A stretch of DNA of 64,000 bases, from the NCBI GenBank assembly GCA_900469615.1, contig UBYA01000002.1, positions 1-64,000 of the forward strand, read 5' to 3'. Below are positions 1-64,000 of the stretch, in pieces (position 1 is the first letter of the stretch; each line of letters starts with the position of its first letter). The notes under the pieces were generated by a model. That model was not told the origin of the DNA. It saw nothing but the letters and a program-made list of their open reading frames with translations, and did no database searches. The position numbers were made by a program, and so were the translations under genes. The DNA comes from Hyphomicrobiales bacterium. Its GTDB lineage: Bacteria; Pseudomonadota; Alphaproteobacteria; Rhizobiales; Rhizobiaceae.

Positions 1-257
1 CCCCCGCAACCAAATCCCCTCACATCGTGAAACTAAATCGCATGAGCGCCGGCGAAAGGCTGTCCTTTCCGGCACAAGCGTTTGTAGGGCGAGCTATACC
101 ACCCGTGGGCCTGTTCATCGCATGCCAGTGTCTTCGCCTAACGTCGAAATTTATCCGCCACAATGCCTTCGATCCGTCATGTCGGCGCTGGTACGACAGC
201 GTTTGGTCGAGCCCGGACGTCGTCGCATCACACAATTTTTACCCCAGGATAATTGCC

Positions 258-1256
258 TCAGGTTCGAGCGCCATGCTGCAGGCGGAAGCGATCTAGTGCG
301 ACTGCACAAATGATGATCAGGCCCTTGACGATATACTGCCAAACATCAGGAACGCCTGTCAGTATGAGACCGTTGGACAACACAGCGATGATCAATGCGC
401 CGATCAGCGTACCCCAGATCGACCCGATGCCACCGACGAAGGACGTGCCGCCGAGGATGACGGCGGCGATCGCGTCCAGTTCATAGGATTGGCCAAGCTG
501 CAGGCCGTTTGCTGCATAGAGACGAGCTGAGGCCATGACGCCGCCGAGGCCGGCAAGCAGACCTGAGGTGCCGTAGACGAACAGAAGAACTCGACCGACG
601 TTGATCCCGGTTAGTCGCGCGGCGTGCACGTTGCCGCCGAGCGCATAGATATGCATTCCGAGAACGGTTCGCCTCAGTATGAACCAGGAGATGATGACAG
701 CGGTAAGAGCGATCAGAACCAGAATGGGCACACCGAAGACACTGCCGTTGCCGATCACCGCAAATGGCAGATCGGAATTGAAGACGGTCGTGTCGTGACC
801 CATCAGCCGTGCGATACCGCGAATGGCGGTCAGTCCACCGAGCGTGACGATGAAGGGGGGAAGTCTCAATCCGGCAATAAGCAGGCCGTTGATCAGGCCG
901 AAGCCGAGGCCACAAGCAAGCGCGGCGGGAATGGCGAGCATTGCGAACGTCGGGTCGAGGGAAACGATAAGTGCTGCCATGGCTGAGACCGCCAGCACCG
1001 AACCGACGGAGAGATCGATCCCTGCTGTCAGGATCACCAGTGTCATGCCACATGCGAGCACGAGATTGATCGATGCTTGTTGCATGACGATCAGCAAATT
1101 TCCAAGCGACAGGAAGCGGCCGCTCATCAATGTGAAAGCGATCGCCAGCACGATGAGCACTGGCAACATGCCGAGCGTGCGGATGAGCGAGACTGCGGCT
1201 GCGCCCGTGTACGTCGGATTGGATTTGGTCGCCGTTTCGAGGCTGGACGATTGCAT
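258..1256 (-). CDS. Ribose-type ABC sugar transporter, permease
   Basis: Inner-membrane permease of a CUT2 (RbsC-like) sugar importer, 332 residues and almost entirely hydrophobic helices. The family signature AGIDLSVGSVLA follows the second helix, and GGTSFVGGIGSIWGTLIGA lies near the C-terminus. The open frame extends to 1424, but the ATG at 1256 has a GGGAGGAA ribosome site 8 nt upstream, and the earlier part overlaps the ATPase gene out of character for a permease. It is the last gene of a minus-strand operon: binding protein, aldolase, kinase, ATPase, permease. The substrate is unknown; the kinase and aldolase point to a ketose or a polyol oxidised to a ketose. Confidence 0.93.
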   Translation of the reverse strand: MQSSSLETATKSNPTYTGAAAVSLIRTLGMLPVLIVLAIAFTLMSGRFLSLGNLLIVMQQASINLVLACGMTLVILTAGIDLSVGSVLAVSAMAALIVSLDPTFAMLAIPAALACGLGFGLINGLLIAGLRLPPFIVTLGGLTAIRGIARLMGHDTTVFNSDLPFAVIGNGSVFGVPILVLIALTAVIISWFILRRTVLGMHIYALGGNVHAARLTGINVGRVLLFVYGTSGLLAGLGGVMASARLYAANGLQLGQSYELDAIAAVILGGTSFVGGIGSIWGTLIGALIIAVLSNGLILTGVPDVWQYIVKGLIIICAVALDRFRLQHGART

Positions 1257-1287
1257 GCGATTCCTCCCTATGGACGTCGCGGCGTTT

Positions 1288-2826
1288 TCAGGCTGCGGGC
1301 TTCGGTGCGTCTGCCTCGCCCATGGCGATGGAGATGATGGCTTGTGGACTGATCTGTGAGCGTTCGCCGATTTCGGCCACGATGCTTCCCTCGCGGATAA
1401 CCAGGACACGATCCGACAGGCCAACGATCTCGGGCAACTCGCTCGATATCAGCAGAATGGCCACGCCCGACATCGCCAGCCTGTCTATCAGCTTGTAGAT
1501 TTCGGCCTTCGCGCCGATGTCGACGCCGCGTGTCGGCTCGTCGAGGATCAAGACCTTCGGTGCGGTCTCCAGGAGGCGGGCCAGCAGCACTTTCTGCTGG
1601 TTTCCGCCCGACAGAGCACCCACCGTGGCCTGACCCGAGGATGCGCGGACGGCGAGTGCCTCCATCGCCGCGTCCGTGCGTCGGCGCGCGGTCGCAAAAC
1701 GCCGCAGGCCGAATGGCCGGGCATCTCGGGCTGCGACGGCAATATTGATGTTGTCATCGATCGTCATGTCCAGGAAGAGACCCTGCTCCTTGCGATCTTC
1801 CGTCAGATAGGCGATCCCTGCTTTCATCGCGTCCGCGGGAGAGCGGATTATGTGTTGCACGCCGTTGATCGAAATGCTGCCGGACGAGGTGCGATCGGCC
1901 CCGAAGATAAGGCGGGCAAGTTCGGTGCGGCCGGAGCCGACCAACCCCGCGAGTCCGACGACCTCGCCGGAGCGAAGGACGAAGGAGGCCGGCGCGACCT
2001 TGTCACCGTCCGTCAGGTTCTCGATGGTCAGCACCGGTTTCGCCGAAGCGTTCGCGGCGTCGGCGCGGGCTGTCTTGAAAAGCTCGCTGACATCGCGGCC
2101 GACCATCATCCGCACCAGCGTCTCAGCCGACAGCTCTGCGCGCGGTAGCGTGCCGATATAACTTCCGTCCCGGAGCACCGAGCAACGATCGGCAAGCTGG
2201 TAGACCTCGGCCATGCGATGCGAAATATAGACAACCGCAAGCCCCTCCTTTCGCAGTTGCTCGACAAGCGTGAACAGACGTTCGGTTTCGCGTGACGAGA
2301 GCGCTGTCGTCGGTTCATCCATGATGAGGATACGGGCCTTAGCCGATAGTGCCCTTGCAATTTCCACCATTTGCATTTCGGCGATCGAGAGCGTCGCCAC
2401 CAAGGTGTCGGGCTCGAAATCCACACCGAGCCGCCGCAGCATGTCCGCGCAAGCGTCCCGCATCGAACGCCGATCAGCTAAGAGGCCGTGACGCGGCTCG
2501 CGACCAAGCGCGATATTCTCGGCAACGGTCAGGTTGGGGGCGAGCGACAATTCCTGGTAAATGATCGAGATGCCGAGTTTTCGGGCACCCTGCGGGTCGG
2601 ATAGCGTAATCGGATAGCCGTCGATCAGGAATTCGGCGCCGGGATCTGGCATGTAGGCGCCTGACAGGATTTTCATAAGGGTCGACTTTCCGGCCCCGTT
2701 TTCGCCCATCAGCGCATGGATTTCGCCCGCGAAGAGCTTCAACTCGACATTCTTCAGGGCTTCTATCCGGCCGAAGCACTTGCTGACGTGGCGCATTTCA
2801 AGGATCGGCACGCTGGTATCGGTCAT
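1288..2826 (-). CDS. Ribose-type ABC sugar transporter, ATP-binding protein
   Basis: Double-domain ATPase (512 residues) of the RbsA/XylG/MglA type that energises the adjacent permease. The first domain has Walker [10 protein letters not shown], signature LSIAEMQ and Walker B LIMDEPT. The second has a degenerate P-loop (LVGSGRTEL) and a canonical LSGGNQQK signature with [10 protein letters not shown], the usual asymmetry of this family. A longer frame continues upstream to 3336 inside the kinase gene, but the ATG at 2826 overlaps the kinase stop as ATGA, which indicates translational coupling. Confidence 0.94.
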
Positions 2827-4328
2827 TCCTCTCCCTCCGTTTCGAGCACGGCCTTCAGGTCCGGCAGCAGCGCATCGTAGGCCCTCGTTAGGTCTGGATC
2901 CGGTGCAACGTCCCGCCATGCGATATCGGGGAGACGGGCTGCGTCGCGCGCGTCCGCGAAGAGGCCTATGGCGAGGCCGCCAACGAGCGCTGCACCGAGC
3001 CCGGCCGCTTCGCCGACGTCGGGAAGCCCGAGCGGCAATCCGGTCATTGCGGCCTTGATCTCGTTGGCGAGACTGTTGCGCGCACCGCCGCCGGTGACCA
3101 CCAGCCGTCGCGGCGAAAGACCGGCAAGCCCGGTGAAGAGATCGAGGTTGATGACGAGCCATGCGCCGAGCGCCTCCACGCCGGCGCGCAGGAGGTCGCC
3201 CGACTGGACTTCGGTGCCGATGCCGGCAAAGGTGGCTCGCCGGCCGCGATCGTTCCAGGGGGCGCCGGTTCCTTCGAGAAAGGGCGTCAGCCGTATGCCC
3301 CGCGCTCCGGCGGGCGACTGCCGGGCCATATTCCAAAGCATCGCCGCTGTTTCCATCGATGGTTCCGGCCCGGAAAGACGGGCGACGAGCCAGTCCAGGA
3401 AGCCGCCGGACGCCGGCGTGTGTCCGGAGAGAAGAAAACGGCCCGGTACCACATGCGGGTAGCAGTCATAGGCGCCGTCGCCGGCCTCATGATAGGTCAG
3501 CGGTCGTTCGACCACGGTTTTGATCGCTTCGGATGTCCCGGTGGAATCGATGATATCTCCCGGTTCGGCCAACCCGCAGCCAAGCCCCGCGCAGGGATGA
3601 TCATGACCGGCGTTGACGATCGGCGTCCCTGCTTTAAACCCGGTCGCTCGTGCCGCGCGATCCGATAGCCGCCCCGCGACGACGGCCGAAGGGAGAAGTC
3701 TTGGTAGCGCATCCGGTGACAGTCCGGCGGCCGACAGGATTGTCTCCGACCATTGCCCGGTGTTTCGATCGGCCAAACCGCTACGGGCGGCCAGCGACGG
3801 GCTTGATGCGAAGGCCCCGCTCAGAAGATAGGTGGCGTAGTCGGACACCATCAGCCAACGTCTGACCGCGGCAATCCGTTCGGGCTCATGCTGTCGCCAC
3901 CAGGCGAGGCGATGCACCGTATAGATATCGTCGTCCACCATGCCGGTGGTATCGAACCAGTCTCCTGCATCGAGATCGAGCGAGAGCCGGCTGTTTACGG
4001 TACGACGATCATACCAGGTCGGGCAAGGGGTGAGGGGGTCGCCCTCGGACGAAAGGCCGATGAAGCTCTCGCCGATGCTCGCAATGGAGATTGCCGCGAT
4101 CCGCTCAACATCGTTCTCGCCCAGGCGCTGACCAAGTTCGGCCAGCCCTTCCATCAGATTGCGGCGCAGTGCCGGCAGATTGAACTGCGCGGCGCCGGCC
4201 GAGGGCCGATCCACACTCATCGTCCGCCGCACCACCGCCTCAAGCTGCCCACTTGGCCTGGCGGCAACGAATTTGAGATTGGTCGTGCCGATGTCGATGC
4301 CGACGAGAATGGGATCGGAGGGTTGCAT
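2823..4328 (-). CDS. FGGY-family carbohydrate kinase
   Basis: Cytoplasmic sugar kinase of 501 residues in the xylulokinase/fuculokinase/ribulokinase superfamily. It starts with the phosphate-binding motif [11 protein letters not shown], has an [10 protein letters not shown] motif in the central region, and a C-terminal [11 protein letters not shown] adenosine-binding motif. It overlaps the aldolase upstream (TGATG) and the ATPase downstream (ATGA). It most likely phosphorylates the imported sugar, or its ketose product, to supply the class II aldolase. The exact substrate cannot be read from sequence. Confidence 0.9.
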
Positions 4329-5215
4329 CAGGCCGCCGTTTTTCTCATCCAGGTCATGAACGCTTCGCCTTGGCCGGCTGATCCGAGATCTTCCATCTTT
4401 TCCTCTATGACGACTTCGGCGGCCCGCTGCGCGGGAACCAGCGCATCGATGATGGCGATGCCGATGGAGTTTTCCGTCAGCACACGCTTTAATTCACGGT
4501 TATAGGCGGTGATGATATCGGAAAACAGGATGACCAGCGACACGCCCGCGGCGGTGGCGGCGCGCATCTGATCGCGCGGATTGCCCGACCCACCATGCAT
4601 GCAGATCGGAACGCCGGTGGCTTTCCGCAGTTCAACGATGCGCTCGATGTTGAGTTTTGGCGTTGCCTTCTGCTCGCCATGAGCGGAGCCGTGGACGTTG
4701 CCGATCGCCGGTGCCAGAATCGTCGCGCCGCTTTCCTTCACCAGCTTCACTGCCTCTGCCACATCGGCGAGATCATCGTCGGTTTGGATGGCGCCATGTT
4801 CCATGTGGCCGATCGAAGCTTCGACGAGGATGCCGAGCGGACGTGCCGCATCAACGACTTCTTTGACCAGGCGGATGTTTTCTTCCAGCGGCTTTTCTGC
4901 CGCATCGAGCATGACACTGGTGCAGCCAGCGCGGATCGCGTCGATCGTATCGCCCAAGGTCTCGCCGTGATCGAGACTGATGCCGACCGGGACGCTTGCT
5001 TCGGCGGCCAGTTGCTTGGCGACCGCCGTCAGCGTATCGAACCGGGTAATCTCACGCACATCGGGGTGGATGCGGATCACCACCGGCGAATTCTTCCGCT
5101 CGGCGGCCACGATCGCGGCCTGAATAATCTCCGTGTTCATGGAGACAAAGGCGCCGACGGCATATTTGTTGTCGGACGCGTGCGTGAGGAGATGTTGCAG
5201 GGAAACGAGTGGCAT
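4328..5215 (-). CDS. Class II ketose-bisphosphate aldolase (fructose/tagatose type)
   Basis: Zinc-dependent aldolase of 295 residues that would cleave a ketose phosphate or bisphosphate to triose phosphates. Visible family motifs are SLDHGE (zinc/catalytic region), EASIGHMEHG, AIGNVHGSAHG and CMHGGSG, which give the metal-binding histidines and the phosphate loop. The start at 5215 (MPLVSLQHLL) matches the typical N-terminus of the family. Codons further upstream to 5341 run through the hairpin downstream of the binding-protein gene and are not coding. Resembles GatY/KbaY/FbaA relatives; which bisphosphate it uses is open. Confidence 0.9.
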   Translation of the reverse strand: MPLVSLQHLLTHASDNKYAVGAFVSMNTEIIQAAIVAAERKNSPVVIRIHPDVREITRFDTLTAVAKQLAAEASVPVGISLDHGETLGDTIDAIRAGCTSVMLDAAEKPLEENIRLVKEVVDAARPLGILVEASIGHMEHGAIQTDDDLADVAEAVKLVKESGATILAPAIGNVHGSAHGEQKATPKLNIERIVELRKATGVPICMHGGSGNPRDQMRAATAAGVSLVILFSDIITAYNRELKRVLTENSIGIAIIDALVPAQRAAEVVIEEKMEDLGSAGQGEAFMTWMRKTAA

Positions 5216-5288
5216 GAAGTGGTTCCTTGGTTGATGCCGGCGATCCGCGTCGACACCCGGCGTGACCGGCTGCCTTCGCGGGCGAAGG

Positions 5289-5315
5289 TTGGGCCGGCGA
5301 GAGGAGCCGGCCCAA
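5289..5315 (-). terminator. Intercistronic hairpin after the binding-protein gene
   Basis: Perfect 10-bp inverted repeat TTGGGCCGGC / GCCGGCCCAA with a 7-nt loop, just downstream of the binding-protein stop and upstream of the aldolase. There is no T-run, so it is more likely a partial terminator or 3'-end stabiliser that keeps binding-protein mRNA in excess, as is common in ABC importer operons. Confidence 0.6.
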
Positions 5316-5325
5316 AAGAAGGTGG

Positions 5326-6264
5326 CTATTTGGAGGCCCATCCCTTGTAGTCGGCGACGGTGTCGCGCGTGACGAGCTGCGGTGCGACCAGCATGTTGGG
5401 GTCGGCGAGCTTATCGCCATTGATCAACTTGATGCCGGCCTCTACCGCGGCTTCCGCCAGCTTAGACGGAAGCTGCGCCGAGGAGGCGACGATCTGGGTG
5501 TGCCCTTTGAGCGCGTCCTCGATATCGGGCGAGCCATCGACCGTCGCGATGGCGATGCCGGTGCGGTTGAGCTGCTTTGTCGCGAGATCGGCGCCGATGG
5601 CGGACGGATCGTTGATGGTGAAGATGCCCTGGACGTCGTCGTTCGCCGTCAGCAGGCCGGTCGTGATGTTCAGTCCGCCCTCGCGCGTGCCGACACCGTT
5701 CTGGTTGTCGGAGACAATCTTGATGCCCGACTTGTCCTTGAGCACGTCCTTGCAACCGGCGACGCGATCCATTACGCCCGAGACTTGGGGTCCATTGACG
5801 ATGATCACGTTACCCTTGCCACCGATTTTGTCCGCGAGGTAGCCGCAGGCCTGCTTGCCGGCTGTCACGTTGTCGGTCGTGACGGTTGCCTGCGCGCCAT
5901 CGGCCGTGTTGTCGATCGCCACGACGGAGATGCCGGCGGCTTCGGCACGCTTGACGGCCGCGCCGATCGCCTTGGAATCGACCGCGGAAACAATAATGAG
6001 GTCAACGCCAGCCTGGATGAAGTTGTCGAACTGTGTCGACTGTTTGCCGAGATCGTAGTCGCCGGACACGATGGTCGTCTTGGCTCCGGGCGCCACGGCC
6101 TGAATCTTGGTCTCGATGTTCTTCGCGATCGCTCCAAAGAACGGATTGCCCAGGTCGACAACGGTCACGCCGACCGCCTTCAGATCCTTGGCGCTCGCCG
6201 GGCTGGCGGCGATGGCGGATACGATGACGCAACTTGCGAGCAGCCGCGATACAAAATGTTTCAT
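5326..6264 (-). CDS. Periplasmic sugar-binding protein of ribose-type ABC importer
   Basis: 312-residue precursor of the Peripla_BP_4 (RbsB) family. It has a signal peptide of about 27 residues ending ASPASA. The mature part begins KDLKAVGVTVVDLGNPFF, the first strand and substrate loop of the fold; INDPSAIGA and IATVDGSPD mark the second lobe. The ATG at 6264 has GGAGGAGG upstream; the frame continues to 6351 without a ribosome site. First gene of the minus-strand operon, divergent from the RpiR regulator and presumably controlled through the operator at 6333-6388. Confidence 0.93.
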   Translation of the reverse strand: MKHFVSRLLASCVIVSAIAASPASAKDLKAVGVTVVDLGNPFFGAIAKNIETKIQAVAPGAKTTIVSGDYDLGKQSTQFDNFIQAGVDLIIVSAVDSKAIGAAVKRAEAAGISVVAIDNTADGAQATVTTDNVTAGKQACGYLADKIGGKGNVIIVNGPQVSGVMDRVAGCKDVLKDKSGIKIVSDNQNGVGTREGGLNITTGLLTANDDVQGIFTINDPSAIGADLATKQLNRTGIAIATVDGSPDIEDALKGHTQIVASSAQLPSKLAEAAVEAGIKLINGDKLADPNMLVAPQLVTRDTVADYKGWASK

Positions 6265-6332
6265 ATTGTTTCCTCCTCCGGTAAATAAACGGGCTATATT
6301 CGGGCGTCCGCTTATAAAAGTCACTATAATGA

Positions 6333-6388
6333 GACACAAAATGTCCCGCAATAGGTGTCATGTGATTTTTTGAGGGACAATTTGTGTC
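6333..6388. promoter_or_regulatory. Paired operator for the divergent RpiR regulator
   Basis: Two arms, GACACAAAATGTCCC (6333-6347) and GGGACAATTTGTGTC (6374-6388), form a large inverted repeat with one mismatch, centres 41 bp apart (about four helical turns). It lies between the binding-protein gene and rpiR. TATAAT at 6325-6330 could be a -10 element for rpiR, but I see no good -35. The arrangement suits a dimer-of-dimers RpiR repressor that loosens on binding a sugar phosphate. Confidence 0.7.
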
Positions 6389-6400
6389 ATGGAGGGCGTG

Positions 6401-7279
6401 ATGGAAATCAACGACGACAGGGAGACAGCAGCCGTTTTCGAAGACGCGGTTGCCTTCGCTGAGCGCGTCGGCGCAGTCAGTCTGTTTCCGGCGGAGGAAC
6501 GCATCGTCAGAGGATTGATGGCGGTCCCGCCTTACGAGCTTGCCATCATGACGTCCTCGGACCTCTCGCAACTCTCCGGCGCCAGCCGCTCGAGCATCGA
6601 TCGTCTGTCGCGCAAGCTCGGCTATCCGGGCCTGAAGGAGATGCGCAAGGCACTCTTGTTGGAAGGCGCCTCACGGGAAGCAAAGGCCGCATCGGGCGAA
6701 GGGCAGAACACGGGCCAGATCGCCGATCGGGTGATGCAGGCGATTGCGATGCGCGCACAGGCTTTTTCTCGATCGCTGCAAACCAGTAGTGATCTCGACA
6801 CGCTCGTAGAACAGATACTCAATGCCCGGCAGATCTGTCTCTTTGGCGCTGGTGAGTCCGCCGCGGTTTGCAGCGCCATTCACCTTCGTCTGGTCCGCCT
6901 GGGTTTGCCGATGCAATTCAGCGAGGAGCATCATACGCAAGTGACATTGGCCTCGCTGATGCGGCCCGGGGACCTGGCTATTGCCGTTTCTCATTCCGGA
7001 AATACACAGTCGCTTCTATGGGCAACAGGCGCAGCCAAGAATGCCGGGGCAACCGTTGCCGCCATCTGTGGCAGTGTGTCATCCGCGCTTCACAACATGG
7101 CCGACATCCGGATTTCGTTGCCAACCGGCATGGGCCTGCCGGGAAGCGCGGAGGTGCTCGGACGCATCATTGCCGTCGGGCTTGCGGAAGTGCTATTCCA
7201 ATGCGTCGCCGCGGCACGGCCGGATTTGTCTGCTGCCTCCGTTCGCATCGACGATGCGTTTGCTGAAAGGCGTTCATAA
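6401..7279 (+). CDS. MurR/RpiR-family transcriptional regulator
   Basis: Regulator of 292 residues with an N-terminal RpiR helix-turn-helix (about residues 20-90; SDLSQLSGASRSSIDRLSRKLG) and a C-terminal SIS sugar-phosphate-binding domain (about 125-260, with FGAGESAAV and VSHSGNTQS). The ATG at 6401 is preferred because GGAGGG lies 4 nt upstream; an in-frame ATG at 6389 touches the operator. It probably senses a phosphosugar made by the FGGY kinase and represses the divergent transport operon. Confidence 0.9.
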   Translation: MEINDDRETAAVFEDAVAFAERVGAVSLFPAEERIVRGLMAVPPYELAIMTSSDLSQLSGASRSSIDRLSRKLGYPGLKEMRKALLLEGASREAKAASGEGQNTGQIADRVMQAIAMRAQAFSRSLQTSSDLDTLVEQILNARQICLFGAGESAAVCSAIHLRLVRLGLPMQFSEEHHTQVTLASLMRPGDLAIAVSHSGNTQSLLWATGAAKNAGATVAAICGSVSSALHNMADIRISLPTGMGLPGSAEVLGRIIAVGLAEVLFQCVAAARPDLSAASVRIDDAFAERRS

Positions 7280-7539
7280 GCGAAGCTGTCGCCACAGCCG
7301 CGATGATCTTCGACAACGATTTCGGGATGTCCACGCGTCTAATGGATTGTGGGTCCTAACCTTTCCAGGGAAACTTATCCTGCGCTTGCGGTGATACGAT
7401 TTTTTCGCGAAAAGCTTGTCACTCGAACGGGATCGCGAGCCGATTTTGACAGGGCACGAGAATATTCTGGCGCCTAGCAACTGTGTTTATGCGGAGTTCT
7501 GGTGCCTCCAGGAAGAGGCGGATTTGAGGATCGCATTTA

Positions 7540-7730
7540 CGATGGCGCATCGAGCATCGCTTTGAGGTCATCATCCGATCCGGTCTGTTTTTGCGCGGGT
7601 GCCGCGGGAAAGCGCGAAGGCCTCGATCTGTGCCGGAGGCAGTCGCACGGCATCCACCCAGGGCCCCCGCAAGTTTCCTCCACAGTGCCCATTCCTGGCC
7701 GCCCGTTGCCTCGAAGCCGACCCGTGGCGG
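7540..7730 (-). pseudogene. Remnant of an IS110-family transposase
   Basis: Translating the minus strand in shifting frames gives pieces that line up with the N-terminal part of IS110/IS1111 transposases: VGFEATGGQEWALWRKLAG, then in another frame AVRLPPAQIEAFALSRGTRAKTDRI, then DDDLKAMLDAP. The three pieces are collinear but need frameshifts, and the catalytic start and the C-terminal half are missing. It fills the otherwise empty 480-bp stretch between the RpiR gene and the response regulator (7280-7759); I see nothing else there. Confidence 0.65.
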
Positions 7731-7759
7731 GATGGGCACGCTCTGAAGATTCGCAGCCT

Positions 7760-8503
7760 TCATAGGGGCGGGCAGTCGTGTGGTTGACGTGCAAGCCAGG
7801 ATGTGAGGTCGGCTTCCGCGCGCTCGAGCGAGCTGTGATTGAGCAGCTTTCTCAAGAATGCCACGGCGACCGCCCGTGCTCTGAGATTTAACCTGCCATC
7901 GTCGTCGTGGTTGCCGAGCGGTTGATAGACGCCGAGCTTGATATAGAGCTGTTGCAGTCGGTTCTGTACGCTCCGTACCGAAAGATTGCGTCTTTGAGCG
8001 ATTGCGCGGTCCGTCAGGCCAAGTGCGATATCGATCAGGATCTCATATTCGGCTTCGGTGAAGCCGTTGACGTTGCCGAGGCTCTTTTGCTGCGTCCCGC
8101 GTACTTCGCGATCTATCACGCACTGGCTCTCGATGAAAATGCTGCGAAGCGCCAATTTCAGTCGGTCGTCGGAAGCCGACTTCAGGACGTAGCCGTAGAC
8201 GGCGCCGACGGGGACGATGCGCGAGACGCCGCGAACATAGGCTTCGTCCGAATAGTTCGACCAGAAGAGAATGCGCGTTTCCGGCCGTTCCTTCCATATG
8301 GTGCGCGCGGCCTCGATGCCGTTGCGCTGACTCATCTGCAGATCCATGACGATATGGGCGGATCTTAGATCACGCGCCAATCGTTCACCCGCATGACCGT
8401 TCTCAGCCTCGAGCACACCGTCACATTCAGGCAGCGCCGCGCGGATCGCCTCGTTGAGGTAGGAGCGATGCAGAGGGTCGTCCTCGATGACCAGAACCTT
8501 CAT
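7760..8503 (-). CDS. NarL/LuxR-type response regulator
   Basis: 247-residue response regulator. The receiver domain has the acidic pair EDD (residues 7-9) and phospho-acceptor Asp54 in IVMDLQM; a LuxR-type HTH at about 165-215 contains GLTDRAIAQRRNLSVRSVQNRLQQLY. The C-terminal tail is longer than usual. Its start overlaps the kinase stop (ATGA), so the two form a coupled two-component pair. The adjacent divergent ABC importer at 10.0-14.5 kb is the likely target, an inference from position only. Confidence 0.9.
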   Translation of the reverse strand: MKVLVIEDDPLHRSYLNEAIRAALPECDGVLEAENGHAGERLARDLRSAHIVMDLQMSQRNGIEAARTIWKERPETRILFWSNYSDEAYVRGVSRIVPVGAVYGYVLKSASDDRLKLALRSIFIESQCVIDREVRGTQQKSLGNVNGFTEAEYEILIDIALGLTDRAIAQRRNLSVRSVQNRLQQLYIKLGVYQPLGNHDDDGRLNLRARAVAVAFLRKLLNHSSLERAEADLTSWLARQPHDCPPL

Positions 8504-9738
8504 GAAACGACTCCTGTCGCCGGCGGCGCTTTGGCGGGCAGGGCGACGCTGACCAAGGTTCCTCCCGATGCGCCGGCGGGTTTGATTGCGAAGCGCGCGG
8601 AGATCAGCCGCGCCCGGGTGCGCATGTTTTCGATGCCGCCGCCCGACGATCTGCGGGCATTTCCAAGCCCAAGGCCGTCATCCATAATCTCTATGGTCAC
8701 CGTACTCTCGGTTGCTTTGAGCTGAACTTGAACATTGCTAGCCTGTGCGTGGCGGATGGCATTGTTGATGGCTTCTTGCGCGATACGAAAGAGAGCGATG
8801 GAAACGGGTTGTTCCAGGCAATCGATCGCTCCGGCGGTCTCGTCGTTCAGCGACCAGGTCAGACTGGCCGCGCTCTCCTGGATCGATCGCTCGAGATGGT
8901 TCTCCACCGCCTGGGCGAAGCCGAACAATTGCAGGACGGAGGGTTTGGCCTCCTCTATGATCTGACGGAGGTCATGCATGCTGTGCTGCAAGCCGCGAAA
9001 CAGCGGCTCGAGCGCTTCGCCCGTGACGTCGGGCTGGCGCGCAAGCCGCTCCAGCCGGCGGGAAAGGCGGGTCAGATCGGCGAGAATCTGGTCATGCAGG
9101 TCCATGCCGATGCGCTGGCGTTCAGCCTCCAGAGCCTCCGTCAGTTTCAGGGCGCCAAGCCGCAAGCCTTCCTCGCGGGCGCGCGCTTCGGCTTCCACGA
9201 TTGCCGACCGCTTGGCCTGATCGGCGGCGCGAATCGCGAAGAAATGCGGCGACAAAAGATCGGCGATGACGCGGGCGCTCTCGATATCCTTCATGTCATA
9301 GAAGCCGATCTTATGGCTTGAACAGGAGAGCGCGCCGATGACGTGGCCCTGCACCTTGAGGGGAACATGGAGACGGCTATGCAGCGACTGATGAAAGATC
9401 GGATGCGAGAAAGCGCCCTGGAAGTGAAATTGCGGATCGCTCCAGGCATCGTCGGTCAGAAGATAGTCGCTTTCGCCCCAGAGCAGCGTACGGATGGGGC
9501 TGTTGCTGACCGGGGCGGGAAAACGGCGGCCCCAGTCCGTTTCCATTCCGCTTTCGTAGGCGGTGTGGAATTGCTCGTCCACCATGATGATGCAGACGTC
9601 GAGATGGTCGTGCGGGATGACATGGCTGATTTCGGCCGCCACCGCCTGGATGACGGAGTGAAAATCGAGCTGTCCGGCAAGTAGCCTTGAGATGTTGAGA
9701 TAATGGTCGAAGACCGATTGCGGCGCCAGATCGCGCAA
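8500..9738 (-). CDS. GAF-domain histidine kinase (HisKA_3 type)
   Basis: 412-residue soluble kinase with no transmembrane helix. An N-terminal GAF domain (about 20-170) is followed by a coiled linker, a HisKA_3 dimerisation domain with MDLHDQIL (His215) and a HATPase with the N-box NNAIRHAQ and G-box GGGIENMRTRA. The start is TTG at 9738, supported by GGGAGGG 7 nt upstream. Partner of the response regulator at 7760-8503. The cytosolic GAF domain suggests sensing of an intracellular small molecule. The 298-bp gap to the divergent binding-protein gene must hold both promoters, but I could not identify a convincing box. Confidence 0.88.
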   Translation of the reverse strand: MRDLAPQSVFDHYLNISRLLAGQLDFHSVIQAVAAEISHVIPHDHLDVCIIMVDEQFHTAYESGMETDWGRRFPAPVSNSPIRTLLWGESDYLLTDDAWSDPQFHFQGAFSHPIFHQSLHSRLHVPLKVQGHVIGALSCSSHKIGFYDMKDIESARVIADLLSPHFFAIRAADQAKRSAIVEAEARAREEGLRLGALKLTEALEAERQRIGMDLHDQILADLTRLSRRLERLARQPDVTGEALEPLFRGLQHSMHDLRQIIEEAKPSVLQLFGFAQAVENHLERSIQESAASLTWSLNDETAGAIDCLEQPVSIALFRIAQEAINNAIRHAQASNVQVQLKATESTVTIEIMDDGLGLGNARRSSGGGIENMRTRARLISARFAIKPAGASGGTLVSVALPAKAPPATGVVS

Positions 9739-10036
9739 AACACGCCCTCCCAGGCAATGCGCCGGCCTCTTTTCCTCGGGCCGATCGCAGCATGCGAATT
9801 CACGACGCCATTAAGCGCCGATCTGATCCGTTCGTCTTGCGGACTTGCGCATTTTTTCTGCGGGATCCCGCAAGGCCGCTCGTCGTAAGCGCCTGTACAA
9901 GCCTGACGATCTCAGACATCCTGTTTGTACTGAGAGGGGAACCTTCAGTGCAAATATTATTTTCGATCGTTCGTTGAGGAGCGCGTTCGAAAATCTTGGC
10001 CCGGTGATTGAAGAACGGGCTTATTGGGAGGAAAAT

Positions 10037-11053
10037 ATGAACATTGCCAAGATGCTTCTGGCATCCGCCGTCATCGCGTGCGTTGTCGTGCCGGGTTCCG
10101 CTTCTGCTGATACGTCATCCAAGAAAATTGCATTGTCGAACAACTACGCCGGCAATTCCTGGCGTCAGGCCATGCTCACAAGCTGGCAGAAGGTCACGGG
10201 CGAAGCCGTAAAGGCCGGCGTGGTCGCCGCCGCCGATCCGTTTACCACCGCGGAAAACCAGGCGACCGAACAGGCCGCCCAAATTCAGAACATGATCCTG
10301 CAGGGCTATGATGCGATCGTCATCGATGCCGCCTCTCCGACCGCGCTGAATGGAGCCATCAAGGAAGCCTGTGATGCGAAGATCGTCGTCGTATCATTCG
10401 ACGGGATCGTCACGGAACCCTGCGCTTGGCGCATTGCCGTCGACTTCAAGGGCATGGGCGCGAGCCAGATCGAATATCTTGCCAAGAAGATGCCCAAGGG
10501 CGGCAACGTGCTTGAAATCCGCGGGCTCGCCGGCGTTTCCGTCGATGACGAGATTTCGGCCGGGATCCATGACGCCGTCGCCAAGTATCCGCAGTTCAAG
10601 ATCGTGGGTTCGGTTCATGGCGACTGGGCGCAGGACGTTGCGCAGCGCGCGGTTGCCGGTATTCTCCCGAGCCTTCCCGATATTGCTGCGGTCGTAACCC
10701 AGGGCGGAGATGGCTATGGCGCCGCCCAGGCATTTGCCGCCGCAAAGCGCCCGATGCCGACGATCGTCATGGGCAACCGGCAAGACGAACTTGCTTGGTG
10801 GAAGAAGGAAAAGGACGCGAGCGGCTACGAAACCATGTCGGTCTCCATCGCTCCAGGCGTCTCGACGCTTGCCTTCTGGGTCGCTCAGCAGATCCTCGAC
10901 GGTCAAGAGGTGAAAAAGGATCTGGTGGTTCCGTTCCTGCGCATTGATCAGGATAACCTTGAAACCAATCTCGCCACCACGCAGGCGGGCGGCGTCGCGA
11001 ACGTCGAATACACGCTCGACGATGCCAAGAAGGTCATTGCTTCGGCCAAATAG
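10037..11053 (+). CDS. Periplasmic sugar-binding protein of second ABC importer
   Basis: 338-residue precursor with a clear signal peptide (MNIAKMLLASAVIACVVVPGSASA). The mature part starts KKIALSNNYAGNSWRQAML, typical of ribose-type (Peripla_BP_4) proteins of the branch that pairs with two separate permeases. The ATG at 10037 follows GGGAGGAAAAT; the open frame reaches back to 9845 but that part lacks a ribosome site and would bury the signal peptide. First gene of the plus-strand operon that continues through 15461. Confidence 0.92.
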   Translation: MNIAKMLLASAVIACVVVPGSASADTSSKKIALSNNYAGNSWRQAMLTSWQKVTGEAVKAGVVAAADPFTTAENQATEQAAQIQNMILQGYDAIVIDAASPTALNGAIKEACDAKIVVVSFDGIVTEPCAWRIAVDFKGMGASQIEYLAKKMPKGGNVLEIRGLAGVSVDDEISAGIHDAVAKYPQFKIVGSVHGDWAQDVAQRAVAGILPSLPDIAAVVTQGGDGYGAAQAFAAAKRPMPTIVMGNRQDELAWWKKEKDASGYETMSVSIAPGVSTLAFWVAQQILDGQEVKKDLVVPFLRIDQDNLETNLATTQAGGVANVEYTLDDAKKVIASAK

Positions 11054-11131
11054 TCGATATCAGCCAGCAAGAATGGCCGGTGCCGCTCAACGTGGCGGCA
11101 CCGGTTGACGCAACGCCCGGCCGGACGATCC

Positions 11132-12619
11132 ATGATTGCAGTCAAAGACAATAGCGCGAGACACAATGCCGAGCGGCACGCGATCGTTTCGGTCAAGGGC
11201 GTCAAGGTGCATTTCGGTGCCGTCAAGGCGCTGGATGGTGCCGACCTGATCATTCATGCCGGTGAATGTATCGGTCTTGTCGGTCACAATGGTGCCGGCA
11301 AGTCGACGATCGTCAACGTCATCAATGGGGGCCTCAGCCCGCATGAAGGAACGATTTCGTATGAAGGCGATGACAAGGCGCACGGCATCAACGCGGCGCG
11401 CGCGCACGGCATTCGCTGCGTTTTCCAGGAGCTTTCGCTTGCTCCCAATCTGACCGTGGTCGAAAATATGCGGGTCGTCCATCACGGTCTTTCCGGCTGG
11501 AGCTGGCGCAGACAGGCGGCCACGATCGTGCGCTCCAAACTTGATGAGGTTTTTCCCGGCCACAAGATCGATGTCATGCGCACCGTCGGCGAACTTTCGA
11601 TCGCCGAACGGCAGATGGTGGAGATTGCGATAACCTTCTGTAGTGTCGGCCAGGCACCGAGGCTGGTCATTCTGGATGAGCCGACGTCCTCGCTCGATGC
11701 AGGGCTGGCCGCACAGCTGATGGCATACGTGCGCCGCTTTGTGGAGGATGGCGGCGCCGTGATGCTGATCTCGCACATTCTTGGCGAGATCCTTTCGACG
11801 GCAAGCCGCATTCTGGTCATGAAAGACGGTCGTGTAGTGGCTGATCGGGCAGCGCAGGATTTTTCCGTCCATAGTCTTGTTCAGGCAATGGGAAGTGTCG
11901 TCAAGGAGCAAGACCGCAAGCGCAGGCCGGAAGAGCGCGCCGCAATCGCTCCCATTCTTGCCTTGCCGGCGCGCGGCGGCAACGGTCTTGCCTTCGAAAT
12001 CCGCAAGGGAGAAGTGATTGGTCTTGCCGGTCTTGCCGGTCACGGCCAGACCGAGATGCTGCTTGAATTGCATCGAGCCTTGTCAAGCAACTGGCTGCCC
12101 GGCAGGCGTGACAGGATTACGTTCGTTGCCGGCGATCGCAGCCTGAACGGGACTTTCCCTTTATGGAGCATCCTCAAGAATCTCAGTATCGCATCGCTCG
12201 GTGACCTGTCGAAGATGTCGCTGGTCAACAGACAACGGGAGGAGCGTCTGGGCGCGGATTGGAAAGGACGGATCGAAATCCGTACGCCAGCGATGGGGAA
12301 CGGCATCTTGTCGTTGTCCGGCGGCAATCAGCAAAAGGTTCTGTTCGCCCGCGCGCTCGCGACGAACTCGCCGATCGTGCTGATGGATGATCCCATGCGC
12401 GGTGTCGATATCGGCACCAAGCAGGAAGTTTATCGCATCCTCAACGACGAGGCTTCTGCCGGCCGGACATTCATCTGGTACTCCACCGAAATGGACGAGA
12501 TTCGCCTTTGCGACCGCGCCTACGTCTTTCGTGACGGCGCCATCGTCGCGGAACTCGTTGGCGATGAGATCACGGAGGAAAATGTGCTGGCAGCCTCTTT
12601 TGCCGGGGAGGGCACTTGA
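11132..12619 (+). CDS. Ribose-type ABC transporter, ATP-binding protein
   Basis: Double ATPase of 495 residues. Domain 1 has Walker A GHNGAGKST, signature LSIAERQ and Walker B VILDEPTSSLD. Domain 2 has a degenerate P-loop (GLAGHGQTEM) but an intact LSGGNQQK signature and LMDDPMRGVD. Domain 2 is shorter than in RbsA between these motifs. The start chosen is ATG 11132; TTG 11105 in frame is possible and neither has a strong ribosome site. Cotranscribed with the binding protein and both permeases. Confidence 0.9.
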   Translation: MIAVKDNSARHNAERHAIVSVKGVKVHFGAVKALDGADLIIHAGECIGLVGHNGAGKSTIVNVINGGLSPHEGTISYEGDDKAHGINAARAHGIRCVFQELSLAPNLTVVENMRVVHHGLSGWSWRRQAATIVRSKLDEVFPGHKIDVMRTVGELSIAERQMVEIAITFCSVGQAPRLVILDEPTSSLDAGLAAQLMAYVRRFVEDGGAVMLISHILGEILSTASRILVMKDGRVVADRAAQDFSVHSLVQAMGSVVKEQDRKRRPEERAAIAPILALPARGGNGLAFEIRKGEVIGLAGLAGHGQTEMLLELHRALSSNWLPGRRDRITFVAGDRSLNGTFPLWSILKNLSIASLGDLSKMSLVNRQREERLGADWKGRIEIRTPAMGNGILSLSGGNQQKVLFARALATNSPIVLMDDPMRGVDIGTKQEVYRILNDEASAGRTFIWYSTEMDEIRLCDRAYVFRDGAIVAELVGDEITEENVLAASFAGEGT

Positions 12620-13560
12620 TGCGTCCATCATCCGCCACCCTGCGCCTGCTGATCCCGGCCCTGTCGCTGGCCGTCCTGCTCATTGCGGTCTTCTATCTTC
12701 AGCCTCGCGCCATGAGTTATCTCGGCCTCAACCTGCTTTTTAATCTCGCTGTGCCGATTGCGCTCGCGACGATCGCACAGATGATGATCATGTCGGTCAA
12801 CGATCTCGATCTGTCGATGGGCACGTTCGTCAGTTTCACCGCTTGCGTTGCTGCGACCTATCTTCAGTCGACCCCGCTTTTGGGCGTCCTCATTCTTGTC
12901 GCGGCGATCGCCGTCTACGCGGCCATGGGCGTCATCATCTACATCAGGGATCTGCCCTCTATCGTCGTCACCCTCGGCATGAGTTTCGTCTGGGGCGGCC
13001 TTGCCGTGCTGCTGCTGCCCGCGCCGGGCGGCGCGGCGCCCGACTGGGCTCGCTGGCTGATGACATCCAAACCGCCGCTCGTACCGATGGCGATCGTTGC
13101 CAGTGTCGTCATTGCGCTGATTTCCCACTTGCTCGTCATGCGTTCGTCCTTCGGCGTGCTGATCCGCGGGGTCGGCGGCAACCAACGCTCGCTTCAACGC
13201 GCCGGCTGGTCCGTCGTCACTCTGCGTGCGGCGGCCTACGCGCTCGCCGGGCTCTTCGCGGTGCTCTCGGGCATCGCGCTGGTCGGACTTACTACCTCGG
13301 CGGACGCGAATATCGCGCTGCGTTACACGCTGCTGTCGATCGCCGGCGTCATTCTCGGCGGCGGCGAATTCATCGGCGGTCGCGTATCTCCGGTCGGAGC
13401 CGTCATCGGCGCCTTGACGCTGACGCTGGCAGGCTCGTTTCTGTCATTCCTGCGGATCTCGCCGGATTGGCAGATCGGTGCGCAAGGCGCCATTCTCATC
13501 GTCGTGCTTGCCCTGCGGCTCTTGCTCAACCGTGTCGAGAAGCGGGAGAAACACTCATGA
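12619..13560 (+). CDS. Ribose-type ABC transporter, permease 1
   Basis: Hydrophobic protein of 313 residues with the RbsC-family motif VNDLDLSMGTFVS after the second helix and GGGEFIGGRVSPVGAVIGA near the C-terminus. Its ATG overlaps the ATPase stop (ATGA), and its own stop overlaps the next permease (ATGA). Two distinct permease genes suggest a heterodimeric channel, unlike the single-permease system at 0.26-6.3 kb. Confidence 0.9.
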   Translation: MRPSSATLRLLIPALSLAVLLIAVFYLQPRAMSYLGLNLLFNLAVPIALATIAQMMIMSVNDLDLSMGTFVSFTACVAATYLQSTPLLGVLILVAAIAVYAAMGVIIYIRDLPSIVVTLGMSFVWGGLAVLLLPAPGGAAPDWARWLMTSKPPLVPMAIVASVVIALISHLLVMRSSFGVLIRGVGGNQRSLQRAGWSVVTLRAAAYALAGLFAVLSGIALVGLTTSADANIALRYTLLSIAGVILGGGEFIGGRVSPVGAVIGALTLTLAGSFLSFLRISPDWQIGAQGAILIVVLALRLLLNRVEKREKHS

Positions 13561-14507
13561 CGGTTCTTCGCGCGCTTGGCCGCAAGCCCTGGATATGGTC
13601 ATTCTTGGCCGCCATCATCGTCTGGCTCGTGACCGTATTCTTTACCGGTGGAGCAAGCTCGATTGGCCTTTCGCAGGCCGCCCTGACCTTTGCGGCCTTC
13701 TCTGTGATCGTCGGCATCGGGCAGATGTTCGTCATCACGCTCGGTCCGGGCAACATCGATCTTTCCGTGCCGGCCACCATGACGCTTGCAGGGACCTTGG
13801 CGCTGAAACTGATGAACGTCGAGGACGGCCTGATCATGCCCGGTCTGCTCGTGTCGATCCTCATCGGCCTTGGCATCGGGATCGGCAATTACGCACTCAT
13901 CAAGCTCTTGCGCATCCCGCCGATCATCGCGACGTTGTCGATGAGCTTCATCATCCAGTCGACGGCAATTTGGAGTAATCGCGGCCTGCGCATCAAACCG
14001 CCCGAACAGCTGGCTGATTTCACGACCTCAAGTTTCCTCGGGGTGCCGAATGTGGCGATCGTCGCGCTGGTACTCTCCGCACTAGGCTGGCTGCTGTTGG
14101 AGCGGACGATCTATGGCAGGTGGATTTCAGCCATCGGGCAGAGCATGTTTGCCGCGAAAATGGCAGGCATTCCCGTCGATGGAACGCGACTTGCGACCTA
14201 TGTGCTTTGCGCGATCCTGGCCTCGATCTGCGGTTATCTTCTTGCCAGCTTTTCCGGTGGCGCTGCCTTGAACATGGGCGCCGAATATCTGCTGATGTCG
14301 ATTGCGGTCGTCATCATCGGGGGAACGGCTGTGGCCGGCGGCGATTCGAATGTGCCCGGCATATGGGGCGCTTCGCTCTTCATGTTCCTCGTTGTCTCGA
14401 TGCTCAACACATATGGCTTCGGCGCCGGCCCGCGGCTGGTTCTCACCGGCCTCATCATCATCGCCGTTATTCTGATCGCAGGTGGCCGCCCAACCGGCGG
14501 ACGCTGA
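13557..14507 (+). CDS. Ribose-type ABC transporter, permease 2
   Basis: 316-residue RbsC-family permease with LGPGNIDLSVPATMTLAG in the signature position and IIGGTAVAGGDSNVPGIWGA near the end. The start at 13557 is set by the ATGA overlap with permease 1; the open frame runs upstream to 12843 but there it is only a shadow of permease 1. Partner of the preceding permease, ATPase and binding protein. Confidence 0.9.
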   Translation: MTVLRALGRKPWIWSFLAAIIVWLVTVFFTGGASSIGLSQAALTFAAFSVIVGIGQMFVITLGPGNIDLSVPATMTLAGTLALKLMNVEDGLIMPGLLVSILIGLGIGIGNYALIKLLRIPPIIATLSMSFIIQSTAIWSNRGLRIKPPEQLADFTTSSFLGVPNVAIVALVLSALGWLLLERTIYGRWISAIGQSMFAAKMAGIPVDGTRLATYVLCAILASICGYLLASFSGGAALNMGAEYLLMSIAVVIIGGTAVAGGDSNVPGIWGASLFMFLVVSMLNTYGFGAGPRLVLTGLIIIAVILIAGGRPTGGR

Positions 14508-14540
14508 CACTGTTCCCCAGCAGTTTTTAGGACATCCGTA

Positions 14541-15461
14541 ATGCCGAACGACGCATCCCCTCTGTATGAAATCTATGATATACGCTTCCGCAACCTTGTC
14601 GTTCCGAGCGCTGGGCTGGAGGAGCTTTATTCCGATTGCCGTTGGGCGGAAGGTCCCGTCTGGTTTGCCGATAGCGGAAGCCTGATATGGAGCGATATTC
14701 CCAATGAGCGCATGTTGCGCTGGGTGCCAGGCGGCGGCGTGTCGATTTTTCGGGCGCCGTCCAATTTTTCCAACGGCAACACGCGCGACTGCCAGGGGCG
14801 CTTGGTATCATGCGAACATGGTACCCGCCGGGTGACGCGCACGGAAATCGACGGCTCGATCACGGTTCTTGCGGACAGCTATAAGGGTAAGCGCCTGAAC
14901 TCGCCCAATGATGTCGTCGTTCGTTCAGACGGAACCATCTGGTTTACCGACCCGACCTACGGCATCCTCTCCAATTACGAGGGATACAAGGCCGAACCGG
15001 AGCAGGCGAGCCGCAATGTCTACCGGCTCGATCCTTCGACGGGTGAACTGGACGTCGTGATCGAGGATTTCCGCCAGCCGAACGGCCTGGCCTTCTCTCC
15101 CGACGAGACAAGGCTTTACGTTGCCGATTCCGCTGCCAGCCATGACATCGAAGCCCCGAGGCATATTCGCGTCTTCGATGTCGTGGATGGAAAGAAGCTC
15201 GCAAACGGTCGCGTCTTCTGCGACATCGATACCGGCATTCCCGACGGCTTTCGCGCCGATGTGGACGGCAATATCTGGACGAGCGCCGGCGACGGCGTCC
15301 ATTGCTTCGCCGCCGATGGTACTTTGATCGGCAAGATCAAGATACCGCAGACCGTGGCCAATCTTACTTTCGGTGGCCCCCGCCGCAATCAGCTGTTCAT
15401 CACCGCCACGCGATCGCTCTATCGGGTTTACACGACGGCAACAGGCGCTCAGGTGCCGTGA
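14541..15461 (+). CDS. SMP-30/gluconolactonase-family lactonase
   Basis: 306-residue six-bladed beta-propeller hydrolase that probably opens a sugar-acid lactone. Metal-site residues typical of the family are visible: Glu in WAEGPVW, Asn in LNSPNDVVV, and Asp in NGLAFSPDETRLYVADS. It lies 33 bp after the second permease gene on the same strand, so it likely acts on an oxidised product of the sugar brought in by this importer. No signal peptide, so cytosolic. Confidence 0.9.
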   Translation: MPNDASPLYEIYDIRFRNLVVPSAGLEELYSDCRWAEGPVWFADSGSLIWSDIPNERMLRWVPGGGVSIFRAPSNFSNGNTRDCQGRLVSCEHGTRRVTRTEIDGSITVLADSYKGKRLNSPNDVVVRSDGTIWFTDPTYGILSNYEGYKAEPEQASRNVYRLDPSTGELDVVIEDFRQPNGLAFSPDETRLYVADSAASHDIEAPRHIRVFDVVDGKKLANGRVFCDIDTGIPDGFRADVDGNIWTSAGDGVHCFAADGTLIGKIKIPQTVANLTFGGPRRNQLFITATRSLYRVYTTATGAQVP

Positions 15462-15717
15462 ATAGTCCGTTCCAGCAGGACTTGGTACGCCCAGCCGATG
15501 GCGCTACACCGCGCCGCGGCTGGAGTCGGCTCAGCGAAGGCCGGCGAAAGTCGCCGGGAAACGAAAACGCGCACCTGCCGTATTAAAAAGGCGGAAAAGC
15601 TGGCGCGACGAATAAAGGCCCCGACGTAGCCATACAGAAGCAAGGCTACCATCACGCCGGGAATGATACGGATATGCCGAAGCGGTGACCGGTATCGAGC
15701 TGCGGCTATCGCCTTTT

Positions 15718-15743
15718 GGAGCGGCGTTGGCTTGAGCCGCTCC
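15718..15743. terminator. Hairpin between convergent lactonase and GntR genes
   Basis: Inverted repeat GGAGCGGC / GCCGCTCC with a 10-nt loop, 15 bp past the GntR stop and preceded by CTTTT on the plus strand. A weak candidate for a shared terminator in the 296-bp gap 15462-15757, which otherwise shows no gene I can support. Confidence 0.4.
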
Positions 15744-15757
15744 GACCACCGCTGCGG

Positions 15758-16432
15758 TCAGCGGCTGCCCTTGTGGTCCTTTTCGAGAAATTCGAGGTAG
15801 GCATCGCGCCTCGCCTTGATGTGATTGACGCATACTTCCGCGAGCGCCCAGGAGTCGTTCCCACTCAGGAGGCTCAGAATGAGGCGATGATCCGCGATCG
15901 CCCTTTGCCTGTCCGCCTTGTCGCCAAGGCTGTTGGCGCGAACCGGGAAGGTGACATGCAAAAGGTCGGCAATCATGTTGCAAAGATGCGCATTGCCGCA
16001 GAGCGCGAAGACGCCTCTGTGAAATTCGCTGTTGATGTCCTGCATGCCGCGCAAATCTCCTGTCTCGACAGCTGTCTCGTAGCGAGATTCGATTTCTTCG
16101 AGCTTTTCGATCTCACTCTGCTCGACGGGCAGCCTGATGCGCAAGGCCGCATGTCGCTGCAGAACTTCGCGGACCTCATGTAGCTCCTTCACCTCGGCGG
16201 CGCTGAAGGTGCGCACGCGTGCGCCGCGGTTGAGTTCGCGGATGACGATGCCATCATGCTCGAGCAAAGCCAGAGCCGCGCGAACGATATGCCTGGATAC
16301 TCCGAAGCGGGCGAGCAGTCTTTCTTCCCTGAGCGCCGCCCCAGGTTCTATGCGCCCGAAAATAATGTCCTCCTCGATGCAACGCGCCACGCGCGTAGTC
16401 TCGGATTGCTGATCTGCGGTGGGATCTCGCAT
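15758..16432 (-). CDS. GntR-family (FCD-domain) transcriptional regulator
   Basis: 224-residue regulator with an N-terminal winged helix (about 10-75; EERLLARFGVSRHIVRAALALLEHDGIV) and a C-terminal FCD ligand domain (about 80-215) with the spaced His/Asp residues (DINSEFHRG, DHRLIL, NHIKARRD) that bind a metal and carboxylate ligand in this family. Divergent from the MFS permease operon and presumably its regulator, acting at the GTCGAC-centred sites between them. Confidence 0.9.
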   Translation of the reverse strand: MRDPTADQQSETTRVARCIEEDIIFGRIEPGAALREERLLARFGVSRHIVRAALALLEHDGIVIRELNRGARVRTFSAAEVKELHEVREVLQRHAALRIRLPVEQSEIEKLEEIESRYETAVETGDLRGMQDINSEFHRGVFALCGNAHLCNMIADLLHVTFPVRANSLGDKADRQRAIADHRLILSLLSGNDSWALAEVCVNHIKARRDAYLEFLEKDHKGSR

Positions 16433-16499
16433 GCGGCCCTCAATTTGATGTTTCTACGACACCCTAATCTCTGTCCAGCGAAAGTCCAATTGCAATTTT

Positions 16500-16563
16500 G
16501 TCGACATTTTTACGATAATATGCGCTTGACCAAAGGGTATTTCGACATATTGTCGACAATATG
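16500..16563. promoter_or_regulatory. GTCGAC-centred operator pair for the GntR regulator
   Basis: A perfect 18-bp palindrome, CATATTGTCGACAATATG, spans 16546-16563, and a second TTTTGTCGACATTTT site is centred 52 bp upstream at 16500-16505, about five helical turns away. Both sit in the short divergent region between the GntR gene and the MFS permease. The strong palindrome ends 18 bp before the permease start codon, so binding there would block transcription. Confidence 0.65.
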
Positions 16564-16581
16564 TTGGGAGGAACGAAGTTC

Positions 16582-17976
16582 ATGCAACCAAATTACGATG
16601 TCGACGACACAACCCGCCATGCCTCGCCCGAGTCGCGATGCCGATCTTCTGCGGGCCACGCAAGCGAGGGCTTTAGTGGAAGGGCCTCGAAGCGCATCCG
16701 GTTCCGGCAGCGGAGCGCGCTTGCAATGCTCGTGGCCGCCGGCATGATCAACTATATCGACAGGGCCGCACTATCGATCGGAAGCCCGCTGATCCGCGAC
16801 GAGTTCGGTCTATCCATCGCCGACATGGGTCTGCTTCTGTCGGTCTTCCTCTGGGCTTATTCCTTCACTCAATTGCCGGTCGGTGGCCTGGTCGATCGCT
16901 TCGGTCCACGCAAGATGCTGGGCCTCGGTCTGTTTGTATGGTCGGTTGCGCAGGCAGTCAGCGCGCTGACAACCGGATTCATGTCGTTCGCTGCCACGCG
17001 CGCAGTACTGGGCATTGGCGAATCACCACAATTCTCGTCGTGCATTCGCGTGGTCCGCGATTGGTATAATGTCCGCGAACGCGGGTTGCCGACCGGTCTT
17101 TTCGCCGGATCGTCCGCATTGGGTACGGCGATTGCTGGGCCGATCCTGACTTTCCTGATGCTGCAATTCGGATGGCGATGGATGTTCGCCATCATGGGGC
17201 TACTTGGCATCTTTCTCGCGATCGTCTGGTATATATTCTACCGCGATGTCGACACGGCGGCACTGACTGAGGACGAAGTCGAGTATCTCTCCGCTGGGGA
17301 GAGCAGGGAGCCGCCCCACAAACCATCGCTTGCCGAGTGGCTTCGTCTCATGCGGCTATCAACGACCTGGGGCGTTGTGCTGGGTTTCGTAGGAACCACT
17401 TACCTCAGCTGGCTTTACACCGCCTGGCTCCCATCCTACCTTTCGATCGACCGCCATCTCAGCCTTCCCAAGACCGGCATTCTGGTAGCCATTCCCTTTC
17501 TTTGTTCGATGGGTGGTACGGTTTCCGGCGGCCTGTTCACTCAGTGGCTGATCCTGCGAAAGATTTCCCCGCTCATGAGCGTCAAGGTGACTGCGGCCGG
17601 CGGTACTCTGGGAATGTCGATATTCACGATCTTTGCAGCTGAGGTCAGCAGCACTCCCGTTGCAATAACATGCCTGTCTATCGCAATGTTTCTGGGTGGC
17701 ATATCCTTGACGAATGCCTGGACCATGATCGGCGTCGTGGCTCCGAGAGCCTATGTCGGTTCGCTTGCTGGCATGAAGAATTTCGTCGGATATCTCGGAG
17801 GCGCCATGGCGCCGACGGTCACCGGCTTCATCGTACAATCGACTGGTTCGTTCGAACCGGCACTCATCACGGCTGCGGTCATCGGTGTGAGTTCGGCATT
17901 CATCTATTTCTTCGGCGTCCGACGAACGATCGATGCAAGCGAAATCACCGGCGTCTCGTCTCCGTCCGGGAAATGA
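16582..17976 (+). CDS. MFS permease, anion:cation symporter-like (sugar acid/aromatic acid)
   Basis: 464-residue major facilitator with about 12 helices. MINYIDRAALSIGSPLIRDEFGLS in helix 1 and the loop 2-3 signature GGLVDRFGPRKML place it with the ACS family (hexuronate, galactonate, phthalate-type transporters). A charged, unusually long N-terminal tail of about 45 residues precedes helix 1. The ATG at 16582 follows GGGAGGAA; the upstream ATG at 16561 lies inside the operator. First gene of an operon with a hydratase and an aldolase. Confidence 0.9.
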   Translation: MQPNYDVDDTTRHASPESRCRSSAGHASEGFSGRASKRIRFRQRSALAMLVAAGMINYIDRAALSIGSPLIRDEFGLSIADMGLLLSVFLWAYSFTQLPVGGLVDRFGPRKMLGLGLFVWSVAQAVSALTTGFMSFAATRAVLGIGESPQFSSCIRVVRDWYNVRERGLPTGLFAGSSALGTAIAGPILTFLMLQFGWRWMFAIMGLLGIFLAIVWYIFYRDVDTAALTEDEVEYLSAGESREPPHKPSLAEWLRLMRLSTTWGVVLGFVGTTYLSWLYTAWLPSYLSIDRHLSLPKTGILVAIPFLCSMGGTVSGGLFTQWLILRKISPLMSVKVTAAGGTLGMSIFTIFAAEVSSTPVAITCLSIAMFLGGISLTNAWTMIGVVAPRAYVGSLAGMKNFVGYLGGAMAPTVTGFIVQSTGSFEPALITAAVIGVSSAFIYFFGVRRTIDASEITGVSSPSGK

Positions 17977-18001
17977 CGTGGCATAAACAAACGGAAAAAC
18001 A

Positions 18002-18769
18002 GTGTCTTCGAAAACATCCGAACTGCTGAATCTGCTGACCGACGCGCGCCACGACCGCGCGCCGATCAGCCAACTGCCGCATGACCTCGTTCCCGACAGC
18101 ATCGAGAAGGCCTATGCCGTCCAGGATGCGGTCGCCGAGCGGGAAACAAGCTACGGCTGGAAAGTGGGCTTCCCCAGGAATGGGGACGAACGCCGATGCG
18201 CCCCCTTGGTCGGCCAAGGGCTCTACACGGCGCCCTGCGTCTTGTCCGCCGCCGCGCTTGGCGCAGACAGCGTCGAGGTGGAAATAGCCGTCGTCCTCGG
18301 GGCCGATCTTCCTCCGCGCGCCAAGCCCTATACGTCGTCCACCGTCGAAGCCAGCATCGGATCGCTTCGGCTGGCATACGAACTCGTGGGATCGCGTTTT
18401 GTCGACCGTATGTCGATCACGCCCCTGACGGCCATCGCCGACTGCCAGAGCAATGCTGCGACCGTGCTCGGTGCGCCGGTAAAGCAATGGCAGGCTATCG
18501 ATATCTCAAGGCTCGCGATTGGCCTCATGGTCGACGGCGACGAGATTGCCGCCTGCAAAGGCGGTCCGTCGAAGGCCGACCTGCTGGAGCAGCTTGCATG
18601 GCTTGCCAACCATGCCGCGGCGCGGCACCGGCCGCTGAAAGAAGGCGACGTCATTATCACCGGCGCCAGGATCGGTCCTCTTCCCCTGCCGGCCAAGGGG
18701 CTGATGAAGGCGGTCGCCAACGGCTATCCGACCCTCGAACTGACTTTGACAGCAGATCAACCATTCTGA
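18002..18769 (+). CDS. 2-keto-4-pentenoate hydratase / fumarylacetoacetase-like enzyme
   Basis: 255-residue protein of the MhpD/HpcG branch of the FAH superfamily, which hydrates 2-keto-pentenoates or decarboxylates related keto acids. The start is GTG with a weak ribosome site. GWKVGF, VEVEIAVVLGADL (metal-ligand region) and IADCQSNAATVLG follow the family pattern, and the C-terminus carries GDVIITGARIGPLPL. Together with the following HpaI-type aldolase it suggests catabolism of an aromatic meta-cleavage product or a 2-keto-3-deoxy sugar acid. Confidence 0.85.
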   Translation: MSSKTSELLNLLTDARHDRAPISQLPHDLVPDSIEKAYAVQDAVAERETSYGWKVGFPRNGDERRCAPLVGQGLYTAPCVLSAAALGADSVEVEIAVVLGADLPPRAKPYTSSTVEASIGSLRLAYELVGSRFVDRMSITPLTAIADCQSNAATVLGAPVKQWQAIDISRLAIGLMVDGDEIAACKGGPSKADLLEQLAWLANHAAARHRPLKEGDVIITGARIGPLPLPAKGLMKAVANGYPTLELTLTADQPF

Positions 18770-18782
18770 TTGGAGCATGACC

Positions 18783-19493
18783 ATGAACGGAGCGAAGTTG
18801 CGCGCGAGGCTGCAGGCCGGCGAGGCGATCACGATGTACAATACCCACCATGCCTCCACCGGCCTCGCCGCCCGGCTGGTGGAACTGGGTGCCGATTCTG
18901 TCTTCGTCGACTGCGAACACGGAACCTGGAGCTTCGAGGATGTACGCATGACCGGACAGATCGTCCGGTCGGTCGGCGGCGCGGCGATCATCCGGCCGCA
19001 TTCGCATGAGCGTCCGATCATCATCCGCTATCTCAACGCGGGCGCCGACGGTATCATGGTGCCGATGGTCGACAACGCCGACCAGGCGCGCGCCATTGTC
19101 GATGCGGTGCGCTATGCGCTGCCTTCCGATTATGGGAAACGCCTCGTGGTCGCGATGATCGAGACACAGGAGGCGATCGCAAACCTCGACGAGATGCTGA
19201 AGGTCGAGGGTATCGACGTTTTCTTTATCGGGCCCGGCGACCTTTCGCAGGACATGGGTTATCCGCCAGCTCCGCCCTTCGGCGAACCCCGCCCTGCCGT
19301 CGTCATGGAAAAGGTTGCAATCGCGGTCGAGAAGATCCGGGCGGCCGGCAAGGTGGCTGGCACGCTGGTGACGGCCGAGGAACTGCCGCATTGGCTGGAA
19401 AAGGGCGTCCAGTATTTCTATGTCCACACGGACCCGTTCCTGCGCCGCGGGATTGCAAGCGTCAAGAAGACGCTATCGAAGGAGGTGGTCTGA
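18783..19493 (+). CDS. HpcH/HpaI-family aldolase
   Basis: 236-residue class II pyruvate aldolase that cleaves 4-hydroxy-2-keto acids to pyruvate and an aldehyde. Family features are VDCEHGTWSFEDVR (catalytic His region), GADGIMVPMVDNADQA, and the metal/pyruvate site FIGPGDLSQDMGYP. ATG 18783 is preferred because GGAG lies 7 nt upstream; ATG 18777 is only 1 nt from it. Natural partner of the preceding hydratase-like enzyme. The next gene in the operon is a decayed SDR. Confidence 0.87.
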   Translation: MNGAKLRARLQAGEAITMYNTHHASTGLAARLVELGADSVFVDCEHGTWSFEDVRMTGQIVRSVGGAAIIRPHSHERPIIIRYLNAGADGIMVPMVDNADQARAIVDAVRYALPSDYGKRLVVAMIETQEAIANLDEMLKVEGIDVFFIGPGDLSQDMGYPPAPPFGEPRPAVVMEKVAIAVEKIRAAGKVAGTLVTAEELPHWLEKGVQYFYVHTDPFLRRGIASVKKTLSKEVV

Positions 19494-19870
19494 ATGGCTT
19501 CCCCGCTGTTTATTCCCACCGTCCGGCGCGTTCGTGACCGGCTCCTAGAGCAGTTCCTCGTTTCACGGAATCGATGAACCGCTCTATCCCTTTGTTTTTA
19601 CGCGATTCCGGACGGAAAACGGCTGCGCACTTTTCCTGGAATTGCTCTAGCACAAGACATCGGCCTGGCTCTTGCCAGGGATGTGGCGGGACACGGCGCC
19701 AAGTGGTGCTGACCGGCCGCGACTGGCCAAGCTGGACGACTTTCTCCCGCAGTCAGAAGCTGCTGCTGGCCGTTGTTTCAACCTCTGACTTGGACGTCAC
19801 CTACAGCGATACCTTGAAGGAGAACATCGATACAATCCAGAGCCAGATCGAGCCGATCGATATCCTCATG
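19494..19870 (+). pseudogene. SDR dehydrogenase fragment disrupted by a RIME element
   Basis: An ATG overlapping the aldolase stop region begins MASPLFIPTVRR; a shifted frame then reads FVTGS up to the RIME. Directly after the RIME the frame resumes DIGLALARDVAGHGAK, then after further shifts VVLTGRD, AKLDDFL and finally SDLDVT...IEPIDIL. Joined, these give the first 90 or so residues of a short-chain dehydrogenase, with the repeat sitting inside the nucleotide-binding TGxxxGIG motif. At least three frameshifts and loss of the catalytic half mean it is dead. It was probably the third enzyme of this operon. Confidence 0.75.
19547..19648. repeat. RIME-type intergenic repeat (complete copy)
   Basis: About 102 bp bounded by AGAGCA and TGCTCT. 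It consists of two hairpin halves: the first ends GATGAACCGCTCTATCCC followed by TTTGTTTTTACG, the second contains GGACGGAAAAC and TTTTCCTGGAATTGCTCT. This is the mosaic palindromic structure of RIME elements known in Rhizobium and relatives. A truncated copy with the same first half lies at 62188-62250. Confidence 0.8.
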
Positions 19871-19902
19871 CAGTTCCCGAGATTTGCGGCGGCGAGAAAC
19901 GT

Positions 19903-21171
19903 TCAGCGCGCCTTCCGTTTTCGCCATCGCTCGACGAGCTGTCGGGTTTCCCTGTCCTTGGCCATCTTCGAATAATAGAGGACCCAGGGCATGGATAACC
20001 AGAAATCGAGCCGATCCGGAGCGTGAAGCATGCGGTTGAGTATGGCTGCGCGATAATAGAACGCGCGTGCATTTTCATAGGCGTCATAACCGCCGGTGCC
20101 GACACCGCTCGGGAGCCATTCCTGTTCGATCATGGTGGCAAGCACGTCATCGTCCTCCGGATGATGGATCAGAAAGAACAGGAGCTGACTGCAGCGCGCG
20201 CGTGAAAAATGCTCGAGTCCCTCCAGAAACCAGTCGGCTCCGGGGTGAACGTTGGAATAGAGATGAAGCGCATAGGCTCGCATCGCGCTGACGAGGCCTT
20301 TTCGCCATCGCGCATGGCGATCGCCATAGTCGGCCAGGGCCAGATGCGTCTCGATCGACGGGCGCTCCGAGAAGACCAGGCAATAGCCCTGCTGTACCAT
20401 AGCGCGGGCAAGCGCAAGAGCTGCATCGAAGCGGCCGAGCGTTGCGAGGACGCACACGGCGTTGAATTCGAGATGACCGCTGTTTGCAAGCTCGATACTC
20501 GCTTGTGAGCCGAGCAATCCGCGGCGTTCGAGGACTGGCAGTGCTCGTCCGGGCTGCTCGGTGAGAAGCGCGTTGAGAACGAGGCACTCGTCGAAGTCGT
20601 AAGTGCTTTCCAAATATCGGTCGGGTTTGAAATTGGCCAGAATCTCATCCTGGCGGTCCAGCAGCCAGTTGCGCTCGATCGAAAACGGGCCATAGGCTTC
20701 CATCGCCGGGTGGGAAAGGAGGGGTTTCAGGACAGGATCCTCTGGAATGTCCCAGCGCGGACTGCGGCGAAGCACCTTGTCGATCCACAGGACGACCGAA
20801 AATGCCGATGCTTGGTCGCCGAGGGTGAGAAAGGCGCGAATAGCCGAAAGATGGAGGTAAGGAAACGCACCAACGAGATCGCTGAAATTGCTGCCGCGGA
20901 CATAAACTCGGCGCTGCGGCGCGAAGAGATCGGCGATACGCTCATAGATTGCCTCGACCTCAGCGGGCCTGCCGGATCGGATCAGAGCACCGGCCATCAT
21001 GGCGGTGACGAGGCCGACGAGAGGAAGCGGCCTGTTTTCCTCGCCGACCACACCCGCAAGTGGCTGCGGGTCGCCGCTCAACGCCACAAGAGCTTCGTCA
21101 GGGTCCGATGAAGTCAGGCACGCCATCACCCAGGCGGCACATGTATCGATCTGAAAATCCGATTCCTGCAT
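19903..21171 (-). CDS. Protein of unknown function (about 422 residues)
   Basis: I do not recognise this protein. It is soluble, alpha-helical and rich in Leu, Ala and Trp, with repeated helix pairs (for example VTAMMAGALIRSGRPAEVEAIYERI and VLATLGRFDAALALARAMVQQGYC) that suggest a TPR-like or alpha-solenoid fold. No signal peptide or membrane segment. The start at 21171 has AGGA upstream; an ATG at 21189 is also in frame. It stands alone on the minus strand between the SDR pseudogene and a 760-bp gene-poor gap. Its codon use fits the neighbourhood, so it is probably a real gene. Confidence 0.7.
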   Translation of the reverse strand: MQESDFQIDTCAAWVMACLTSSDPDEALVALSGDPQPLAGVVGEENRPLPLVGLVTAMMAGALIRSGRPAEVEAIYERIADLFAPQRRVYVRGSNFSDLVGAFPYLHLSAIRAFLTLGDQASAFSVVLWIDKVLRRSPRWDIPEDPVLKPLLSHPAMEAYGPFSIERNWLLDRQDEILANFKPDRYLESTYDFDECLVLNALLTEQPGRALPVLERRGLLGSQASIELANSGHLEFNAVCVLATLGRFDAALALARAMVQQGYCLVFSERPSIETHLALADYGDRHARWRKGLVSAMRAYALHLYSNVHPGADWFLEGLEHFSRARCSQLLFFLIHHPEDDDVLATMIEQEWLPSGVGTGGYDAYENARAFYYRAAILNRMLHAPDRLDFWLSMPWVLYYSKMAKDRETRQLVERWRKRKAR

Positions 21172-21933
21172 GGTTTCCTGCGATCGCATTTGCCAAATGT
21201 GTCCGAACTCATCATCGCTGTTCGTGGTGAAATTCCCGCAGATGGTCTAAAGACCCTGGTCATGCTATTGCACGTAGAAAGCTATCCTATACCGATCCGC
21301 TTTCAGCCCTTACAAGTCATCTGCGGGCTGAGCTTACCCTCAAAAGGCATTGAATACGATTGCCGGGAGTTGCATGCGGAATAGAATTCAAACACGTTTT
21401 ACGCCTTTCTAGTTTTCCGACAGTCTGACCAAAACCTGCTACCCCAGCGGAGCTGACTTCTCTAATTCGCCCCTATCGGTCAAGCATTGGCAGCGCTCGG
21501 GCATTTTACGGCTGCCGTATGGCTGGGGTAGGTTAGCCACTCACGTCATGATTGGAAGCAACCGTCAGGAATTCGGCGGGGTGAAGACGTTGCGGGCCGC
21601 GAGGCCAAGCCGTTGCGAATATTCGAGCTGGCGCAGCTCGCCGGCAAGTGAAATCGAGACGTTCGAATCCTTCGCGCGAATTGACCGCAAGGATTTCAAA
21701 TCCGCCTTGAAATCGGCGATCGGGAGTTTCGCCGCTGCAAGCCATGCAGTTGTTGGAAGCAGTGAACGTGCCAGTTGGAATGCATGTAAAAACAGCATGT
21801 CGCGTTTGGTGATAAAGCGGGAAATGGACACCTTGTTCGAACCTTTCGGGACAAGATGTCGGATGAACAAGTGGAAAAAAGATCAGATTCTCGGTGATGA
21901 TCGAGGGAATAAGGCCAATCGAGGTGCCCATTT
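21172..21933. other. Gene-poor stretch of about 760 bp
   Basis: Lower GC than the flanks. A minus-strand frame of 101 codons at 21565-21870 and one of 111 codons at 21696-22031 overlap each other, lack ribosome sites and match nothing I know. No repeat, RNA gene or promoter could be supported. Confidence 0.4.
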
Positions 21934-22932
21934 TTATGGTGGCGTAGCTGGAAACAGATAGTTGCCGAACCGCTTCCTGCGAGCACTTTCGAACTGTTCG
22001 AGCGTTTGCGGTTTGACAAACAAAGCGACAACCTCCGGATGCGCGGCGCGGACCTTCTCCTCGATCGTGGCTACGCATTCTTCGATCTGCTCCGTCAATA
22101 GGGTAGGATCGAATTCAATACTAAGCGCGACCATCGCCTGATCGGGAGCGAGCTGTGCTGTCAGTACGCTGTTTGCATGCACCACGCCATGTTGTTCCTG
22201 AGCAATGTTGCAAATAGCCTCGACCAGAGCGGGGGTTGCGCGTTCCCCTATGAGCAGGCTTTTGCTCTCGGCCGCCAAAAGGATTGCCGTTATCGCCAGA
22301 ACAATGCCGATCAGGATCGAGGCTACTCCGTCCAGCACCGGCATTTGAAGCTTCTTGGCTGTGGCAATTCCGATCATGGCAATCGCAATGCCCATCAAGG
22401 CGGCACTGTCTTCGAACAACACCATGAATGCGGGCGGATCCTTGCTTTGGCGGAATGCTTTCCAGAAATTCAGGCTGCCACGCGCCTTTGCGAAAGCCCG
22501 CCAGCCGACAACCCAGGACGCGCTCTCGAACATGAATGAAAGAATCAGAACGATATAGCTGATCCGCGCATATTCGACTGGTTGCGGAGCCAGCACATGC
22601 CGTATGCCTTGGTAGACCGAAACGCCGGCGCCAAGCGCAAACAGCAGCAAGGCGACAATGAAACTCCAGAAGTATAATTCACGGCCGAAACCAAAGGGAT
22701 GGATGACATCCGGCTTTCGAACGGCACGATGATACCCATAAAGAATAAGTGTTTCGTTGCCGCAGTCGACGACGGAGTGCACAGCCTCACTGAACATTGC
22801 GGCGCTGCCGGTGATGACAGCTGCAGCGAGCTTCGTTACTGCGACGGCGACGTTGCCGGCCAATGCTGCATAGACGGCCGTTCGAGCGGAATGCCGTCCC
22901 TGGATGCGCGGATCGGAAATTGCTGTGGACAC
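21934..22932 (-). CDS. Cation diffusion facilitator family transporter
   Basis: 332-residue inner-membrane CDF protein with about six helices. Metal-site motifs are SAAMFSEAVHSVVDCGNETLIL in helix 2 and LFEDSAALMGIAIAMIG in helix 5; the family-typical HPFGFGRELYFWSF lies in the first loop. A cytoplasmic C-terminal domain runs from about residue 215. Most likely exports Zn, Mn or Fe. The start is GTG 22932, close behind AGGAGG. It lies 58 bp downstream of the small gene at 22991-23185 and could be read from that gene's sigma-54 promoter. Confidence 0.88.
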   Translation of the reverse strand: MSTAISDPRIQGRHSARTAVYAALAGNVAVAVTKLAAAVITGSAAMFSEAVHSVVDCGNETLILYGYHRAVRKPDVIHPFGFGRELYFWSFIVALLLFALGAGVSVYQGIRHVLAPQPVEYARISYIVLILSFMFESASWVVGWRAFAKARGSLNFWKAFRQSKDPPAFMVLFEDSAALMGIAIAMIGIATAKKLQMPVLDGVASILIGIVLAITAILLAAESKSLLIGERATPALVEAICNIAQEQHGVVHANSVLTAQLAPDQAMVALSIEFDPTLLTEQIEECVATIEEKVRAAHPEVVALFVKPQTLEQFESARRKRFGNYLFPATPP

Positions 22933-22990
22933 CGCCGCCTCCTATAAAAAAGTCGACGCCGGCAAAATCACATCAACTGATCGAATGGCA

Positions 22991-23185
22991 TTAGTCCATG
23001 TCACGGAATGCATGTCCGGCCGTGGCCACTCCCTCGATAACACTCGGTGGCAGGAGGTCCGCTGCGTCGGTGCCGTCAAAAATCCACTCCTTTGGATCGG
23101 CAAAATCTGGAAGGCTTGCTCCGGCACGCACGTAGAGACCGATGGCGGGCTTTTTTTCGTTGACGTAAAGATCATATTCTTGCAC
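22991..23185 (-). CDS. Small protein of unknown function, sigma-54 regulon member
   Basis: 64-residue protein (VQEYDLYVNEKKPAIGLYVR..., ending GHAFRDMD). GTG 23185 is chosen because AAGGAGGAGGAGA precedes it by 4 nt; the frame extends to an ATG at 23224 that lies upstream of this ribosome site. No known domain, signal or membrane segment. It is preceded by a -24/-12 promoter at 23302-23316 and two activator dyads, which argues it is a genuine gene and part of the stress regulon. Function unknown. Confidence 0.7.
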   Translation of the reverse strand: MQEYDLYVNEKKPAIGLYVRAGASLPDFADPKEWIFDGTDAADLLPPSVIEGVATAGHAFRDMD

Positions 23186-23301
23186 GGGATCTCCTCCTCC
23201 TTTGCAACCCAATTCAAAACTCATGCAGATCCGCTGCCGACACGGATCTTGTCATGCTAAAGGCTGGCGTCGTCCAGCTTGATCGTTGCAACGACATTGA
23301 A

Positions 23302-23403
23302 GCAACGGCCGTGCCAGTTCCAAAAGACCAGCGTAATCAATTGGCTGCTGCTATGAGGCATTTGACTCGCGACATTATGTCGATGGTTCCGGACAAGATG
23401 TCC
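23302..23403 (-). promoter_or_regulatory. Sigma-54 promoter with two activator dyads, minus strand
   Basis: Read on the minus strand, TGGCACGGCCGTTGC (23316 to 23302) matches the -24/-12 consensus with GG and GC correctly spaced. Upstream lie CGACATTATGTCG (23370-23382) and GGACAAGATGTCC (23391-23403), centred 60 and 81 bp from the -24 element. It drives the small gene at 22991-23185 and possibly the CDF transporter. Confidence 0.82.
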
Positions 23404-23596
23404 AAGCTTGGGAGCATGCTTGTAGCATTCATTCGTGCCTGTCCGGAGTATCGGGTCGGAAACGGATTCCTTTTCCAATTCAAGATATGCATGGTATATT
23501 CGCCGCGATTGCTAGGCGTTGCTACAGGCCCAATGGAAGCAACCGCATATCTGCCAGTTTTGTCAGCGCCACTCCTGAAAAGTCAGGGGTGGCGCC

Positions 23597-23700
23597 GGAC
23601 ATTTTGTCCGACCGGCGCGGGACATCCTGTCTGAGAAATTCGACAAATCGCCTCTAAACTATTGATATTCATGACTATCAGAAACTGGCACGACTGTTGC
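23597..23700 (+). promoter_or_regulatory. Sigma-54 promoter with two activator dyads, dnaK operon
   Basis: TGGCACGACTGTTGC (23686-23700) is a near-perfect -24/-12 promoter. GGACATTTTGTCC (23597-23609) and GGACATCCTGTCT (23620-23632) are centred 83 and 60 bp upstream of it. The predicted leader to the dnaK start is about 170 nt. Since the NtrC-type regulator and its kinase lie in the same operon, this would be an autoregulatory promoter. Confidence 0.87.
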
Positions 23701-23883
23701 TCCTCGCTTCGGCAATACCAGTTCTTCGCCTGAAATCCTGACGGCGGCGGAGGCCGATCCGGACGACCGCCCGTTGGTTCTTGAAGGATCGCGGCCTGTG
23801 CGAGCTGGCAAAGGGGTGATCCCGGACGGATGGCTGTGCGGGGCGCGACATCAAATCCGAGAAGAAAGCAGAGGAGTAATACG

Positions 23884-25782
23884 GTGAGTAAAGTTATCGG
23901 AATCGATCTGGGTACGACCAACTCCTGCGTTGCTGTGATAGATGGCAAGAACACGCGAATTATCGAGAACTCGGAAGGTGCGCGAACCACGCCCTCGATC
24001 GTCGCCTTCACCAGCGACGGCGAACGGCTGGTTGGCCAGCCTGCGCGCAGACAAGCCGTCACCAACCCCACCAACACGATCTTCGCCGTGAAGCGTCTCA
24101 TAGGCCGCCGTTACGACGACCCCACGGTCGAAAAAGACAAGGGCCTCGTTCCCTATAAAATCGTCAGGGCGGGCAATGGTGACGCATGGGTCGAAGCGGA
24201 AGGCAAGACCTACTCACCATCCCAGATTTCCGCCTTCATCCTGCAGAAAATGAAGGAAACCGCCGAAGCGAACCTCGGGGAGAAGGTGACGCAGGCCGTC
24301 ATTACGGTTCCCGCCTATTTCAACGACGCCCAGCGCCAGGCAACCAAGGACGCCGGCAAGATCGCGGGGCTTGAGGTCCTGCGTATCATCAACGAGCCGA
24401 CGGCTGCCGCGCTGGCATATGGGCTTGAGAAGAAGAAGCAAGCGAAGATCGCCGTCTACGACCTCGGCGGCGGCACGTTCGACATTTCCATCCTCGATAT
24501 CGGGGACGGCGTCTTCGAGGTGAAGTCGACGAATGGCGATACGTTCCTCGGCGGCGAGGACTTCGACATGCGTCTCGTCGAATATCTCTGCTCGGAGTTC
24601 AAGAAGGAGCAGGGTATCGATCTGAAAACCGACAAGCTCGCACTGCAACGCCTGAAGGAGGCGGCCGAGAAGGCGAAGATCGAGCTTTCGACAACGACGC
24701 AGACCGAAATCAACCTTCCTTTCATCACCGCCGACGCGACGGGGCCGAAGCATCTGCAGGTCAAGATTACGCGCGCCAAGTTCGAATCCCTGGTCGAGGA
24801 TCTGGTGCAGCGGACGATCGAACCCTGCCTCAGCGCCTTGAAGGATGCCGGCCTGACGGCAAAGGAGGTCAGCGAGGTCGTGCTGGTCGGCGGCATGACC
24901 AGAATGCCGAAAATCCAGGAGGTCGTCGAAAAGATCTTCGGCAAGGAGCCTCACAAGGGTGTGAACCCCGATGAAGTTGTTGCCGTAGGCGCTGCGATCC
25001 AGGCGGGCGTGTTGCAGGGCGACGTCAAGGACGTGCTGCTTCTCGACGTCACGCCGCTGTCGCTCGGACTGGAAACGTTGGGCGGCGTCTTTACACGCCT
25101 CATCGAGCGAAACACGACCGTACCCGCGCGCAAGAGCCAGATCTTCTCCACCGCCGAGGACAACCAGAACGCAGTCACGATCCGCGTCTTCCAGGGCGAG
25201 CGTGAACTGGCGGCAGACAACAAGCTGCTCGGCCAGTTCGATCTGATGGGAATTCCTGCGGCACCGCGCGGCACTCCGCAGATCGAGGTCACGTTCGACA
25301 TCGATGCCAACGGTATCGTCAACGTCTCGGCCAAGGATAAGGGAACCGGCAAGGAACAGCGCATCCAGATCCAGGCTTCCGGCGGTCTCTCCGAGGCCGA
25401 TATCGAAAGAATGGTCAAGGATGCCGAAATCCATGCCGGCGAGGACAAGAAGCGAAGGGAAACCATCGAGGCCAAAAACGCCGGCGATGCCCTTATCCAC
25501 GAAACGGAGAAAACTCTGGCCGAGCACGGTGCAAAACTCGCAGATGCCGATCGCCGGGCGATTGAAGATGCCGTGTCGAACCTCCGCGAGGCATTGAAAG
25601 GCAATGATGGCGAGGCGATCGCAGCCAAGGTCAATGCGCTCCAGCAGGCCAGCATGAAACTGGCCGAAGCCGTCTACTCGCAATCTCAACAGTCTGAACC
25701 GGCCTCACCGGCTTCCGGGAATGACGATGTCGTCGATGCGGAATTCACCGAACTCGACGACGATCAGAAGAAAGCGAATTGA
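23884..25782 (+). CDS. dnaK: Hsp70 chaperone DnaK (accessory copy)
   Basis: Full-length DnaK, 632 residues. The ATPase domain has [14 protein letters not shown], the phosphate loop [13 protein letters not shown] and [12 protein letters not shown]; the interdomain linker is [19 protein letters not shown]; the substrate domain and the lid (ending [14 protein letters not shown]) are intact. The start is GTG 23884 with GAGGAG upstream. Being sigma-54 dependent and grouped with a CbpA-type partner rather than a zinc-finger DnaJ and GrpE, it is probably a second, condition-specific copy beside a housekeeping dnaK elsewhere (inference). Confidence 0.95.
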
Positions 25783-25789
25783 GATGGAT

Positions 25790-25814
25790 GGGGCGGAGCC
25801 TGGCAATCCGCCCC
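25790..25814 (+). terminator. Intercistronic hairpin between dnaK and dnaJ
   Basis: Perfect 8-bp stem GGGGCGGA / TCCGCCCC with a 9-nt loop, 8 bp after the dnaK stop and without a T-run. Likely a partial attenuator or 3' stabiliser that makes dnaK mRNA more abundant than the downstream chaperone and regulator messages. Confidence 0.6.
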
Positions 25815-26006
25815 TCGACCGTCCCTCGCATAATCGCGGCGAGATCCAGCCACAGGTGCTGCGTCTGGCTGGGCTTGCAGCGATTTTCCCGAGGGGAAAT
25901 GAGTGGCCCTCTCTTCTTTATGCTTGTCCCGCCGCGTGATGAAGCCTGGATGTCCGACGGAACTTTCAGTCGAAAATTGGTAACTCAATCATATCCGGAG
26001 TAAGAC

Positions 26007-26909
26007 GTGAAAAATCCCTATGAGGTTCTTGGGGTCAGCCCGACCGCCTCCGCATCGGATATTCAGTCCGCATATCGCAAGCTTGCGAAAAAGCTGCATC
26101 CCGACCTGAACCCCGGCGATAAATCCGCCGAAGACAAGTTCAAGGAGGTTGCCGCCGCCTATGATCTTGTCGGTGATGCAGACAAGCGGAAGCGCTTCGA
26201 TGCCGGCGAGATCGATGAGACCGGTGCGGAGCGACCGCAGCATCACTACTACAGGGATTTCGCGCATTCCGATGGCGGTCACCCCTATATGGACACGTCC
26301 GGCTTTGCGGACTTCATGGATTCCGACGATGCCTTCGCGGAACTGCTCAGGCGCGGTCAGCGCAGCCGGGCAAATCGCCGTGGTGAGGATTTGCATTACA
26401 CGCTTCCCATATCTTTCGTTGAATCGATCACCGGTGCCAATAAGCGCCTGACGCTGCCGGGCGGAGGCACCCTTGACGTCACCATCCCGGCTGGCCTCGT
26501 CGACGGCAAGATCCTTCGTCTCAAAGGCAAGGGGGTTCCCGGTGCGGGAAAGGGCGGGCCTGGCGACGCCCTCATTCAGGTGGAGGTTCTCCCTGATCCG
26601 CGCTTCCAGCGCGACGGTGACAACATATCGATAGAATTGCCGATTTCGCTCAACGAGGCCGTGCTCGGTGGAAAGATACGCGTGCCGACACCCACCGGCG
26701 ATGTGTCCATGTCGATCCCAAAAGGATCGAACACGGGGACAACGCTGCGCCTTCGCGGCAAGGGAGCCCCGCAGCGGAGAGGAGGGCATGGCGACGAATT
26801 CGTCAAGCTCAAGATCGTCTTGCCAAAGCACCCGGACACGGAGCTTGAGACCTTCGTGTCGAACTGGGCGGCTGGACGAGACTTCAACCCACGCGAGGAC
26901 AGGTCATGA
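26007..26909 (+). CDS. cbpA: CbpA-type DnaJ co-chaperone (no zinc finger)
   Basis: 300-residue class II J protein. The J domain (residues 1-70) contains the HPD triad in [13 protein letters not shown] Gly/Asp/His-rich linker follows, then two C-terminal beta-barrel substrate domains (about 130-290). The CxxCxGxG zinc repeats of classical DnaJ are absent, as in CbpA. It lies 225 bp after dnaK and overlaps cbpM by ATGA. It should deliver clients to the DnaK encoded upstream and be held in check by CbpM. Confidence 0.92.
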
Positions 26910-27187
26910 TCATCACGAAGAAGGAGTTTCTCGCTCGGTCGGGTCTCAAGGTGAAGACGCTGGAACTATGGATCGAGCAGGAATGGGTCATCCCGCAGGA
27001 TACGCCGTCGGGACCGGGCTTTTCGGATACCGATGTCGCCCGGGTCCATCTCATTCGCGACCTGACGGAAAAAGTCGGCGCGAACGATGCCGGGGTCGAC
27101 CTCATCCTGCATCTGCTCGACCAGCTACACGGCATGCGGCGTGCCTTCGAGCAGTTGCAATCTCATCTGAAGGATAAGCAGCTCTAA
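26906..27187 (+). CDS. cbpM: Chaperone modulator CbpM
   Basis: 93-residue MerR-like helical protein of the CbpM family ([24 protein letters not shown]..., then a long helix [20 protein letters not shown]). In E. coli, CbpM binds the J domain of CbpA and inhibits it. The ATGA overlap with the dnaJ-like gene indicates tight coupling of co-chaperone and inhibitor. It ends 99 bp before the response regulator. Confidence 0.9.
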
Positions 27188-27286
27188 GGCTTGAGTTGAA
27201 ACTGTTGACAGCATCCCCCAAGCGGGATGCTTTGGTGGCACGGCAATGCGCAATCGTCGGTATGATAGCATCCAGGAGTGGTGGTG

Positions 27287-28678
27287 ATGTCTGAGGAAGA
27301 GTCCAGCGATATATCGGAACGCGTCAGGAACCCCGAATTCGGACCATGGCTCGCTCAAGCGTCGATCCTCGTCGTGGATGACGAACCGGGTATGCGGAAC
27401 TTCCTGCTCAAGACCCTGGGTCCCCGCTGCAAGATTATTGAAGAGGCTGAGAATGCGGCCGAGGCGTCGCGCAAGCTCGACCAGCAGCATTTCGATGTCG
27501 TGATCCTCGACAACATCATGCCGAATATGAACGGTCTCGACTGGCTGGCGGAACAGCGCGCCGCCGGTTTCTTCGCGGATGTCATCCTCATGACCGCCTA
27601 TGCCGATCTCGACACGGCCATAAATGCGGTTCGCGTCGGCGTCGTCGATTTCGTTCTGAAACCTTTCAGGTCGAACCAGTTGTTAAATTCGATTGCCCGT
27701 TGCCTCGATCGCAGCCGGTTGCAGCGCGAGAATGACGTTTTGCGGCATCAATTGAACTTTTCGGCCCATCAGGTCTATCTTCGAAACAATATTATCGGGC
27801 AATCGCCCGCCATCGAGAAAGTGCGGGCGATGATTGCCCGTGTTGCTCCAATATCGACGTCGGTCCTGCTGACCGGACCGTCCGGGACCGGCAAGGAAGT
27901 GGCTGCCCGTTCCATTCACTCTCTTTCAGATCGTGCCGACAAGCTGTTCGTACCGATCAATTGCGGGGCGATCCCGGCCGACATGATCGAGAGCGAACTG
28001 TTCGGCCACCTGAAGGGGGCGTTTACGGGCGCCAACCGCACGCGCGAGGGGTTGTTCCTGCATGCGCAAGGCGGCACGATCTTCCTCGATGAAATCGCCG
28101 AGATGCCCTACCTGCTCCAGAGCAAGCTGCTGCGGGTGTTGGAAGATCGGCGCGTTCGGCCGATTGGCTCGGAGCGTGAGCTTCCGTTCGACGCCAGGTT
28201 CATCTTCGCAACAAATGCCGATCTGGAGAGCCGCGTCGCAGCCGGAACCTTTCGCGCGGACCTCTACTTTCGGATCAATGTCGTCCAGATTCGACTGCCG
28301 CCACTGAAAGACCGCGGCAGCGACGTTTTGGAGCTGGCGGCGCTCTTCATGCGCGAAGTTGCACAGCAGGTCGGTATGCCGGCAGTCGAGATCGATGAAC
28401 ACGTCCGATCCTATCTCTTGCGATATGATTGGCCAGGCAACATAAGGGAGTTGCGAAATTTCATCGAAAGAGCTGTCATCCTCGGAAGCTTTCCCGAGGA
28501 TGCAGAAAACACGCCTTTGGCCCCTGCACGCGCCGATGGGCAGAGCTTGGCGGAAGTCGAAAAGCGTCATATTCTGTCTGTGCTGAGAGAGGTTGACGGC
28601 GATCGTGAGGAAGCCGCGCGACGGCTTGGCATTTCTCGCAAAACGATCGACCGGAAATGTGTAAGCTGGAATGGGTGA
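27287..28678 (+). CDS. NtrC-type sigma-54 response regulator
   Basis: 463-residue enhancer-binding protein. The receiver domain (about 25-140) has acidic DDE at 31-33 and phospho-acceptor Asp75. The AAA+ domain (about 165-400) has Walker A GPSGTGKE, an intact GAFTGA loop (244-249) that contacts sigma-54, and Walker B TIFLDEI. A Fis-type HTH ([17 protein letters not shown]) ends the protein with a very short tail. The ATG at 27287 follows GGAG by 5 nt. It overlaps the kinase gene by 8 bp. It is the only sigma-54 activator in the window and so the prime candidate to bind the GGACA-N3-TGTCC dyads. Confidence 0.93.
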
Positions 28679-30695
28679 GGGAACGAGCGAGATTTCAAAC
28701 CGCAAGGCCTCGGTTCGTTATCGCCTTCTGGCAATCGCACTCGTGCCGATGCTTGTCATCCTGCCCATATTGCTGGGTATCACGATCTATCGCTGGAACG
28801 AGCGCTTCGACGCGCTCGCGATATCCAAGGTCAACGATGACCTGACGATCGCCCATTTTTATATCGACAGAATGCTCGCGGTGACGGAAGAGCGTCTCGC
28901 TGCGGTCAGCCAATCCGCCCGCTTTCGGGATCTTACTGCCGGCGGGCGTGTCGCCAGCAGCGATCTCGATGCCTTCCTGAACAAGACGGCCGATGACCGC
29001 GGCCTGGATTTCCTTTATCTCATCGACGACTCGGGCAAGGTCGTCGCCAGCAGCAGTCCGCTTGCCAGCGCTTCGCCCCGCTGGGACTGGCCCGTCGTCA
29101 AGGCGGCTCTGGACGGCAAGTCATCTGCCGGTTTCGATGTCCTCGACCAGAACGAACTTTCCGCGCTGAGCCCGGAGCTTGCAGAGCGAGCGCGGATTGC
29201 GCTTGTGTCATCGACTGCAGATCCGAATTCCGGTGCTCAACAGGAAAGCAGGGGTCTTGTTCTTCACTCCGCCACCGTGGCGACCTGGGGGAATGGGGAA
29301 CGCGGTGCATTGGTTGCCGGTGTGCTTCTGAACAAGAACGCCTCGTTTATCGATACCATCAACAGATTGATTTACAACGAAGCCAGCCTGCCCGCGGACA
29401 GCCGCGGGACTGCCACCGTCTTCCTGTCGGATGTCCGGATCAGCACCAATGTGGATCTTTTCGAAGGACGGCGCGCGATCGGCACGCGCGTTTCGCCGGA
29501 GGTCGGCGAAGCGGTGCTCAAGTACGGGAAAACCTGGAGAGAGCAGGCCTTCGTCGTCAACGACTGGTACATTTCCGCCTATCAACCGTTGCTGGATACT
29601 TACAATCGCCGCGTCGGGATGCTCTATGTCGGTTTCCTGCAGAAGCCATTTACCGACGCGAAAAGAGAAACGCTGATCGCTATCGTCATCGCCTTCGGCG
29701 TCGCGGTTGCCGCGACCGTACCCTTGTTTCTTGTCTGGGCGAGCAACATCTTCCGACCGCTGGAGCGCATGACCCGGACGATCAGCGCGGTCGAAACCGG
29801 CGACCTCGCAGCGCGCACCGGCCTTCCGAAAATGAGAGACGAAATCGGTCAGGTCGCATCGGAACTGGACCGGCTGCTCGACCAGGTTCAGGAGCGCGAT
29901 GCGGAACTGCGGCTATGGAACACGGAACTCAACCAGCGCGTCGAGGAGAGGGCTCGCGCGCTGCAGACGGCGAACGAGCAGCTCGAGACCACAACCAAGC
30001 AATTGATCATGTCGGAAAAGCTCGCGGCGATCGGTGAAATCACGGCCGGCGTCGCTCATGAGATCAACAATCCCATCGCCGTCATCCAAGGCAATCTCGA
30101 AGTCATTCAGAGCATCGTCGGAGACGAGGCCGAGAAAGCCCGGAGCGAATTCAAGCTGATCGACCAGCAATTGATGCGGATCAGCGAGATGGTCACCAAT
30201 CTCCTCAAATTTTCGAAGCCTCAGGAATATGCCGGGGTTCTGGAGCGATACGATCCTGCCGATGTCATCGGCGACACTCTACCGCTCGTGCGGCACCTTC
30301 TGAAGAAAACCACCATTACGATCGAGCGGGAAAACGATGCATCCCGGCTCATCGCCATGCCCCGCACCGAACTTCAGCAAGTGCTGATCAATCTGATTGT
30401 CAATGCGTTCCATGCCATGCCTCAAGGCGGCAAGCTGACTCTGCGCACATTCGATTCAGAGGCGGATCGAACACCGGGGATAACGATTGAGGTCGCGGAC
30501 ACCGGTAACGGCATGGAACCGGACGTCGTCAGGAGGATTTTCGACGCGTTTTTTACGACCAAGCGCCGCGAGGGTACAGGTCTGGGTCTTTCCATCTGCC
30601 AGATGCTCGTGACGCGGCAGGGTGGCACCATCGCGGTCGCCAGCAAGCCGGGTGAAGGAACGACCTTTACGGTCTGGCTTCCGGAAGCCGCCTGA
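28671..30695 (+). CDS. Membrane histidine kinase with periplasmic sensor domain
   Basis: 674-residue kinase. TM1 is at about 18-40, followed by a large periplasmic sensor of about 290 residues (double-Cache-like, containing FLYLIDDSGKVVASS), TM2 at about 334-358, then HAMP, a coiled coil, HisKA with GVAHEINNP (His463) and HATPase (N-box NLIVNAFHAMP, GTGLGLSICQ). Resembles NtrB/NtrY/DctB-type kinases that phosphorylate NtrC-family regulators. The 8-bp overlap with the response regulator gene marks it as the cognate partner. The signal is unknown, but the Cache-like domain faces the periplasm. Confidence 0.92.
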   Translation: MGEGTSEISNRKASVRYRLLAIALVPMLVILPILLGITIYRWNERFDALAISKVNDDLTIAHFYIDRMLAVTEERLAAVSQSARFRDLTAGGRVASSDLDAFLNKTADDRGLDFLYLIDDSGKVVASSSPLASASPRWDWPVVKAALDGKSSAGFDVLDQNELSALSPELAERARIALVSSTADPNSGAQQESRGLVLHSATVATWGNGERGALVAGVLLNKNASFIDTINRLIYNEASLPADSRGTATVFLSDVRISTNVDLFEGRRAIGTRVSPEVGEAVLKYGKTWREQAFVVNDWYISAYQPLLDTYNRRVGMLYVGFLQKPFTDAKRETLIAIVIAFGVAVAATVPLFLVWASNIFRPLERMTRTISAVETGDLAARTGLPKMRDEIGQVASELDRLLDQVQERDAELRLWNTELNQRVEERARALQTANEQLETTTKQLIMSEKLAAIGEITAGVAHEINNPIAVIQGNLEVIQSIVGDEAEKARSEFKLIDQQLMRISEMVTNLLKFSKPQEYAGVLERYDPADVIGDTLPLVRHLLKKTTITIERENDASRLIAMPRTELQQVLINLIVNAFHAMPQGGKLTLRTFDSEADRTPGITIEVADTGNGMEPDVVRRIFDAFFTTKRREGTGLGLSICQMLVTRQGGTIAVASKPGEGTTFTVWLPEAA

Positions 30696-30709
30696 GACGG
30701 CGCTGCCGG

Positions 30710-30814
30710 GGACAAATAGTCCTGCCAAGGGACGACAGTTTGTCCGCAACAGTTGCCGTCTGCCGCCGTGAACCGTTGAAAAGGCTTGAAAACAGCAAAT
30801 GGCACGATTGTTGC
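30710..30814 (+). promoter_or_regulatory. Sigma-54 promoter with two activator dyads
   Basis: -24/-12 element TGGCACGATTGTTGC at 30800-30814; dyads GGACAAATAGTCC (30710-30722) and CGACAGTTTGTCC (30733-30745) centred 84 and 61 bp upstream. It begins just 15 bp after the kinase stop and serves the 132-residue protein gene at 30907. Confidence 0.87.
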
Positions 30815-30906
30815 GGCGTCGTTTCGCGACCCGCCAATCAAGCTGGGTGACGAACAGCGATCAGGCGGCGTAATATTCAACGCGGACGGAACCCTGGAGG
30901 TCCTCA

Positions 30907-31305
30907 ATGACCGCCGTATCGACAGAACAACTTTCGAAAGACATGCAAGCCTCTGCACAAGAGCTCGAACAGGCCGGGTTGATCCCGCAATCGCAGGACC
31001 AGCCGCTAAACGCAAACGACCTGCTCTTCTACGTGACGGGGACATCCATGCCCATGGCCGATCTTCTGCAGCAGCATGGTCTCTTTCTGGATGATCGCGG
31101 GCTGAATTACGATCTCGCGCAATTCGACGCTATCGGCCGGATCGCCAACAAGGTGATCGCGGAGCGGCAGGCCGGCTACCTGGACGGCGTCTGGAAACAG
31201 CTCGATCTCTCGACAGACGAGGATATGGATTCCAACGGCACCTATATCCTGACGGCGCTCACGGCACTTGAAATCCTGTATGGTCCGAACAGGGCTACGC
31301 AATAG
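30907..31305 (+). CDS. Protein of unknown function, monocistronic sigma-54 regulon member
   Basis: 132-residue acidic, soluble protein; family not recognised. The N-terminal third is polar and helical (EQLSKDMQASAQELEQAG); the rest (LLFYVTGTSMPMADLLQQHGLFLDDRG..., YILTALTALEILYG) looks compactly folded. The ATG at 30907 has TGGAGGTCC upstream, about 80 nt after the predicted transcription start of its own sigma-54 promoter. The next unit starts 12 bp after its stop with a new dyad pair, so it is probably transcribed alone, suggesting a product needed in large amount. Confidence 0.75.
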   Translation: MTAVSTEQLSKDMQASAQELEQAGLIPQSQDQPLNANDLLFYVTGTSMPMADLLQQHGLFLDDRGLNYDLAQFDAIGRIANKVIAERQAGYLDGVWKQLDLSTDEDMDSNGTYILTALTALEILYGPNRATQ

Positions 31306-31317
31306 GCCTCGATGAAA

Positions 31318-31421
31318 AGACAATTTGTCCTGCATGGGCCGACACATTGTCTTTGCCGGCGTTGCGTCAGGCGGACAAGTATCTGATTATAAAAGGTTTT
31401 ATCATCTGGCACGATGGTTGC
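31318..31421 (+). promoter_or_regulatory. Sigma-54 promoter with two activator dyads, clpB operon
   Basis: -24/-12 element TGGCACGATGGTTGC at 31407-31421; dyads AGACAATTTGTCC (31318-31330) and CGACACATTGTCT (31340-31352) centred 83 and 61 bp upstream. It reads into the DUF1269 gene and clpB. Confidence 0.87.
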
Positions 31422-31471
31422 TCCGGTATTCCATACCTGAAGCCGAATGGTTTGGAACGAGGGAGATAGCT

Positions 31472-32002
31472 GTGCCCGATCTGATCGTTATCGTTTATCC
31501 GACCGAAGACAAAGCCGAAGCCATAAGGCAGAAGCTCGTGAACCTTCAGAAGGAATATTTGATCGAGCTTTCCGACGCCGTAATCGCGGTCAAGCAGGAC
31601 AACGGCAGGATCAAGCTCATTCAATTGATGAATACGACGGCAGTCGGCGCCATCTCCGGCGGTTTCTGGGGGCTGCTGATCGGCTCTATCTTTCTCATGC
31701 CCCTTCTTGGCGCGTCGATCGGCGCCGCTTCCGGCGCACTCGGCGGCGCGTTGACCGATTACGGTATCAACGACGGTTTCATGAGGGAGCTTGCAACAAA
31801 TCTGAAGCCGGAGAACGCCGCATTGTTCCTGCTGATCCGCAAGATGACCGCCGACAAGGTGCTCGATGAACTCAAGGGCACCGGTGGAACCGTCCTTAGA
31901 ACATCGCTGGATCACACCAAGGAGCAGGCGTTGCGTGATGCGCTGGCGGCGTCGCCCGGCTTTGGAAGCACGCCGCCCACCGGGACCTCCTCGCACAGCT
32001 GA
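31472..32002 (+). CDS. DUF1269 family membrane protein
   Basis: 176-residue protein of the DUF1269 family. It has a ferredoxin-like N-terminal part (PDLIVIVYPTEDKAEAIRQKL) and a central Gly/Ala-rich hydrophobic hairpin (GGFWGLLIGSIFLMPLLG, then GASIGAASGALGG) resembling a glycine-zipper membrane segment. The GTG start at 31472 follows GGGAG by 6 nt; the frame opens at 31325, but that ATG lies upstream of the sigma-54 promoter and cannot be used from it. Function unknown; the family often sits near stress genes. First gene before clpB. Confidence 0.8.
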   Translation: MPDLIVIVYPTEDKAEAIRQKLVNLQKEYLIELSDAVIAVKQDNGRIKLIQLMNTTAVGAISGGFWGLLIGSIFLMPLLGASIGAASGALGGALTDYGINDGFMRELATNLKPENAALFLLIRKMTADKVLDELKGTGGTVLRTSLDHTKEQALRDALAASPGFGSTPPTGTSSHS

Positions 32003-32060
32003 CGCTGACTTGTTCCAGCTTGCCTCAGTCGTCCAAACGCCGTTGTAGAAGGTGGCCAAG

Positions 32061-34664
<2,604 letters not shown>

Positions 34665-34761
34665 GCGTCGCAGATCGACCGCGTGGCCCGGCTTGCCGCC
34701 CGGCCCCCGATTCCAGCGCAGCCGCCCTGGATTCCCAGTCTACCAGCAAAGGAGAAGAAAC

Positions 34762-35031
34762 GTGACGGACCATAAGATCAAAAAGGGAATGGAAGTGATC
34801 GGCGCCGATGGTGTCCACGTCGGGACCGTTGATGAGCTGGAGGGCAATCGCATCAAGCTCATCAAGAGCGATAGCGGCGACGCGTTTCACAGGGGTAGGC
34901 ATCACCATTATATCGAACTCGGTTTCGTCGCCGGTGTCGAAGGCGATAGGGTTCGTCTTTCCGCCAACGCCGATATCGCGGTGACGCTCGAAGAGGAACG
35001 ATCCGGCCGTCCCGTCCCGGAGCGCGAGTGA
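34762..35031 (+). CDS. DUF2171 family protein
   Basis: 89-residue protein beginning VTDHKIKKGMEVIGADGVHVGTVDELEGNRIKL, a PRC-barrel-like beta fold typical of DUF2171. GTG 34762 has GGAGAAG upstream. It lies 97 bp after clpB on the same strand. Such small proteins are often seen among stress-induced genes in Rhizobiales; no activity is known. Confidence 0.8.
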   Translation: MTDHKIKKGMEVIGADGVHVGTVDELEGNRIKLIKSDSGDAFHRGRHHHYIELGFVAGVEGDRVRLSANADIAVTLEEERSGRPVPERE

Positions 35032-35302
35032 GCCAAGGTTAGTTCGGCAAATTTGACCTCGCTCGGGGCGATCATGATCGACCGCCTCGAGCCTGGAGAG
35101 CTTTTGGAATCGGTGTCGGACGCTCTCGGCGTGCGTACCAGTCCGCAGGAGCATCAGCCACTGTCCGATCGTAACGGCGGACAAGGACGGCCCCGATTGC
35201 GAATTCGAGAAGCTTATGCCGAACAGCGGAGATCGTCATATCTCAACCTTTTTGGCCTGCCACTATGGCGAGCCGCGCAGCAATATCGAGGTAGGCAAGA
35301 TA

Positions 35303-35521
35303 ATGATCAAGCGCTTCCAGATCGGTGATCATGTCAGTTGGAACTCGGAAGCTGGTCGGGTATCGGGGGTCATTATTTCCATCCATACGAGCGACTTTGT
35401 TTACAAAGGGCACATCCACCACGCGTCGGAGGATGATCCTCAGTACGAGATCAAGAGCGATAAGACCGATCATATCGCGGCTCACAAGGCTGGGGCCCTT
35501 CACCTCATTGGAGAAATATGA
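35303..35521 (+). CDS. DUF2945 (Tudor-like) small protein
   Basis: 72-residue protein starting MIKRFQIGDHVSWNSEAGRVSGVI, which matches the DUF2945/HVA1 Tudor-like family ('hypervirulence-associated' domain). The frame opens at 35216 but the family N-terminus and the motif GDHVSWN favour 35303. Its stop overlaps the DUF488 gene (ATGA). The 271 bp before it (35032-35302) hold no gene I can support. Confidence 0.75.
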   Translation: MIKRFQIGDHVSWNSEAGRVSGVIISIHTSDFVYKGHIHHASEDDPQYEIKSDKTDHIAAHKAGALHLIGEI

Positions 35522-36063
35522 AGGCACCCTTTTTCACCATTGGTCATTCCGATCGTAGTTTGGACGCGTTTCTCCTGCTTTTGATGAGTTCCGAGATCGG
35601 CCTTGTCGCAGACATCAGGCGATTCCCGATGTCGAGGGCCAATCCTCAATTCAACAAGGAGGTTCTCGCTCGGGATTTGGCAACCAAGGGCATTTTCTAC
35701 GAGCACATGAACGCGCTCGGCGGTTTGCGCGGAAACGCATATCATCTGTCGGCGGATGTAAACGGCTTCTGGGTGAACAGGAGCTTCCATCGCTATGCCG
35801 ATTATGCGCTATCGGAACAGTTTCGCGCCGGTCTTGCTCATCTGCTGGCGCGAGGAAGAGAACATCGCTGCGTGATCATGTGTTCGGAAGCCGTCTGGTG
35901 GCGGTGCCATCGGCGCATTGTTTCGGATTACCTGATCGCGAATGATGAAACTGTTTTCCATATCATGGGGCAGGGTAGGTTAGAGCTCGCCCAACTGACA
36001 CCGGGTGCTGTCGTCCAGCCCGATGCAACGATTGTCTACCCTCCCGTAGGCAGCGGCGTATGA
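35518..36063 (+). CDS. DUF488 family protein
   Basis: 181-residue DUF488 protein. FTIGHSDRSLDAF at the N-terminus, ADIRRFPMSRANPQFN, and the cysteine-containing motif MCSEAVWWRCHRRIVSDYL are the conserved family elements; the CSE...CHR cluster may form a metal or nucleotide site. Coupled to the DUF2945 gene by ATGA. Function unknown. Confidence 0.85.
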   Translation: MKAPFFTIGHSDRSLDAFLLLLMSSEIGLVADIRRFPMSRANPQFNKEVLARDLATKGIFYEHMNALGGLRGNAYHLSADVNGFWVNRSFHRYADYALSEQFRAGLAHLLARGREHRCVIMCSEAVWWRCHRRIVSDYLIANDETVFHIMGQGRLELAQLTPGAVVQPDATIVYPPVGSGV

Positions 36064-36146
36064 GCGGTGAGCGTCGTTGTGGTTGAAAACCATCATCGGG
36101 CGAAAAAGTATCGGCGCCGATTGTCGAATTCCTGTGCTGCTGGTGG

Positions 36147-37073
36147 TCATAGCAATATCGAATTGATCGGCACGGGCATTTCGGGGAGGTTTTCCTCTCC
36201 CAGAGCCTCCCTTAAGGTCACTTCGATGGATTTGGCGATCGCTGCAATCGGCAGGTCGTTGGGCATGGTTCCAAATGGCATCTCCAGCTCATCGCCAAGA
36301 GCATCCAGCCCGAAAAACGTGTAGGCGATGATGCCGGCGGCGAGCGGCGTAATCGGTCCAAGCATATTGGCGAGACCGAACGGCAGGAGGAAACAGAAGA
36401 GGTAGGCGGTTCTGTGAAGCAGAAGCGTGTAACCGAATGGAACGGGCGTGTTGCGAAGGCGCTCGCAGCCAGCGATGACTTCATTCATTCCCGAGATCGT
36501 GCGGTCGAGGATGCTGAACTCAATGTCGGTGACGTAGCCCTTGGCTGAAAGCACGGCGAGACATTCTCCCATCAATTGCAGGATATAGTTGGGCGAATTG
36601 GATGCTTTGAGAAGCCTAGCCCTTTCTTCATTCGAGAGCAGGGTTTCGGCATTGTCGCCCAACCGATTTCCGCAGCGCAGATGGCGCACGAGATCCTCGA
36701 CAAGGACGATATTCAGCCGGATCAGCCTTTCACGCTGTTTGGCCGCCTGATCGCCGCTCGGCAGCAAAATGATTGTCTGGCGGGCAAGATCGCGGCTGTA
36801 TGCGAGAAGATGGCCCCAGAGCCTACGTCCCTCCCACCAGCGATCGTAGCAGGCGTTGTTTCGAAACCCGAGAAAAATGGAGAGCGTCAGGCCGATCAGA
36901 TAAAACGGCGCGCCGTCGACCAGCGGAACGAGCGTCGGATGTCGCGTGTGCGCCCATACGACGATGGCCGACATGAACATAACGATCAGGACGCGAGGAT
37001 AGATGCGTCTGATCACCGATCCGCGAACCTCAAGGAAGAGACGGAGCAGGTTCGGAGTTTCCCGGACGATCAT
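36147..37073 (-). CDS. Bestrophin-like (RFP-TM) chloride channel family protein
   Basis: 308-residue membrane protein of the bestrophin/UPF0187 family: RRIYPRVLIVMFMSAIVVW (helix 1), ERLxxL-type cytosolic helices, the family motif FRNNACYDRWWEGRRLWG, and a second membrane pair ending LGDELEMPFGTMPNDLP. The ATG at 37073 follows AGGTG. A sigma-54 promoter on the minus strand lies about 110 bp upstream. Bacterial bestrophins conduct anions or cations; here it could balance charge or osmotic stress. Confidence 0.87.
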   Translation of the reverse strand: MIVRETPNLLRLFLEVRGSVIRRIYPRVLIVMFMSAIVVWAHTRHPTLVPLVDGAPFYLIGLTLSIFLGFRNNACYDRWWEGRRLWGHLLAYSRDLARQTIILLPSGDQAAKQRERLIRLNIVLVEDLVRHLRCGNRLGDNAETLLSNEERARLLKASNSPNYILQLMGECLAVLSAKGYVTDIEFSILDRTISGMNEVIAGCERLRNTPVPFGYTLLLHRTAYLFCFLLPFGLANMLGPITPLAAGIIAYTFFGLDALGDELEMPFGTMPNDLPIAAIAKSIEVTLREALGEENLPEMPVPINSILL

Positions 37074-37182
37074 GTTTCACCTGATTGCTGTGGAATTGCG
37101 TCTCGCGGCGAAGAGGAGCGGCTTCACGGCAGCAAGGGTGCATGAAACTGCTTCGTCCGACCTCGCACGCCAGGTTTCCTCC

Positions 37183-37285
37183 GCAAGAACCGTACCATTT
37201 CGCGCGGACAGCATTGTCAAAGGGTTAGCAGGGCGAGGCTGCCGCCAGATGGACAAACTGTCCGTCGACATAGGACAAATTGTCC
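37183..37285 (-). promoter_or_regulatory. Sigma-54 promoter with two activator dyads, bestrophin gene
   Basis: On the minus strand TGGTACGGTTCTTGC (37197 to 37183) keeps the essential GG and GC but has T for C at the fourth base. Dyads GGACAAACTGTCC (37251-37263) and GGACAAATTGTCC (37273-37285) are centred 60 and 82 bp upstream; these are the best dyads in the window. The plus-strand YdeP-like gene has no -24/-12 element at the matching distance. Confidence 0.8.
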
Positions 37286-37347
37286 ATGGAAAACAATAGG
37301 ATAACGTGCTCTACTGACGATAGTAACATGCGTGCGGAGTGCGGTTT

Positions 37348-39615
37348 ATGGATGACAGGAAAGCGCAGTATAAGACCTATCATCATCCGGCTGGCGGATG
37401 GGGAGCCGCGGCCGCGACAGCAAAGGTGCTGCTGGAGCAAAGTGTCGTGACCAAAGGGTCGCGAGCGCTCCTTGCCATGAACCAGCCTGGCGGTTTCAAA
37501 TGTCCAAGCTGCGCCTTCCCGGATGCCGATTGCAAGAAGACGCTCGAATTCTGCGAGAACGGTGCCAAGGCGCTGGCGCATGAGGCGACGAAATTCCGGG
37601 TCACACGGGAATTCTTCGCCAAGCACACCGTCTCCGAGCTCATGGAGCAGTCGGACTATTGGCTGGAGATGCAGGGCCGTTTGACGGAGCCGATGCGCTA
37701 CGACGCGGCGACGGACAAATATGTGCCCTGCGACTGGGACACCGCCTTCGCAACGATTGGCAAACATCTGAGATCGCTTGAGAGCCCGCATCAGGCCGAA
37801 TTTTACACCTCCGGGCGCACACCGAACGAGGCAGCTTTCCTCTACGCCATCTTTATCCGAGCCTTCGGCACCAACAATTTCCCCGATTGTTCCAACATGT
37901 GCCATGAGCCGACAAGCCGTGGCCTGCCGCCGGCGATCGGCGTCGGGAAGGGCACGGTGATCCTTGAGGATTTCGAACATGCCGAGGCGATCTTCGTCAT
38001 CGGCCAGAATACCGGCACGAACTCGCCGCGCATGATGACGAACCTGGTCGAAGCGCGAAAGCGCGGCGTTCCGATCGTCGCCGTCAATCCCATGCCGGAA
38101 CGTGCGCTGATACGCTTCACCGAACCTCAGGATATGGTCCAGATGGCGACATTCGGCTCCACTCCGATCGCCAGCGAATTCGTCCATATGAAAATCGGCG
38201 GCGACCTTGCTTTCCTGAAAGGTATCATGCGAGTGATGTTCGAGCGCGAGGCCAAGGGCGAAGCGATCCTCGACCATGACTTCATCGCCAAGCACACCGT
38301 TGGTCTCGATGCTATCCGCGATGAGATCATGACCCGTGATTGGCCCGAACTCGTCGAGGCGTCCGGCCTGGATGAAGACCAGATCCGCCGTTGCGCCGAA
38401 ATCTATATTCGTTCGCAAGCAACGATGATCTGCTATGGCATGGGCCTGACCCAGCATCAGGATGGGTCGCGCCTGTTGCAACAGGTTGCAAATCTGTTGC
38501 TGCTGAAGGGCAATTTCGGAAAGCCGGGAGCCGGGATTTCTCCGATCCGTGGACATTCGAACGTTCAGGGCGACCGCACCGTCGGGATCGATGAGAAGCC
38601 GACGCAGGAATATCTCGACCGCGTTCGGGACGTCTTCGGCTTCGAGCCGCCCCGCGAGCATGGCCATCATACGGTCGAATCCGTGGAGGCGATGGAGAAG
38701 GGGACCGCCAAGGTCTTCATCGGCATGGGTGGAAACTTCGTTCGCGCCATCCCCGATACCGAACGATCCTATGCGGCAATGAGCAAGCTCGCGCTTACCG
38801 TCGGGATTGCCACCAAGCTCAACCGCGGCCACCTCGTTCACGGCAGGGAGGCGCTGATCCTTCCGGTGATCGCCAGGTCGGAATGGATACGTACGTCCGC
38901 CGGCGAACAGTTCGTAACGATCGAGGACTCCATGTCGAATGTCACGGCCTCGCGTGGCGTGCTGACGCCGGCCGGTGAGCATCTGAAGCCGGAGGTGGAG
39001 ATCGTATGCCGAATGGCAATGGCGACGCTTCCCGACAGCAAGATCCCATGGGAAGCCTATATCCACGATTACAATCTGATCCGTGACAAGATCGCAGCCG
39101 TCTATCCGGAAATTTACACGGACTTCAACGAAAAGATCAAAAACCCCAGGGGCTTCCACCTGGACGTTCCGCCGCGCCGGCTTGTCTGGCCCACGCCGAA
39201 CGGCAAGGCGAATTTTCTTCTGCTGCCCGGCTTGGAAGTGAACGCACCGGTCGCGGACCCTGCCATGCTGAGGCTCGCGACAGTGCGCTCGCACGATCAG
39301 TTCAACACGACCATCTACAGCTACAATGATCGCTATCGCGGCGTCTACAATGACCGCATGGTCCTGTTCATGAACGAGGACGATCGAAAGCAGCGCAATC
39401 TCGGCGTGGGCGCACGCATCTGCCTGGAGACGATCACCGAGGACGGCGTTCAGCGTCGGGTCGAGGGCCTTACGGTGCTGGATTACCCGATGCCGCGCGG
39501 CTCGGTTGCCGGATATTACCCGGAACTCAACCCGCTGCTTCCGCTCGAATATTACGACAGGATCAGCGGCACTCCGGCGGCGAAGTCCATCCCGGTCAGG
39601 GTAATCGCGGCGTAG
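37348..39615 (+). CDS. YdeP/FdhF-like molybdopterin oxidoreductase
   Basis: 755-residue member of the molybdopterin-guanine-dinucleotide family, in the subgroup of E. coli YdeP (linked there to acid resistance) rather than true formate dehydrogenase. An N-terminal cysteine cluster (KCPSCAFPDADC, Cys52/55/62) may hold an Fe-S cluster. Cofactor-binding segments include FYTSGRTPNEAAF, GQNTGTNSPRM and GNFGKPGAGISPIRGHSNVQGDR. No Tat signal, so cytosolic. ATG 37348 has GGAG 8 nt upstream; GTG 37339 is less likely. The electron donor and substrate are unknown. It is divergent from the bestrophin gene. Confidence 0.88.
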   Translation: MDDRKAQYKTYHHPAGGWGAAAATAKVLLEQSVVTKGSRALLAMNQPGGFKCPSCAFPDADCKKTLEFCENGAKALAHEATKFRVTREFFAKHTVSELMEQSDYWLEMQGRLTEPMRYDAATDKYVPCDWDTAFATIGKHLRSLESPHQAEFYTSGRTPNEAAFLYAIFIRAFGTNNFPDCSNMCHEPTSRGLPPAIGVGKGTVILEDFEHAEAIFVIGQNTGTNSPRMMTNLVEARKRGVPIVAVNPMPERALIRFTEPQDMVQMATFGSTPIASEFVHMKIGGDLAFLKGIMRVMFEREAKGEAILDHDFIAKHTVGLDAIRDEIMTRDWPELVEASGLDEDQIRRCAEIYIRSQATMICYGMGLTQHQDGSRLLQQVANLLLLKGNFGKPGAGISPIRGHSNVQGDRTVGIDEKPTQEYLDRVRDVFGFEPPREHGHHTVESVEAMEKGTAKVFIGMGGNFVRAIPDTERSYAAMSKLALTVGIATKLNRGHLVHGREALILPVIARSEWIRTSAGEQFVTIEDSMSNVTASRGVLTPAGEHLKPEVEIVCRMAMATLPDSKIPWEAYIHDYNLIRDKIAAVYPEIYTDFNEKIKNPRGFHLDVPPRRLVWPTPNGKANFLLLPGLEVNAPVADPAMLRLATVRSHDQFNTTIYSYNDRYRGVYNDRMVLFMNEDDRKQRNLGVGARICLETITEDGVQRRVEGLTVLDYPMPRGSVAGYYPELNPLLPLEYYDRISGTPAAKSIPVRVIAA

Positions 39616-39663
39616 AAAGCACCGGGAGCGGTCACTTTCGAACCGATTTTCCCTTATCGTCTC

Positions 39664-39890
39664 GTGCATATGGTCTTCGCAGTCCACCTGACGACGACAT
39701 TTGTCGTTGGCCGTGCCGGAGCACGGCATCTGCTCAGGGACCGTTCCAATCGCGGAGCGCGGAAGATGTTCTCAAGGGCGATGTGGATGGCGGCGATCGT
39801 CACGCCGATCCAGATTTTCGCCGGCGACGCACACATGCCGAGGACGCCTCTCTGATCCTCTTCGGTCTGCCGAACAATGAGGAAGCGCGC
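39664..39890 (+). pseudogene. Fragment of cytochrome bd oxidase subunit I (cydA)
   Basis: The frame at 39664-39840 reads HMVFAVHLTTTFVVGRAG...RDRSNRGARKMFSRAMWMAAIVTPIQIFAGDAH, the helix 5-6 region of CydA with its conserved IxxPxQIxxGDxH motif. A shifted frame then continues DASLILFGLPNNEEAR, also CydA-like. Both ends are missing and a frameshift near 39840 separates the pieces, so it is a dead fragment of about 75 codons. It lies between the YdeP-like gene and the MscS-like gene. Confidence 0.7.
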
Positions 39891-39978
39891 ATGGGCGTGA
39901 CGATCGAGACCAGAGCCATGCAGTTTAATGATGGTTTCGATACCGTTGGTTGGTTCAACAAAGGGATATTTTCTGTCG

Positions 39979-40527
39979 ATGATGCAATTCTTAAGTCCGG
40001 ATCGAATTTCGGGCGCTCTTCTGCTGGCGGCGTTCTTCATCGCTCAGGGTCTGATCCTGTCCTGGCTCGTGCGAAGAGTTCTCCAGGCGGTGCTGCGTCA
40101 TGACCAAACGGCCCGTGTCGATCAAATCACCCTCTCGTTCCTGAGCCATCTTGCGGTTCTGCTGATCTGGGTGTTGCTGGCAACGTCTTACGCCCACCTG
40201 ATCCCCGCCTTGAACAAGCTGGGCACTGCCTTGCTCGCCGGCGTAAGCTTGGCGTCGGTGATCGTCGGCTTCGCCGCGCAGGCTACCTTGGGAAATCTTG
40301 TTTCCGGGATCAGTCTTGTTCTCTACAAGCCGTTCCGGCGCGGTGATCGCCTGCAAATCCAGGCACCGACAGGCCTCGAAGTGGGTGAGGTGGAGGATAT
40401 TTCGCTCGGCTATACCATCCTTCGAACCGACGATCAGCGGCAGATCATCATCGCCAATTCGACCATGGCGCAACAAACGATGATCAAGCTGTCACAAGCG
40501 TCTCCGGAAAACTCGTCCAAGGCCTGA
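39979..40527 (+). CDS. Short MscS-like mechanosensitive channel protein
   Basis: 182-residue protein with two or three hydrophobic helices, including the pore helix GVSLASVIVGFAAQATLGNLVSGISLVLYKPFRRGDRL, and the small beta domain that follows it in MscS. The large C-terminal cage domain of full-length MscS (about 286 residues) is missing; translation ends soon after IIIANSTMAQQT. The start is uncertain: 39928, 39979 and 39982 are all in frame, and AAGGGA lies 12 nt before 39979. It may be a minimal channel or a truncated gene. Confidence 0.7.
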   Translation: MMQFLSPDRISGALLLAAFFIAQGLILSWLVRRVLQAVLRHDQTARVDQITLSFLSHLAVLLIWVLLATSYAHLIPALNKLGTALLAGVSLASVIVGFAAQATLGNLVSGISLVLYKPFRRGDRLQIQAPTGLEVGEVEDISLGYTILRTDDQRQIIIANSTMAQQTMIKLSQASPENSSKA

Positions 40528-40643
40528 GCATGAGAGAACGGGAACGAAGCCGGCGATGAGCTTCGGTTCTGGGGCGTAGCCGCTGTGCTTTAGAAAGAAA
40601 GGTCGCGCCCGAAGATGATTGGCCGTCCGAGTTCATACCCACG
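40528..40643. other. Gap before the 67-residue gene
   Basis: The stretch between the MscS-like gene and the small gene at 40976 is about 450 bp. Apart from the sigma-54 promoter at 40644-40745 I see no gene or repeat in it. Confidence 0.5.
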
Positions 40644-40745
40644 GGACATTTTGGCTGCGCGGTCTCGCTAAATTGTCCGGTGCAGGCAGTCCGCGCAATA
40701 TAAACTATTGGTTCTTATCAGCTAATATAATGGCACGCCATTTGC
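40644..40745 (+). promoter_or_regulatory. Sigma-54 promoter with two degenerate activator sites
   Basis: -24/-12 element TGGCACGCCATTTGC at 40731-40745. Upstream are GGACATTTTGGCT (40644-40656), with only the left arm intact, and CGCTAAATTGTCC (40666-40678), with only the right arm intact, centred 81 and 59 bp from -24. The same spacing as the other promoters supports both as real but weaker sites. Confidence 0.75.
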
Positions 40746-40975
40746 TTATCTAAGTACTGCAAAGCTTTCGATACCTAAGAAGCCAAACGGGATCGATGTT
40801 GATCGACACAGCCGACGGGATGACACCACGCGTTATCGCTTGTCGATTTCCGGCCGGCATTGTCGGTGCGCAACGGTCACAGCGGTATTTCCGGCCATGG
40901 AGCCTGCCCGTCTGTTTCTCCACCACGACCGCGTGTTCGGGGTGAAAACAAACTCGCTATAGAGAGGATCATACA

Positions 40976-41179
40976 ATGTCCAAGGATCATGACAGAGCAT
41001 CGCATGGATCACAGGACGCCCGGCGTCATAAGATCGATCATCAAACGCGCGATCAATGGCTTGATCGAGATTCCAGCCTTCAAGCCGCATGGCTTGCCTC
41101 CAGACTGTCGAGAGATGAATTTATCCGACGCAATGAAGGTCTGATCGACAAGGTTATTGCTGAATATCGGAATCGATAG
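40976..41179 (+). CDS. Small charged protein of unknown function, sigma-54 regulon member
   Basis: 67-residue, highly charged, probably helical protein (MSKDHDRASHGSQDARRHKIDHQTRDQWLDRD..., ending IDKVIAEYRNR). No recognised domain. GAGAGG precedes the ATG, which is about 220 nt after the predicted transcription start of the sigma-54 promoter. A hairpin follows the stop. Its hydrophilic composition recalls small stress proteins, but this is only an impression. Confidence 0.65.
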   Translation: MSKDHDRASHGSQDARRHKIDHQTRDQWLDRDSSLQAAWLASRLSRDEFIRRNEGLIDKVIAEYRNR

Positions 41180-41199
41180 AGATATCGGCCGTCATCATG

Positions 41200-41221
41200 T
41201 GGCACGCTCACAGAAGTGCCA
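41200..41221 (+). terminator. Hairpin after the 67-residue gene
   Basis: Stem TGGCAC / GTGCCA with a 10-nt loop, 20 bp after the stop and without a T-run; a weak terminator candidate between convergent genes. Confidence 0.35.
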
Positions 41222-41346
41222 AGAAGCGTAAGCCGCGCGGTCCATTTTCATCCCCGCGATCGCTGCGAGACAATCTTCGCCGCGCGCGACGTCCAGGCAA
41301 TGCCGAACGACAGGCGTGAAGCTGTGGCGAAAGGCCAGCGATGCCA

Positions 41347-42747
41347 TTAAAACAGCGAGTTGACCATCCGGGCGGCATTTTCGCCGATCTTGCGAAACGG
41401 CGACCGCGTTTTCCAGGCTGCCAGCTCCAGGACGTCCGCCTTTTCCATGTAACCGCGCTGGATGGCGTCGACACGTTCAATGGAATCCGCGTCGTAAAGA
41501 AGCAGACTGACTTCCTCGTTCAACTGAAAAGAGCGCAGATCGACATTGCTCGATCCCACGATAGCGAGCGTGCCGTCGATGCTGACATTCTTCGCATGCA
41601 GCAGATAGTCACGATAGAGATGGATCTTGACGCCGGCGGCAAGCAGATCCTCGTAATAGGAGCTTTGGGATAGTCTGACGAGCCGCTGGTCGACCACCTT
41701 CGACAGGATGATATCGACCGTTACACCGCGAACGACGGCCGTTCGCAGCGCTCCGAGAATATCTTCATCGGGGATGAAGTATGGCGTCACGAGGACGACG
41801 CGTTCCCGTGCCTGATGGATCTGCCACACCAGCAAGGATTCAAACCCTTCGAGCCGGTAGTCCTCCCCGCTCGGCAGGAGCTGGGCCTGGGCGGACCCGG
41901 CCTGTCGAGGGTGAACTTGTCCTTTCACAGGCACCTTGCCCGTCTCCATGCTCCAATCGCCTCTGACGACGGCGTCCATGACCGCCACGACCGGCCCTTG
42001 CGACCGGACGACCAGTTCATGGTTGGTAATCCCCTTGCGGAAGTTTTTCGCGACGAGGTTCTGCGAACCGGCATACCCGATCTTGCCGTCGATGACGAAA
42101 AGCTTGCGGTGATTGCGCATGTCGCCCCGAGAACGAAACTTGATGAAGCGCAAGGGAAGGGCTTCACGAACCTGTACTCCCTGCGCGTGAAGCATGCGCA
42201 ATGTGCCGCGCCGCCAACGATGCGACCCGACCGGATCGAACATGACCCTCACGTCGACACCCCGGACCTTCGCGCGTCCAAGCGCATCGGCAATCCTCTG
42301 GCCGACGGCATCGTCTGCAAATATGTAGACCAGCAGATGGACAGAAGTCGTCGAAGCATCGATATCCTCGACAAGCTTGTCGATCACCGCATCGTAGTCG
42401 TCGATCAGCTCAATCCTGTTTCCGTCCGTGGCGGGGAATCGGCCGAGAGCGGTTGCAAGTTCGGCGACTGGCTGCCTCGCATCCAGAAATGCCTGAAAAG
42501 GCCGCACGGTATCGACCGTTGCATCAAAGAACGGCCGAAGAGATTGAAACCGAGCCTTCCGCCATCCTGGAAAGCGATCGTTTCCGATAGCGAGAAACAG
42601 GATAAGCCCTGGAATCGGCAGGAAGAAAATCAACAGCAGCCACGCCCGGGCAGACGAAGGAGAGCGGCGTTGCGGGATGACGACAAGCGCACCCAGACGC
42701 ACCACCCACTCGGTACTCAAGAGTAGTAATTCGTAAGTCAGCTTCAT
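41347..42747 (-). CDS. cls: Cardiolipin synthase (phospholipase D family)
   Basis: 466-residue membrane enzyme. Two N-terminal helices (about 3-25 and 35-53) are followed by two PLD domains, each with an HxK(x)4D motif: HRKLFVID and HAKNVSID, plus GSQN and GSSNVD after them. This is the ClsA-type layout, joining two phosphatidylglycerols to make cardiolipin. ATG 42747 at the end of helix-coding sequence is the first in frame. No sigma-54 element is seen at the expected distance on this strand, although the gene lies within the stress island. Confidence 0.9.
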   Translation of the reverse strand: MKLTYELLLLSTEWVVRLGALVVIPQRRSPSSARAWLLLIFFLPIPGLILFLAIGNDRFPGWRKARFQSLRPFFDATVDTVRPFQAFLDARQPVAELATALGRFPATDGNRIELIDDYDAVIDKLVEDIDASTTSVHLLVYIFADDAVGQRIADALGRAKVRGVDVRVMFDPVGSHRWRRGTLRMLHAQGVQVREALPLRFIKFRSRGDMRNHRKLFVIDGKIGYAGSQNLVAKNFRKGITNHELVVRSQGPVVAVMDAVVRGDWSMETGKVPVKGQVHPRQAGSAQAQLLPSGEDYRLEGFESLLVWQIHQARERVVLVTPYFIPDEDILGALRTAVVRGVTVDIILSKVVDQRLVRLSQSSYYEDLLAAGVKIHLYRDYLLHAKNVSIDGTLAIVGSSNVDLRSFQLNEEVSLLLYDADSIERVDAIQRGYMEKADVLELAAWKTRSPFRKIGENAARMVNSLF

Positions 42748-42879
42748 GCGAGCCCCGTTTATGTGGTATTATGTAGCAGGCTAACGGTGCAGTGCGGTGG
42801 CAAAAGCTCCCCGAATGAATTTCTGCACAAATAAATAGTAAAATCAAACAATTCGTCGATGTACAGCATTGTTTCAATT

Positions 42880-42981
42880 GGACATTTTGCCCTGAAACTC
42901 GAGACATTTTGTCTGTGAGGACTAACGTTGATCAGGTAACTGTTTGATTTTCTGAACTCGCCGAAATGGCACGAGCGTTGC
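42880..42981 (+). promoter_or_regulatory. Sigma-54 promoter with two activator sites, HAD gene
   Basis: -24/-12 element TGGCACGAGCGTTGC at 42967-42981; GGACATTTTGCCC (42880-42892) and AGACATTTTGTCT (42902-42914) centred 81 and 59 bp upstream. It drives the HAD phosphatase operon. An ATG at 42966 overlaps the -24 element and so cannot be the start codon. Confidence 0.83.
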
Positions 42982-43028
42982 TCTATTGTGAAAGGCGATG
43001 CGATACGGAAATACAGTGGGAGATTGCT

Positions 43029-43703
43029 ATGCGGATAGACCACGCTTTTCTTTTTGACCTCGACGGTACGTTGGTCGACAGCGTCTACCAACATGTTCTC
43101 GCATGGAAGCAGGCGCTTGATGAAGAGGGCATCGACCTTTCGATCTGGCGGATCCATCGGAAAATCGGAATGAGCGGGGGATTGTTCACCAATCAGCTCC
43201 TTCGAGAGACTGGCATAGAGATTACCGACGAGCTGAACGAGCGGCTGCGAAATCTCCACGCAGAGGCATATCGGCGACTGGGATACAAAATCCGTCCCTT
43301 GCCGGGCGCCAGCGAGCTTCTGCGCTGGTTAGCTGATGCTGGCATCCCATTTGCGATAGCGACCAGCGGTCGGATGGAGACGGCCGCGGTAAACATTGCT
43401 GCGCTCGGAGTGGACACGTCGTCGTTCCCCGTCATCACCCGGGACATGGTCAAGTATGCCAAGCCTGATCCGGACCTATTCCTTGCGGCGGCAGATGCAC
43501 TTGGCGTCGATATTGGAAAAGCAGTCGTCGTCGGGGACAGCATCTGGGACATGCTTGCGGCGGTGCGCGCACGGGCGCTGGGCGTTGGTCTCTTGAGCGG
43601 TGGTTATGGGCGGGAAGAACTACGGGATGCGGGTGCGATCCGTGTCTATGACGACCCCGCAGATCTGCTGCTCCATGTTGACGAAGTCGGGGGTCGGCGA
43701 TGA
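43029..43703 (+). CDS. HAD-superfamily phosphatase (phosphoglycolate phosphatase-like)
   Basis: 224-residue soluble HAD hydrolase with all four motifs: FDLDGTLVDS (nucleophile Asp), ATSG, KYAKPDPDLF and VVGDSIWDM. The cap between motifs I and II is the helical C1 type of PGMB/Gph enzymes. ATG 43029 has GGGAG upstream and lies about 35 nt after the predicted sigma-54 transcription start. ATGA overlap with the next small gene. Substrate unknown. Confidence 0.9.
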   Translation: MRIDHAFLFDLDGTLVDSVYQHVLAWKQALDEEGIDLSIWRIHRKIGMSGGLFTNQLLRETGIEITDELNERLRNLHAEAYRRLGYKIRPLPGASELLRWLADAGIPFAIATSGRMETAAVNIAALGVDTSSFPVITRDMVKYAKPDPDLFLAAADALGVDIGKAVVVGDSIWDMLAAVRARALGVGLLSGGYGREELRDAGAIRVYDDPADLLLHVDEVGGRR

Positions 43704-43951
43704 GTGCAGCCGAGGACCCAACACTTTATCTCGCAGCAGATGGACTTATGCTGCCGATCGAGCCGGGCGATCCGGAGCTTCGTGACGAATACGAGGCATT
43801 GATCCGTGAGGACTACGCCCGTTGCCATCCCGGGGATACATTGGAATGGCTGAAACATAGGGCGCGTTTCTCCAAAGAGGATCAAGGTCTATTATACGAT
43901 TGGATGGCCGTGGCCGTCCGAAAGGCACGGCAGATGGGTGCGGTACCTTAA
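43700..43951 (+). CDS. Small protein of unknown function coupled to HAD phosphatase
   Basis: 83-residue protein (MSAAEDPTLYLAADGLMLPIEPGDPELRDEYEAL..., ending VAVRKARQMGAVP). Family not recognised; acidic N-terminal half and a basic helix at the C-terminus. Its start overlaps the HAD stop (ATGA), so it is translationally coupled and shares the sigma-54 promoter at 42880-42981. Confidence 0.7.
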   Translation: MSAAEDPTLYLAADGLMLPIEPGDPELRDEYEALIREDYARCHPGDTLEWLKHRARFSKEDQGLLYDWMAVAVRKARQMGAVP

Positions 43952-44614
43952 AGGTTTATGCTCGGCGGCAAGTTGTTGTGAGCCAGCATCTTCCTCGGCA
44001 ATAACAATCCGTCTTACTTTGGAACGTCCCCTGTTGGCGATGATTCCGTAAGCACCTGTCGGCGTGGACGGCGATGGACGTTTTATCTCCTCCGCCGTTC
44101 CGAAAATCCGAGGATCTGGCGAGTGTCGCTCGATATCGTATCGCCTCAATCGATAAGGGCGCGCTGCCTTGGGAAAATAGTGACGAGAAATCTCCCCCAA
44201 TCAAAAGCTCTGATGCCAAGTCATTCTCTGTAGCATCGATGTGGAAGCTGCCGTCTCAGCATTGCTGACGGTTTACACCGACGGCCGGGCGGAGCGCCCG
44301 CAAGCGCACGTCAAGGCTCTGCTCGTCACGAATCATGGTGGACTGGGAGGGGCGTCCGGTCGAAAGCGAAGCCGTTTCTATTGCCAGCTTTGGTTGGGGA
44401 ATAGCCCAAGCCACCTCATCGTGCGGCGCTGGCAGCCACCAACGCGGCCGGAAAATCGCGATCTGCGTGGAGCAAGCCATGTGCGCATCGGCGGACTGCT
44501 TTCTTCGCGCGCTTTGCGCACAGCCGCGGGGCAATCCAATCTGCTGGCGTTGTAAGCAGTCCGTCTCGACAATCTTCGCGCAACGCTCGTCGGTCGGCGA
44601 TGTGGCTGGCGTGT
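43952..44614. other. Gene-poor stretch of about 660 bp
   Basis: Right border of the stress island, between the HAD operon and the convergent QuiC-like gene. Frames of up to 104 codons exist on both strands but have no ribosome sites, overlap each other and match no family I know. No repeat or terminator with a T-run is seen. Confidence 0.4.
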
Positions 44615-46510
44615 CTATTTCTTCGGCATGCCTTCCGGTCTGAGCGCTTTCTTGAGGGCGGCGATGCGGAAGATTGCGTTGGGGGCGCCGTAGCCGCGGT
44701 AGCGGCGTCGTTCGACGATCTCGAAGAAGAAGCCCTCGCCGTAGGTGCCGCTGTAGAGCTGGAAATACTCTCCATGCTCGTCGCGATCGTAGAGGATGTT
44801 GTGCGCCTTCAGCCGTTCGGTCAGCTCCGGCTCCAGCCCGAAACGGGCTTCCACGTCGCCATAATAGTTCTGTGAGATCGGAAGCGGCTTGAAGCCATTC
44901 TTTTTCAGCGCTTCGGCCGTGGCGAAAATATCCGCGGTGGAGAACGCCAGATGCTGGATACCGGAGCCAAATTTCTCCGCGATGAAATGGCCGGCAAGCG
45001 TCCGGCGGTTTTCCGCTCCGTTCAGCGTGATCCTGAGGGCGCCGCTGTGATTCTCGATCACCTGGCTGCGCACCACGCCGGCCGGGTCGATGATATCCAC
45101 CATGGGAGTCTTGCCGGTTTCGAAAATCGATGTGTAGAACAGCAGCCAGGTCAGCATCTCGTCGTAGGCTACTGTCTGCGCGACGTGATCCACACGCTCC
45201 AGATATGCAGGCGCAACCGCATCCTCGTTCTCGTCCCGGACAGCTGAAAAATCGACCTCCGAATAGCGGCCGAGATCGCTCCCCTGGTCGATCAGATAGA
45301 TCAGGCTGCCACCGACGCCATGGATTGCCGGGATCTGCGCTTCACCGTCGGCCACCGGCTGCTCGAACGGTTCGGCGCCAAGCGCCACGGCCCGGGCCAG
45401 TGCCGCCCTGGCGTCGTCCACCTCAAGCGCCATGGCATAGGCGGTCGTGCCATGCACGACGAAGGAGGCGTTGGCGAACCCCTTGTCTTCGGTATTGACG
45501 ATCAACCGGATCTCGCCCTGGCCGAACAGCTCGACCTTCTTCGTCCGGTGCCTTGCCAGCTTGCGGAAGCCGAGCGTTCTGAGGATGCCGATGAGGTCGG
45601 CGGCATCCTTCTCGTCGGCGGAGAATTCCACGAAGCCTACTCCCTGGACCTTGGCGCGCTCCGGCATCGGGGGCACGGTCAGCGCCGTCACGTTCGGGGA
45701 GCGGCGCACCTGATCGCCGAGATAGATCAGCGAGCGATGTCCGTCGGCTGCGATCGAGCGGGTCGAGCCGCCACGGAACTGGTCGTTGAAGATCTCCAGC
45801 GAGAAATAACCGTCATAGCCGGTTTCGGCGACCGCCGCGGTGAATGCGTCGACCGGCAGATCGCCTTCGCCCGGCATGTTGCGAAAATGACGGGACCAGT
45901 AGAGCAGGTCCATGTCGATCAGCGGCGCATCGGCCAGTTGTACGATGAAGATCCGATCCTTTGGAATAGAGCGGATCGAATTGACGTCGATCCTGCGCGA
46001 CAACGTGTGAAAACTATCGAGGATAAGGCCGATATTGGGATGGTCGGCGCGCCGGACGATCTCCCATGCATCGCGATGATCGCTGATATGCCGGCCCCAG
46101 GCGAGCGCTTCATACCCGACCCGGAGGCCGCGCTTCGCCGCCCGTTCGCCGAGTTCCCGGAAATCGTCCGCAGCCCGATCGATCCCGCCGAGCGAGACCG
46201 GCGAAACGTTCGAGCAGACCAGTACGAGGTCGGTGCCGAGTTCCTGCATCACATCGAACTTGCGCTCGGCCCTGTCGAACGTGCGGCTCCGGTGCGAGGC
46301 CGGCATGCCCTCGAAATCGCGGAACGGCTGGAACAGCGTGATCTCAAGCCCGAAGTCGCGCACCATCCGGCCCACATCGGCCGGACTGCCATCGAAGGCC
46401 AGAAAGTCGTTTTCGAAGATTTCGACGCCATCAAAGCCGGCATGCGCGATCGCTTCAAGCTTCTCAGGCAGTTCTCCGCTGATCGATACGGTCGCGATCG
46501 ACGTCTTCAT
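44615..46510 (-). CDS. 3-dehydroshikimate dehydratase, QuiC-like two-domain enzyme
   Basis: 631-residue fusion. The N-terminal half (about 1-275) is a xylose-isomerase-like/AP-endonuclease-2 TIM barrel (MKTSIATVSISGELPEKLEAIAHAGFDGVEIFENDF). The C-terminal half (about 285-620) resembles 4-hydroxyphenylpyruvate dioxygenase, with metal-ligand regions RVDHVAQTV, GIQHLAF and FFFEIVERR. This is the layout of the Pseudomonas QuiC1-type dehydratase that converts 3-dehydroshikimate to protocatechuate. It heads 3' to a PEP mutase-like gene and an SDR on the same strand. Confidence 0.85.
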   Translation of the reverse strand: MKTSIATVSISGELPEKLEAIAHAGFDGVEIFENDFLAFDGSPADVGRMVRDFGLEITLFQPFRDFEGMPASHRSRTFDRAERKFDVMQELGTDLVLVCSNVSPVSLGGIDRAADDFRELGERAAKRGLRVGYEALAWGRHISDHRDAWEIVRRADHPNIGLILDSFHTLSRRIDVNSIRSIPKDRIFIVQLADAPLIDMDLLYWSRHFRNMPGEGDLPVDAFTAAVAETGYDGYFSLEIFNDQFRGGSTRSIAADGHRSLIYLGDQVRRSPNVTALTVPPMPERAKVQGVGFVEFSADEKDAADLIGILRTLGFRKLARHRTKKVELFGQGEIRLIVNTEDKGFANASFVVHGTTAYAMALEVDDARAALARAVALGAEPFEQPVADGEAQIPAIHGVGGSLIYLIDQGSDLGRYSEVDFSAVRDENEDAVAPAYLERVDHVAQTVAYDEMLTWLLFYTSIFETGKTPMVDIIDPAGVVRSQVIENHSGALRITLNGAENRRTLAGHFIAEKFGSGIQHLAFSTADIFATAEALKKNGFKPLPISQNYYGDVEARFGLEPELTERLKAHNILYDRDEHGEYFQLYSGTYGEGFFFEIVERRRYRGYGAPNAIFRIAALKKALRPEGMPKK

Positions 46511-46534
46511 GGCGCACCCTCCCCAAGTCGGGTC

Positions 46535-47413
46535 CTATTTGTGTTCCGGCCAGCCGAAGCGGTCGTCGAGCGCATCGTAGTCCGCAAGGCGGGTCACGGC
46601 ACTGAACTCCGCATAGCTGACCATGGCATCCTCCCGGCTCTTCGGTGTCCCCTCCGATTTGAGCGCGTCCAGCGTATCGCGTACGGCCTTGACCGCGGAG
46701 AACAGCGCCGAAAGTGCATAGAAGGCAATGTTGAAGCCCATCTCCTCGAGGTCTTTCGCCGTGAGCGCCGTCGTCTCGTTGCCGTCCACGATGCTCACCA
46801 CTTTTGCGCCGGGCACACGCTTCGACACGGCCTCGACATCGGCAATCTTCTTGATGCCGTCCACGAAAACCAAATCGGCGCCGGCATCCTGGTATAGCCT
46901 GGCCCGGCGGATGGCCTCGTCGATGCCCTCGCTCTGGATCGCATCGGTTCTGGCAATCAGCAGCATCGGATTGTCGCCGCGCGCTTCGACAGCGCAGCGC
47001 AGGCGGCGGACGTTCTCGTTCGCGGGGATGACGCGCACGCCGGCGCGCTGGCCGCAGCGCTTGGGCAGTTGCTGATCTTCCAGATGGATCGCGGCCACGC
47101 CTGCCTGGATATATTCCTCGACGGTGCGGACAATATTGGCCGGTCCGCCGTAGCCGGTATCTGCATCGGCGATGACGGGAGTGCTGACGGCACGAACCAT
47201 GTCCCGCGCGTGGGTCGTCATTTCCGTCTGGGTCAAGAGACCGATGTCGGGAAGGCCGAGGCGGGATGCCGTTGCACCGAACCCGGTCATGTAGATCGCT
47301 GGAAAACCGGCCATCTCGACAAGGCGGGCTGTCAGCGCATCCGGAGCGCCGGGTGCCTGAAGCAGGCGGCCCGACAGGATATCGGCGCGAAGTCTTTCGG
47401 CTGCGTTCTTCAT
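46535..47413 (-). CDS. Isocitrate lyase / PEP mutase family enzyme
   Basis: 292-residue TIM-barrel enzyme of the family that includes methylisocitrate lyase, oxaloacetate decarboxylase and carboxyvinyl-phosphonate mutase. Motifs: DADTGYGGPANIVRTV (metal site), HLEDQQLPKRCGQRAG with the catalytic-loop Cys, and IARTDAI. Of two adjacent ATG codons the one at 47413 is better spaced from GGGAGA. It lies 25 bp downstream of the minus-strand neighbour's start boundary, in an operon with the QuiC-like enzyme and the SDR. The C-C bond it breaks is unknown. Confidence 0.85.
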   Translation of the reverse strand: MKNAAERLRADILSGRLLQAPGAPDALTARLVEMAGFPAIYMTGFGATASRLGLPDIGLLTQTEMTTHARDMVRAVSTPVIADADTGYGGPANIVRTVEEYIQAGVAAIHLEDQQLPKRCGQRAGVRVIPANENVRRLRCAVEARGDNPMLLIARTDAIQSEGIDEAIRRARLYQDAGADLVFVDGIKKIADVEAVSKRVPGAKVVSIVDGNETTALTAKDLEEMGFNIAFYALSALFSAVKAVRDTLDALKSEGTPKSREDAMVSYAEFSAVTRLADYDALDDRFGWPEHK

Positions 47414-47426
47414 CATTGTCTCCCGA

Positions 47427-48194
47427 TCAACGGCCGCCGGATACGTCGACGACGATCCCGGTTATGTAGGAAGCCTCGCCGGACAGGAGCCAGACGGCGG
47501 CGTCCGCCACCTCAGCCGCCGTTCCCAGGCGCTTCAGTGGAATGACACTTGCCATCGCTTCGATATTGGCGGGATCGGCAAAGACATCCTTCTGGATTTC
47601 CGTGTTGATGACGCCGGGTGCGAGGGCATTCACGCGCGCCTTGGGCGCAAGCTCCTTGGCCAGGGCCACGGTGAAGGATGCGATGGCGCCCTTGGTCGTC
47701 GCATAGGCGATGTTGCCCACCATGCCGCCGGTACGAGCAGCGATTGACGACAGGTTGACGACGGAGCGATCCTCGCGGGCAGACGGCGCGCGGATGAAGG
47801 CGCTGGAGACATAGAACGCGCTCTTGAGATTGACCGCAAGAACGCGGTCGAGTTCGAGCTCGTTCATGTCTTCCACGGTCATGCGGCCGCCAATGATGCC
47901 GGCATTGTTGAGAAGATGGTCGATCCCGCCGAACGACGCGACGAGCGCCTCCATTGCCTCGTCCACGGCCTTGCGTTCGGCAACGTTGACAACTGCGGTC
48001 AGGACACGATCGCCGTGCTGTGCCCGGCATTCCGCCAATCGTTCGGCGTTAATATCCCAGACGGCGACCCTTGCCCCGAGCCCGACGAGCTTGTCGGTCA
48101 CGGCTCGGCCGATACCGGAGGCGCCGCCGGTCACCAGGGCAACGCGATCATGAAAGTAACCGGCGCATGCTTCGGCTGATTGAGACTGCTGCAC
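47427..48194 (-). CDS. Short-chain dehydrogenase/reductase
   Basis: 255-residue classical SDR: VALVTGGASGIGRAV (cofactor), LLNNAGIIGG, catalytic Ser in VVNLSSIAA, YATTKGA (Tyr and Lys), and a C-terminal GEASYITGIVVDVSGGR. Asp in VAVWDIN after the second strand favours NAD(H). First gene of the minus-strand operon with the PEP mutase-like and QuiC-like enzymes; for example it could oxidise quinate- or sugar-like alcohols, but the substrate is not evident. Confidence 0.88.
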   Translation of the reverse strand: MQQSQSAEACAGYFHDRVALVTGGASGIGRAVTDKLVGLGARVAVWDINAERLAECRAQHGDRVLTAVVNVAERKAVDEAMEALVASFGGIDHLLNNAGIIGGRMTVEDMNELELDRVLAVNLKSAFYVSSAFIRAPSAREDRSVVNLSSIAARTGGMVGNIAYATTKGAIASFTVALAKELAPKARVNALAPGVINTEIQKDVFADPANIEAMASVIPLKRLGTAAEVADAAVWLLSGEASYITGIVVDVSGGR

Positions 48195-48268
48195 GTAATC
48201 CTCCCGCCGCTGTCGGCGTCATGTTGAGTTCGGTGCGGAGGAAGAAAGACCCTCGGCGGAAAAATGTC

Positions 48269-48284
48269 AACTAGGGTTCTAGTT
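48269..48284. promoter_or_regulatory. Inverted repeat, likely GntR operator
   Basis: AACTAGGGTTCTAGTT, two perfect 6-bp arms around a 4-bp spacer, in the 180-bp divergent region between the SDR operon and the MFS gene. It is the only clear dyad there and suits the FCD-type GntR regulator encoded at 49744, downstream of the MFS gene. Confidence 0.5.
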
Positions 48285-48374
48285 TATGTGCCCCACTTGT
48301 GCATTCCAGTTTCCTGTTCTATAGCGCTTGCGAAGGTGCTGCGGAGGGCGGCATCCATTTGCAGGGAGGATGCC

Positions 48375-49682
48375 ATGGCGGACGCGAGCAGCGCTGAAGG
48401 CACTTATTTGAATACCAGTCTCCGTGACCGAACGATCCGCAAGCTCAATCTGCGAATTGTGCTGTTCTGTTTCATCTGCTTTATCGTGAACTATCTCGAC
48501 CGCGTGAACATCGGCTTCGCGGCGCTTCACATGAATGACGACATTGGGCTCACGCCCTATATGTTCGGCCTGGGTGCAGGCATTTTCTTCATCGGCTACC
48601 TTGCCTTTGAAATTCCCAGCAACATGATCCTTCACAAGGTCGGGCCGCGCATCTGGATTGCCCGCATCATGGTCACATGGGGCCTGGTCTCCTGTGCCAT
48701 GGCCTTCGTACAGGGTCCGACCTCTTTCTACATCCTGCGCTTCCTGCTGGGTGTCGCCGAGGCCGGATTCGCGCCGGGCGTGCTGCTCTATCTGACCTAC
48801 TGGTTCCCGGCTAAGGAGCGCGGCCGCGCCACGGCCCTCTTCATGACGGCGACCGTTCTTTCGATCGTCGTCGGCGCGCCGATTTCCGGCTGGTTGATCG
48901 ATGCCGGCGAAGGTCTGTTCGGCCTGCACGGCTGGCAGGCGATGTTCATTCTCGAAGGTCTGCCGGCGGCTCTCCTCGGTATCATCACTTTCTTCTACCT
49001 CGTCGATTCGCCGGCCAAGGATACTAGGTGGCTGGCGCCCGACGAGCGCGCCTGGCTGCTCGGGCAGCTCGCGCAGGATCAGAAGAACATCAAGGCCGAT
49101 GCCCGCCACAGCCTGCGCGAGATCTTCAGCGATGTCCGCGTCTGGCTGCTTACGCTTGTCTATATGTTCAACGGCATCGCGGTTTACGGCGTCATCATGT
49201 GGCTGCCGCAGATCGTCAAGTCCGTCGGGCTGTCGACTGTCCAGGCGGGCTTCGTTTCGGCGATACCGTTCGTTTTCGCGACCGCCGGCCTTGTCGTCAT
49301 ATCGCGCAGCTCCGACCGGACTGGCGAACGCAAGGTCCACACCGCGATTTCGGGACTCTTCGGCGGCCTGTTTCTGGCAGCCAGCGCGCTCGTTCCGAAC
49401 CCGTATGTCGGGCTTGTGCTTCTCTGCTTCTGCGCATTCTTCCTGTGGTCCTATCTCGGTGTGTTCTGGACGTTGCCGACCCAGTTCCTGACAGGTGCCG
49501 CAGCGGCCGGCGGCCTTGCGGCGATCAACGGTTTTGCCCAGATCGGCGGCTTTGCCGGCCCCTATATCGTGGGGTGGGTGAAAACCGCGACGAACAGTTT
49601 CTCGCTTGCGCTTCTGACGCTTGCGGTCTTTCCGATCATCGCCTTCTTCCTCTGCATGAGCTTGAAAGCCAACCGCGACTAG
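48375..49682 (+). CDS. MFS permease, ACS family
   Basis: 435-residue major facilitator with 12 predicted helices. FICFIVNYLDRVNIGFAALHM in helix 1 and GVAEAGFAPGVLLYLTYWFPAKERGRA are typical of the tartrate/phthalate/4-hydroxyphenylacetate branch of the ACS family. ATG 48375 follows GGGAGGATGCC; the frame extends to 48264 across the operator and is not coding. Divergent from the dehydroshikimate dehydratase operon, so it probably imports the shikimate/quinate-like or other acid substrate. Confidence 0.9.
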   Translation: MADASSAEGTYLNTSLRDRTIRKLNLRIVLFCFICFIVNYLDRVNIGFAALHMNDDIGLTPYMFGLGAGIFFIGYLAFEIPSNMILHKVGPRIWIARIMVTWGLVSCAMAFVQGPTSFYILRFLLGVAEAGFAPGVLLYLTYWFPAKERGRATALFMTATVLSIVVGAPISGWLIDAGEGLFGLHGWQAMFILEGLPAALLGIITFFYLVDSPAKDTRWLAPDERAWLLGQLAQDQKNIKADARHSLREIFSDVRVWLLTLVYMFNGIAVYGVIMWLPQIVKSVGLSTVQAGFVSAIPFVFATAGLVVISRSSDRTGERKVHTAISGLFGGLFLAASALVPNPYVGLVLLCFCAFFLWSYLGVFWTLPTQFLTGAAAAGGLAAINGFAQIGGFAGPYIVGWVKTATNSFSLALLTLAVFPIIAFFLCMSLKANRD

Positions 49683-49743
49683 ACCAAACTTCCGGCAGCG
49701 TTCGAAAAAGCGCTGCCGGATTCGTTTCAAGGAACAAGCGCGT

Positions 49744-50469
49744 ATGCCCAGTCCCACGGTGAAAGCCAACAAGAGCCTCGTCGCAACCATCGCCGACAAG
49801 ATTCGCGCAGCGATCGTGGACGCCGAATTCGAGTTCGGCGAAAACCTTTCCGAGGATACGCTGGCTTCCGCTTTCGAGGTGAGCCGTACGCCCGTGCGCG
49901 AAGCGCTCAACCTGTTGCAGATGGAGGGACTGGTCACGATCATCCCGAAATCCGGCACCTACGTCTTCACGCCGACGCTGGAAGACATCGCCGAGCTTTG
50001 CGATTATCGGATCGGTCTGGAGCAGCAGGCCGTCGCACTTACCCCTGAAAAAGCGCTCAAGCAGGCGGTTGCGGAGTTGAGGCGGCAGCTCGCCGTCATG
50101 GACAAGGCCGTCGAAACCGGGGACATGCAGGCCTATGGCCGCGCCGACACGGCATTCCATCTGGCCTTCTTCCGCTATTGCGGCAATCGCTATCTGCAAA
50201 GCGCATACGACCTCATCCTTGGTCGCGTCGCCTCGCTCAGAACCCATCTCGCCATTCGTGCGGAAGGCGAGCCGGATCGGTCATACCGCGATCATAGGGA
50301 CATGATCTCGCTGCTTGCCGAAAGCAGGCGCGGCGAACTGGCCGAAATGCTGACGGCGCATATTCTGCGCACGAAAGACAACTACCTCGATGCCTTCCAG
50401 AAGCTCTCGACGACGACCGGCAGCGCGCGGACTGCGCGGCTTCGCCGGCGCCTGGCACTTTCGGCCTAG
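49744..50469 (+). CDS. GntR-family (FCD-domain) transcriptional regulator
   Basis: 241-residue regulator with a GntR winged helix (LSEDTLASAFEVSRTPVREALNLLQMEGLV, about residues 35-70) and a C-terminal FCD domain with the metal-site residues DTAFHLAFF, DHRDMI and AHILRTKD. It lies 61 bp after the MFS gene on the same strand. It probably governs both the MFS gene and the divergent SDR/PEP mutase/QuiC-like operon. Confidence 0.9.
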   Translation: MPSPTVKANKSLVATIADKIRAAIVDAEFEFGENLSEDTLASAFEVSRTPVREALNLLQMEGLVTIIPKSGTYVFTPTLEDIAELCDYRIGLEQQAVALTPEKALKQAVAELRRQLAVMDKAVETGDMQAYGRADTAFHLAFFRYCGNRYLQSAYDLILGRVASLRTHLAIRAEGEPDRSYRDHRDMISLLAESRRGELAEMLTAHILRTKDNYLDAFQKLSTTTGSARTARLRRRLALSA

Positions 50470-50579
50470 AGCTGCCCCGCAATTTGGCGCCGGCCGCCGC
50501 ATCACTCCAATGTCATGACAGCAGCCCTTGCCGAAGCCGGCTTGTCAGAGCAGATTGCTGCGACAATGGAGATGGACGC

Positions 50580-53003
50580 ATGATTCAGGACGATACTTCG
50601 GGCTCTGGTGCGGGGGGTATCGCTCCTCGCTGGACATCCAGCGCGAAGAGCGGGGTGGGCACGGCGCTTTCGCCGGCATGTCGCATCTGGTTCACCCTCA
50701 GCCACGGCATCCTCAACGAAGTTTATTTTCCGCGCGTCGATTGCGCCTGCACGCGCGACCTCGGCCTGATCGTTACCGGCCCGGACGGCTATTTCTCCGA
50801 GGAAAAGCGCGATACCGAAAGTGTCGTGACGACGGTGGAGGATGGCGTGCCGGCCTATCGGCTCGTCAATACGGCATTCGACGGACGCTACCGCATCATC
50901 AAGCGCGTCATCGTCGATCCGGTACGCAGCAGCCTGCTTCAGCAAATATCGTTCGAAGCCCTGCATGGTTCGGTTCACGATTATCGCCTTTTCGTGCTTG
51001 CTGCTCCGCATCTGGTCAATGCGGGTGCCGGCAATACCGGCTGGGCGGGAGATTACAAAGGCACCCCGATGCTTTTTGCGACGGGCAGCCACGGCGTTTC
51101 GCTGGCGCTGGCCGTCAGCGGCGGCTGGAAGGCGGCGTCTGCCGGCTATGTAGGCATTTCCGACGGCTGGCGCCAGCTGCAGGATACCGGAGACCTGGAC
51201 CCGCGCGTCACCCACGCCGCCGACGGCAACGTCGCGCTGACGGGTGAAATCGACCTTGAAGCCGGCAGCGACACCGTGCTTCTCTCGCTCGGTTTCGGAA
51301 GCCGACCGGAGGAGGCGGCCTACAATGCGCTTGCCAGCCTGCAGGCCGGCTACAAGGATGCGGAGCGCAGCTATGTCGCCGACTGGCGGAGATGGCAGAG
51401 CACGCTCCTGCCGCTGGATGAGCCGAGGGCGCCGCCGCCCGAACTCAATCGGTATCGGATATCGACGGCCGTTCTGGCAACGCACCGGCCGCTATCCTTC
51501 GAGGGGCCGGCGGTCGCCTCGCTGTCCATTCCCTGGGGCTTTGCCAAGGGCGATGAGGATCTCGGAGGCTATCACCTTGTCTGGCCGCGCGATCTCGTCG
51601 AGACGGCCGGCGGCTTCCTCGCGGCGGGTGCCCCGCAGGATGCGATCCGAATTCTCGCCTATCTGCGTGCGATCCAGGAGGGGGACGGGCATTGGCCGCA
51701 GAACGCCTGGCTCGACGGCGAGCCCTACTGGACCGGAATCCAGATGGACGAATGCGCCTTTCCCATCCTGCTTGCCGATGCGCTGCGCCGTGAGGGAGCC
51801 CTTACCGGCGAGGCACTGTTGTCCTATGTTTCGATGGTCGAGAGGGCCGCGCGCTATGTGGTCGTCAACGGTCCGGTGACGGGCGAGGACCGATGGGAGG
51901 AAGATGGCGGCTTTTCTCCCTTTACCCTCGCAGTCGAGATCGCGGCATTGCTTGCCGCCGCCGACATTCTGGAAATTGCCGGCCAGGATCACAATGCCGA
52001 TTACCTCCGGCAGACGGCGGATGCCTGGAACGACCAGGTCGAGCGCTGGACCTATGTCGCCGCCGATGCGGCCACCGCAGATCTTGGAGTCCGGGGCTAT
52101 TACGTGCGTATCGCCCCGCCCGACATCGCCGATGGCGCATCGCCCGCCGATGGATTCGTGCCGATCAAGAACCGCCCGCCTGCGGATTCTTATCTGCCGA
52201 CGGCCCGCGTCGTCAGCCCGGATGCCCTGGCGCTTGTACGGTTCGGATTGCGGGCCGCCAACGATCCACGCATCGTCGACACGATAAAGGTGATCGACGC
52301 GCAGCTCAAATGCGAGCTGCCGCAAGGCCCGCTGTGGTATCGCTATACGGGGGACGGTTATGGCGAGCATGCCGATGGCGGGCCGTTCGACGGCACCGGC
52401 ATCGGCCGGCCGTGGCCGCTGCTCGCCGGCGAGCGAGCCCATTACGAGCTTGCCGCCGGCCGGCCGAAAGCCGCCATTGCATTGCTCGGCGCTCTTGAAG
52501 GCTCCGCCGGGCCGGGCGGCCTGCTGCCCGAACAGGTATGGGACCAGCCGGATCTCCCCGAGCGGGGCCTCGTTTTCGGCGAACCCTCCGGCAGCGCGAT
52601 GCCGCTTGTCTGGGCTCATGCCGAACATATCAAGCTGCTGCGCTCGCTGAGAGACAATGCGGTTTTCGATATGCCGCCCCAAGGGGTCGACCGCTATGTC
52701 AAGAACAAGACCACCGCGCCCTTCATGCTCTGGCGCTTCAACAACAAGATATCGCAGGTTTCCGTCGGCAAACGCCTCAGGATAGAGGTGATGGCGCGGG
52801 CGGTCGTTCGCTGGAGCGCGGACGGCTGGGACAATGCGAGCGATACCGAAAGCCGCCGGAACGGCTTTGGCATCGACGTCGTGGAGCTCCCCACCGATCG
52901 GCTGCCAAAAGGCACAGTGATCGTCTTCACCTTCTACTGGCCCGATAGCGATCACTGGGAGGGGGTGGATTTCGCCGTCACTGTGGATGGCGGCGACGAA
53001 TAA
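50580..53003 (+). CDS. GH15 glucoamylase (glucan 1,4-alpha-glucosidase)
   Basis: 807-residue enzyme releasing glucose from alpha-1,4-glucans. An N-terminal beta-sandwich (about 1-280) precedes the (alpha/alpha)6 barrel with GGYHLVWPRDLVE, the region QMDECAFPILLADAL, and the carboxylate motif GLLPEQVWD expected to supply the second catalytic Glu. No signal peptide, so it acts in the cytosol, probably on glycogen or imported maltodextrins. ATG 50580 has GGAG upstream; the frame from 50484 is not needed. The next gene is a glucokinase 31 bp away. Confidence 0.92.
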   Translation: MIQDDTSGSGAGGIAPRWTSSAKSGVGTALSPACRIWFTLSHGILNEVYFPRVDCACTRDLGLIVTGPDGYFSEEKRDTESVVTTVEDGVPAYRLVNTAFDGRYRIIKRVIVDPVRSSLLQQISFEALHGSVHDYRLFVLAAPHLVNAGAGNTGWAGDYKGTPMLFATGSHGVSLALAVSGGWKAASAGYVGISDGWRQLQDTGDLDPRVTHAADGNVALTGEIDLEAGSDTVLLSLGFGSRPEEAAYNALASLQAGYKDAERSYVADWRRWQSTLLPLDEPRAPPPELNRYRISTAVLATHRPLSFEGPAVASLSIPWGFAKGDEDLGGYHLVWPRDLVETAGGFLAAGAPQDAIRILAYLRAIQEGDGHWPQNAWLDGEPYWTGIQMDECAFPILLADALRREGALTGEALLSYVSMVERAARYVVVNGPVTGEDRWEEDGGFSPFTLAVEIAALLAAADILEIAGQDHNADYLRQTADAWNDQVERWTYVAADAATADLGVRGYYVRIAPPDIADGASPADGFVPIKNRPPADSYLPTARVVSPDALALVRFGLRAANDPRIVDTIKVIDAQLKCELPQGPLWYRYTGDGYGEHADGGPFDGTGIGRPWPLLAGERAHYELAAGRPKAAIALLGALEGSAGPGGLLPEQVWDQPDLPERGLVFGEPSGSAMPLVWAHAEHIKLLRSLRDNAVFDMPPQGVDRYVKNKTTAPFMLWRFNNKISQVSVGKRLRIEVMARAVVRWSADGWDNASDTESRRNGFGIDVVELPTDRLPKGTVIVFTFYWPDSDHWEGVDFAVTVDGGDE

Positions 53004-53034
53004 AGGCCGATTTGGCAACGGACGGAGATGCATC

Positions 53035-53754
53035 ATGACCACGAAATCCAAATCTCTCAACCATACAACGACCGTCGCGCCGCAGGATCTCGTCGTGCTG
53101 GCGATCGATCTTGGCGGTTCGCACGTCAAGGTCCGGCTGAGTTCGGGCAGCGACCGGAGAGCCGCCGTCTCGGGCACGGCGATGTCGGCCGAAAAGATGG
53201 TGGAGACAGTCCAGAAGCTTGCGGGCGACTGGCAATACGATGTCATCGGCATGGGATATCCCGGGCCGGTCGCCGACAATAAGCCGACGCTGGAGCCGCA
53301 CAATCTTGGCCCCGGTTGGAAGGATTTCGATTTTTCGGCCGCTTTCGGCAAGCCTGTCCGGCTCGTCAACGATGCGGTCATGCAGGCCATCGGCGGCTAT
53401 AACGGCGGCAACATGCTGTTTCTCGGACTGGGCACCGGGCTGGGCTCGGCGATGATCGTCAATCACGTATGTCTGCCCATGGAGCTTGCCCATCTGCCCT
53501 ACAAGAAGAAAGAGACGTTCGAGGACTTCGTCGGCGAACGGGGCCTCGAAAAATACGGCAAGAAGAAATGGCGCAAATCGGTGGGGAAGGTCGTGGGCAA
53601 ACTGCAAGCCGCGCTGATGCCGCATGAAACCGTCATTGGCGGCGGCAACGTCGAAAAGCTGGAGACGCTGCCCGAGGGATGCCGCGCCGGTGACAACGAA
53701 AATGCCTTTCTGGGAGGCTTTCGCCTGTGGAAGGACGAAAGCCTGATTTTCTAG
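53035..53754 (+). CDS. ROK-family glucokinase, polyphosphate-glucokinase-like
   Basis: 239-residue kinase with LAIDLGGSHVKVRLSS (phosphate motif), GMGYPGPVADN, NDAVMQAIGGY and LGLGTGLGSAMI. The zinc-binding CxCGxxGC motif of regulatory ROK proteins is absent; a Lys-rich stretch (YKKKETF...GKKKWRKSV) and an ending like actinobacterial PpgK suggest polyphosphate may be the phosphate donor. Placed right after the glucoamylase, it would convert the released glucose to glucose 6-phosphate. Confidence 0.82.
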   Translation: MTTKSKSLNHTTTVAPQDLVVLAIDLGGSHVKVRLSSGSDRRAAVSGTAMSAEKMVETVQKLAGDWQYDVIGMGYPGPVADNKPTLEPHNLGPGWKDFDFSAAFGKPVRLVNDAVMQAIGGYNGGNMLFLGLGTGLGSAMIVNHVCLPMELAHLPYKKKETFEDFVGERGLEKYGKKKWRKSVGKVVGKLQAALMPHETVIGGGNVEKLETLPEGCRAGDNENAFLGGFRLWKDESLIF

Positions 53755-53979
53755 TGCCGCCTCATCCGACGGCTGCCGTCCTCCGGACGCATCGGCGGAG
53801 ACGCGAACGAACACGATAATGCCAGCCACCCTCCATGTCGCGGAAGATGGTGGAGCAAGGATTGGCAAGCCGATCTGATGTGCATTGTCAGATAGTTCGC
53901 GGCCATATCCGGATTTCCTTTCCGGCGCGACGGTGCGAGGTTGTGCCGTCGATGTCGAAGGCGGCTTGACAAAGCGCAT

Positions 53980-53993
53980 TATCGTATACGATA
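53980..53993 (+). promoter_or_regulatory. Palindromic operator upstream of proline-racemase-family gene
   Basis: TATCGTATACGATA is a perfect 14-bp palindrome, followed by TATACAAAT. A consensus -35 TTGACA lies at 53966-53971, so the palindrome would cover the -10 region. The form resembles GntR/FCD operators, but no regulator gene is adjacent. The rest of the 317-bp gap 53755-54071 shows nothing else. Confidence 0.55.
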
Positions 53994-54071
53994 TACAAAT
54001 AATCTTGGTCGCGCCGTCGGACTTCCTTTGCAATCCGCAGTCACTTCCGGTCTTCAATACGCAGGTCAATT

Positions 54072-55100
54072 ATGCGCACATCGAAAGTCGTCCATGTCGT
54101 GAGCTGTCACGCCGAAGGAGAGGTCGGCGACGTGATTGTCGGCGGGGTGGCGCCCCCGCCGGGAGCGACGATCTGGGAGCAGTCGCGCTGGATCGCCAAG
54201 GACGAATCCTTGAGGAACTTCGTTCTCAACGAGCCGCGCGGCGGTGTCTTCCGCCATGTGAACCTGCTTGTCCCGCCCAAGAATCCAAAAGCGCAGATGG
54301 CGTGGATCATCATGGAGCCAGCCGATACGCCGCCCATGTCCGGATCGAACTCGATCTGCGTATCGACCGTTCTGCTCGACACCGGCATCATCCCCATGCA
54401 GGAGCCGATCACCCGCATGGTCCTGGAAGCGCCGGGCGGCCTCATCGAAGTGGAAGCCGAATGCCGCAAAGGCAAGGCCGAGCGCATTCATGTGCGCAAC
54501 GTACCGTCCTTCGCCGACAGGCTCGATGCGAAGCTGGAGGTCGAGGGTGTCGGCACGATCACGGTCGATACCGCCTATGGCGGAGACAGTTTCGTGCTGG
54601 TGGATGCCGCGTCGCTCGGTCTCAGCCTCACACCGGATCAGGCGCGCGACATCGCCCGCCTCGGCGTGAAAATCACCGAGGCCGCCAACGAACAGCTCGG
54701 CTTCCGCCATCCCGTCAACGACTGGAACCACATTTCCTTCTGCCAGATCACGGATCCGGTCCAGATGAAGGACGGCATCCTCTGGGGAAAGAACGCCGTC
54801 GCCATTCGCCCCGGCAAGATCGACCGCTCGCCGACCGGCACCGGATGCTCGGCGCGCATGGCGGTTCTTCATGCAAGGCGGCAGATGAAGGTCGGCGACC
54901 GGTTCGTCGGAACTTCGCTCATCGACACCGAATTCCACTGCAGTATCGACGGCGCCGTCGATCTTAACGGCAAATCCGCGATCAGCCCGATCATATCAGG
55001 CCGTGCCTGGATCGTCGGCACGCATCAGCTGATGGTCGACCCTGACGATCCGTTCCCTGCCGGCTACAGGCTGTCGGACACCTGGCCGATGGACCTCTGA
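54072..55100 (+). CDS. Proline racemase superfamily: hydroxyproline epimerase/dehydratase type
   Basis: 342-residue member of the proline racemase fold. The first catalytic position, usually Cys in an MCGHG motif, is Ser90 here (MSGSNSIC), while the second is a normal Cys259 in [12 protein letters not shown]. In this superfamily the residue pair separates racemase, 4-hydroxyproline 2-epimerase and trans-3-hydroxy-L-proline dehydratase; Ser/Cys members include both of the latter functions. It stands alone downstream of a strong palindrome and supports use of hydroxyproline from plant or animal protein. Confidence 0.87.
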
Positions 55101-55377
55101 CGCGGAAGCGGCCCATCGCAACCGAAGGCGTACGATTCTGCAGGGGTTCATTTCGTTGATGACGGTCCGGTTCCCGCTGGGGACGCTGGGCCACCAGCCG
55201 GATGCATTCGCGCGCCGTGCGACCATGTCGATCCGGAAACCATTCCGTACCTTCTCGCCCATACCGGTCCAGTTGGAGAGCGCTGAAGCGGCTGGAGGGC
55301 CGAGCAAGCGCATCCTTGCCGTTCACGGGGTCGAAGATCAGGCTATATGGGCGACAGGTGGCCAGGGTGTTTCCTGT

Positions 55378-55971
55378 TCACTCGGATGTTGGCGAATGGA
55401 CGAACCATGACGTCAGTTGTGCGGAATTGATGCAGCCGGTGATCTTCATGAGGCGGGCGCGGTGGGATTCCACGGTTCTGACCGAAAGCTTCAGTTCCTC
55501 GGCGATGCGCATGTTGGTTTTTCCCTGCGAGACCAGCGTCAGGACCTGATGCTGGCGTTCTGTCAGCGCGCGTTGCGGGCTGGTGGTCGGGCGGTTGAGC
55601 CTCTGGAAGCAATATAGCGCGTGGGCGAACGGATCGCTGTGCTGAAAGCTCTTGCCCGTGACCTGACACCAGAATCGCTGGCCCGTCACCGACATCATGA
55701 TACGTTCGTCATAGTAGCTGCGGCTTCCCGGCAGGTGTTCGAGCCACATTTTGCCCGTGCGGATGAAATCCGAAATTTTGGGATAGAGAACGGCGAAGCT
55801 CTTGTCGGTCAGATCGGCACGCTCATAGCCGAAAAGCTCGGCAAAGGCATCGTTGCAATCGCGAATGATCCGGTGCGTCGCATAGACCATCGGCACGGGA
55901 ATTTCATTCAGCGAAAAACGCAGGCCCGCTGCCATATCGGGAATTTCGATCGAACCAGCATGTCGTGTCAT
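55378..55971 (-). CDS. PAS-LuxR transcriptional regulator
   Basis: 197-residue regulator with a PAS domain (about 20-120; ATHRIIRDCNDAFAELFGYERADL) and a LuxR HTH (about 133-190; LTERQHQVLTLVSQGKTNMRIAEELKLSVRTVESHRARLM). The start codon at 55971 directly abuts a perfect dyad, so no ribosome site fits; the mRNA may be leaderless or the true start may be Met13. Divergent from a CoA-transferase operon, which it probably controls. Confidence 0.87.
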   Translation of the reverse strand: MTRHAGSIEIPDMAAGLRFSLNEIPVPMVYATHRIIRDCNDAFAELFGYERADLTDKSFAVLYPKISDFIRTGKMWLEHLPGSRSYYDERIMMSVTGQRFWCQVTGKSFQHSDPFAHALYCFQRLNRPTTSPQRALTERQHQVLTLVSQGKTNMRIAEELKLSVRTVESHRARLMKITGCINSAQLTSWFVHSPTSE

Positions 55972-55987
55972 GCCGTATAAATACGGC
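55972..55987. promoter_or_regulatory. Dyad between PAS-LuxR and CoA-transferase genes
   Basis: GCCGTATAAATACGGC, 7-bp perfect arms around AA, immediately next to the regulator's start codon and 60 bp before the CoA-transferase start. Likely binding site of the PAS-LuxR protein, allowing activation of the transferase operon and autorepression. Confidence 0.6.
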
Positions 55988-56047
55988 TAACAGGCCTTGC
56001 CGTTCAAGCCGTACCTTTCCTCTCGAAACGAATGCGCGGGAGGAAGC

Positions 56048-56761
56048 ATGCGAAAAGTCTACAGTGATGCGACGACGGCCCTGGCGGGGCTGCTCAGGGA
56101 CGGAATGACCATTATGGCGGGCGGTTTCGGGTTGTGCGGCATTCCCGAAGCCCTGATCGAGGCGGTGCGCCTGTCGGGTGCCCGGGGCTTGACGGTGATT
56201 TCCAACAATGCCGGTATCGATGGCGTGGGTCTGGGACGCCTGCTGGAGACACGCCAGGTCGACAAGATGATCTCGTCCTATGTCGGCGAAAATGCGCTTT
56301 TCGCGCAGCAGTATCTGGCGAAGGAACTGGAGATCGAATTCAATCCGCAAGGCACGCTCGCCGAGCGGATCCGGGCCGGCGGCGCCGGCATCCCCGCCTT
56401 TTACACGCGCACCGGCGTTGGAACGCAGATCGCCGAAGGCAAGGACGTGCGGGAGTTCGGCGGTGAAAGCTACATCATGGAGATGGCGCTCGTCGCCGAT
56501 CTTGCCCTTGTGCATGCCTACCTCGGCGATACCGACGGAAATCTCGCCTATCGCAAGACGGCGCGCAATTTCAATCCGGTCATGGCCACTGCCGCACGCG
56601 CGACCGTCGCTGAAGTCGAGCGGCTGGTCGAACCGGGCGATATCGATCCCGACAATGTCCACACGCCGGGCATCTACGTTTCGCGCCTCATCGAGGTCAA
56701 GGACATGCGGAAGCGGATCGAAAAACGGACCGTTCTGCCGCGGCGGGAGGAGGCAGTCTGA
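56048..56761 (+). CDS. 3-oxoacid CoA-transferase, subunit A
   Basis: 237-residue alpha subunit of a family I CoA-transferase: the glycine-rich CoA motif [22 protein letters not shown] and [12 protein letters not shown] at the N-terminus, [22 protein letters not shown] in the middle. GGGAGGAAGC precedes the ATG. It overlaps subunit B (TGATG). Transfers CoA from succinyl-CoA to acetoacetate or 3-oxoadipate; which one cannot be settled here. Confidence 0.9.
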
Positions 56762-57414
56762 TGGCCTGGACACGGGACGAAATGGCGGCAAGGGCCGCGC
56801 GGGAATTGCGGGATGGGTTCTACGTCAATCTCGGGATCGGCATCCCGACCCTGGTGGCGAACTATATTCCGGCCGGGGTCCACGTTACGCTCCAAAGCGA
56901 GAACGGCATGCTCGGCATGGGACCCTTCCCCTTCGAAGGAGAGGAGGATGCCGATCTCATCAATGCCGGCAAGCAGACGATCAGCGCCCTGCCGGGCACC
57001 AGCTTCTTCTCGAGCGCGGACAGCTTTGCCATGATCCGCGGCGGACATATCGATCTTTCCGTCCTCGGCGCGATGCAGGTGGCTCAAAACGGCGACCTCG
57101 CCAACTGGATGATCCCCGGCAAGATGGTCAAGGGCATGGGTGGCGCCATGGATCTCGTTGCCGGCGTCAAGCGGGTCGTGGTCGTCATGGAGCATGAGGC
57201 GCGGGGTGAATCCAAGGTGCTGAAGCGCTGCAGCCTGCCATTGACCGGCAGCCGCGTGGTCGAACTGCTGATCACCGATCTCGCGGTTTTCACACTGGCG
57301 ACGCGAGGCGAGGAAATCATGACCCTCGTGGAACTCGCACCCGGCGTGACCGTCGACGAGGTGCGCGCCCGCACGGAAGCGCAGTTCCGCGTTGCGCGAG
57401 AATTGTGCCCATGA
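56761..57414 (+). CDS. 3-oxoacid CoA-transferase, subunit B
   Basis: 217-residue beta subunit with the catalytic glutamate in [12 protein letters not shown] and the N-terminal motif [14 protein letters not shown]. Its ATG overlaps the subunit A stop. Length and motifs fit ScoB/AtoA/PcaJ-type subunits. Together with the divergent PAS-LuxR gene this forms a two-gene regulated unit. The 192 bp to the convergent CBS-BON gene hold nothing recognisable. Confidence 0.9.
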
Positions 57415-57606
57415 TGGATCGTGGCATGCACGGACGGTAAACCGAACCGCCTTCCGGAGAAGCGATCCTGCCTCGCCCGATATGCAGCGGCGATATCGAG
57501 GAGAACACACGATATCGCAGCATCGATGCCATGGCTGGTATCGGGCGAGGCCGGACAGGCGCCGCCGTGGGGTTAGGCGTCACCCTGTCGCTGGGAACGG
57601 TTGCGT

Positions 57607-58296
57607 TCAGATCATGCCGATATAGGGATCGATGTAGACGAGATTGTCGAATACGGCGCGCACGCCGGGGACGTTTTCTGCGGCGACCTTTGCGGCCAGG
57701 CGTTCTCGCTCATCCAATATGCTGCCGGAAAGTTCGGCAACGCCGTCGGTGACTTTCACGCGGATGGAGCCGCTTCGGCTCCAGCTTTGCGCCGAAAGCT
57801 CGTTTATGATCGCGGCTTCGATCTCCTGATCCTTGCTGTCGGCCGTCCGGGTCGGAAGAAGTTTGGTGAGCGCTTTCAGAAGATCGGATCGGGAGACGAT
57901 GCCGACCAGCTTGTCGCGGGAGACGACGGGAAGGCGTTTGATGTGGTGTTTTTCCATCAGCTCGACCACATCCTGCAAGGTCGTCGCAGACGTTACCGAG
58001 ACGACAGTGGAAGACATGACGTCCTCGACCGTGCGGCCGTGGGTCGAAACATACTCATTCGCGAGCTTGCCGGGGCTGGTGAGAAGCTCGAGCAGCCAGG
58101 AGCGCTTGCGTTCGGTATTGAGTTCGGTCCGTCTGATCAGATCGCCTTCGCTGACGATGCCGACGAGTCTGCCGGCGGCATCCACGACGGGAAGGCCGCT
58201 GATATGATTGTCGAGCATGGTCTTTGCGGCATCCGCGATGGGCGTTTCGGGGCGGACGGCTATTGCGGGTGATGTCATGATCGCATGAACAAGCAT
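57607..58296 (-). CDS. CBS-pair and BON domain protein
   Basis: 229-residue cytosolic protein: two CBS domains (about 1-60 and 90-145; SGLPVVDAAGRLVGIVSEGDLI and KRLPVVSRDKLVGIVSRSDLL) and a C-terminal BON domain (about 155-225; IRVKVTDGVAELSGSILDERERLAA). The start at 58296 follows AGGAG by 10 nt; ATG 58326 is in frame but lies before this ribosome site. A perfect FNR/FixK box at 58379-58392 indicates low-oxygen induction. CBS-BON proteins bind adenine nucleotides; the role is unknown. Confidence 0.87.
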   Translation of the reverse strand: MLVHAIMTSPAIAVRPETPIADAAKTMLDNHISGLPVVDAAGRLVGIVSEGDLIRRTELNTERKRSWLLELLTSPGKLANEYVSTHGRTVEDVMSSTVVSVTSATTLQDVVELMEKHHIKRLPVVSRDKLVGIVSRSDLLKALTKLLPTRTADSKDQEIEAAIINELSAQSWSRSGSIRVKVTDGVAELSGSILDERERLAAKVAAENVPGVRAVFDNLVYIDPYIGMI

Positions 58297-58378
58297 GTAG
58301 AGCGCACTCCTCTTGGATAAATCCATGCCACTTGGTTCAGCATGTTGGCGACAGGATAGAGGCCCGGCAGCTTTTCAC

Positions 58379-58392
58379 TTTGATCACGATCA
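58379..58392 (-). promoter_or_regulatory. FNR/FixK box (anaerobox) of the CBS-BON gene
   Basis: TTGATCACGATCAA is a perfect TTGAT-N4-ATCAA site. A class II position (-41.5) would put the start of transcription near 58344, and the minus strand carries TATCCT at about the right -10 place. The FixK encoded 1 kb away has the ETVSR recognition helix that reads this sequence. Confidence 0.8.
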
Positions 58393-58618
58393 AGGATGCG
58401 GGCGGCGTGCTCTCAATTTTGCCGGATCCTGCTCGTGCCAATCCGGGCTCGATCTGCCGTCGCCTGATGCATGTCGTCATCGATACGATCCATCCGGCGG
58501 CCGTGGCGGAGAGATGGCCTTTTCGGCCTTCGCCGGAAAGACGAGCGGTTGCGTGCAGGCTCATCCTTGCGCAGCCGCCGCGATCGTGGACCGATCGGCA
58601 GGCCGCGGCAGAGGTTGA

Positions 58619-59344
58619 TCAATCCAGCTTTCCGGTGAAGACATAGCCGACGCCGCGCACCGCCTTGATGAATTGCGGCTTTTTCGGATCCGTCTCGATC
58701 TTGCGGCGCAGCCGCACGATCTGGGTGTCGATCGTGCGGTCGAACGCTTCCAGGTCGCGTCCTCTCGTGAGATCCATCAACACTTCGCGCGTCAGCACTC
58801 TTCCGGCGTTGCGCACGAGAGCCGTCAGCATCTCGAACTCCCCGGTCGTCAGTCCGATGTCCTGTCCCCGGGGATCGAGCACCTGACGCCGGCTGATGTT
58901 CAGCTGCCATCCCTCGAAGCGGATGATCTCCTCCGCGCCGGGTTCCGAATTCCGGACAGGGGCCTGGCGTCGACGCAGGATCGACTTGAGGCGGGCATGG
59001 ACTTCGCGAAGGTGGAAAGGCTTGGCGATATAGTCGTCCGCGCCGATTTCCAGCCCGACGATGCGATCGACCACGTCGTCGCGGCCGGTCAGCATCATGA
59101 TCGGCACGTCCGAGGTGGCGCGAATTTCGCGGGCGAGATCAAGCCCGTCCGTGCCGCCCGGCAGGACAAGGTCGAGAAGAATGGCGTCGAAGTTTTGCTG
59201 GCGCAGGCGCGAGCGCATCTCGTTTCCGTCCGCTGCCGAGGAGACCGTGTAGCCTTCGTCCTCGAAATAGCGGGTCAACATCTGGCGAATGCGAGGATCG
59301 TCGTCGACGACGAGGATGCGCGCTTCGTGCTGGAGTGCCGCCAT
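58619..59344 (-). CDS. fxkR: OmpR-type response regulator FxkR
   Basis: 241-residue response regulator: receiver with DDD at 14-16 and phospho-acceptor Asp58 (AILLDLVLPGG), and an OmpR/PhoB winged helix (about 140-240; LTTGEFEMLTALVRNAGRVLTREVL, ending VRGVGYVFTGKLD). ATG 59344 is preferred to TTG 59359. In Rhizobium etli, FxkR receives phosphate from hybrid FixL and activates fixK through a K-box. Here it is divergent from fixK, with such a box between the two, and hybrid fixL lies just beyond, so the assignment rests on context as well as domains. Confidence 0.85.
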   Translation of the reverse strand: MAALQHEARILVVDDDPRIRQMLTRYFEDEGYTVSSAADGNEMRSRLRQQNFDAILLDLVLPGGTDGLDLAREIRATSDVPIMMLTGRDDVVDRIVGLEIGADDYIAKPFHLREVHARLKSILRRRQAPVRNSEPGAEEIIRFEGWQLNISRRQVLDPRGQDIGLTTGEFEMLTALVRNAGRVLTREVLMDLTRGRDLEAFDRTIDTQIVRLRRKIETDPKKPQFIKAVRGVGYVFTGKLD

Positions 59345-59376
59345 CGTCGATCCGGTCAATGTATCAAGCCGCCATT

Positions 59377-59392
59377 GTTACAGACTGTTACC
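59377..59392 (+). promoter_or_regulatory. K-box (FxkR site) upstream of fixK
   Basis: GTTACAGACTGTTACC, a direct repeat GTTAC(A/C) with a 4-bp gap, matches the K-box (GTTACA-N4-GTTACA) described for FxkR-dependent fixK promoters. It ends 86 bp before the fixK start, with TTTAAC further downstream as a possible -10. Confidence 0.8.
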
Positions 59393-59478
59393 AAACAGCA
59401 CCGTCTTTAACACGCACGGCATGCTGGTGTCACCAGCGACGGGTCATCTGTCGTCATCGACGACACAGGGGATTGGTC

Positions 59479-60228
59479 ATGCTGCAGGCGAACAACGTTC
59501 ATCATCTCAGGGAAGTCACCAGCGCAGCGCTCCTCGGCGCCGAGCCGAATTGTGTGCAAGCGCTTTTCCGAAAGCAGCCTGTCGAACACTTCGCCGCCGG
59601 CCAGACGCTGTTCTTCGAAGGCGATATGGCAAAACATCTCTTCGAGGTCGTCGAAGGCAGCCTGCGCATCTTCAAGATCACCTCGGACGGCCGGCGTGTG
59701 ATCACCGGTTTCCAGCATGGCGGCGATATCGTCGGCATCTCTTTGAAAAGCCGCTATCTGTATGGCGCCGAAGCGATCGTCGATACCCGGATACGCCGCC
59801 TCTCGCGCAAGGCCTTCGATGCCGAGGTCGCCTGCTCTCCCGAACTGCGGCAAGAGGTCTTCGCGCGTGTTTGCGACGAGATGGCGGCGGCTCAGGACCA
59901 GATGGTGCTTCTGTCGTGCAAGAGCGCCGAGGAGCGGGTCTGCACGTTTCTTCTGAAGCGGCTACCGCGTGAGCCGGGCGCTCGCGCATACAATGCCGTT
60001 GTCGACCTGCCGATGACACGGCTCGACATTGCCGATTATCTCGGCCTTACCATCGAAACCGTCTCGCGGACCATGACGAAGCTTGCGCAGAAGGGGATTA
60101 TCTGTCCGGCGGGTCGCCATGCCGTCCGGATCATGAAATACGGGCTGCTTGTCCAGCTTTCCGGTGATGGCGAATATTATGGCGACGAGCGTGGCCAGAT
60201 CGCTTACGCTGGAGCCAATCGCCACTGA
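59479..60228 (+). CDS. fixK: FixK-type Crp/Fnr transcriptional regulator
   Basis: 249-residue Crp/Fnr regulator: cyclic-nucleotide-fold domain (about 30-150; FAAGQTLFFEGDMAKHLFEVVEGSLRIFK) and winged HTH (about 165-230) with recognition helix TIETVSRTMTKL, whose E..SR residues read TTGAT half-sites. The N-terminal Cys cluster that holds the Fe-S centre in FNR/FnrN is absent, so it senses oxygen only through its transcription, as FixK does. The frame upstream of ATG 59479 runs through the K-box. Cotranscribed with hybrid fixL, 18 bp downstream. Confidence 0.9.
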   Translation: MLQANNVHHLREVTSAALLGAEPNCVQALFRKQPVEHFAAGQTLFFEGDMAKHLFEVVEGSLRIFKITSDGRRVITGFQHGGDIVGISLKSRYLYGAEAIVDTRIRRLSRKAFDAEVACSPELRQEVFARVCDEMAAAQDQMVLLSCKSAEERVCTFLLKRLPREPGARAYNAVVDLPMTRLDIADYLGLTIETVSRTMTKLAQKGIICPAGRHAVRIMKYGLLVQLSGDGEYYGDERGQIAYAGANRH

Positions 60229-60246
60229 TCGCAATGAAGAAGGCCT

Positions 60247-62169
60247 ATGAACAGCAAAAATGCCGCAGATGTGTCAACCGAAAGCAAATTGGATGACATC
60301 GTGCATCTGCTCGAGGGGGTCAACCTTATCGTACATGACTTCGATGGGGTGATCGTCCGATGGACCGATGGCTGCGAAGCCCTCTATGGCTGGTCGCGGA
60401 CGGAGGCCGTGGGAAAGGTTGTTCAGGAGCTTTTGTCGACGCAATTTCCGGCGCCGCTCGAAAATATCCGGGAGGCGGTCCGGCGGGATGGAGCGTGGGA
60501 AGGAGAGGTGGTGCACCGGGCCAAGGACGGGCGGACGCTTTTCGTCGCCACGCGCTGGGCTCTCGTCACCCCGGCTGCCGGCGGCACGACGTTGATCATA
60601 CAGACGAATAACGATGTGAGCGATATGAAGAGAGCTCAAGATGATCTTGCAGAGCGGGAGGCGCATCTGCGCTCGATCCTCGACACCGTGCCGGAGTCGA
60701 TGATCGTCATCGACGAGGCCGGCACGATTTCCTCCTTCAGCGCCGCGGCGCAAAAGCTGTTCGGCTATACGACCGCGGAAGTTTGCGGAAAGAACGTGAA
60801 GATGCTGATGCCGCAGCCCGATCGCGATGCGCATGATGGTTATATCTCGCGCTATTTGACGACGGGCGAGCGGCGCATCATCGGTTACGGTCGCGTCGTG
60901 ACGGGACGGCGCAAGGACGGTTCGGTATTCCCCATGGAGCTTTCCGTCGGGGAGGCGGTGACGAAGGGCAAGCGGATCTTTACCGGCTTCATCCGGGATC
61001 TGACGAGCCGTCACAAGATCGAGGAAGAGCTGCGCCAGGCCCAGAAGATGGAAGCCATCGGGCAACTTACCGGCGGATTGGCCCATGATTTCAACAATCT
61101 GCTGACGGTGATCAGCGGCAATCTCGAAATGATCGAGGGCAAATTGCAGGATGAAAAGCTCCGGCCATTGCTGCGCGAGGCGCAGGATGCCGCCGAGGAT
61201 GGCGCCAAGCTGACCGGACAGTTGCTCGCCTTCGGCCGCCGCCAGCCGCTCAATGCGAAGCTCGCCGATATCGGCCAGCTCGTCTCCGGCTTTTCCGATC
61301 TCCTCCGGCGCACGCTCGGCGAGGCGATCGAGTTCCGCACGATCGTTTCCGGTGCGGCGAACAGGGCCTTGGTCGACGCCTCCCAATTGCAGAATGCGCT
61401 GCTCAATCTCGTTCTCAATGCGCGCGATGCCATGCCGCGCGGCGGAAGGCTTTCGATCGAGATTTCGCGCGTCCAGCTCGACGTCGATTATGCGCAGATG
61501 TATCCGCAGGTTCGCACCGGCGATTTCGTCCTGATCGCGGTGACGGATACGGGCCAGGGCATGTCGGCGGACATCAAGCAGCGTGCCTTCGAGCCTTTCT
61601 TCACGACCAAGGGCGTCGGTTCCGGTACGGGGCTCGGCCTGTCGATGGTCTATGGTTTCGCCAAGCAGTCGGGCGGTCACGTTCAGCTCTACAGCGAGAT
61701 AGGACAGGGAACGAGCGTGCGCATCTTCCTGCCTGCCGCGCAGAAAGAGAATGCCGGGGCGGCCGACCGGCAGCCGGAGGAGCACGCTCAGCCCGGCATT
61801 CCTGGCGGTTCGGAGAAAATTCTCGTCGTCGAGGACGATCCGCGCGTGCGGCGCGTCGCCGTTGCGCGGCTGCTCGATGCAGGATATCAGGTCGTCGAGG
61901 CGGCCAATGGCAGGGACGCACTCGACCGGCTGGATGAAAATCCCGATGTCGCGCTGTTGTTTACCGATATCGTCATGCCCGGCGGCATGACGGGTGACGA
62001 GCTTGCAAACACCGTCCGGGCATTGCGGCCGAAGGTCAAAATCCTCTTCACGTCCGGCTATGCGGAGCCCACGATTGCCGGTCGGGAACTTGCTCTTTCG
62101 GGAACCTGGCTGAAGAAGCCTTACACGGCGCGCGAACTGGCACAGCGGCTGCGCGAACTTCTCGATTAG
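60247..62169 (+). CDS. fixL: Hybrid oxygen-sensor histidine kinase FixL
   Basis: 640-residue soluble kinase. PAS 1 covers about 15-125. PAS 2 (about 140-250) contains RDAHDGYISRYLTTGERRII, with His196 at the haem-ligand position of FixL, and IIGYGRVVTGRRKDGSVFPMELSVGE. Then come HisKA with GGLAHDFNNLL (His280), HATPase (GTGLGLSMVYGFAKQSGG) and a C-terminal receiver (about 522-638) with Asp574 in LLFTDIVMPGG. The added receiver and lack of membrane helices distinguish it from classical FixL and match the hFixL of R. etli and R. leguminosarum. It should phosphorylate FxkR when oxygen is low. Confidence 0.92.
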   Translation: MNSKNAADVSTESKLDDIVHLLEGVNLIVHDFDGVIVRWTDGCEALYGWSRTEAVGKVVQELLSTQFPAPLENIREAVRRDGAWEGEVVHRAKDGRTLFVATRWALVTPAAGGTTLIIQTNNDVSDMKRAQDDLAEREAHLRSILDTVPESMIVIDEAGTISSFSAAAQKLFGYTTAEVCGKNVKMLMPQPDRDAHDGYISRYLTTGERRIIGYGRVVTGRRKDGSVFPMELSVGEAVTKGKRIFTGFIRDLTSRHKIEEELRQAQKMEAIGQLTGGLAHDFNNLLTVISGNLEMIEGKLQDEKLRPLLREAQDAAEDGAKLTGQLLAFGRRQPLNAKLADIGQLVSGFSDLLRRTLGEAIEFRTIVSGAANRALVDASQLQNALLNLVLNARDAMPRGGRLSIEISRVQLDVDYAQMYPQVRTGDFVLIAVTDTGQGMSADIKQRAFEPFFTTKGVGSGTGLGLSMVYGFAKQSGGHVQLYSEIGQGTSVRIFLPAAQKENAGAADRQPEEHAQPGIPGGSEKILVVEDDPRVRRVAVARLLDAGYQVVEAANGRDALDRLDENPDVALLFTDIVMPGGMTGDELANTVRALRPKVKILFTSGYAEPTIAGRELALSGTWLKKPYTARELAQRLRELLD

Positions 62170-62187
62170 GGCCGTCCCGCTTTTGCC

Positions 62188-62250
62188 GGAGCGGTTCCGC
62201 CTTTCGCGGAATCGCTGAACCGCTCTATCTCTTTGTTTTTACGCATTTGC
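62188..62250. repeat. Truncated RIME repeat, probable terminator of fixK-fixL
   Basis: Only the first half of the RIME element: a hairpin GAGCGGTTC / GAACCGCTC (62189-62197 and 62217-62225) followed by TATCTCTTTGTTTTTACGC, after which the similarity stops. The stem plus T-rich tail 20 bp past the fixL stop should work as a rho-independent terminator between fixL and the convergent hemN. Confidence 0.7.
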
Positions 62251-62304
62251 GAGCGTACGGCATCGCTGCCGATGCCGTACGCGCAGGTGCCGGTATTGAA
62301 GATG

Positions 62305-63651
62305 TTATATGGCGGCCGAGTGACGCGCCTTGCGCGAACTCAAATAGCTGTCGAAGTGCGCCGCGATCGACCTTGCGAACAGGTGACTGTCGGCGCCGAT
62401 GGCAAAGCGATCCCCGTTAGAGGCGAAGTGGGGCGACGTCTGCGCCAGCAAAGCCGCTTCATGCAGGATTGCTTCCGCCCCAGCGCCGAACCGGCTGCGC
62501 AATGCGGTAACGGAAAAGCCGAAATCGCACATGAGGCGTTCGATCACCCAACCGCGCATGCGGTCCTCATCGGAAAGCGAAAGGCCACGCACGACGGCAA
62601 GGCCACCGGCTTCGATCAGACGCCCGTAGGCGGCGGTCGAGGGCATGTTCTGGGCGTAGCCCTGACGAAAGCGGCTGATCGAGGACGGTCCGAGGCCGAT
62701 CAGGGTGTCGCAGCGCTCGTCGGTATAGCCTTGAAAATTCCTCGTCAGCCGCCCCTCGCGCGCGGCCGCGGCAAGACTATCGGCCGGAAGGGCGAAATGA
62801 TCGATGCCTATCGGCAGATAGCCGGCTTCGCAGATGAGCCTGGCCGCGCCCTGCGCCTGCTCCAGCCGCGCGTCGGGGCCAGGCAACGCGGCTTCATCGA
62901 TCATGGTCTGGTGTTTCTTGAACCACGGCACATGCGCATATCCGAAGATCGCCACGCGATCCGGCCGCAACGACAGCGATAGCTCGATGGTCCTGTCCAA
63001 GGTCGCGAGCGTCTGGAAGGGCAGGCCATACAGAAGGTCCAAATTGACGGAGCCGACGCCTCGCCCTCTCAAGCCTTCCACGACCTCGCGCGTCGTCTCG
63101 AAACTCTGCTTGCGGTTGATGGCGTTTTGAACGCGGCGGTCGAAATCCTGGATGCCGAGACTTGCGCGCGTGGTTCCGACTTCGGCCAGGGCATCCAGCC
63201 GCGCCTCATCCATGTCGTTGGGATCGATTTCAATGCTCACGCTCGCGTCGGCCGCAATCGTGAAGCTCTCGCGCAGCCGTCTGAACAGGCTTTGCATGTC
63301 CTCGGGCCTGAGCATGGTCGGGGAACCTCCGCCGAGGTGGATCGCGCGTACGATGCCCCGTCCCGCCAGGCGCCGGCCGACCATCGCGATCTCGCGGTAA
63401 AGCATCGCGAGATAGTCGGCGACGGGCGCGTAGCGAAGAGTCTGCTTCGTATGGCATGCGCAGAACCAGCATAGCCGGTCGCAGTAAGGGATGTGCAGAT
63501 AAAGCGATATGGCCTCGTCTGCCGGAATCGCGTCGATCCAGCCGGAGACCGTTTCAGGCGTCACGCCGTCGTGGAAATGCGGCGCCGTCGGATAGCTGGT
63601 GTAGCGCGGGACATTGGCGTCGATCAGGCGGTGAGTGGGGACGGCTGTCAT
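62305..63651 (-). CDS. hemN: Oxygen-independent coproporphyrinogen III oxidase
   Basis: 448-residue radical SAM enzyme of haem synthesis under low oxygen. The cluster motif is CDRLCWFCAC (Cys57, Cys61, Cys64; CX3CX2C), followed by AIHLGGGSPTML, SIEIDPNDM and LDLLYGLPFQT, and a HemN C-terminal domain (GLGPSSISRF, GYAQN). ATG 63651 overlaps the cydC stop (ATGA); the frame upstream to 63885 is a shadow of cydC. A typical FixK target; the promoter lies outside the window. Confidence 0.93.
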   Translation of the reverse strand: MTAVPTHRLIDANVPRYTSYPTAPHFHDGVTPETVSGWIDAIPADEAISLYLHIPYCDRLCWFCACHTKQTLRYAPVADYLAMLYREIAMVGRRLAGRGIVRAIHLGGGSPTMLRPEDMQSLFRRLRESFTIAADASVSIEIDPNDMDEARLDALAEVGTTRASLGIQDFDRRVQNAINRKQSFETTREVVEGLRGRGVGSVNLDLLYGLPFQTLATLDRTIELSLSLRPDRVAIFGYAHVPWFKKHQTMIDEAALPGPDARLEQAQGAARLICEAGYLPIGIDHFALPADSLAAAAREGRLTRNFQGYTDERCDTLIGLGPSSISRFRQGYAQNMPSTAAYGRLIEAGGLAVVRGLSLSDEDRMRGWVIERLMCDFGFSVTALRSRFGAGAEAILHEAALLAQTSPHFASNGDRFAIGADSHLFARSIAAHFDSYLSSRKARHSAAI

Positions 63652-64000
63652 GCGGAGAGTTCCAGGATCGTGCTGTTGCGGACCAGAAGCGGGCGGTGGG
63701 TGGACATGACGACGATACGGTCGCTGAGGTGCGCGGCAAGGCGCGTCAGGATTCGCTGGCCCTGCGCCGCGTCGAGATGTTCCGTCGGCTCGTCGAGCAG
63801 CACGATCGGCGTATGAGCAAGGAACGCGCGAGCCAGGTTGAGCCGCTGTGCCTCGCCGAGCGAGAGCATATCCTGCCTGATCCACGCATCGAGGCCGCCG
63901 GCCGTCCGTATCCGTTCACCGAGCTCGACTGCTTCCAGCGCATGCCACATCGCCGCGTCGTTGCCTTCCGGCTCGAACAGATTGGCCCGCACGGTGTCGT
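63648..64000 (-). CDS. cydC: CydC, ABC exporter for cytochrome bd assembly (3' end)
   Basis: C-terminal 117 or so residues of an ABC exporter ATPase, running off the right edge. Signature LSLGEAQRLNLARAFL, Walker B IVLLDEPTEHLD and the switch His in MSTHRPLL are visible. DTVRANLFEPEGNDAAMWHALEAVELGE matches CydC, the thiol exporter subunit needed for cytochrome bd. Overlap with hemN suggests a low-oxygen respiration operon. Confidence 0.82.
   Translation of the reverse strand, partial: DTVRANLFEPEGNDAAMWHALEAVELGERIRTAGGLDAWIRQDMLSLGEAQRLNLARAFLAHTPIVLLDEPTEHLDAAQGQRILTRLAAHLSDRIVVMSTHRPLLVRNSTILELSA

Follow-up and report, generated by a model that had tools for sequence, protein, structure and literature searches.

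Does the region between dnaK and the reading frames to its left hold a leftward promoter, and if so what does it drive? A sequence-only reading of the window (the 64-kb stretch of DNA analysed here) had proposed a minus-strand sigma-54 promoter that points away from dnaK to a 64-residue gene, here called p64, with a metal exporter of the CDF superfamily behind it. We consider it highly probable, from comparison with related genomes, that the element is a sigma-54 promoter belonging to the two-component system of the same island, and that it would drive p64 and most likely the CDF gene. The sequence-based parts of this account are the composite of core and dyads, its co-occurrence with the regulator, the coding selection on p64 and the conserved gene order.

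The composite element

The core and both dyads are all found in the places and orientation first described (Table 1). The proposed minus-strand sigma-54 promoter is borne out by the exact core, by dyads at regular distances and by the frequency of such composites: 8 in the window compared with 0 in 100 dinucleotide-preserving shuffles, where a composite is a core with at most 1 mismatch plus dyads 63-67 and 85-90 bp away that total no more than 3 mismatches. A chance origin of the composite is excluded. In the window, the exact dyad GACANNNTGTC is found 12 times (0.65 expected) and the neighbouring spacing GACA-N4-TGTC 3 times (0.73 expected). Across the whole genome, a one-dyad pattern gave 10 matches, some of which represent both dyads of a single promoter (9 in the window, 1 on contig C21), and 0 in a reversed control. 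The 81 distinct composites have dyads at 63-67 and 84-90 bp in a search that permitted 62-68 and 83-91 bp. A transcript from the leftward promoter is expected, from the position of the core, to start near 23290.

Table 1. Features of the window around the element and the stress island (positions in the window)
Feature	Position	Strand	Details
Composite without its target	21759-21860	minus	Core 21759-21773
CDF-superfamily cation transporter	21934-22932	minus	GTG start at 22932; 58 bp after p64 stop
p64, 64 residues	22991-23185	minus	GTG start at 23185, stop 22991-22993; single copy in genome
Ribosome binding site AAAGGAGGAGGAGA	23190-23203	minus	Upstream of p64 GTG
Sigma-54 -24/-12 core TGGCACGGCCGTTGC	23302-23316	minus	Exact match to TGGCACG-N4-TTGC, 0 mismatches
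IHF-like site AATCAATTGGCTG	23335-23347	plus	Between dyads and core; 1 mismatch to IHF consensus WATCAANNNNTTR
Proximal putative activator dyad GACATTATGTC	23371-23381		65 bp upstream of the core's first base
Distal putative activator dyad GACAAGATGTC	23392-23402		86 bp upstream of the core's first base
Divergent composite of dnaK	23598-23700	plus	Dyads 23598-23608 and 23621-23631 (65 and 88 bp), core 23686-23700
dnaK	23884-25782	plus	NCBIfam PRK00290 and prok_dnaK above cut-off
DnaJ/CbpA-type co-chaperone	26007-26909	plus	
CbpM-like gene	26906-27187		After DnaJ/CbpA-type gene
NtrC-type sigma-54 response regulator, predicted activator	27278-28678	plus	Receiver, AAA+ with GAFTGA, Fis HTH
Sensor histidine kinase	28671-30695	plus	sCache_3, HAMP, HisKA, HATPase domains
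Composite 3' of kinase gene	30711-30814	plus	Core 30800; distal dyad 1 mismatch
Composite 5' of DUF1269 and clpB genes	31319-31421	plus	Core 31407
clpB	32052-34664	plus	TIGR03346, 1400.8 bits (cut-off 1232.1)
Composite of bestrophin-like gene (36147-37073)	37183-37284	minus	Core 1 mismatch
Composite with degenerate dyads	40645-40745	plus	Core 40731
Composite of HAD-hydrolase-like gene	42881-42981	plus	Core 42967

We read the dyads as GACA-N3-TGTC. The alternative spacing TGTC-N10-GACA, which is that of the GlrR site, is less favoured because the exact N3 form is enriched and N4 much less so, and because the inter-dyad distance varies (20-23 bp in the 81 composites). This preference is not proof, since the composite search itself fixed N3. 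The IHF-like motif AAN4TTGA stands in 42 of the 81 distinct composites (0.8 in shuffled spacers); the site at 23335-23347 comes close to this motif without matching it fully. A single rpoN gene is present in the genome (PF04552, 1 match above cut-off).

Conservation is higher in the element than around it. In the three closest relatives, 16 of 17 positions are unchanged at the core (23301-23317), all 13 of 13 at the proximal dyad (23370-23382) and 12 of 13 at the distal dyad (23391-23403), so that dyads and core retain 41/43 bases compared with 117/175 in the remaining upstream region. The divergent layout of dnaK, composite, composite, p64 and CDF gene is kept in the four closest relatives. 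One strain with this layout, R. multihospitium HAMBI 2975, is a nodule symbiont.

Not every composite in the window has a target. The one with its core at 21773 precedes a DUF308 (HdeD-like) gene and grpE in a relative, L052; both genes are missing in the window, and nucleotide similarity to L052 ends near 21676. As this example shows, a composite can outlive its gene and is not by itself proof of activity. Elsewhere in the same genome, on contig C21 (109474-109576), a composite is followed by genes for a 227-residue protein, a DyP peroxidase and a family-1 encapsulin (L040:6484-9489). A 67-residue frame without a Pfam match (40976-41179) is a candidate target of the composite at 40731. Two abutting GACA-N3-TGTC-like dyads (at 16544 and 16555, spanning 16544-16565) precede an MFS gene; they were left out of the composites, having no -24/-12 core at the right distance, and are perhaps the operator of another regulator.

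The 64-residue gene

Judged by its substitution pattern, p64 is a real protein-coding gene under strong purifying selection. In a scan of GTDB genomes 102 relatives were confirmed, and the best 80 of these 102 are the loci analysed below. Compared with the four closest of these 80, p64 has a dN/dS of 0.029-0.039. The four are Rhizobium rhizogenes 17-2069-2c (L051), Rhizobiales bacterium AFS049917 (L052), R. multihospitium (L106) and Agrobacterium leguminum (L053, near saturation at synonymous sites). All four share the position of the start codon, which is GTG in three and ATG in L053, and the 64-residue gene with a GTG start is thereby upheld. An ATG further upstream (23224, giving 77 residues) was rejected as the start: it is absent from L051 and L106 and out of frame in L052 through a 4-base length difference. 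The strong ribosome site that had been pointed out does precede the GTG; this very strong form is special to the genome itself, and the three closest relatives have AGAGGAGA.

Homologues of p64 occur in records of alpha-, beta- and gammaproteobacteria. Of 297 same-family genomes, 5 have the gene (the genome studied here among them), and 9 of 72,556 plasmid records carry it. Three of these nine plasmid records, one from Bosea and two from Shinella, annotate the homologue as a hypothetical protein with the same start. In the other six, five list no feature at p64 and one is unannotated (gene table incomplete). The suggestion that gene finding would miss or mis-start p64 thus does not hold as a general statement. 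A copy in a Mesorhizobium genome (L004:1501-1653, L098) appears frameshifted near its start.

Thirty-one chosen members of the family have 13 invariant residues, including the motif GHAF near the C-terminal end. No Pfam, NCBIfam or PDB sequence family was found for p64; we attribute weak matches to chance (best E 0.028 in Pfam, from one model and 3/31 members, and 0.12 in PDB). An AlphaFold model has a beta-beta-beta-alpha-beta arrangement (pLDDT 92.9), for which Foldseek gave no structural match at E below 0.001. In a second look at 131 chains, four reached Z of at least 2, the best being YcgL (DUF709; Z 6.1 over 64 residues, rmsd 3.0) and NE1680 (Z 5.2 over 60 residues, rmsd 2.6). Both Z values are within the range of common arrangements, neither protein is among the p64 sequence matches found, and the likeness does not suffice for assigning a fold or function. 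From its sequence distribution, p64 is an unnamed, widely conserved small-protein family.

The regulator and kinase

The island regulator and kinase (27278-30695) are likely the activator system of the composites. The regulator's second-best match within the same genome is 39% identical, and no named NCBIfam model reaches its cut-off for either protein among the best 25 matches listed. Named relatives point to Rhizobiaceae as the family whose genomes were searched. Among these same-family genomes, the exact double-dyad composite is present in 20/294 (0 in a reversed control) and the regulator, at E below 1e-150, in 38 of the 287 searched. All 20 composite-bearing genomes fall within the 38 regulator-bearing ones (Fisher p 1e-20, a value that ignores relatedness and takes the smaller draw of 287 as the whole). 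From this co-occurrence we infer that the regulator binds the dyad. The other 18 of the 38 regulator-bearing genomes lack the exact composite, which weighs against our main reading.

The 20 composite loci from other genomes of the family (L011-L027, L029-L031) differ from the island in what the element precedes. A kinase gene is present in 18, with the composite near its 3' end; the exceptions are L011, where the sequence ends upstream of the element, and L031, which has no kinase gene. An MFS gene of the L-lactate/oxalate-formate type comes next after the element, also in 18 of the 20. The two loci without it both belong to genome G106; in L017 the element stands between the kinase gene and clpB, and L031 has an MscS-like gene. 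The name of the transporter is approximate because the protein of L024 scores 314.1 bits and the cut-off of the L-lactate MFS model is 320. In the genome studied here, a search for a lactate-type MFS transporter had no match, though without a positive control this empty answer shows little. The MFS transporter is probably the ancestral target of the element. Its frequency as the next gene (18 of 20 loci) suggests the recruitment of a carboxylate-type regulator by the stress island. The island also looks accessory in this genome, because, at the cut-offs applied, none of p64, the exact composite and the regulator was found in the 4 same-genus genomes drawn. A minus-strand reading frame at 37225-39729 is probably the antisense shadow of a plus-strand oxidoreductase gene of the FdhF/YdeP family (37339-39615).

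The neighbourhood of p64 in relatives

The best 80 of the 102 p64 loci hold 56 composites, compared with 0 in reversed sequence. A composite lies directly before p64, at 52-118 bp, in 11 of the 80 (the core is perfect in 6 and has a single mismatch in 5). They come from Rhizobium, Agrobacterium, Mesorhizobium, Bradyrhizobium, Frateuria, a MAG and other records. These 11 are among the 21 loci with the kinase, compared with 0 of the 59 without it; a composite anywhere in the locus is found in 20/21 and 2/59, respectively. Since the 80 loci are of unequal length and related, p-values for the kinase association overstate it. In some of the 69 loci without a composite directly upstream, p64 stands in a row of genes behind one.

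Seven further loci (L055, L063, L067, L068, L069, L078, L089) have the composite before p64 and no adjoining CDF gene, so p64 would belong to the predicted regulon widely and the CDF gene only in this lineage. Within the best 80 of 102 loci, a DyP peroxidase gene is within 1.5 kb of p64 in 52, downstream in 26 and upstream in 26; neither DyP nor CDF is beside p64 in 24, and a kinase, ClpB, DnaJ or DnaK match occurs somewhere in 60. One Paraburkholderia locus has p64 adjoining a ClpG-like disaggregase that scores below the cut-off of that model. Because the DyP and encapsulin genes on C21 are behind the same composite, p64 and its usual neighbours would here share one predicted regulon while physically apart. 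Kinase, regulator, composite and p64 occur together in two gammaproteobacterial records, L078 (Frateuria sp. Soil773) and L089 (Gammaproteobacteria MAG), which suggests horizontal spread.

The cation transporter

A CDF gene does follow p64 in the same orientation at the distance that had been noted; the p64-CDF order is kept in the four relatives and the 58-bp gap is identical in three. Its description as a CDF metal exporter stands in part. Membership of the superfamily is clear (TIGR01297, 124.2 bits against a cut-off of 82.35; PF01545, 109.9 against 26.6), and the models of the FieF type give 46.6 of 420 and 32.7 of 447 bits, well short of FieF-type identity. The second transmembrane segment keeps the HxxxD position (HSVVD, compared with DSLVD in FieF). 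In the fifth, LFEDS aligns to HYQSD of FieF in a low-scoring alignment. Since the second metal site thus looks atypical, with no HxxxD in TM5, the exporter label is uncertain.

From the gene order, p64 and the CDF gene are probably co-transcribed. No terminator-like site was found in the gap between them, and one weak one is inside the CDF gene. Folding of the gap is modest (z -1.23) and speaks neither for nor against read-through. In L053, a 124-residue gene (L053:10253-10627) that matches PF09527, a putative F-ATPase-associated Ca2+/Mg2+ transporter, stands between the two, which hints at a cation theme. The CDF gene follows p64 in only 4 of the best 80 of 102 loci; this, with the extra gene in L053, confines the CDF link to one lineage.

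Proposed mechanism

Beyond the sequence elements themselves, the steps we propose are drawn from established knowledge of NtrC-type activators. The Cache-domain kinase would phosphorylate the NtrC-type regulator, which would then bind the paired GACA-N3-TGTC dyads, about two turns apart. A bend in the DNA, possibly made by IHF, would bring the regulator to sigma-54 polymerase at TGGCACG-N4-TTGC, where ATP hydrolysis would open the promoter at 23302-23316. The leftward transcript would encode p64 and most likely run on into the CDF gene. The product of p64 may be a small protein with an accessory role in chaperone and DyP-encapsulin stress operons.

Alternative explanations

That the CDF gene is a separate unit, with p64 in the regulon and termination or processing in the gap between them, is unlikely, yet it is the alternative to which we give most weight. 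The rarity of the pairing favours it, as only 4 of 80 loci have the two genes adjoining and one of these has a gene between; the shared strand, the identical short gap in three relatives, the lack of a terminator-like site there and the lack of a composite of its own upstream of the CDF gene argue for a common transcript. It is improbable that the element is vestigial or only weakly active, with p64 and the CDF gene transcribed mainly from another promoter (heat-shock or housekeeping). Such a view could appeal to the 21773 composite, whose lost target is present in L052, and to the 69 of 80 p64 loci without a direct composite, which imply other promoters or longer transcripts in those loci. 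Against it stand the higher conservation of dyads and core relative to the sequence around them and the restriction of p64-preceding composites to kinase-holding loci; a scan of the minus strand at 21400-23700, confined to sigma-70-like sites, found none.

Very improbable, in our view, is a role of the dyads at 23371-23402 mainly as extra enhancers for the divergent dnaK, with leftward transcription incidental. In its favour are the ability of enhancers to work from afar and the back-to-back arrangement of the two units; however, dnaK has a dyad pair of its own, the leftward pair is kept together with its core in four relatives, and in the seven further loci listed above the composite precedes p64 without dnaK as divergent neighbour. 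As for the 64-residue frame not being a gene, the absence of a Pfam or NCBIfam match is what could be said for it, and we give it practically no credence: the frame has homologues in three proteobacterial classes and a confident predicted fold, and the strong purifying selection on it refutes the idea. We therefore retain the leftward sigma-54 promoter for p64, and most likely the CDF gene, as the preferred reading.

Relation to known systems

The island resembles NtrBC, ZraSR and AtoSC in its regulator (receiver, AAA+ with GAFTGA, Fis HTH), paired dyads, -24/-12 core and IHF-like site. It differs from them in the dyad, GACA-N3-TGTC, and in the predicted targets, which are chaperones, a disaggregase, a peroxidase-encapsulin pair and p64. 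The MFS-linked pair of the same bacterial family shares the regulator and kinase families and the composite near the 3' end of the kinase gene; there the MFS gene is next, whereas here the element recurs before stress genes. As for DyP-encapsulin operons, p64 elsewhere is often near a DyP gene. Here the DyP-encapsulin genes are behind the same composite on another contig, and p64 is outside that operon and precedes the CDF gene. The C-terminus of p64 (GHAFRDMD) is, by eye, unlike the C-terminal peptide of the L006 DyP sequence, which we take to be the encapsulin cargo-loading peptide.

The tLST core is described as dna-hsp20-clpG (PMC8290217). The island is like tLST in its accessory chaperone, disaggregase and envelope genes, as well as in the DUF308 (HdeD-like) gene of L052 and the ClpG-like gene beside p64 in Paraburkholderia. 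It departs from tLST in its disaggregase, which is a ClpB above cut-off (the ClpG model gives 802.9 of 1900), and in its sigma-54-like control; one hsp20 query had no match in the window. A cluster with DnaK, DnaJ, GrpE and GroEL is placed among predicted sigma-54 regulons in general by PMC12316311. The titles and abstract openings of the literature matches listed, which are no proof of absence, contain neither the element nor p64 nor sigma-54 control of such an island. An earlier survey of rhizobial RpoN regulons, reportedly by Dombrecht in 2002, may cover part of this ground. Both the promoter and the regulator are of known types; the target set and the link to the p64 family were not found in those parts of the literature searched.

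Significance

Rhizobial chaperone genes are normally regarded as controlled by RpoH. In this genome, control of a whole accessory chaperone set appears to lie with sigma-54 and a membrane sensor dedicated to it, and the sequence signature is distinct enough for the regulon to be listed in other genomes. A wider reading, which we offer tentatively and would not expect to hold in full, is that the carboxylate sensor of a lactate-like transporter was taken over by a protein-quality-control island. DnaK, ClpB, DyP-encapsulin, p64 and the cation transporter would then be induced through sigma-54 by an external small molecule, not by misfolded protein, and p64 would be a new small part, perhaps linking chaperones to the peroxidase compartment as an adaptor. 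The locus would offer a case of a two-component system seemingly re-used for a new regulon, and the p64 family would be assigned to a regulon and to partners that can be tested.
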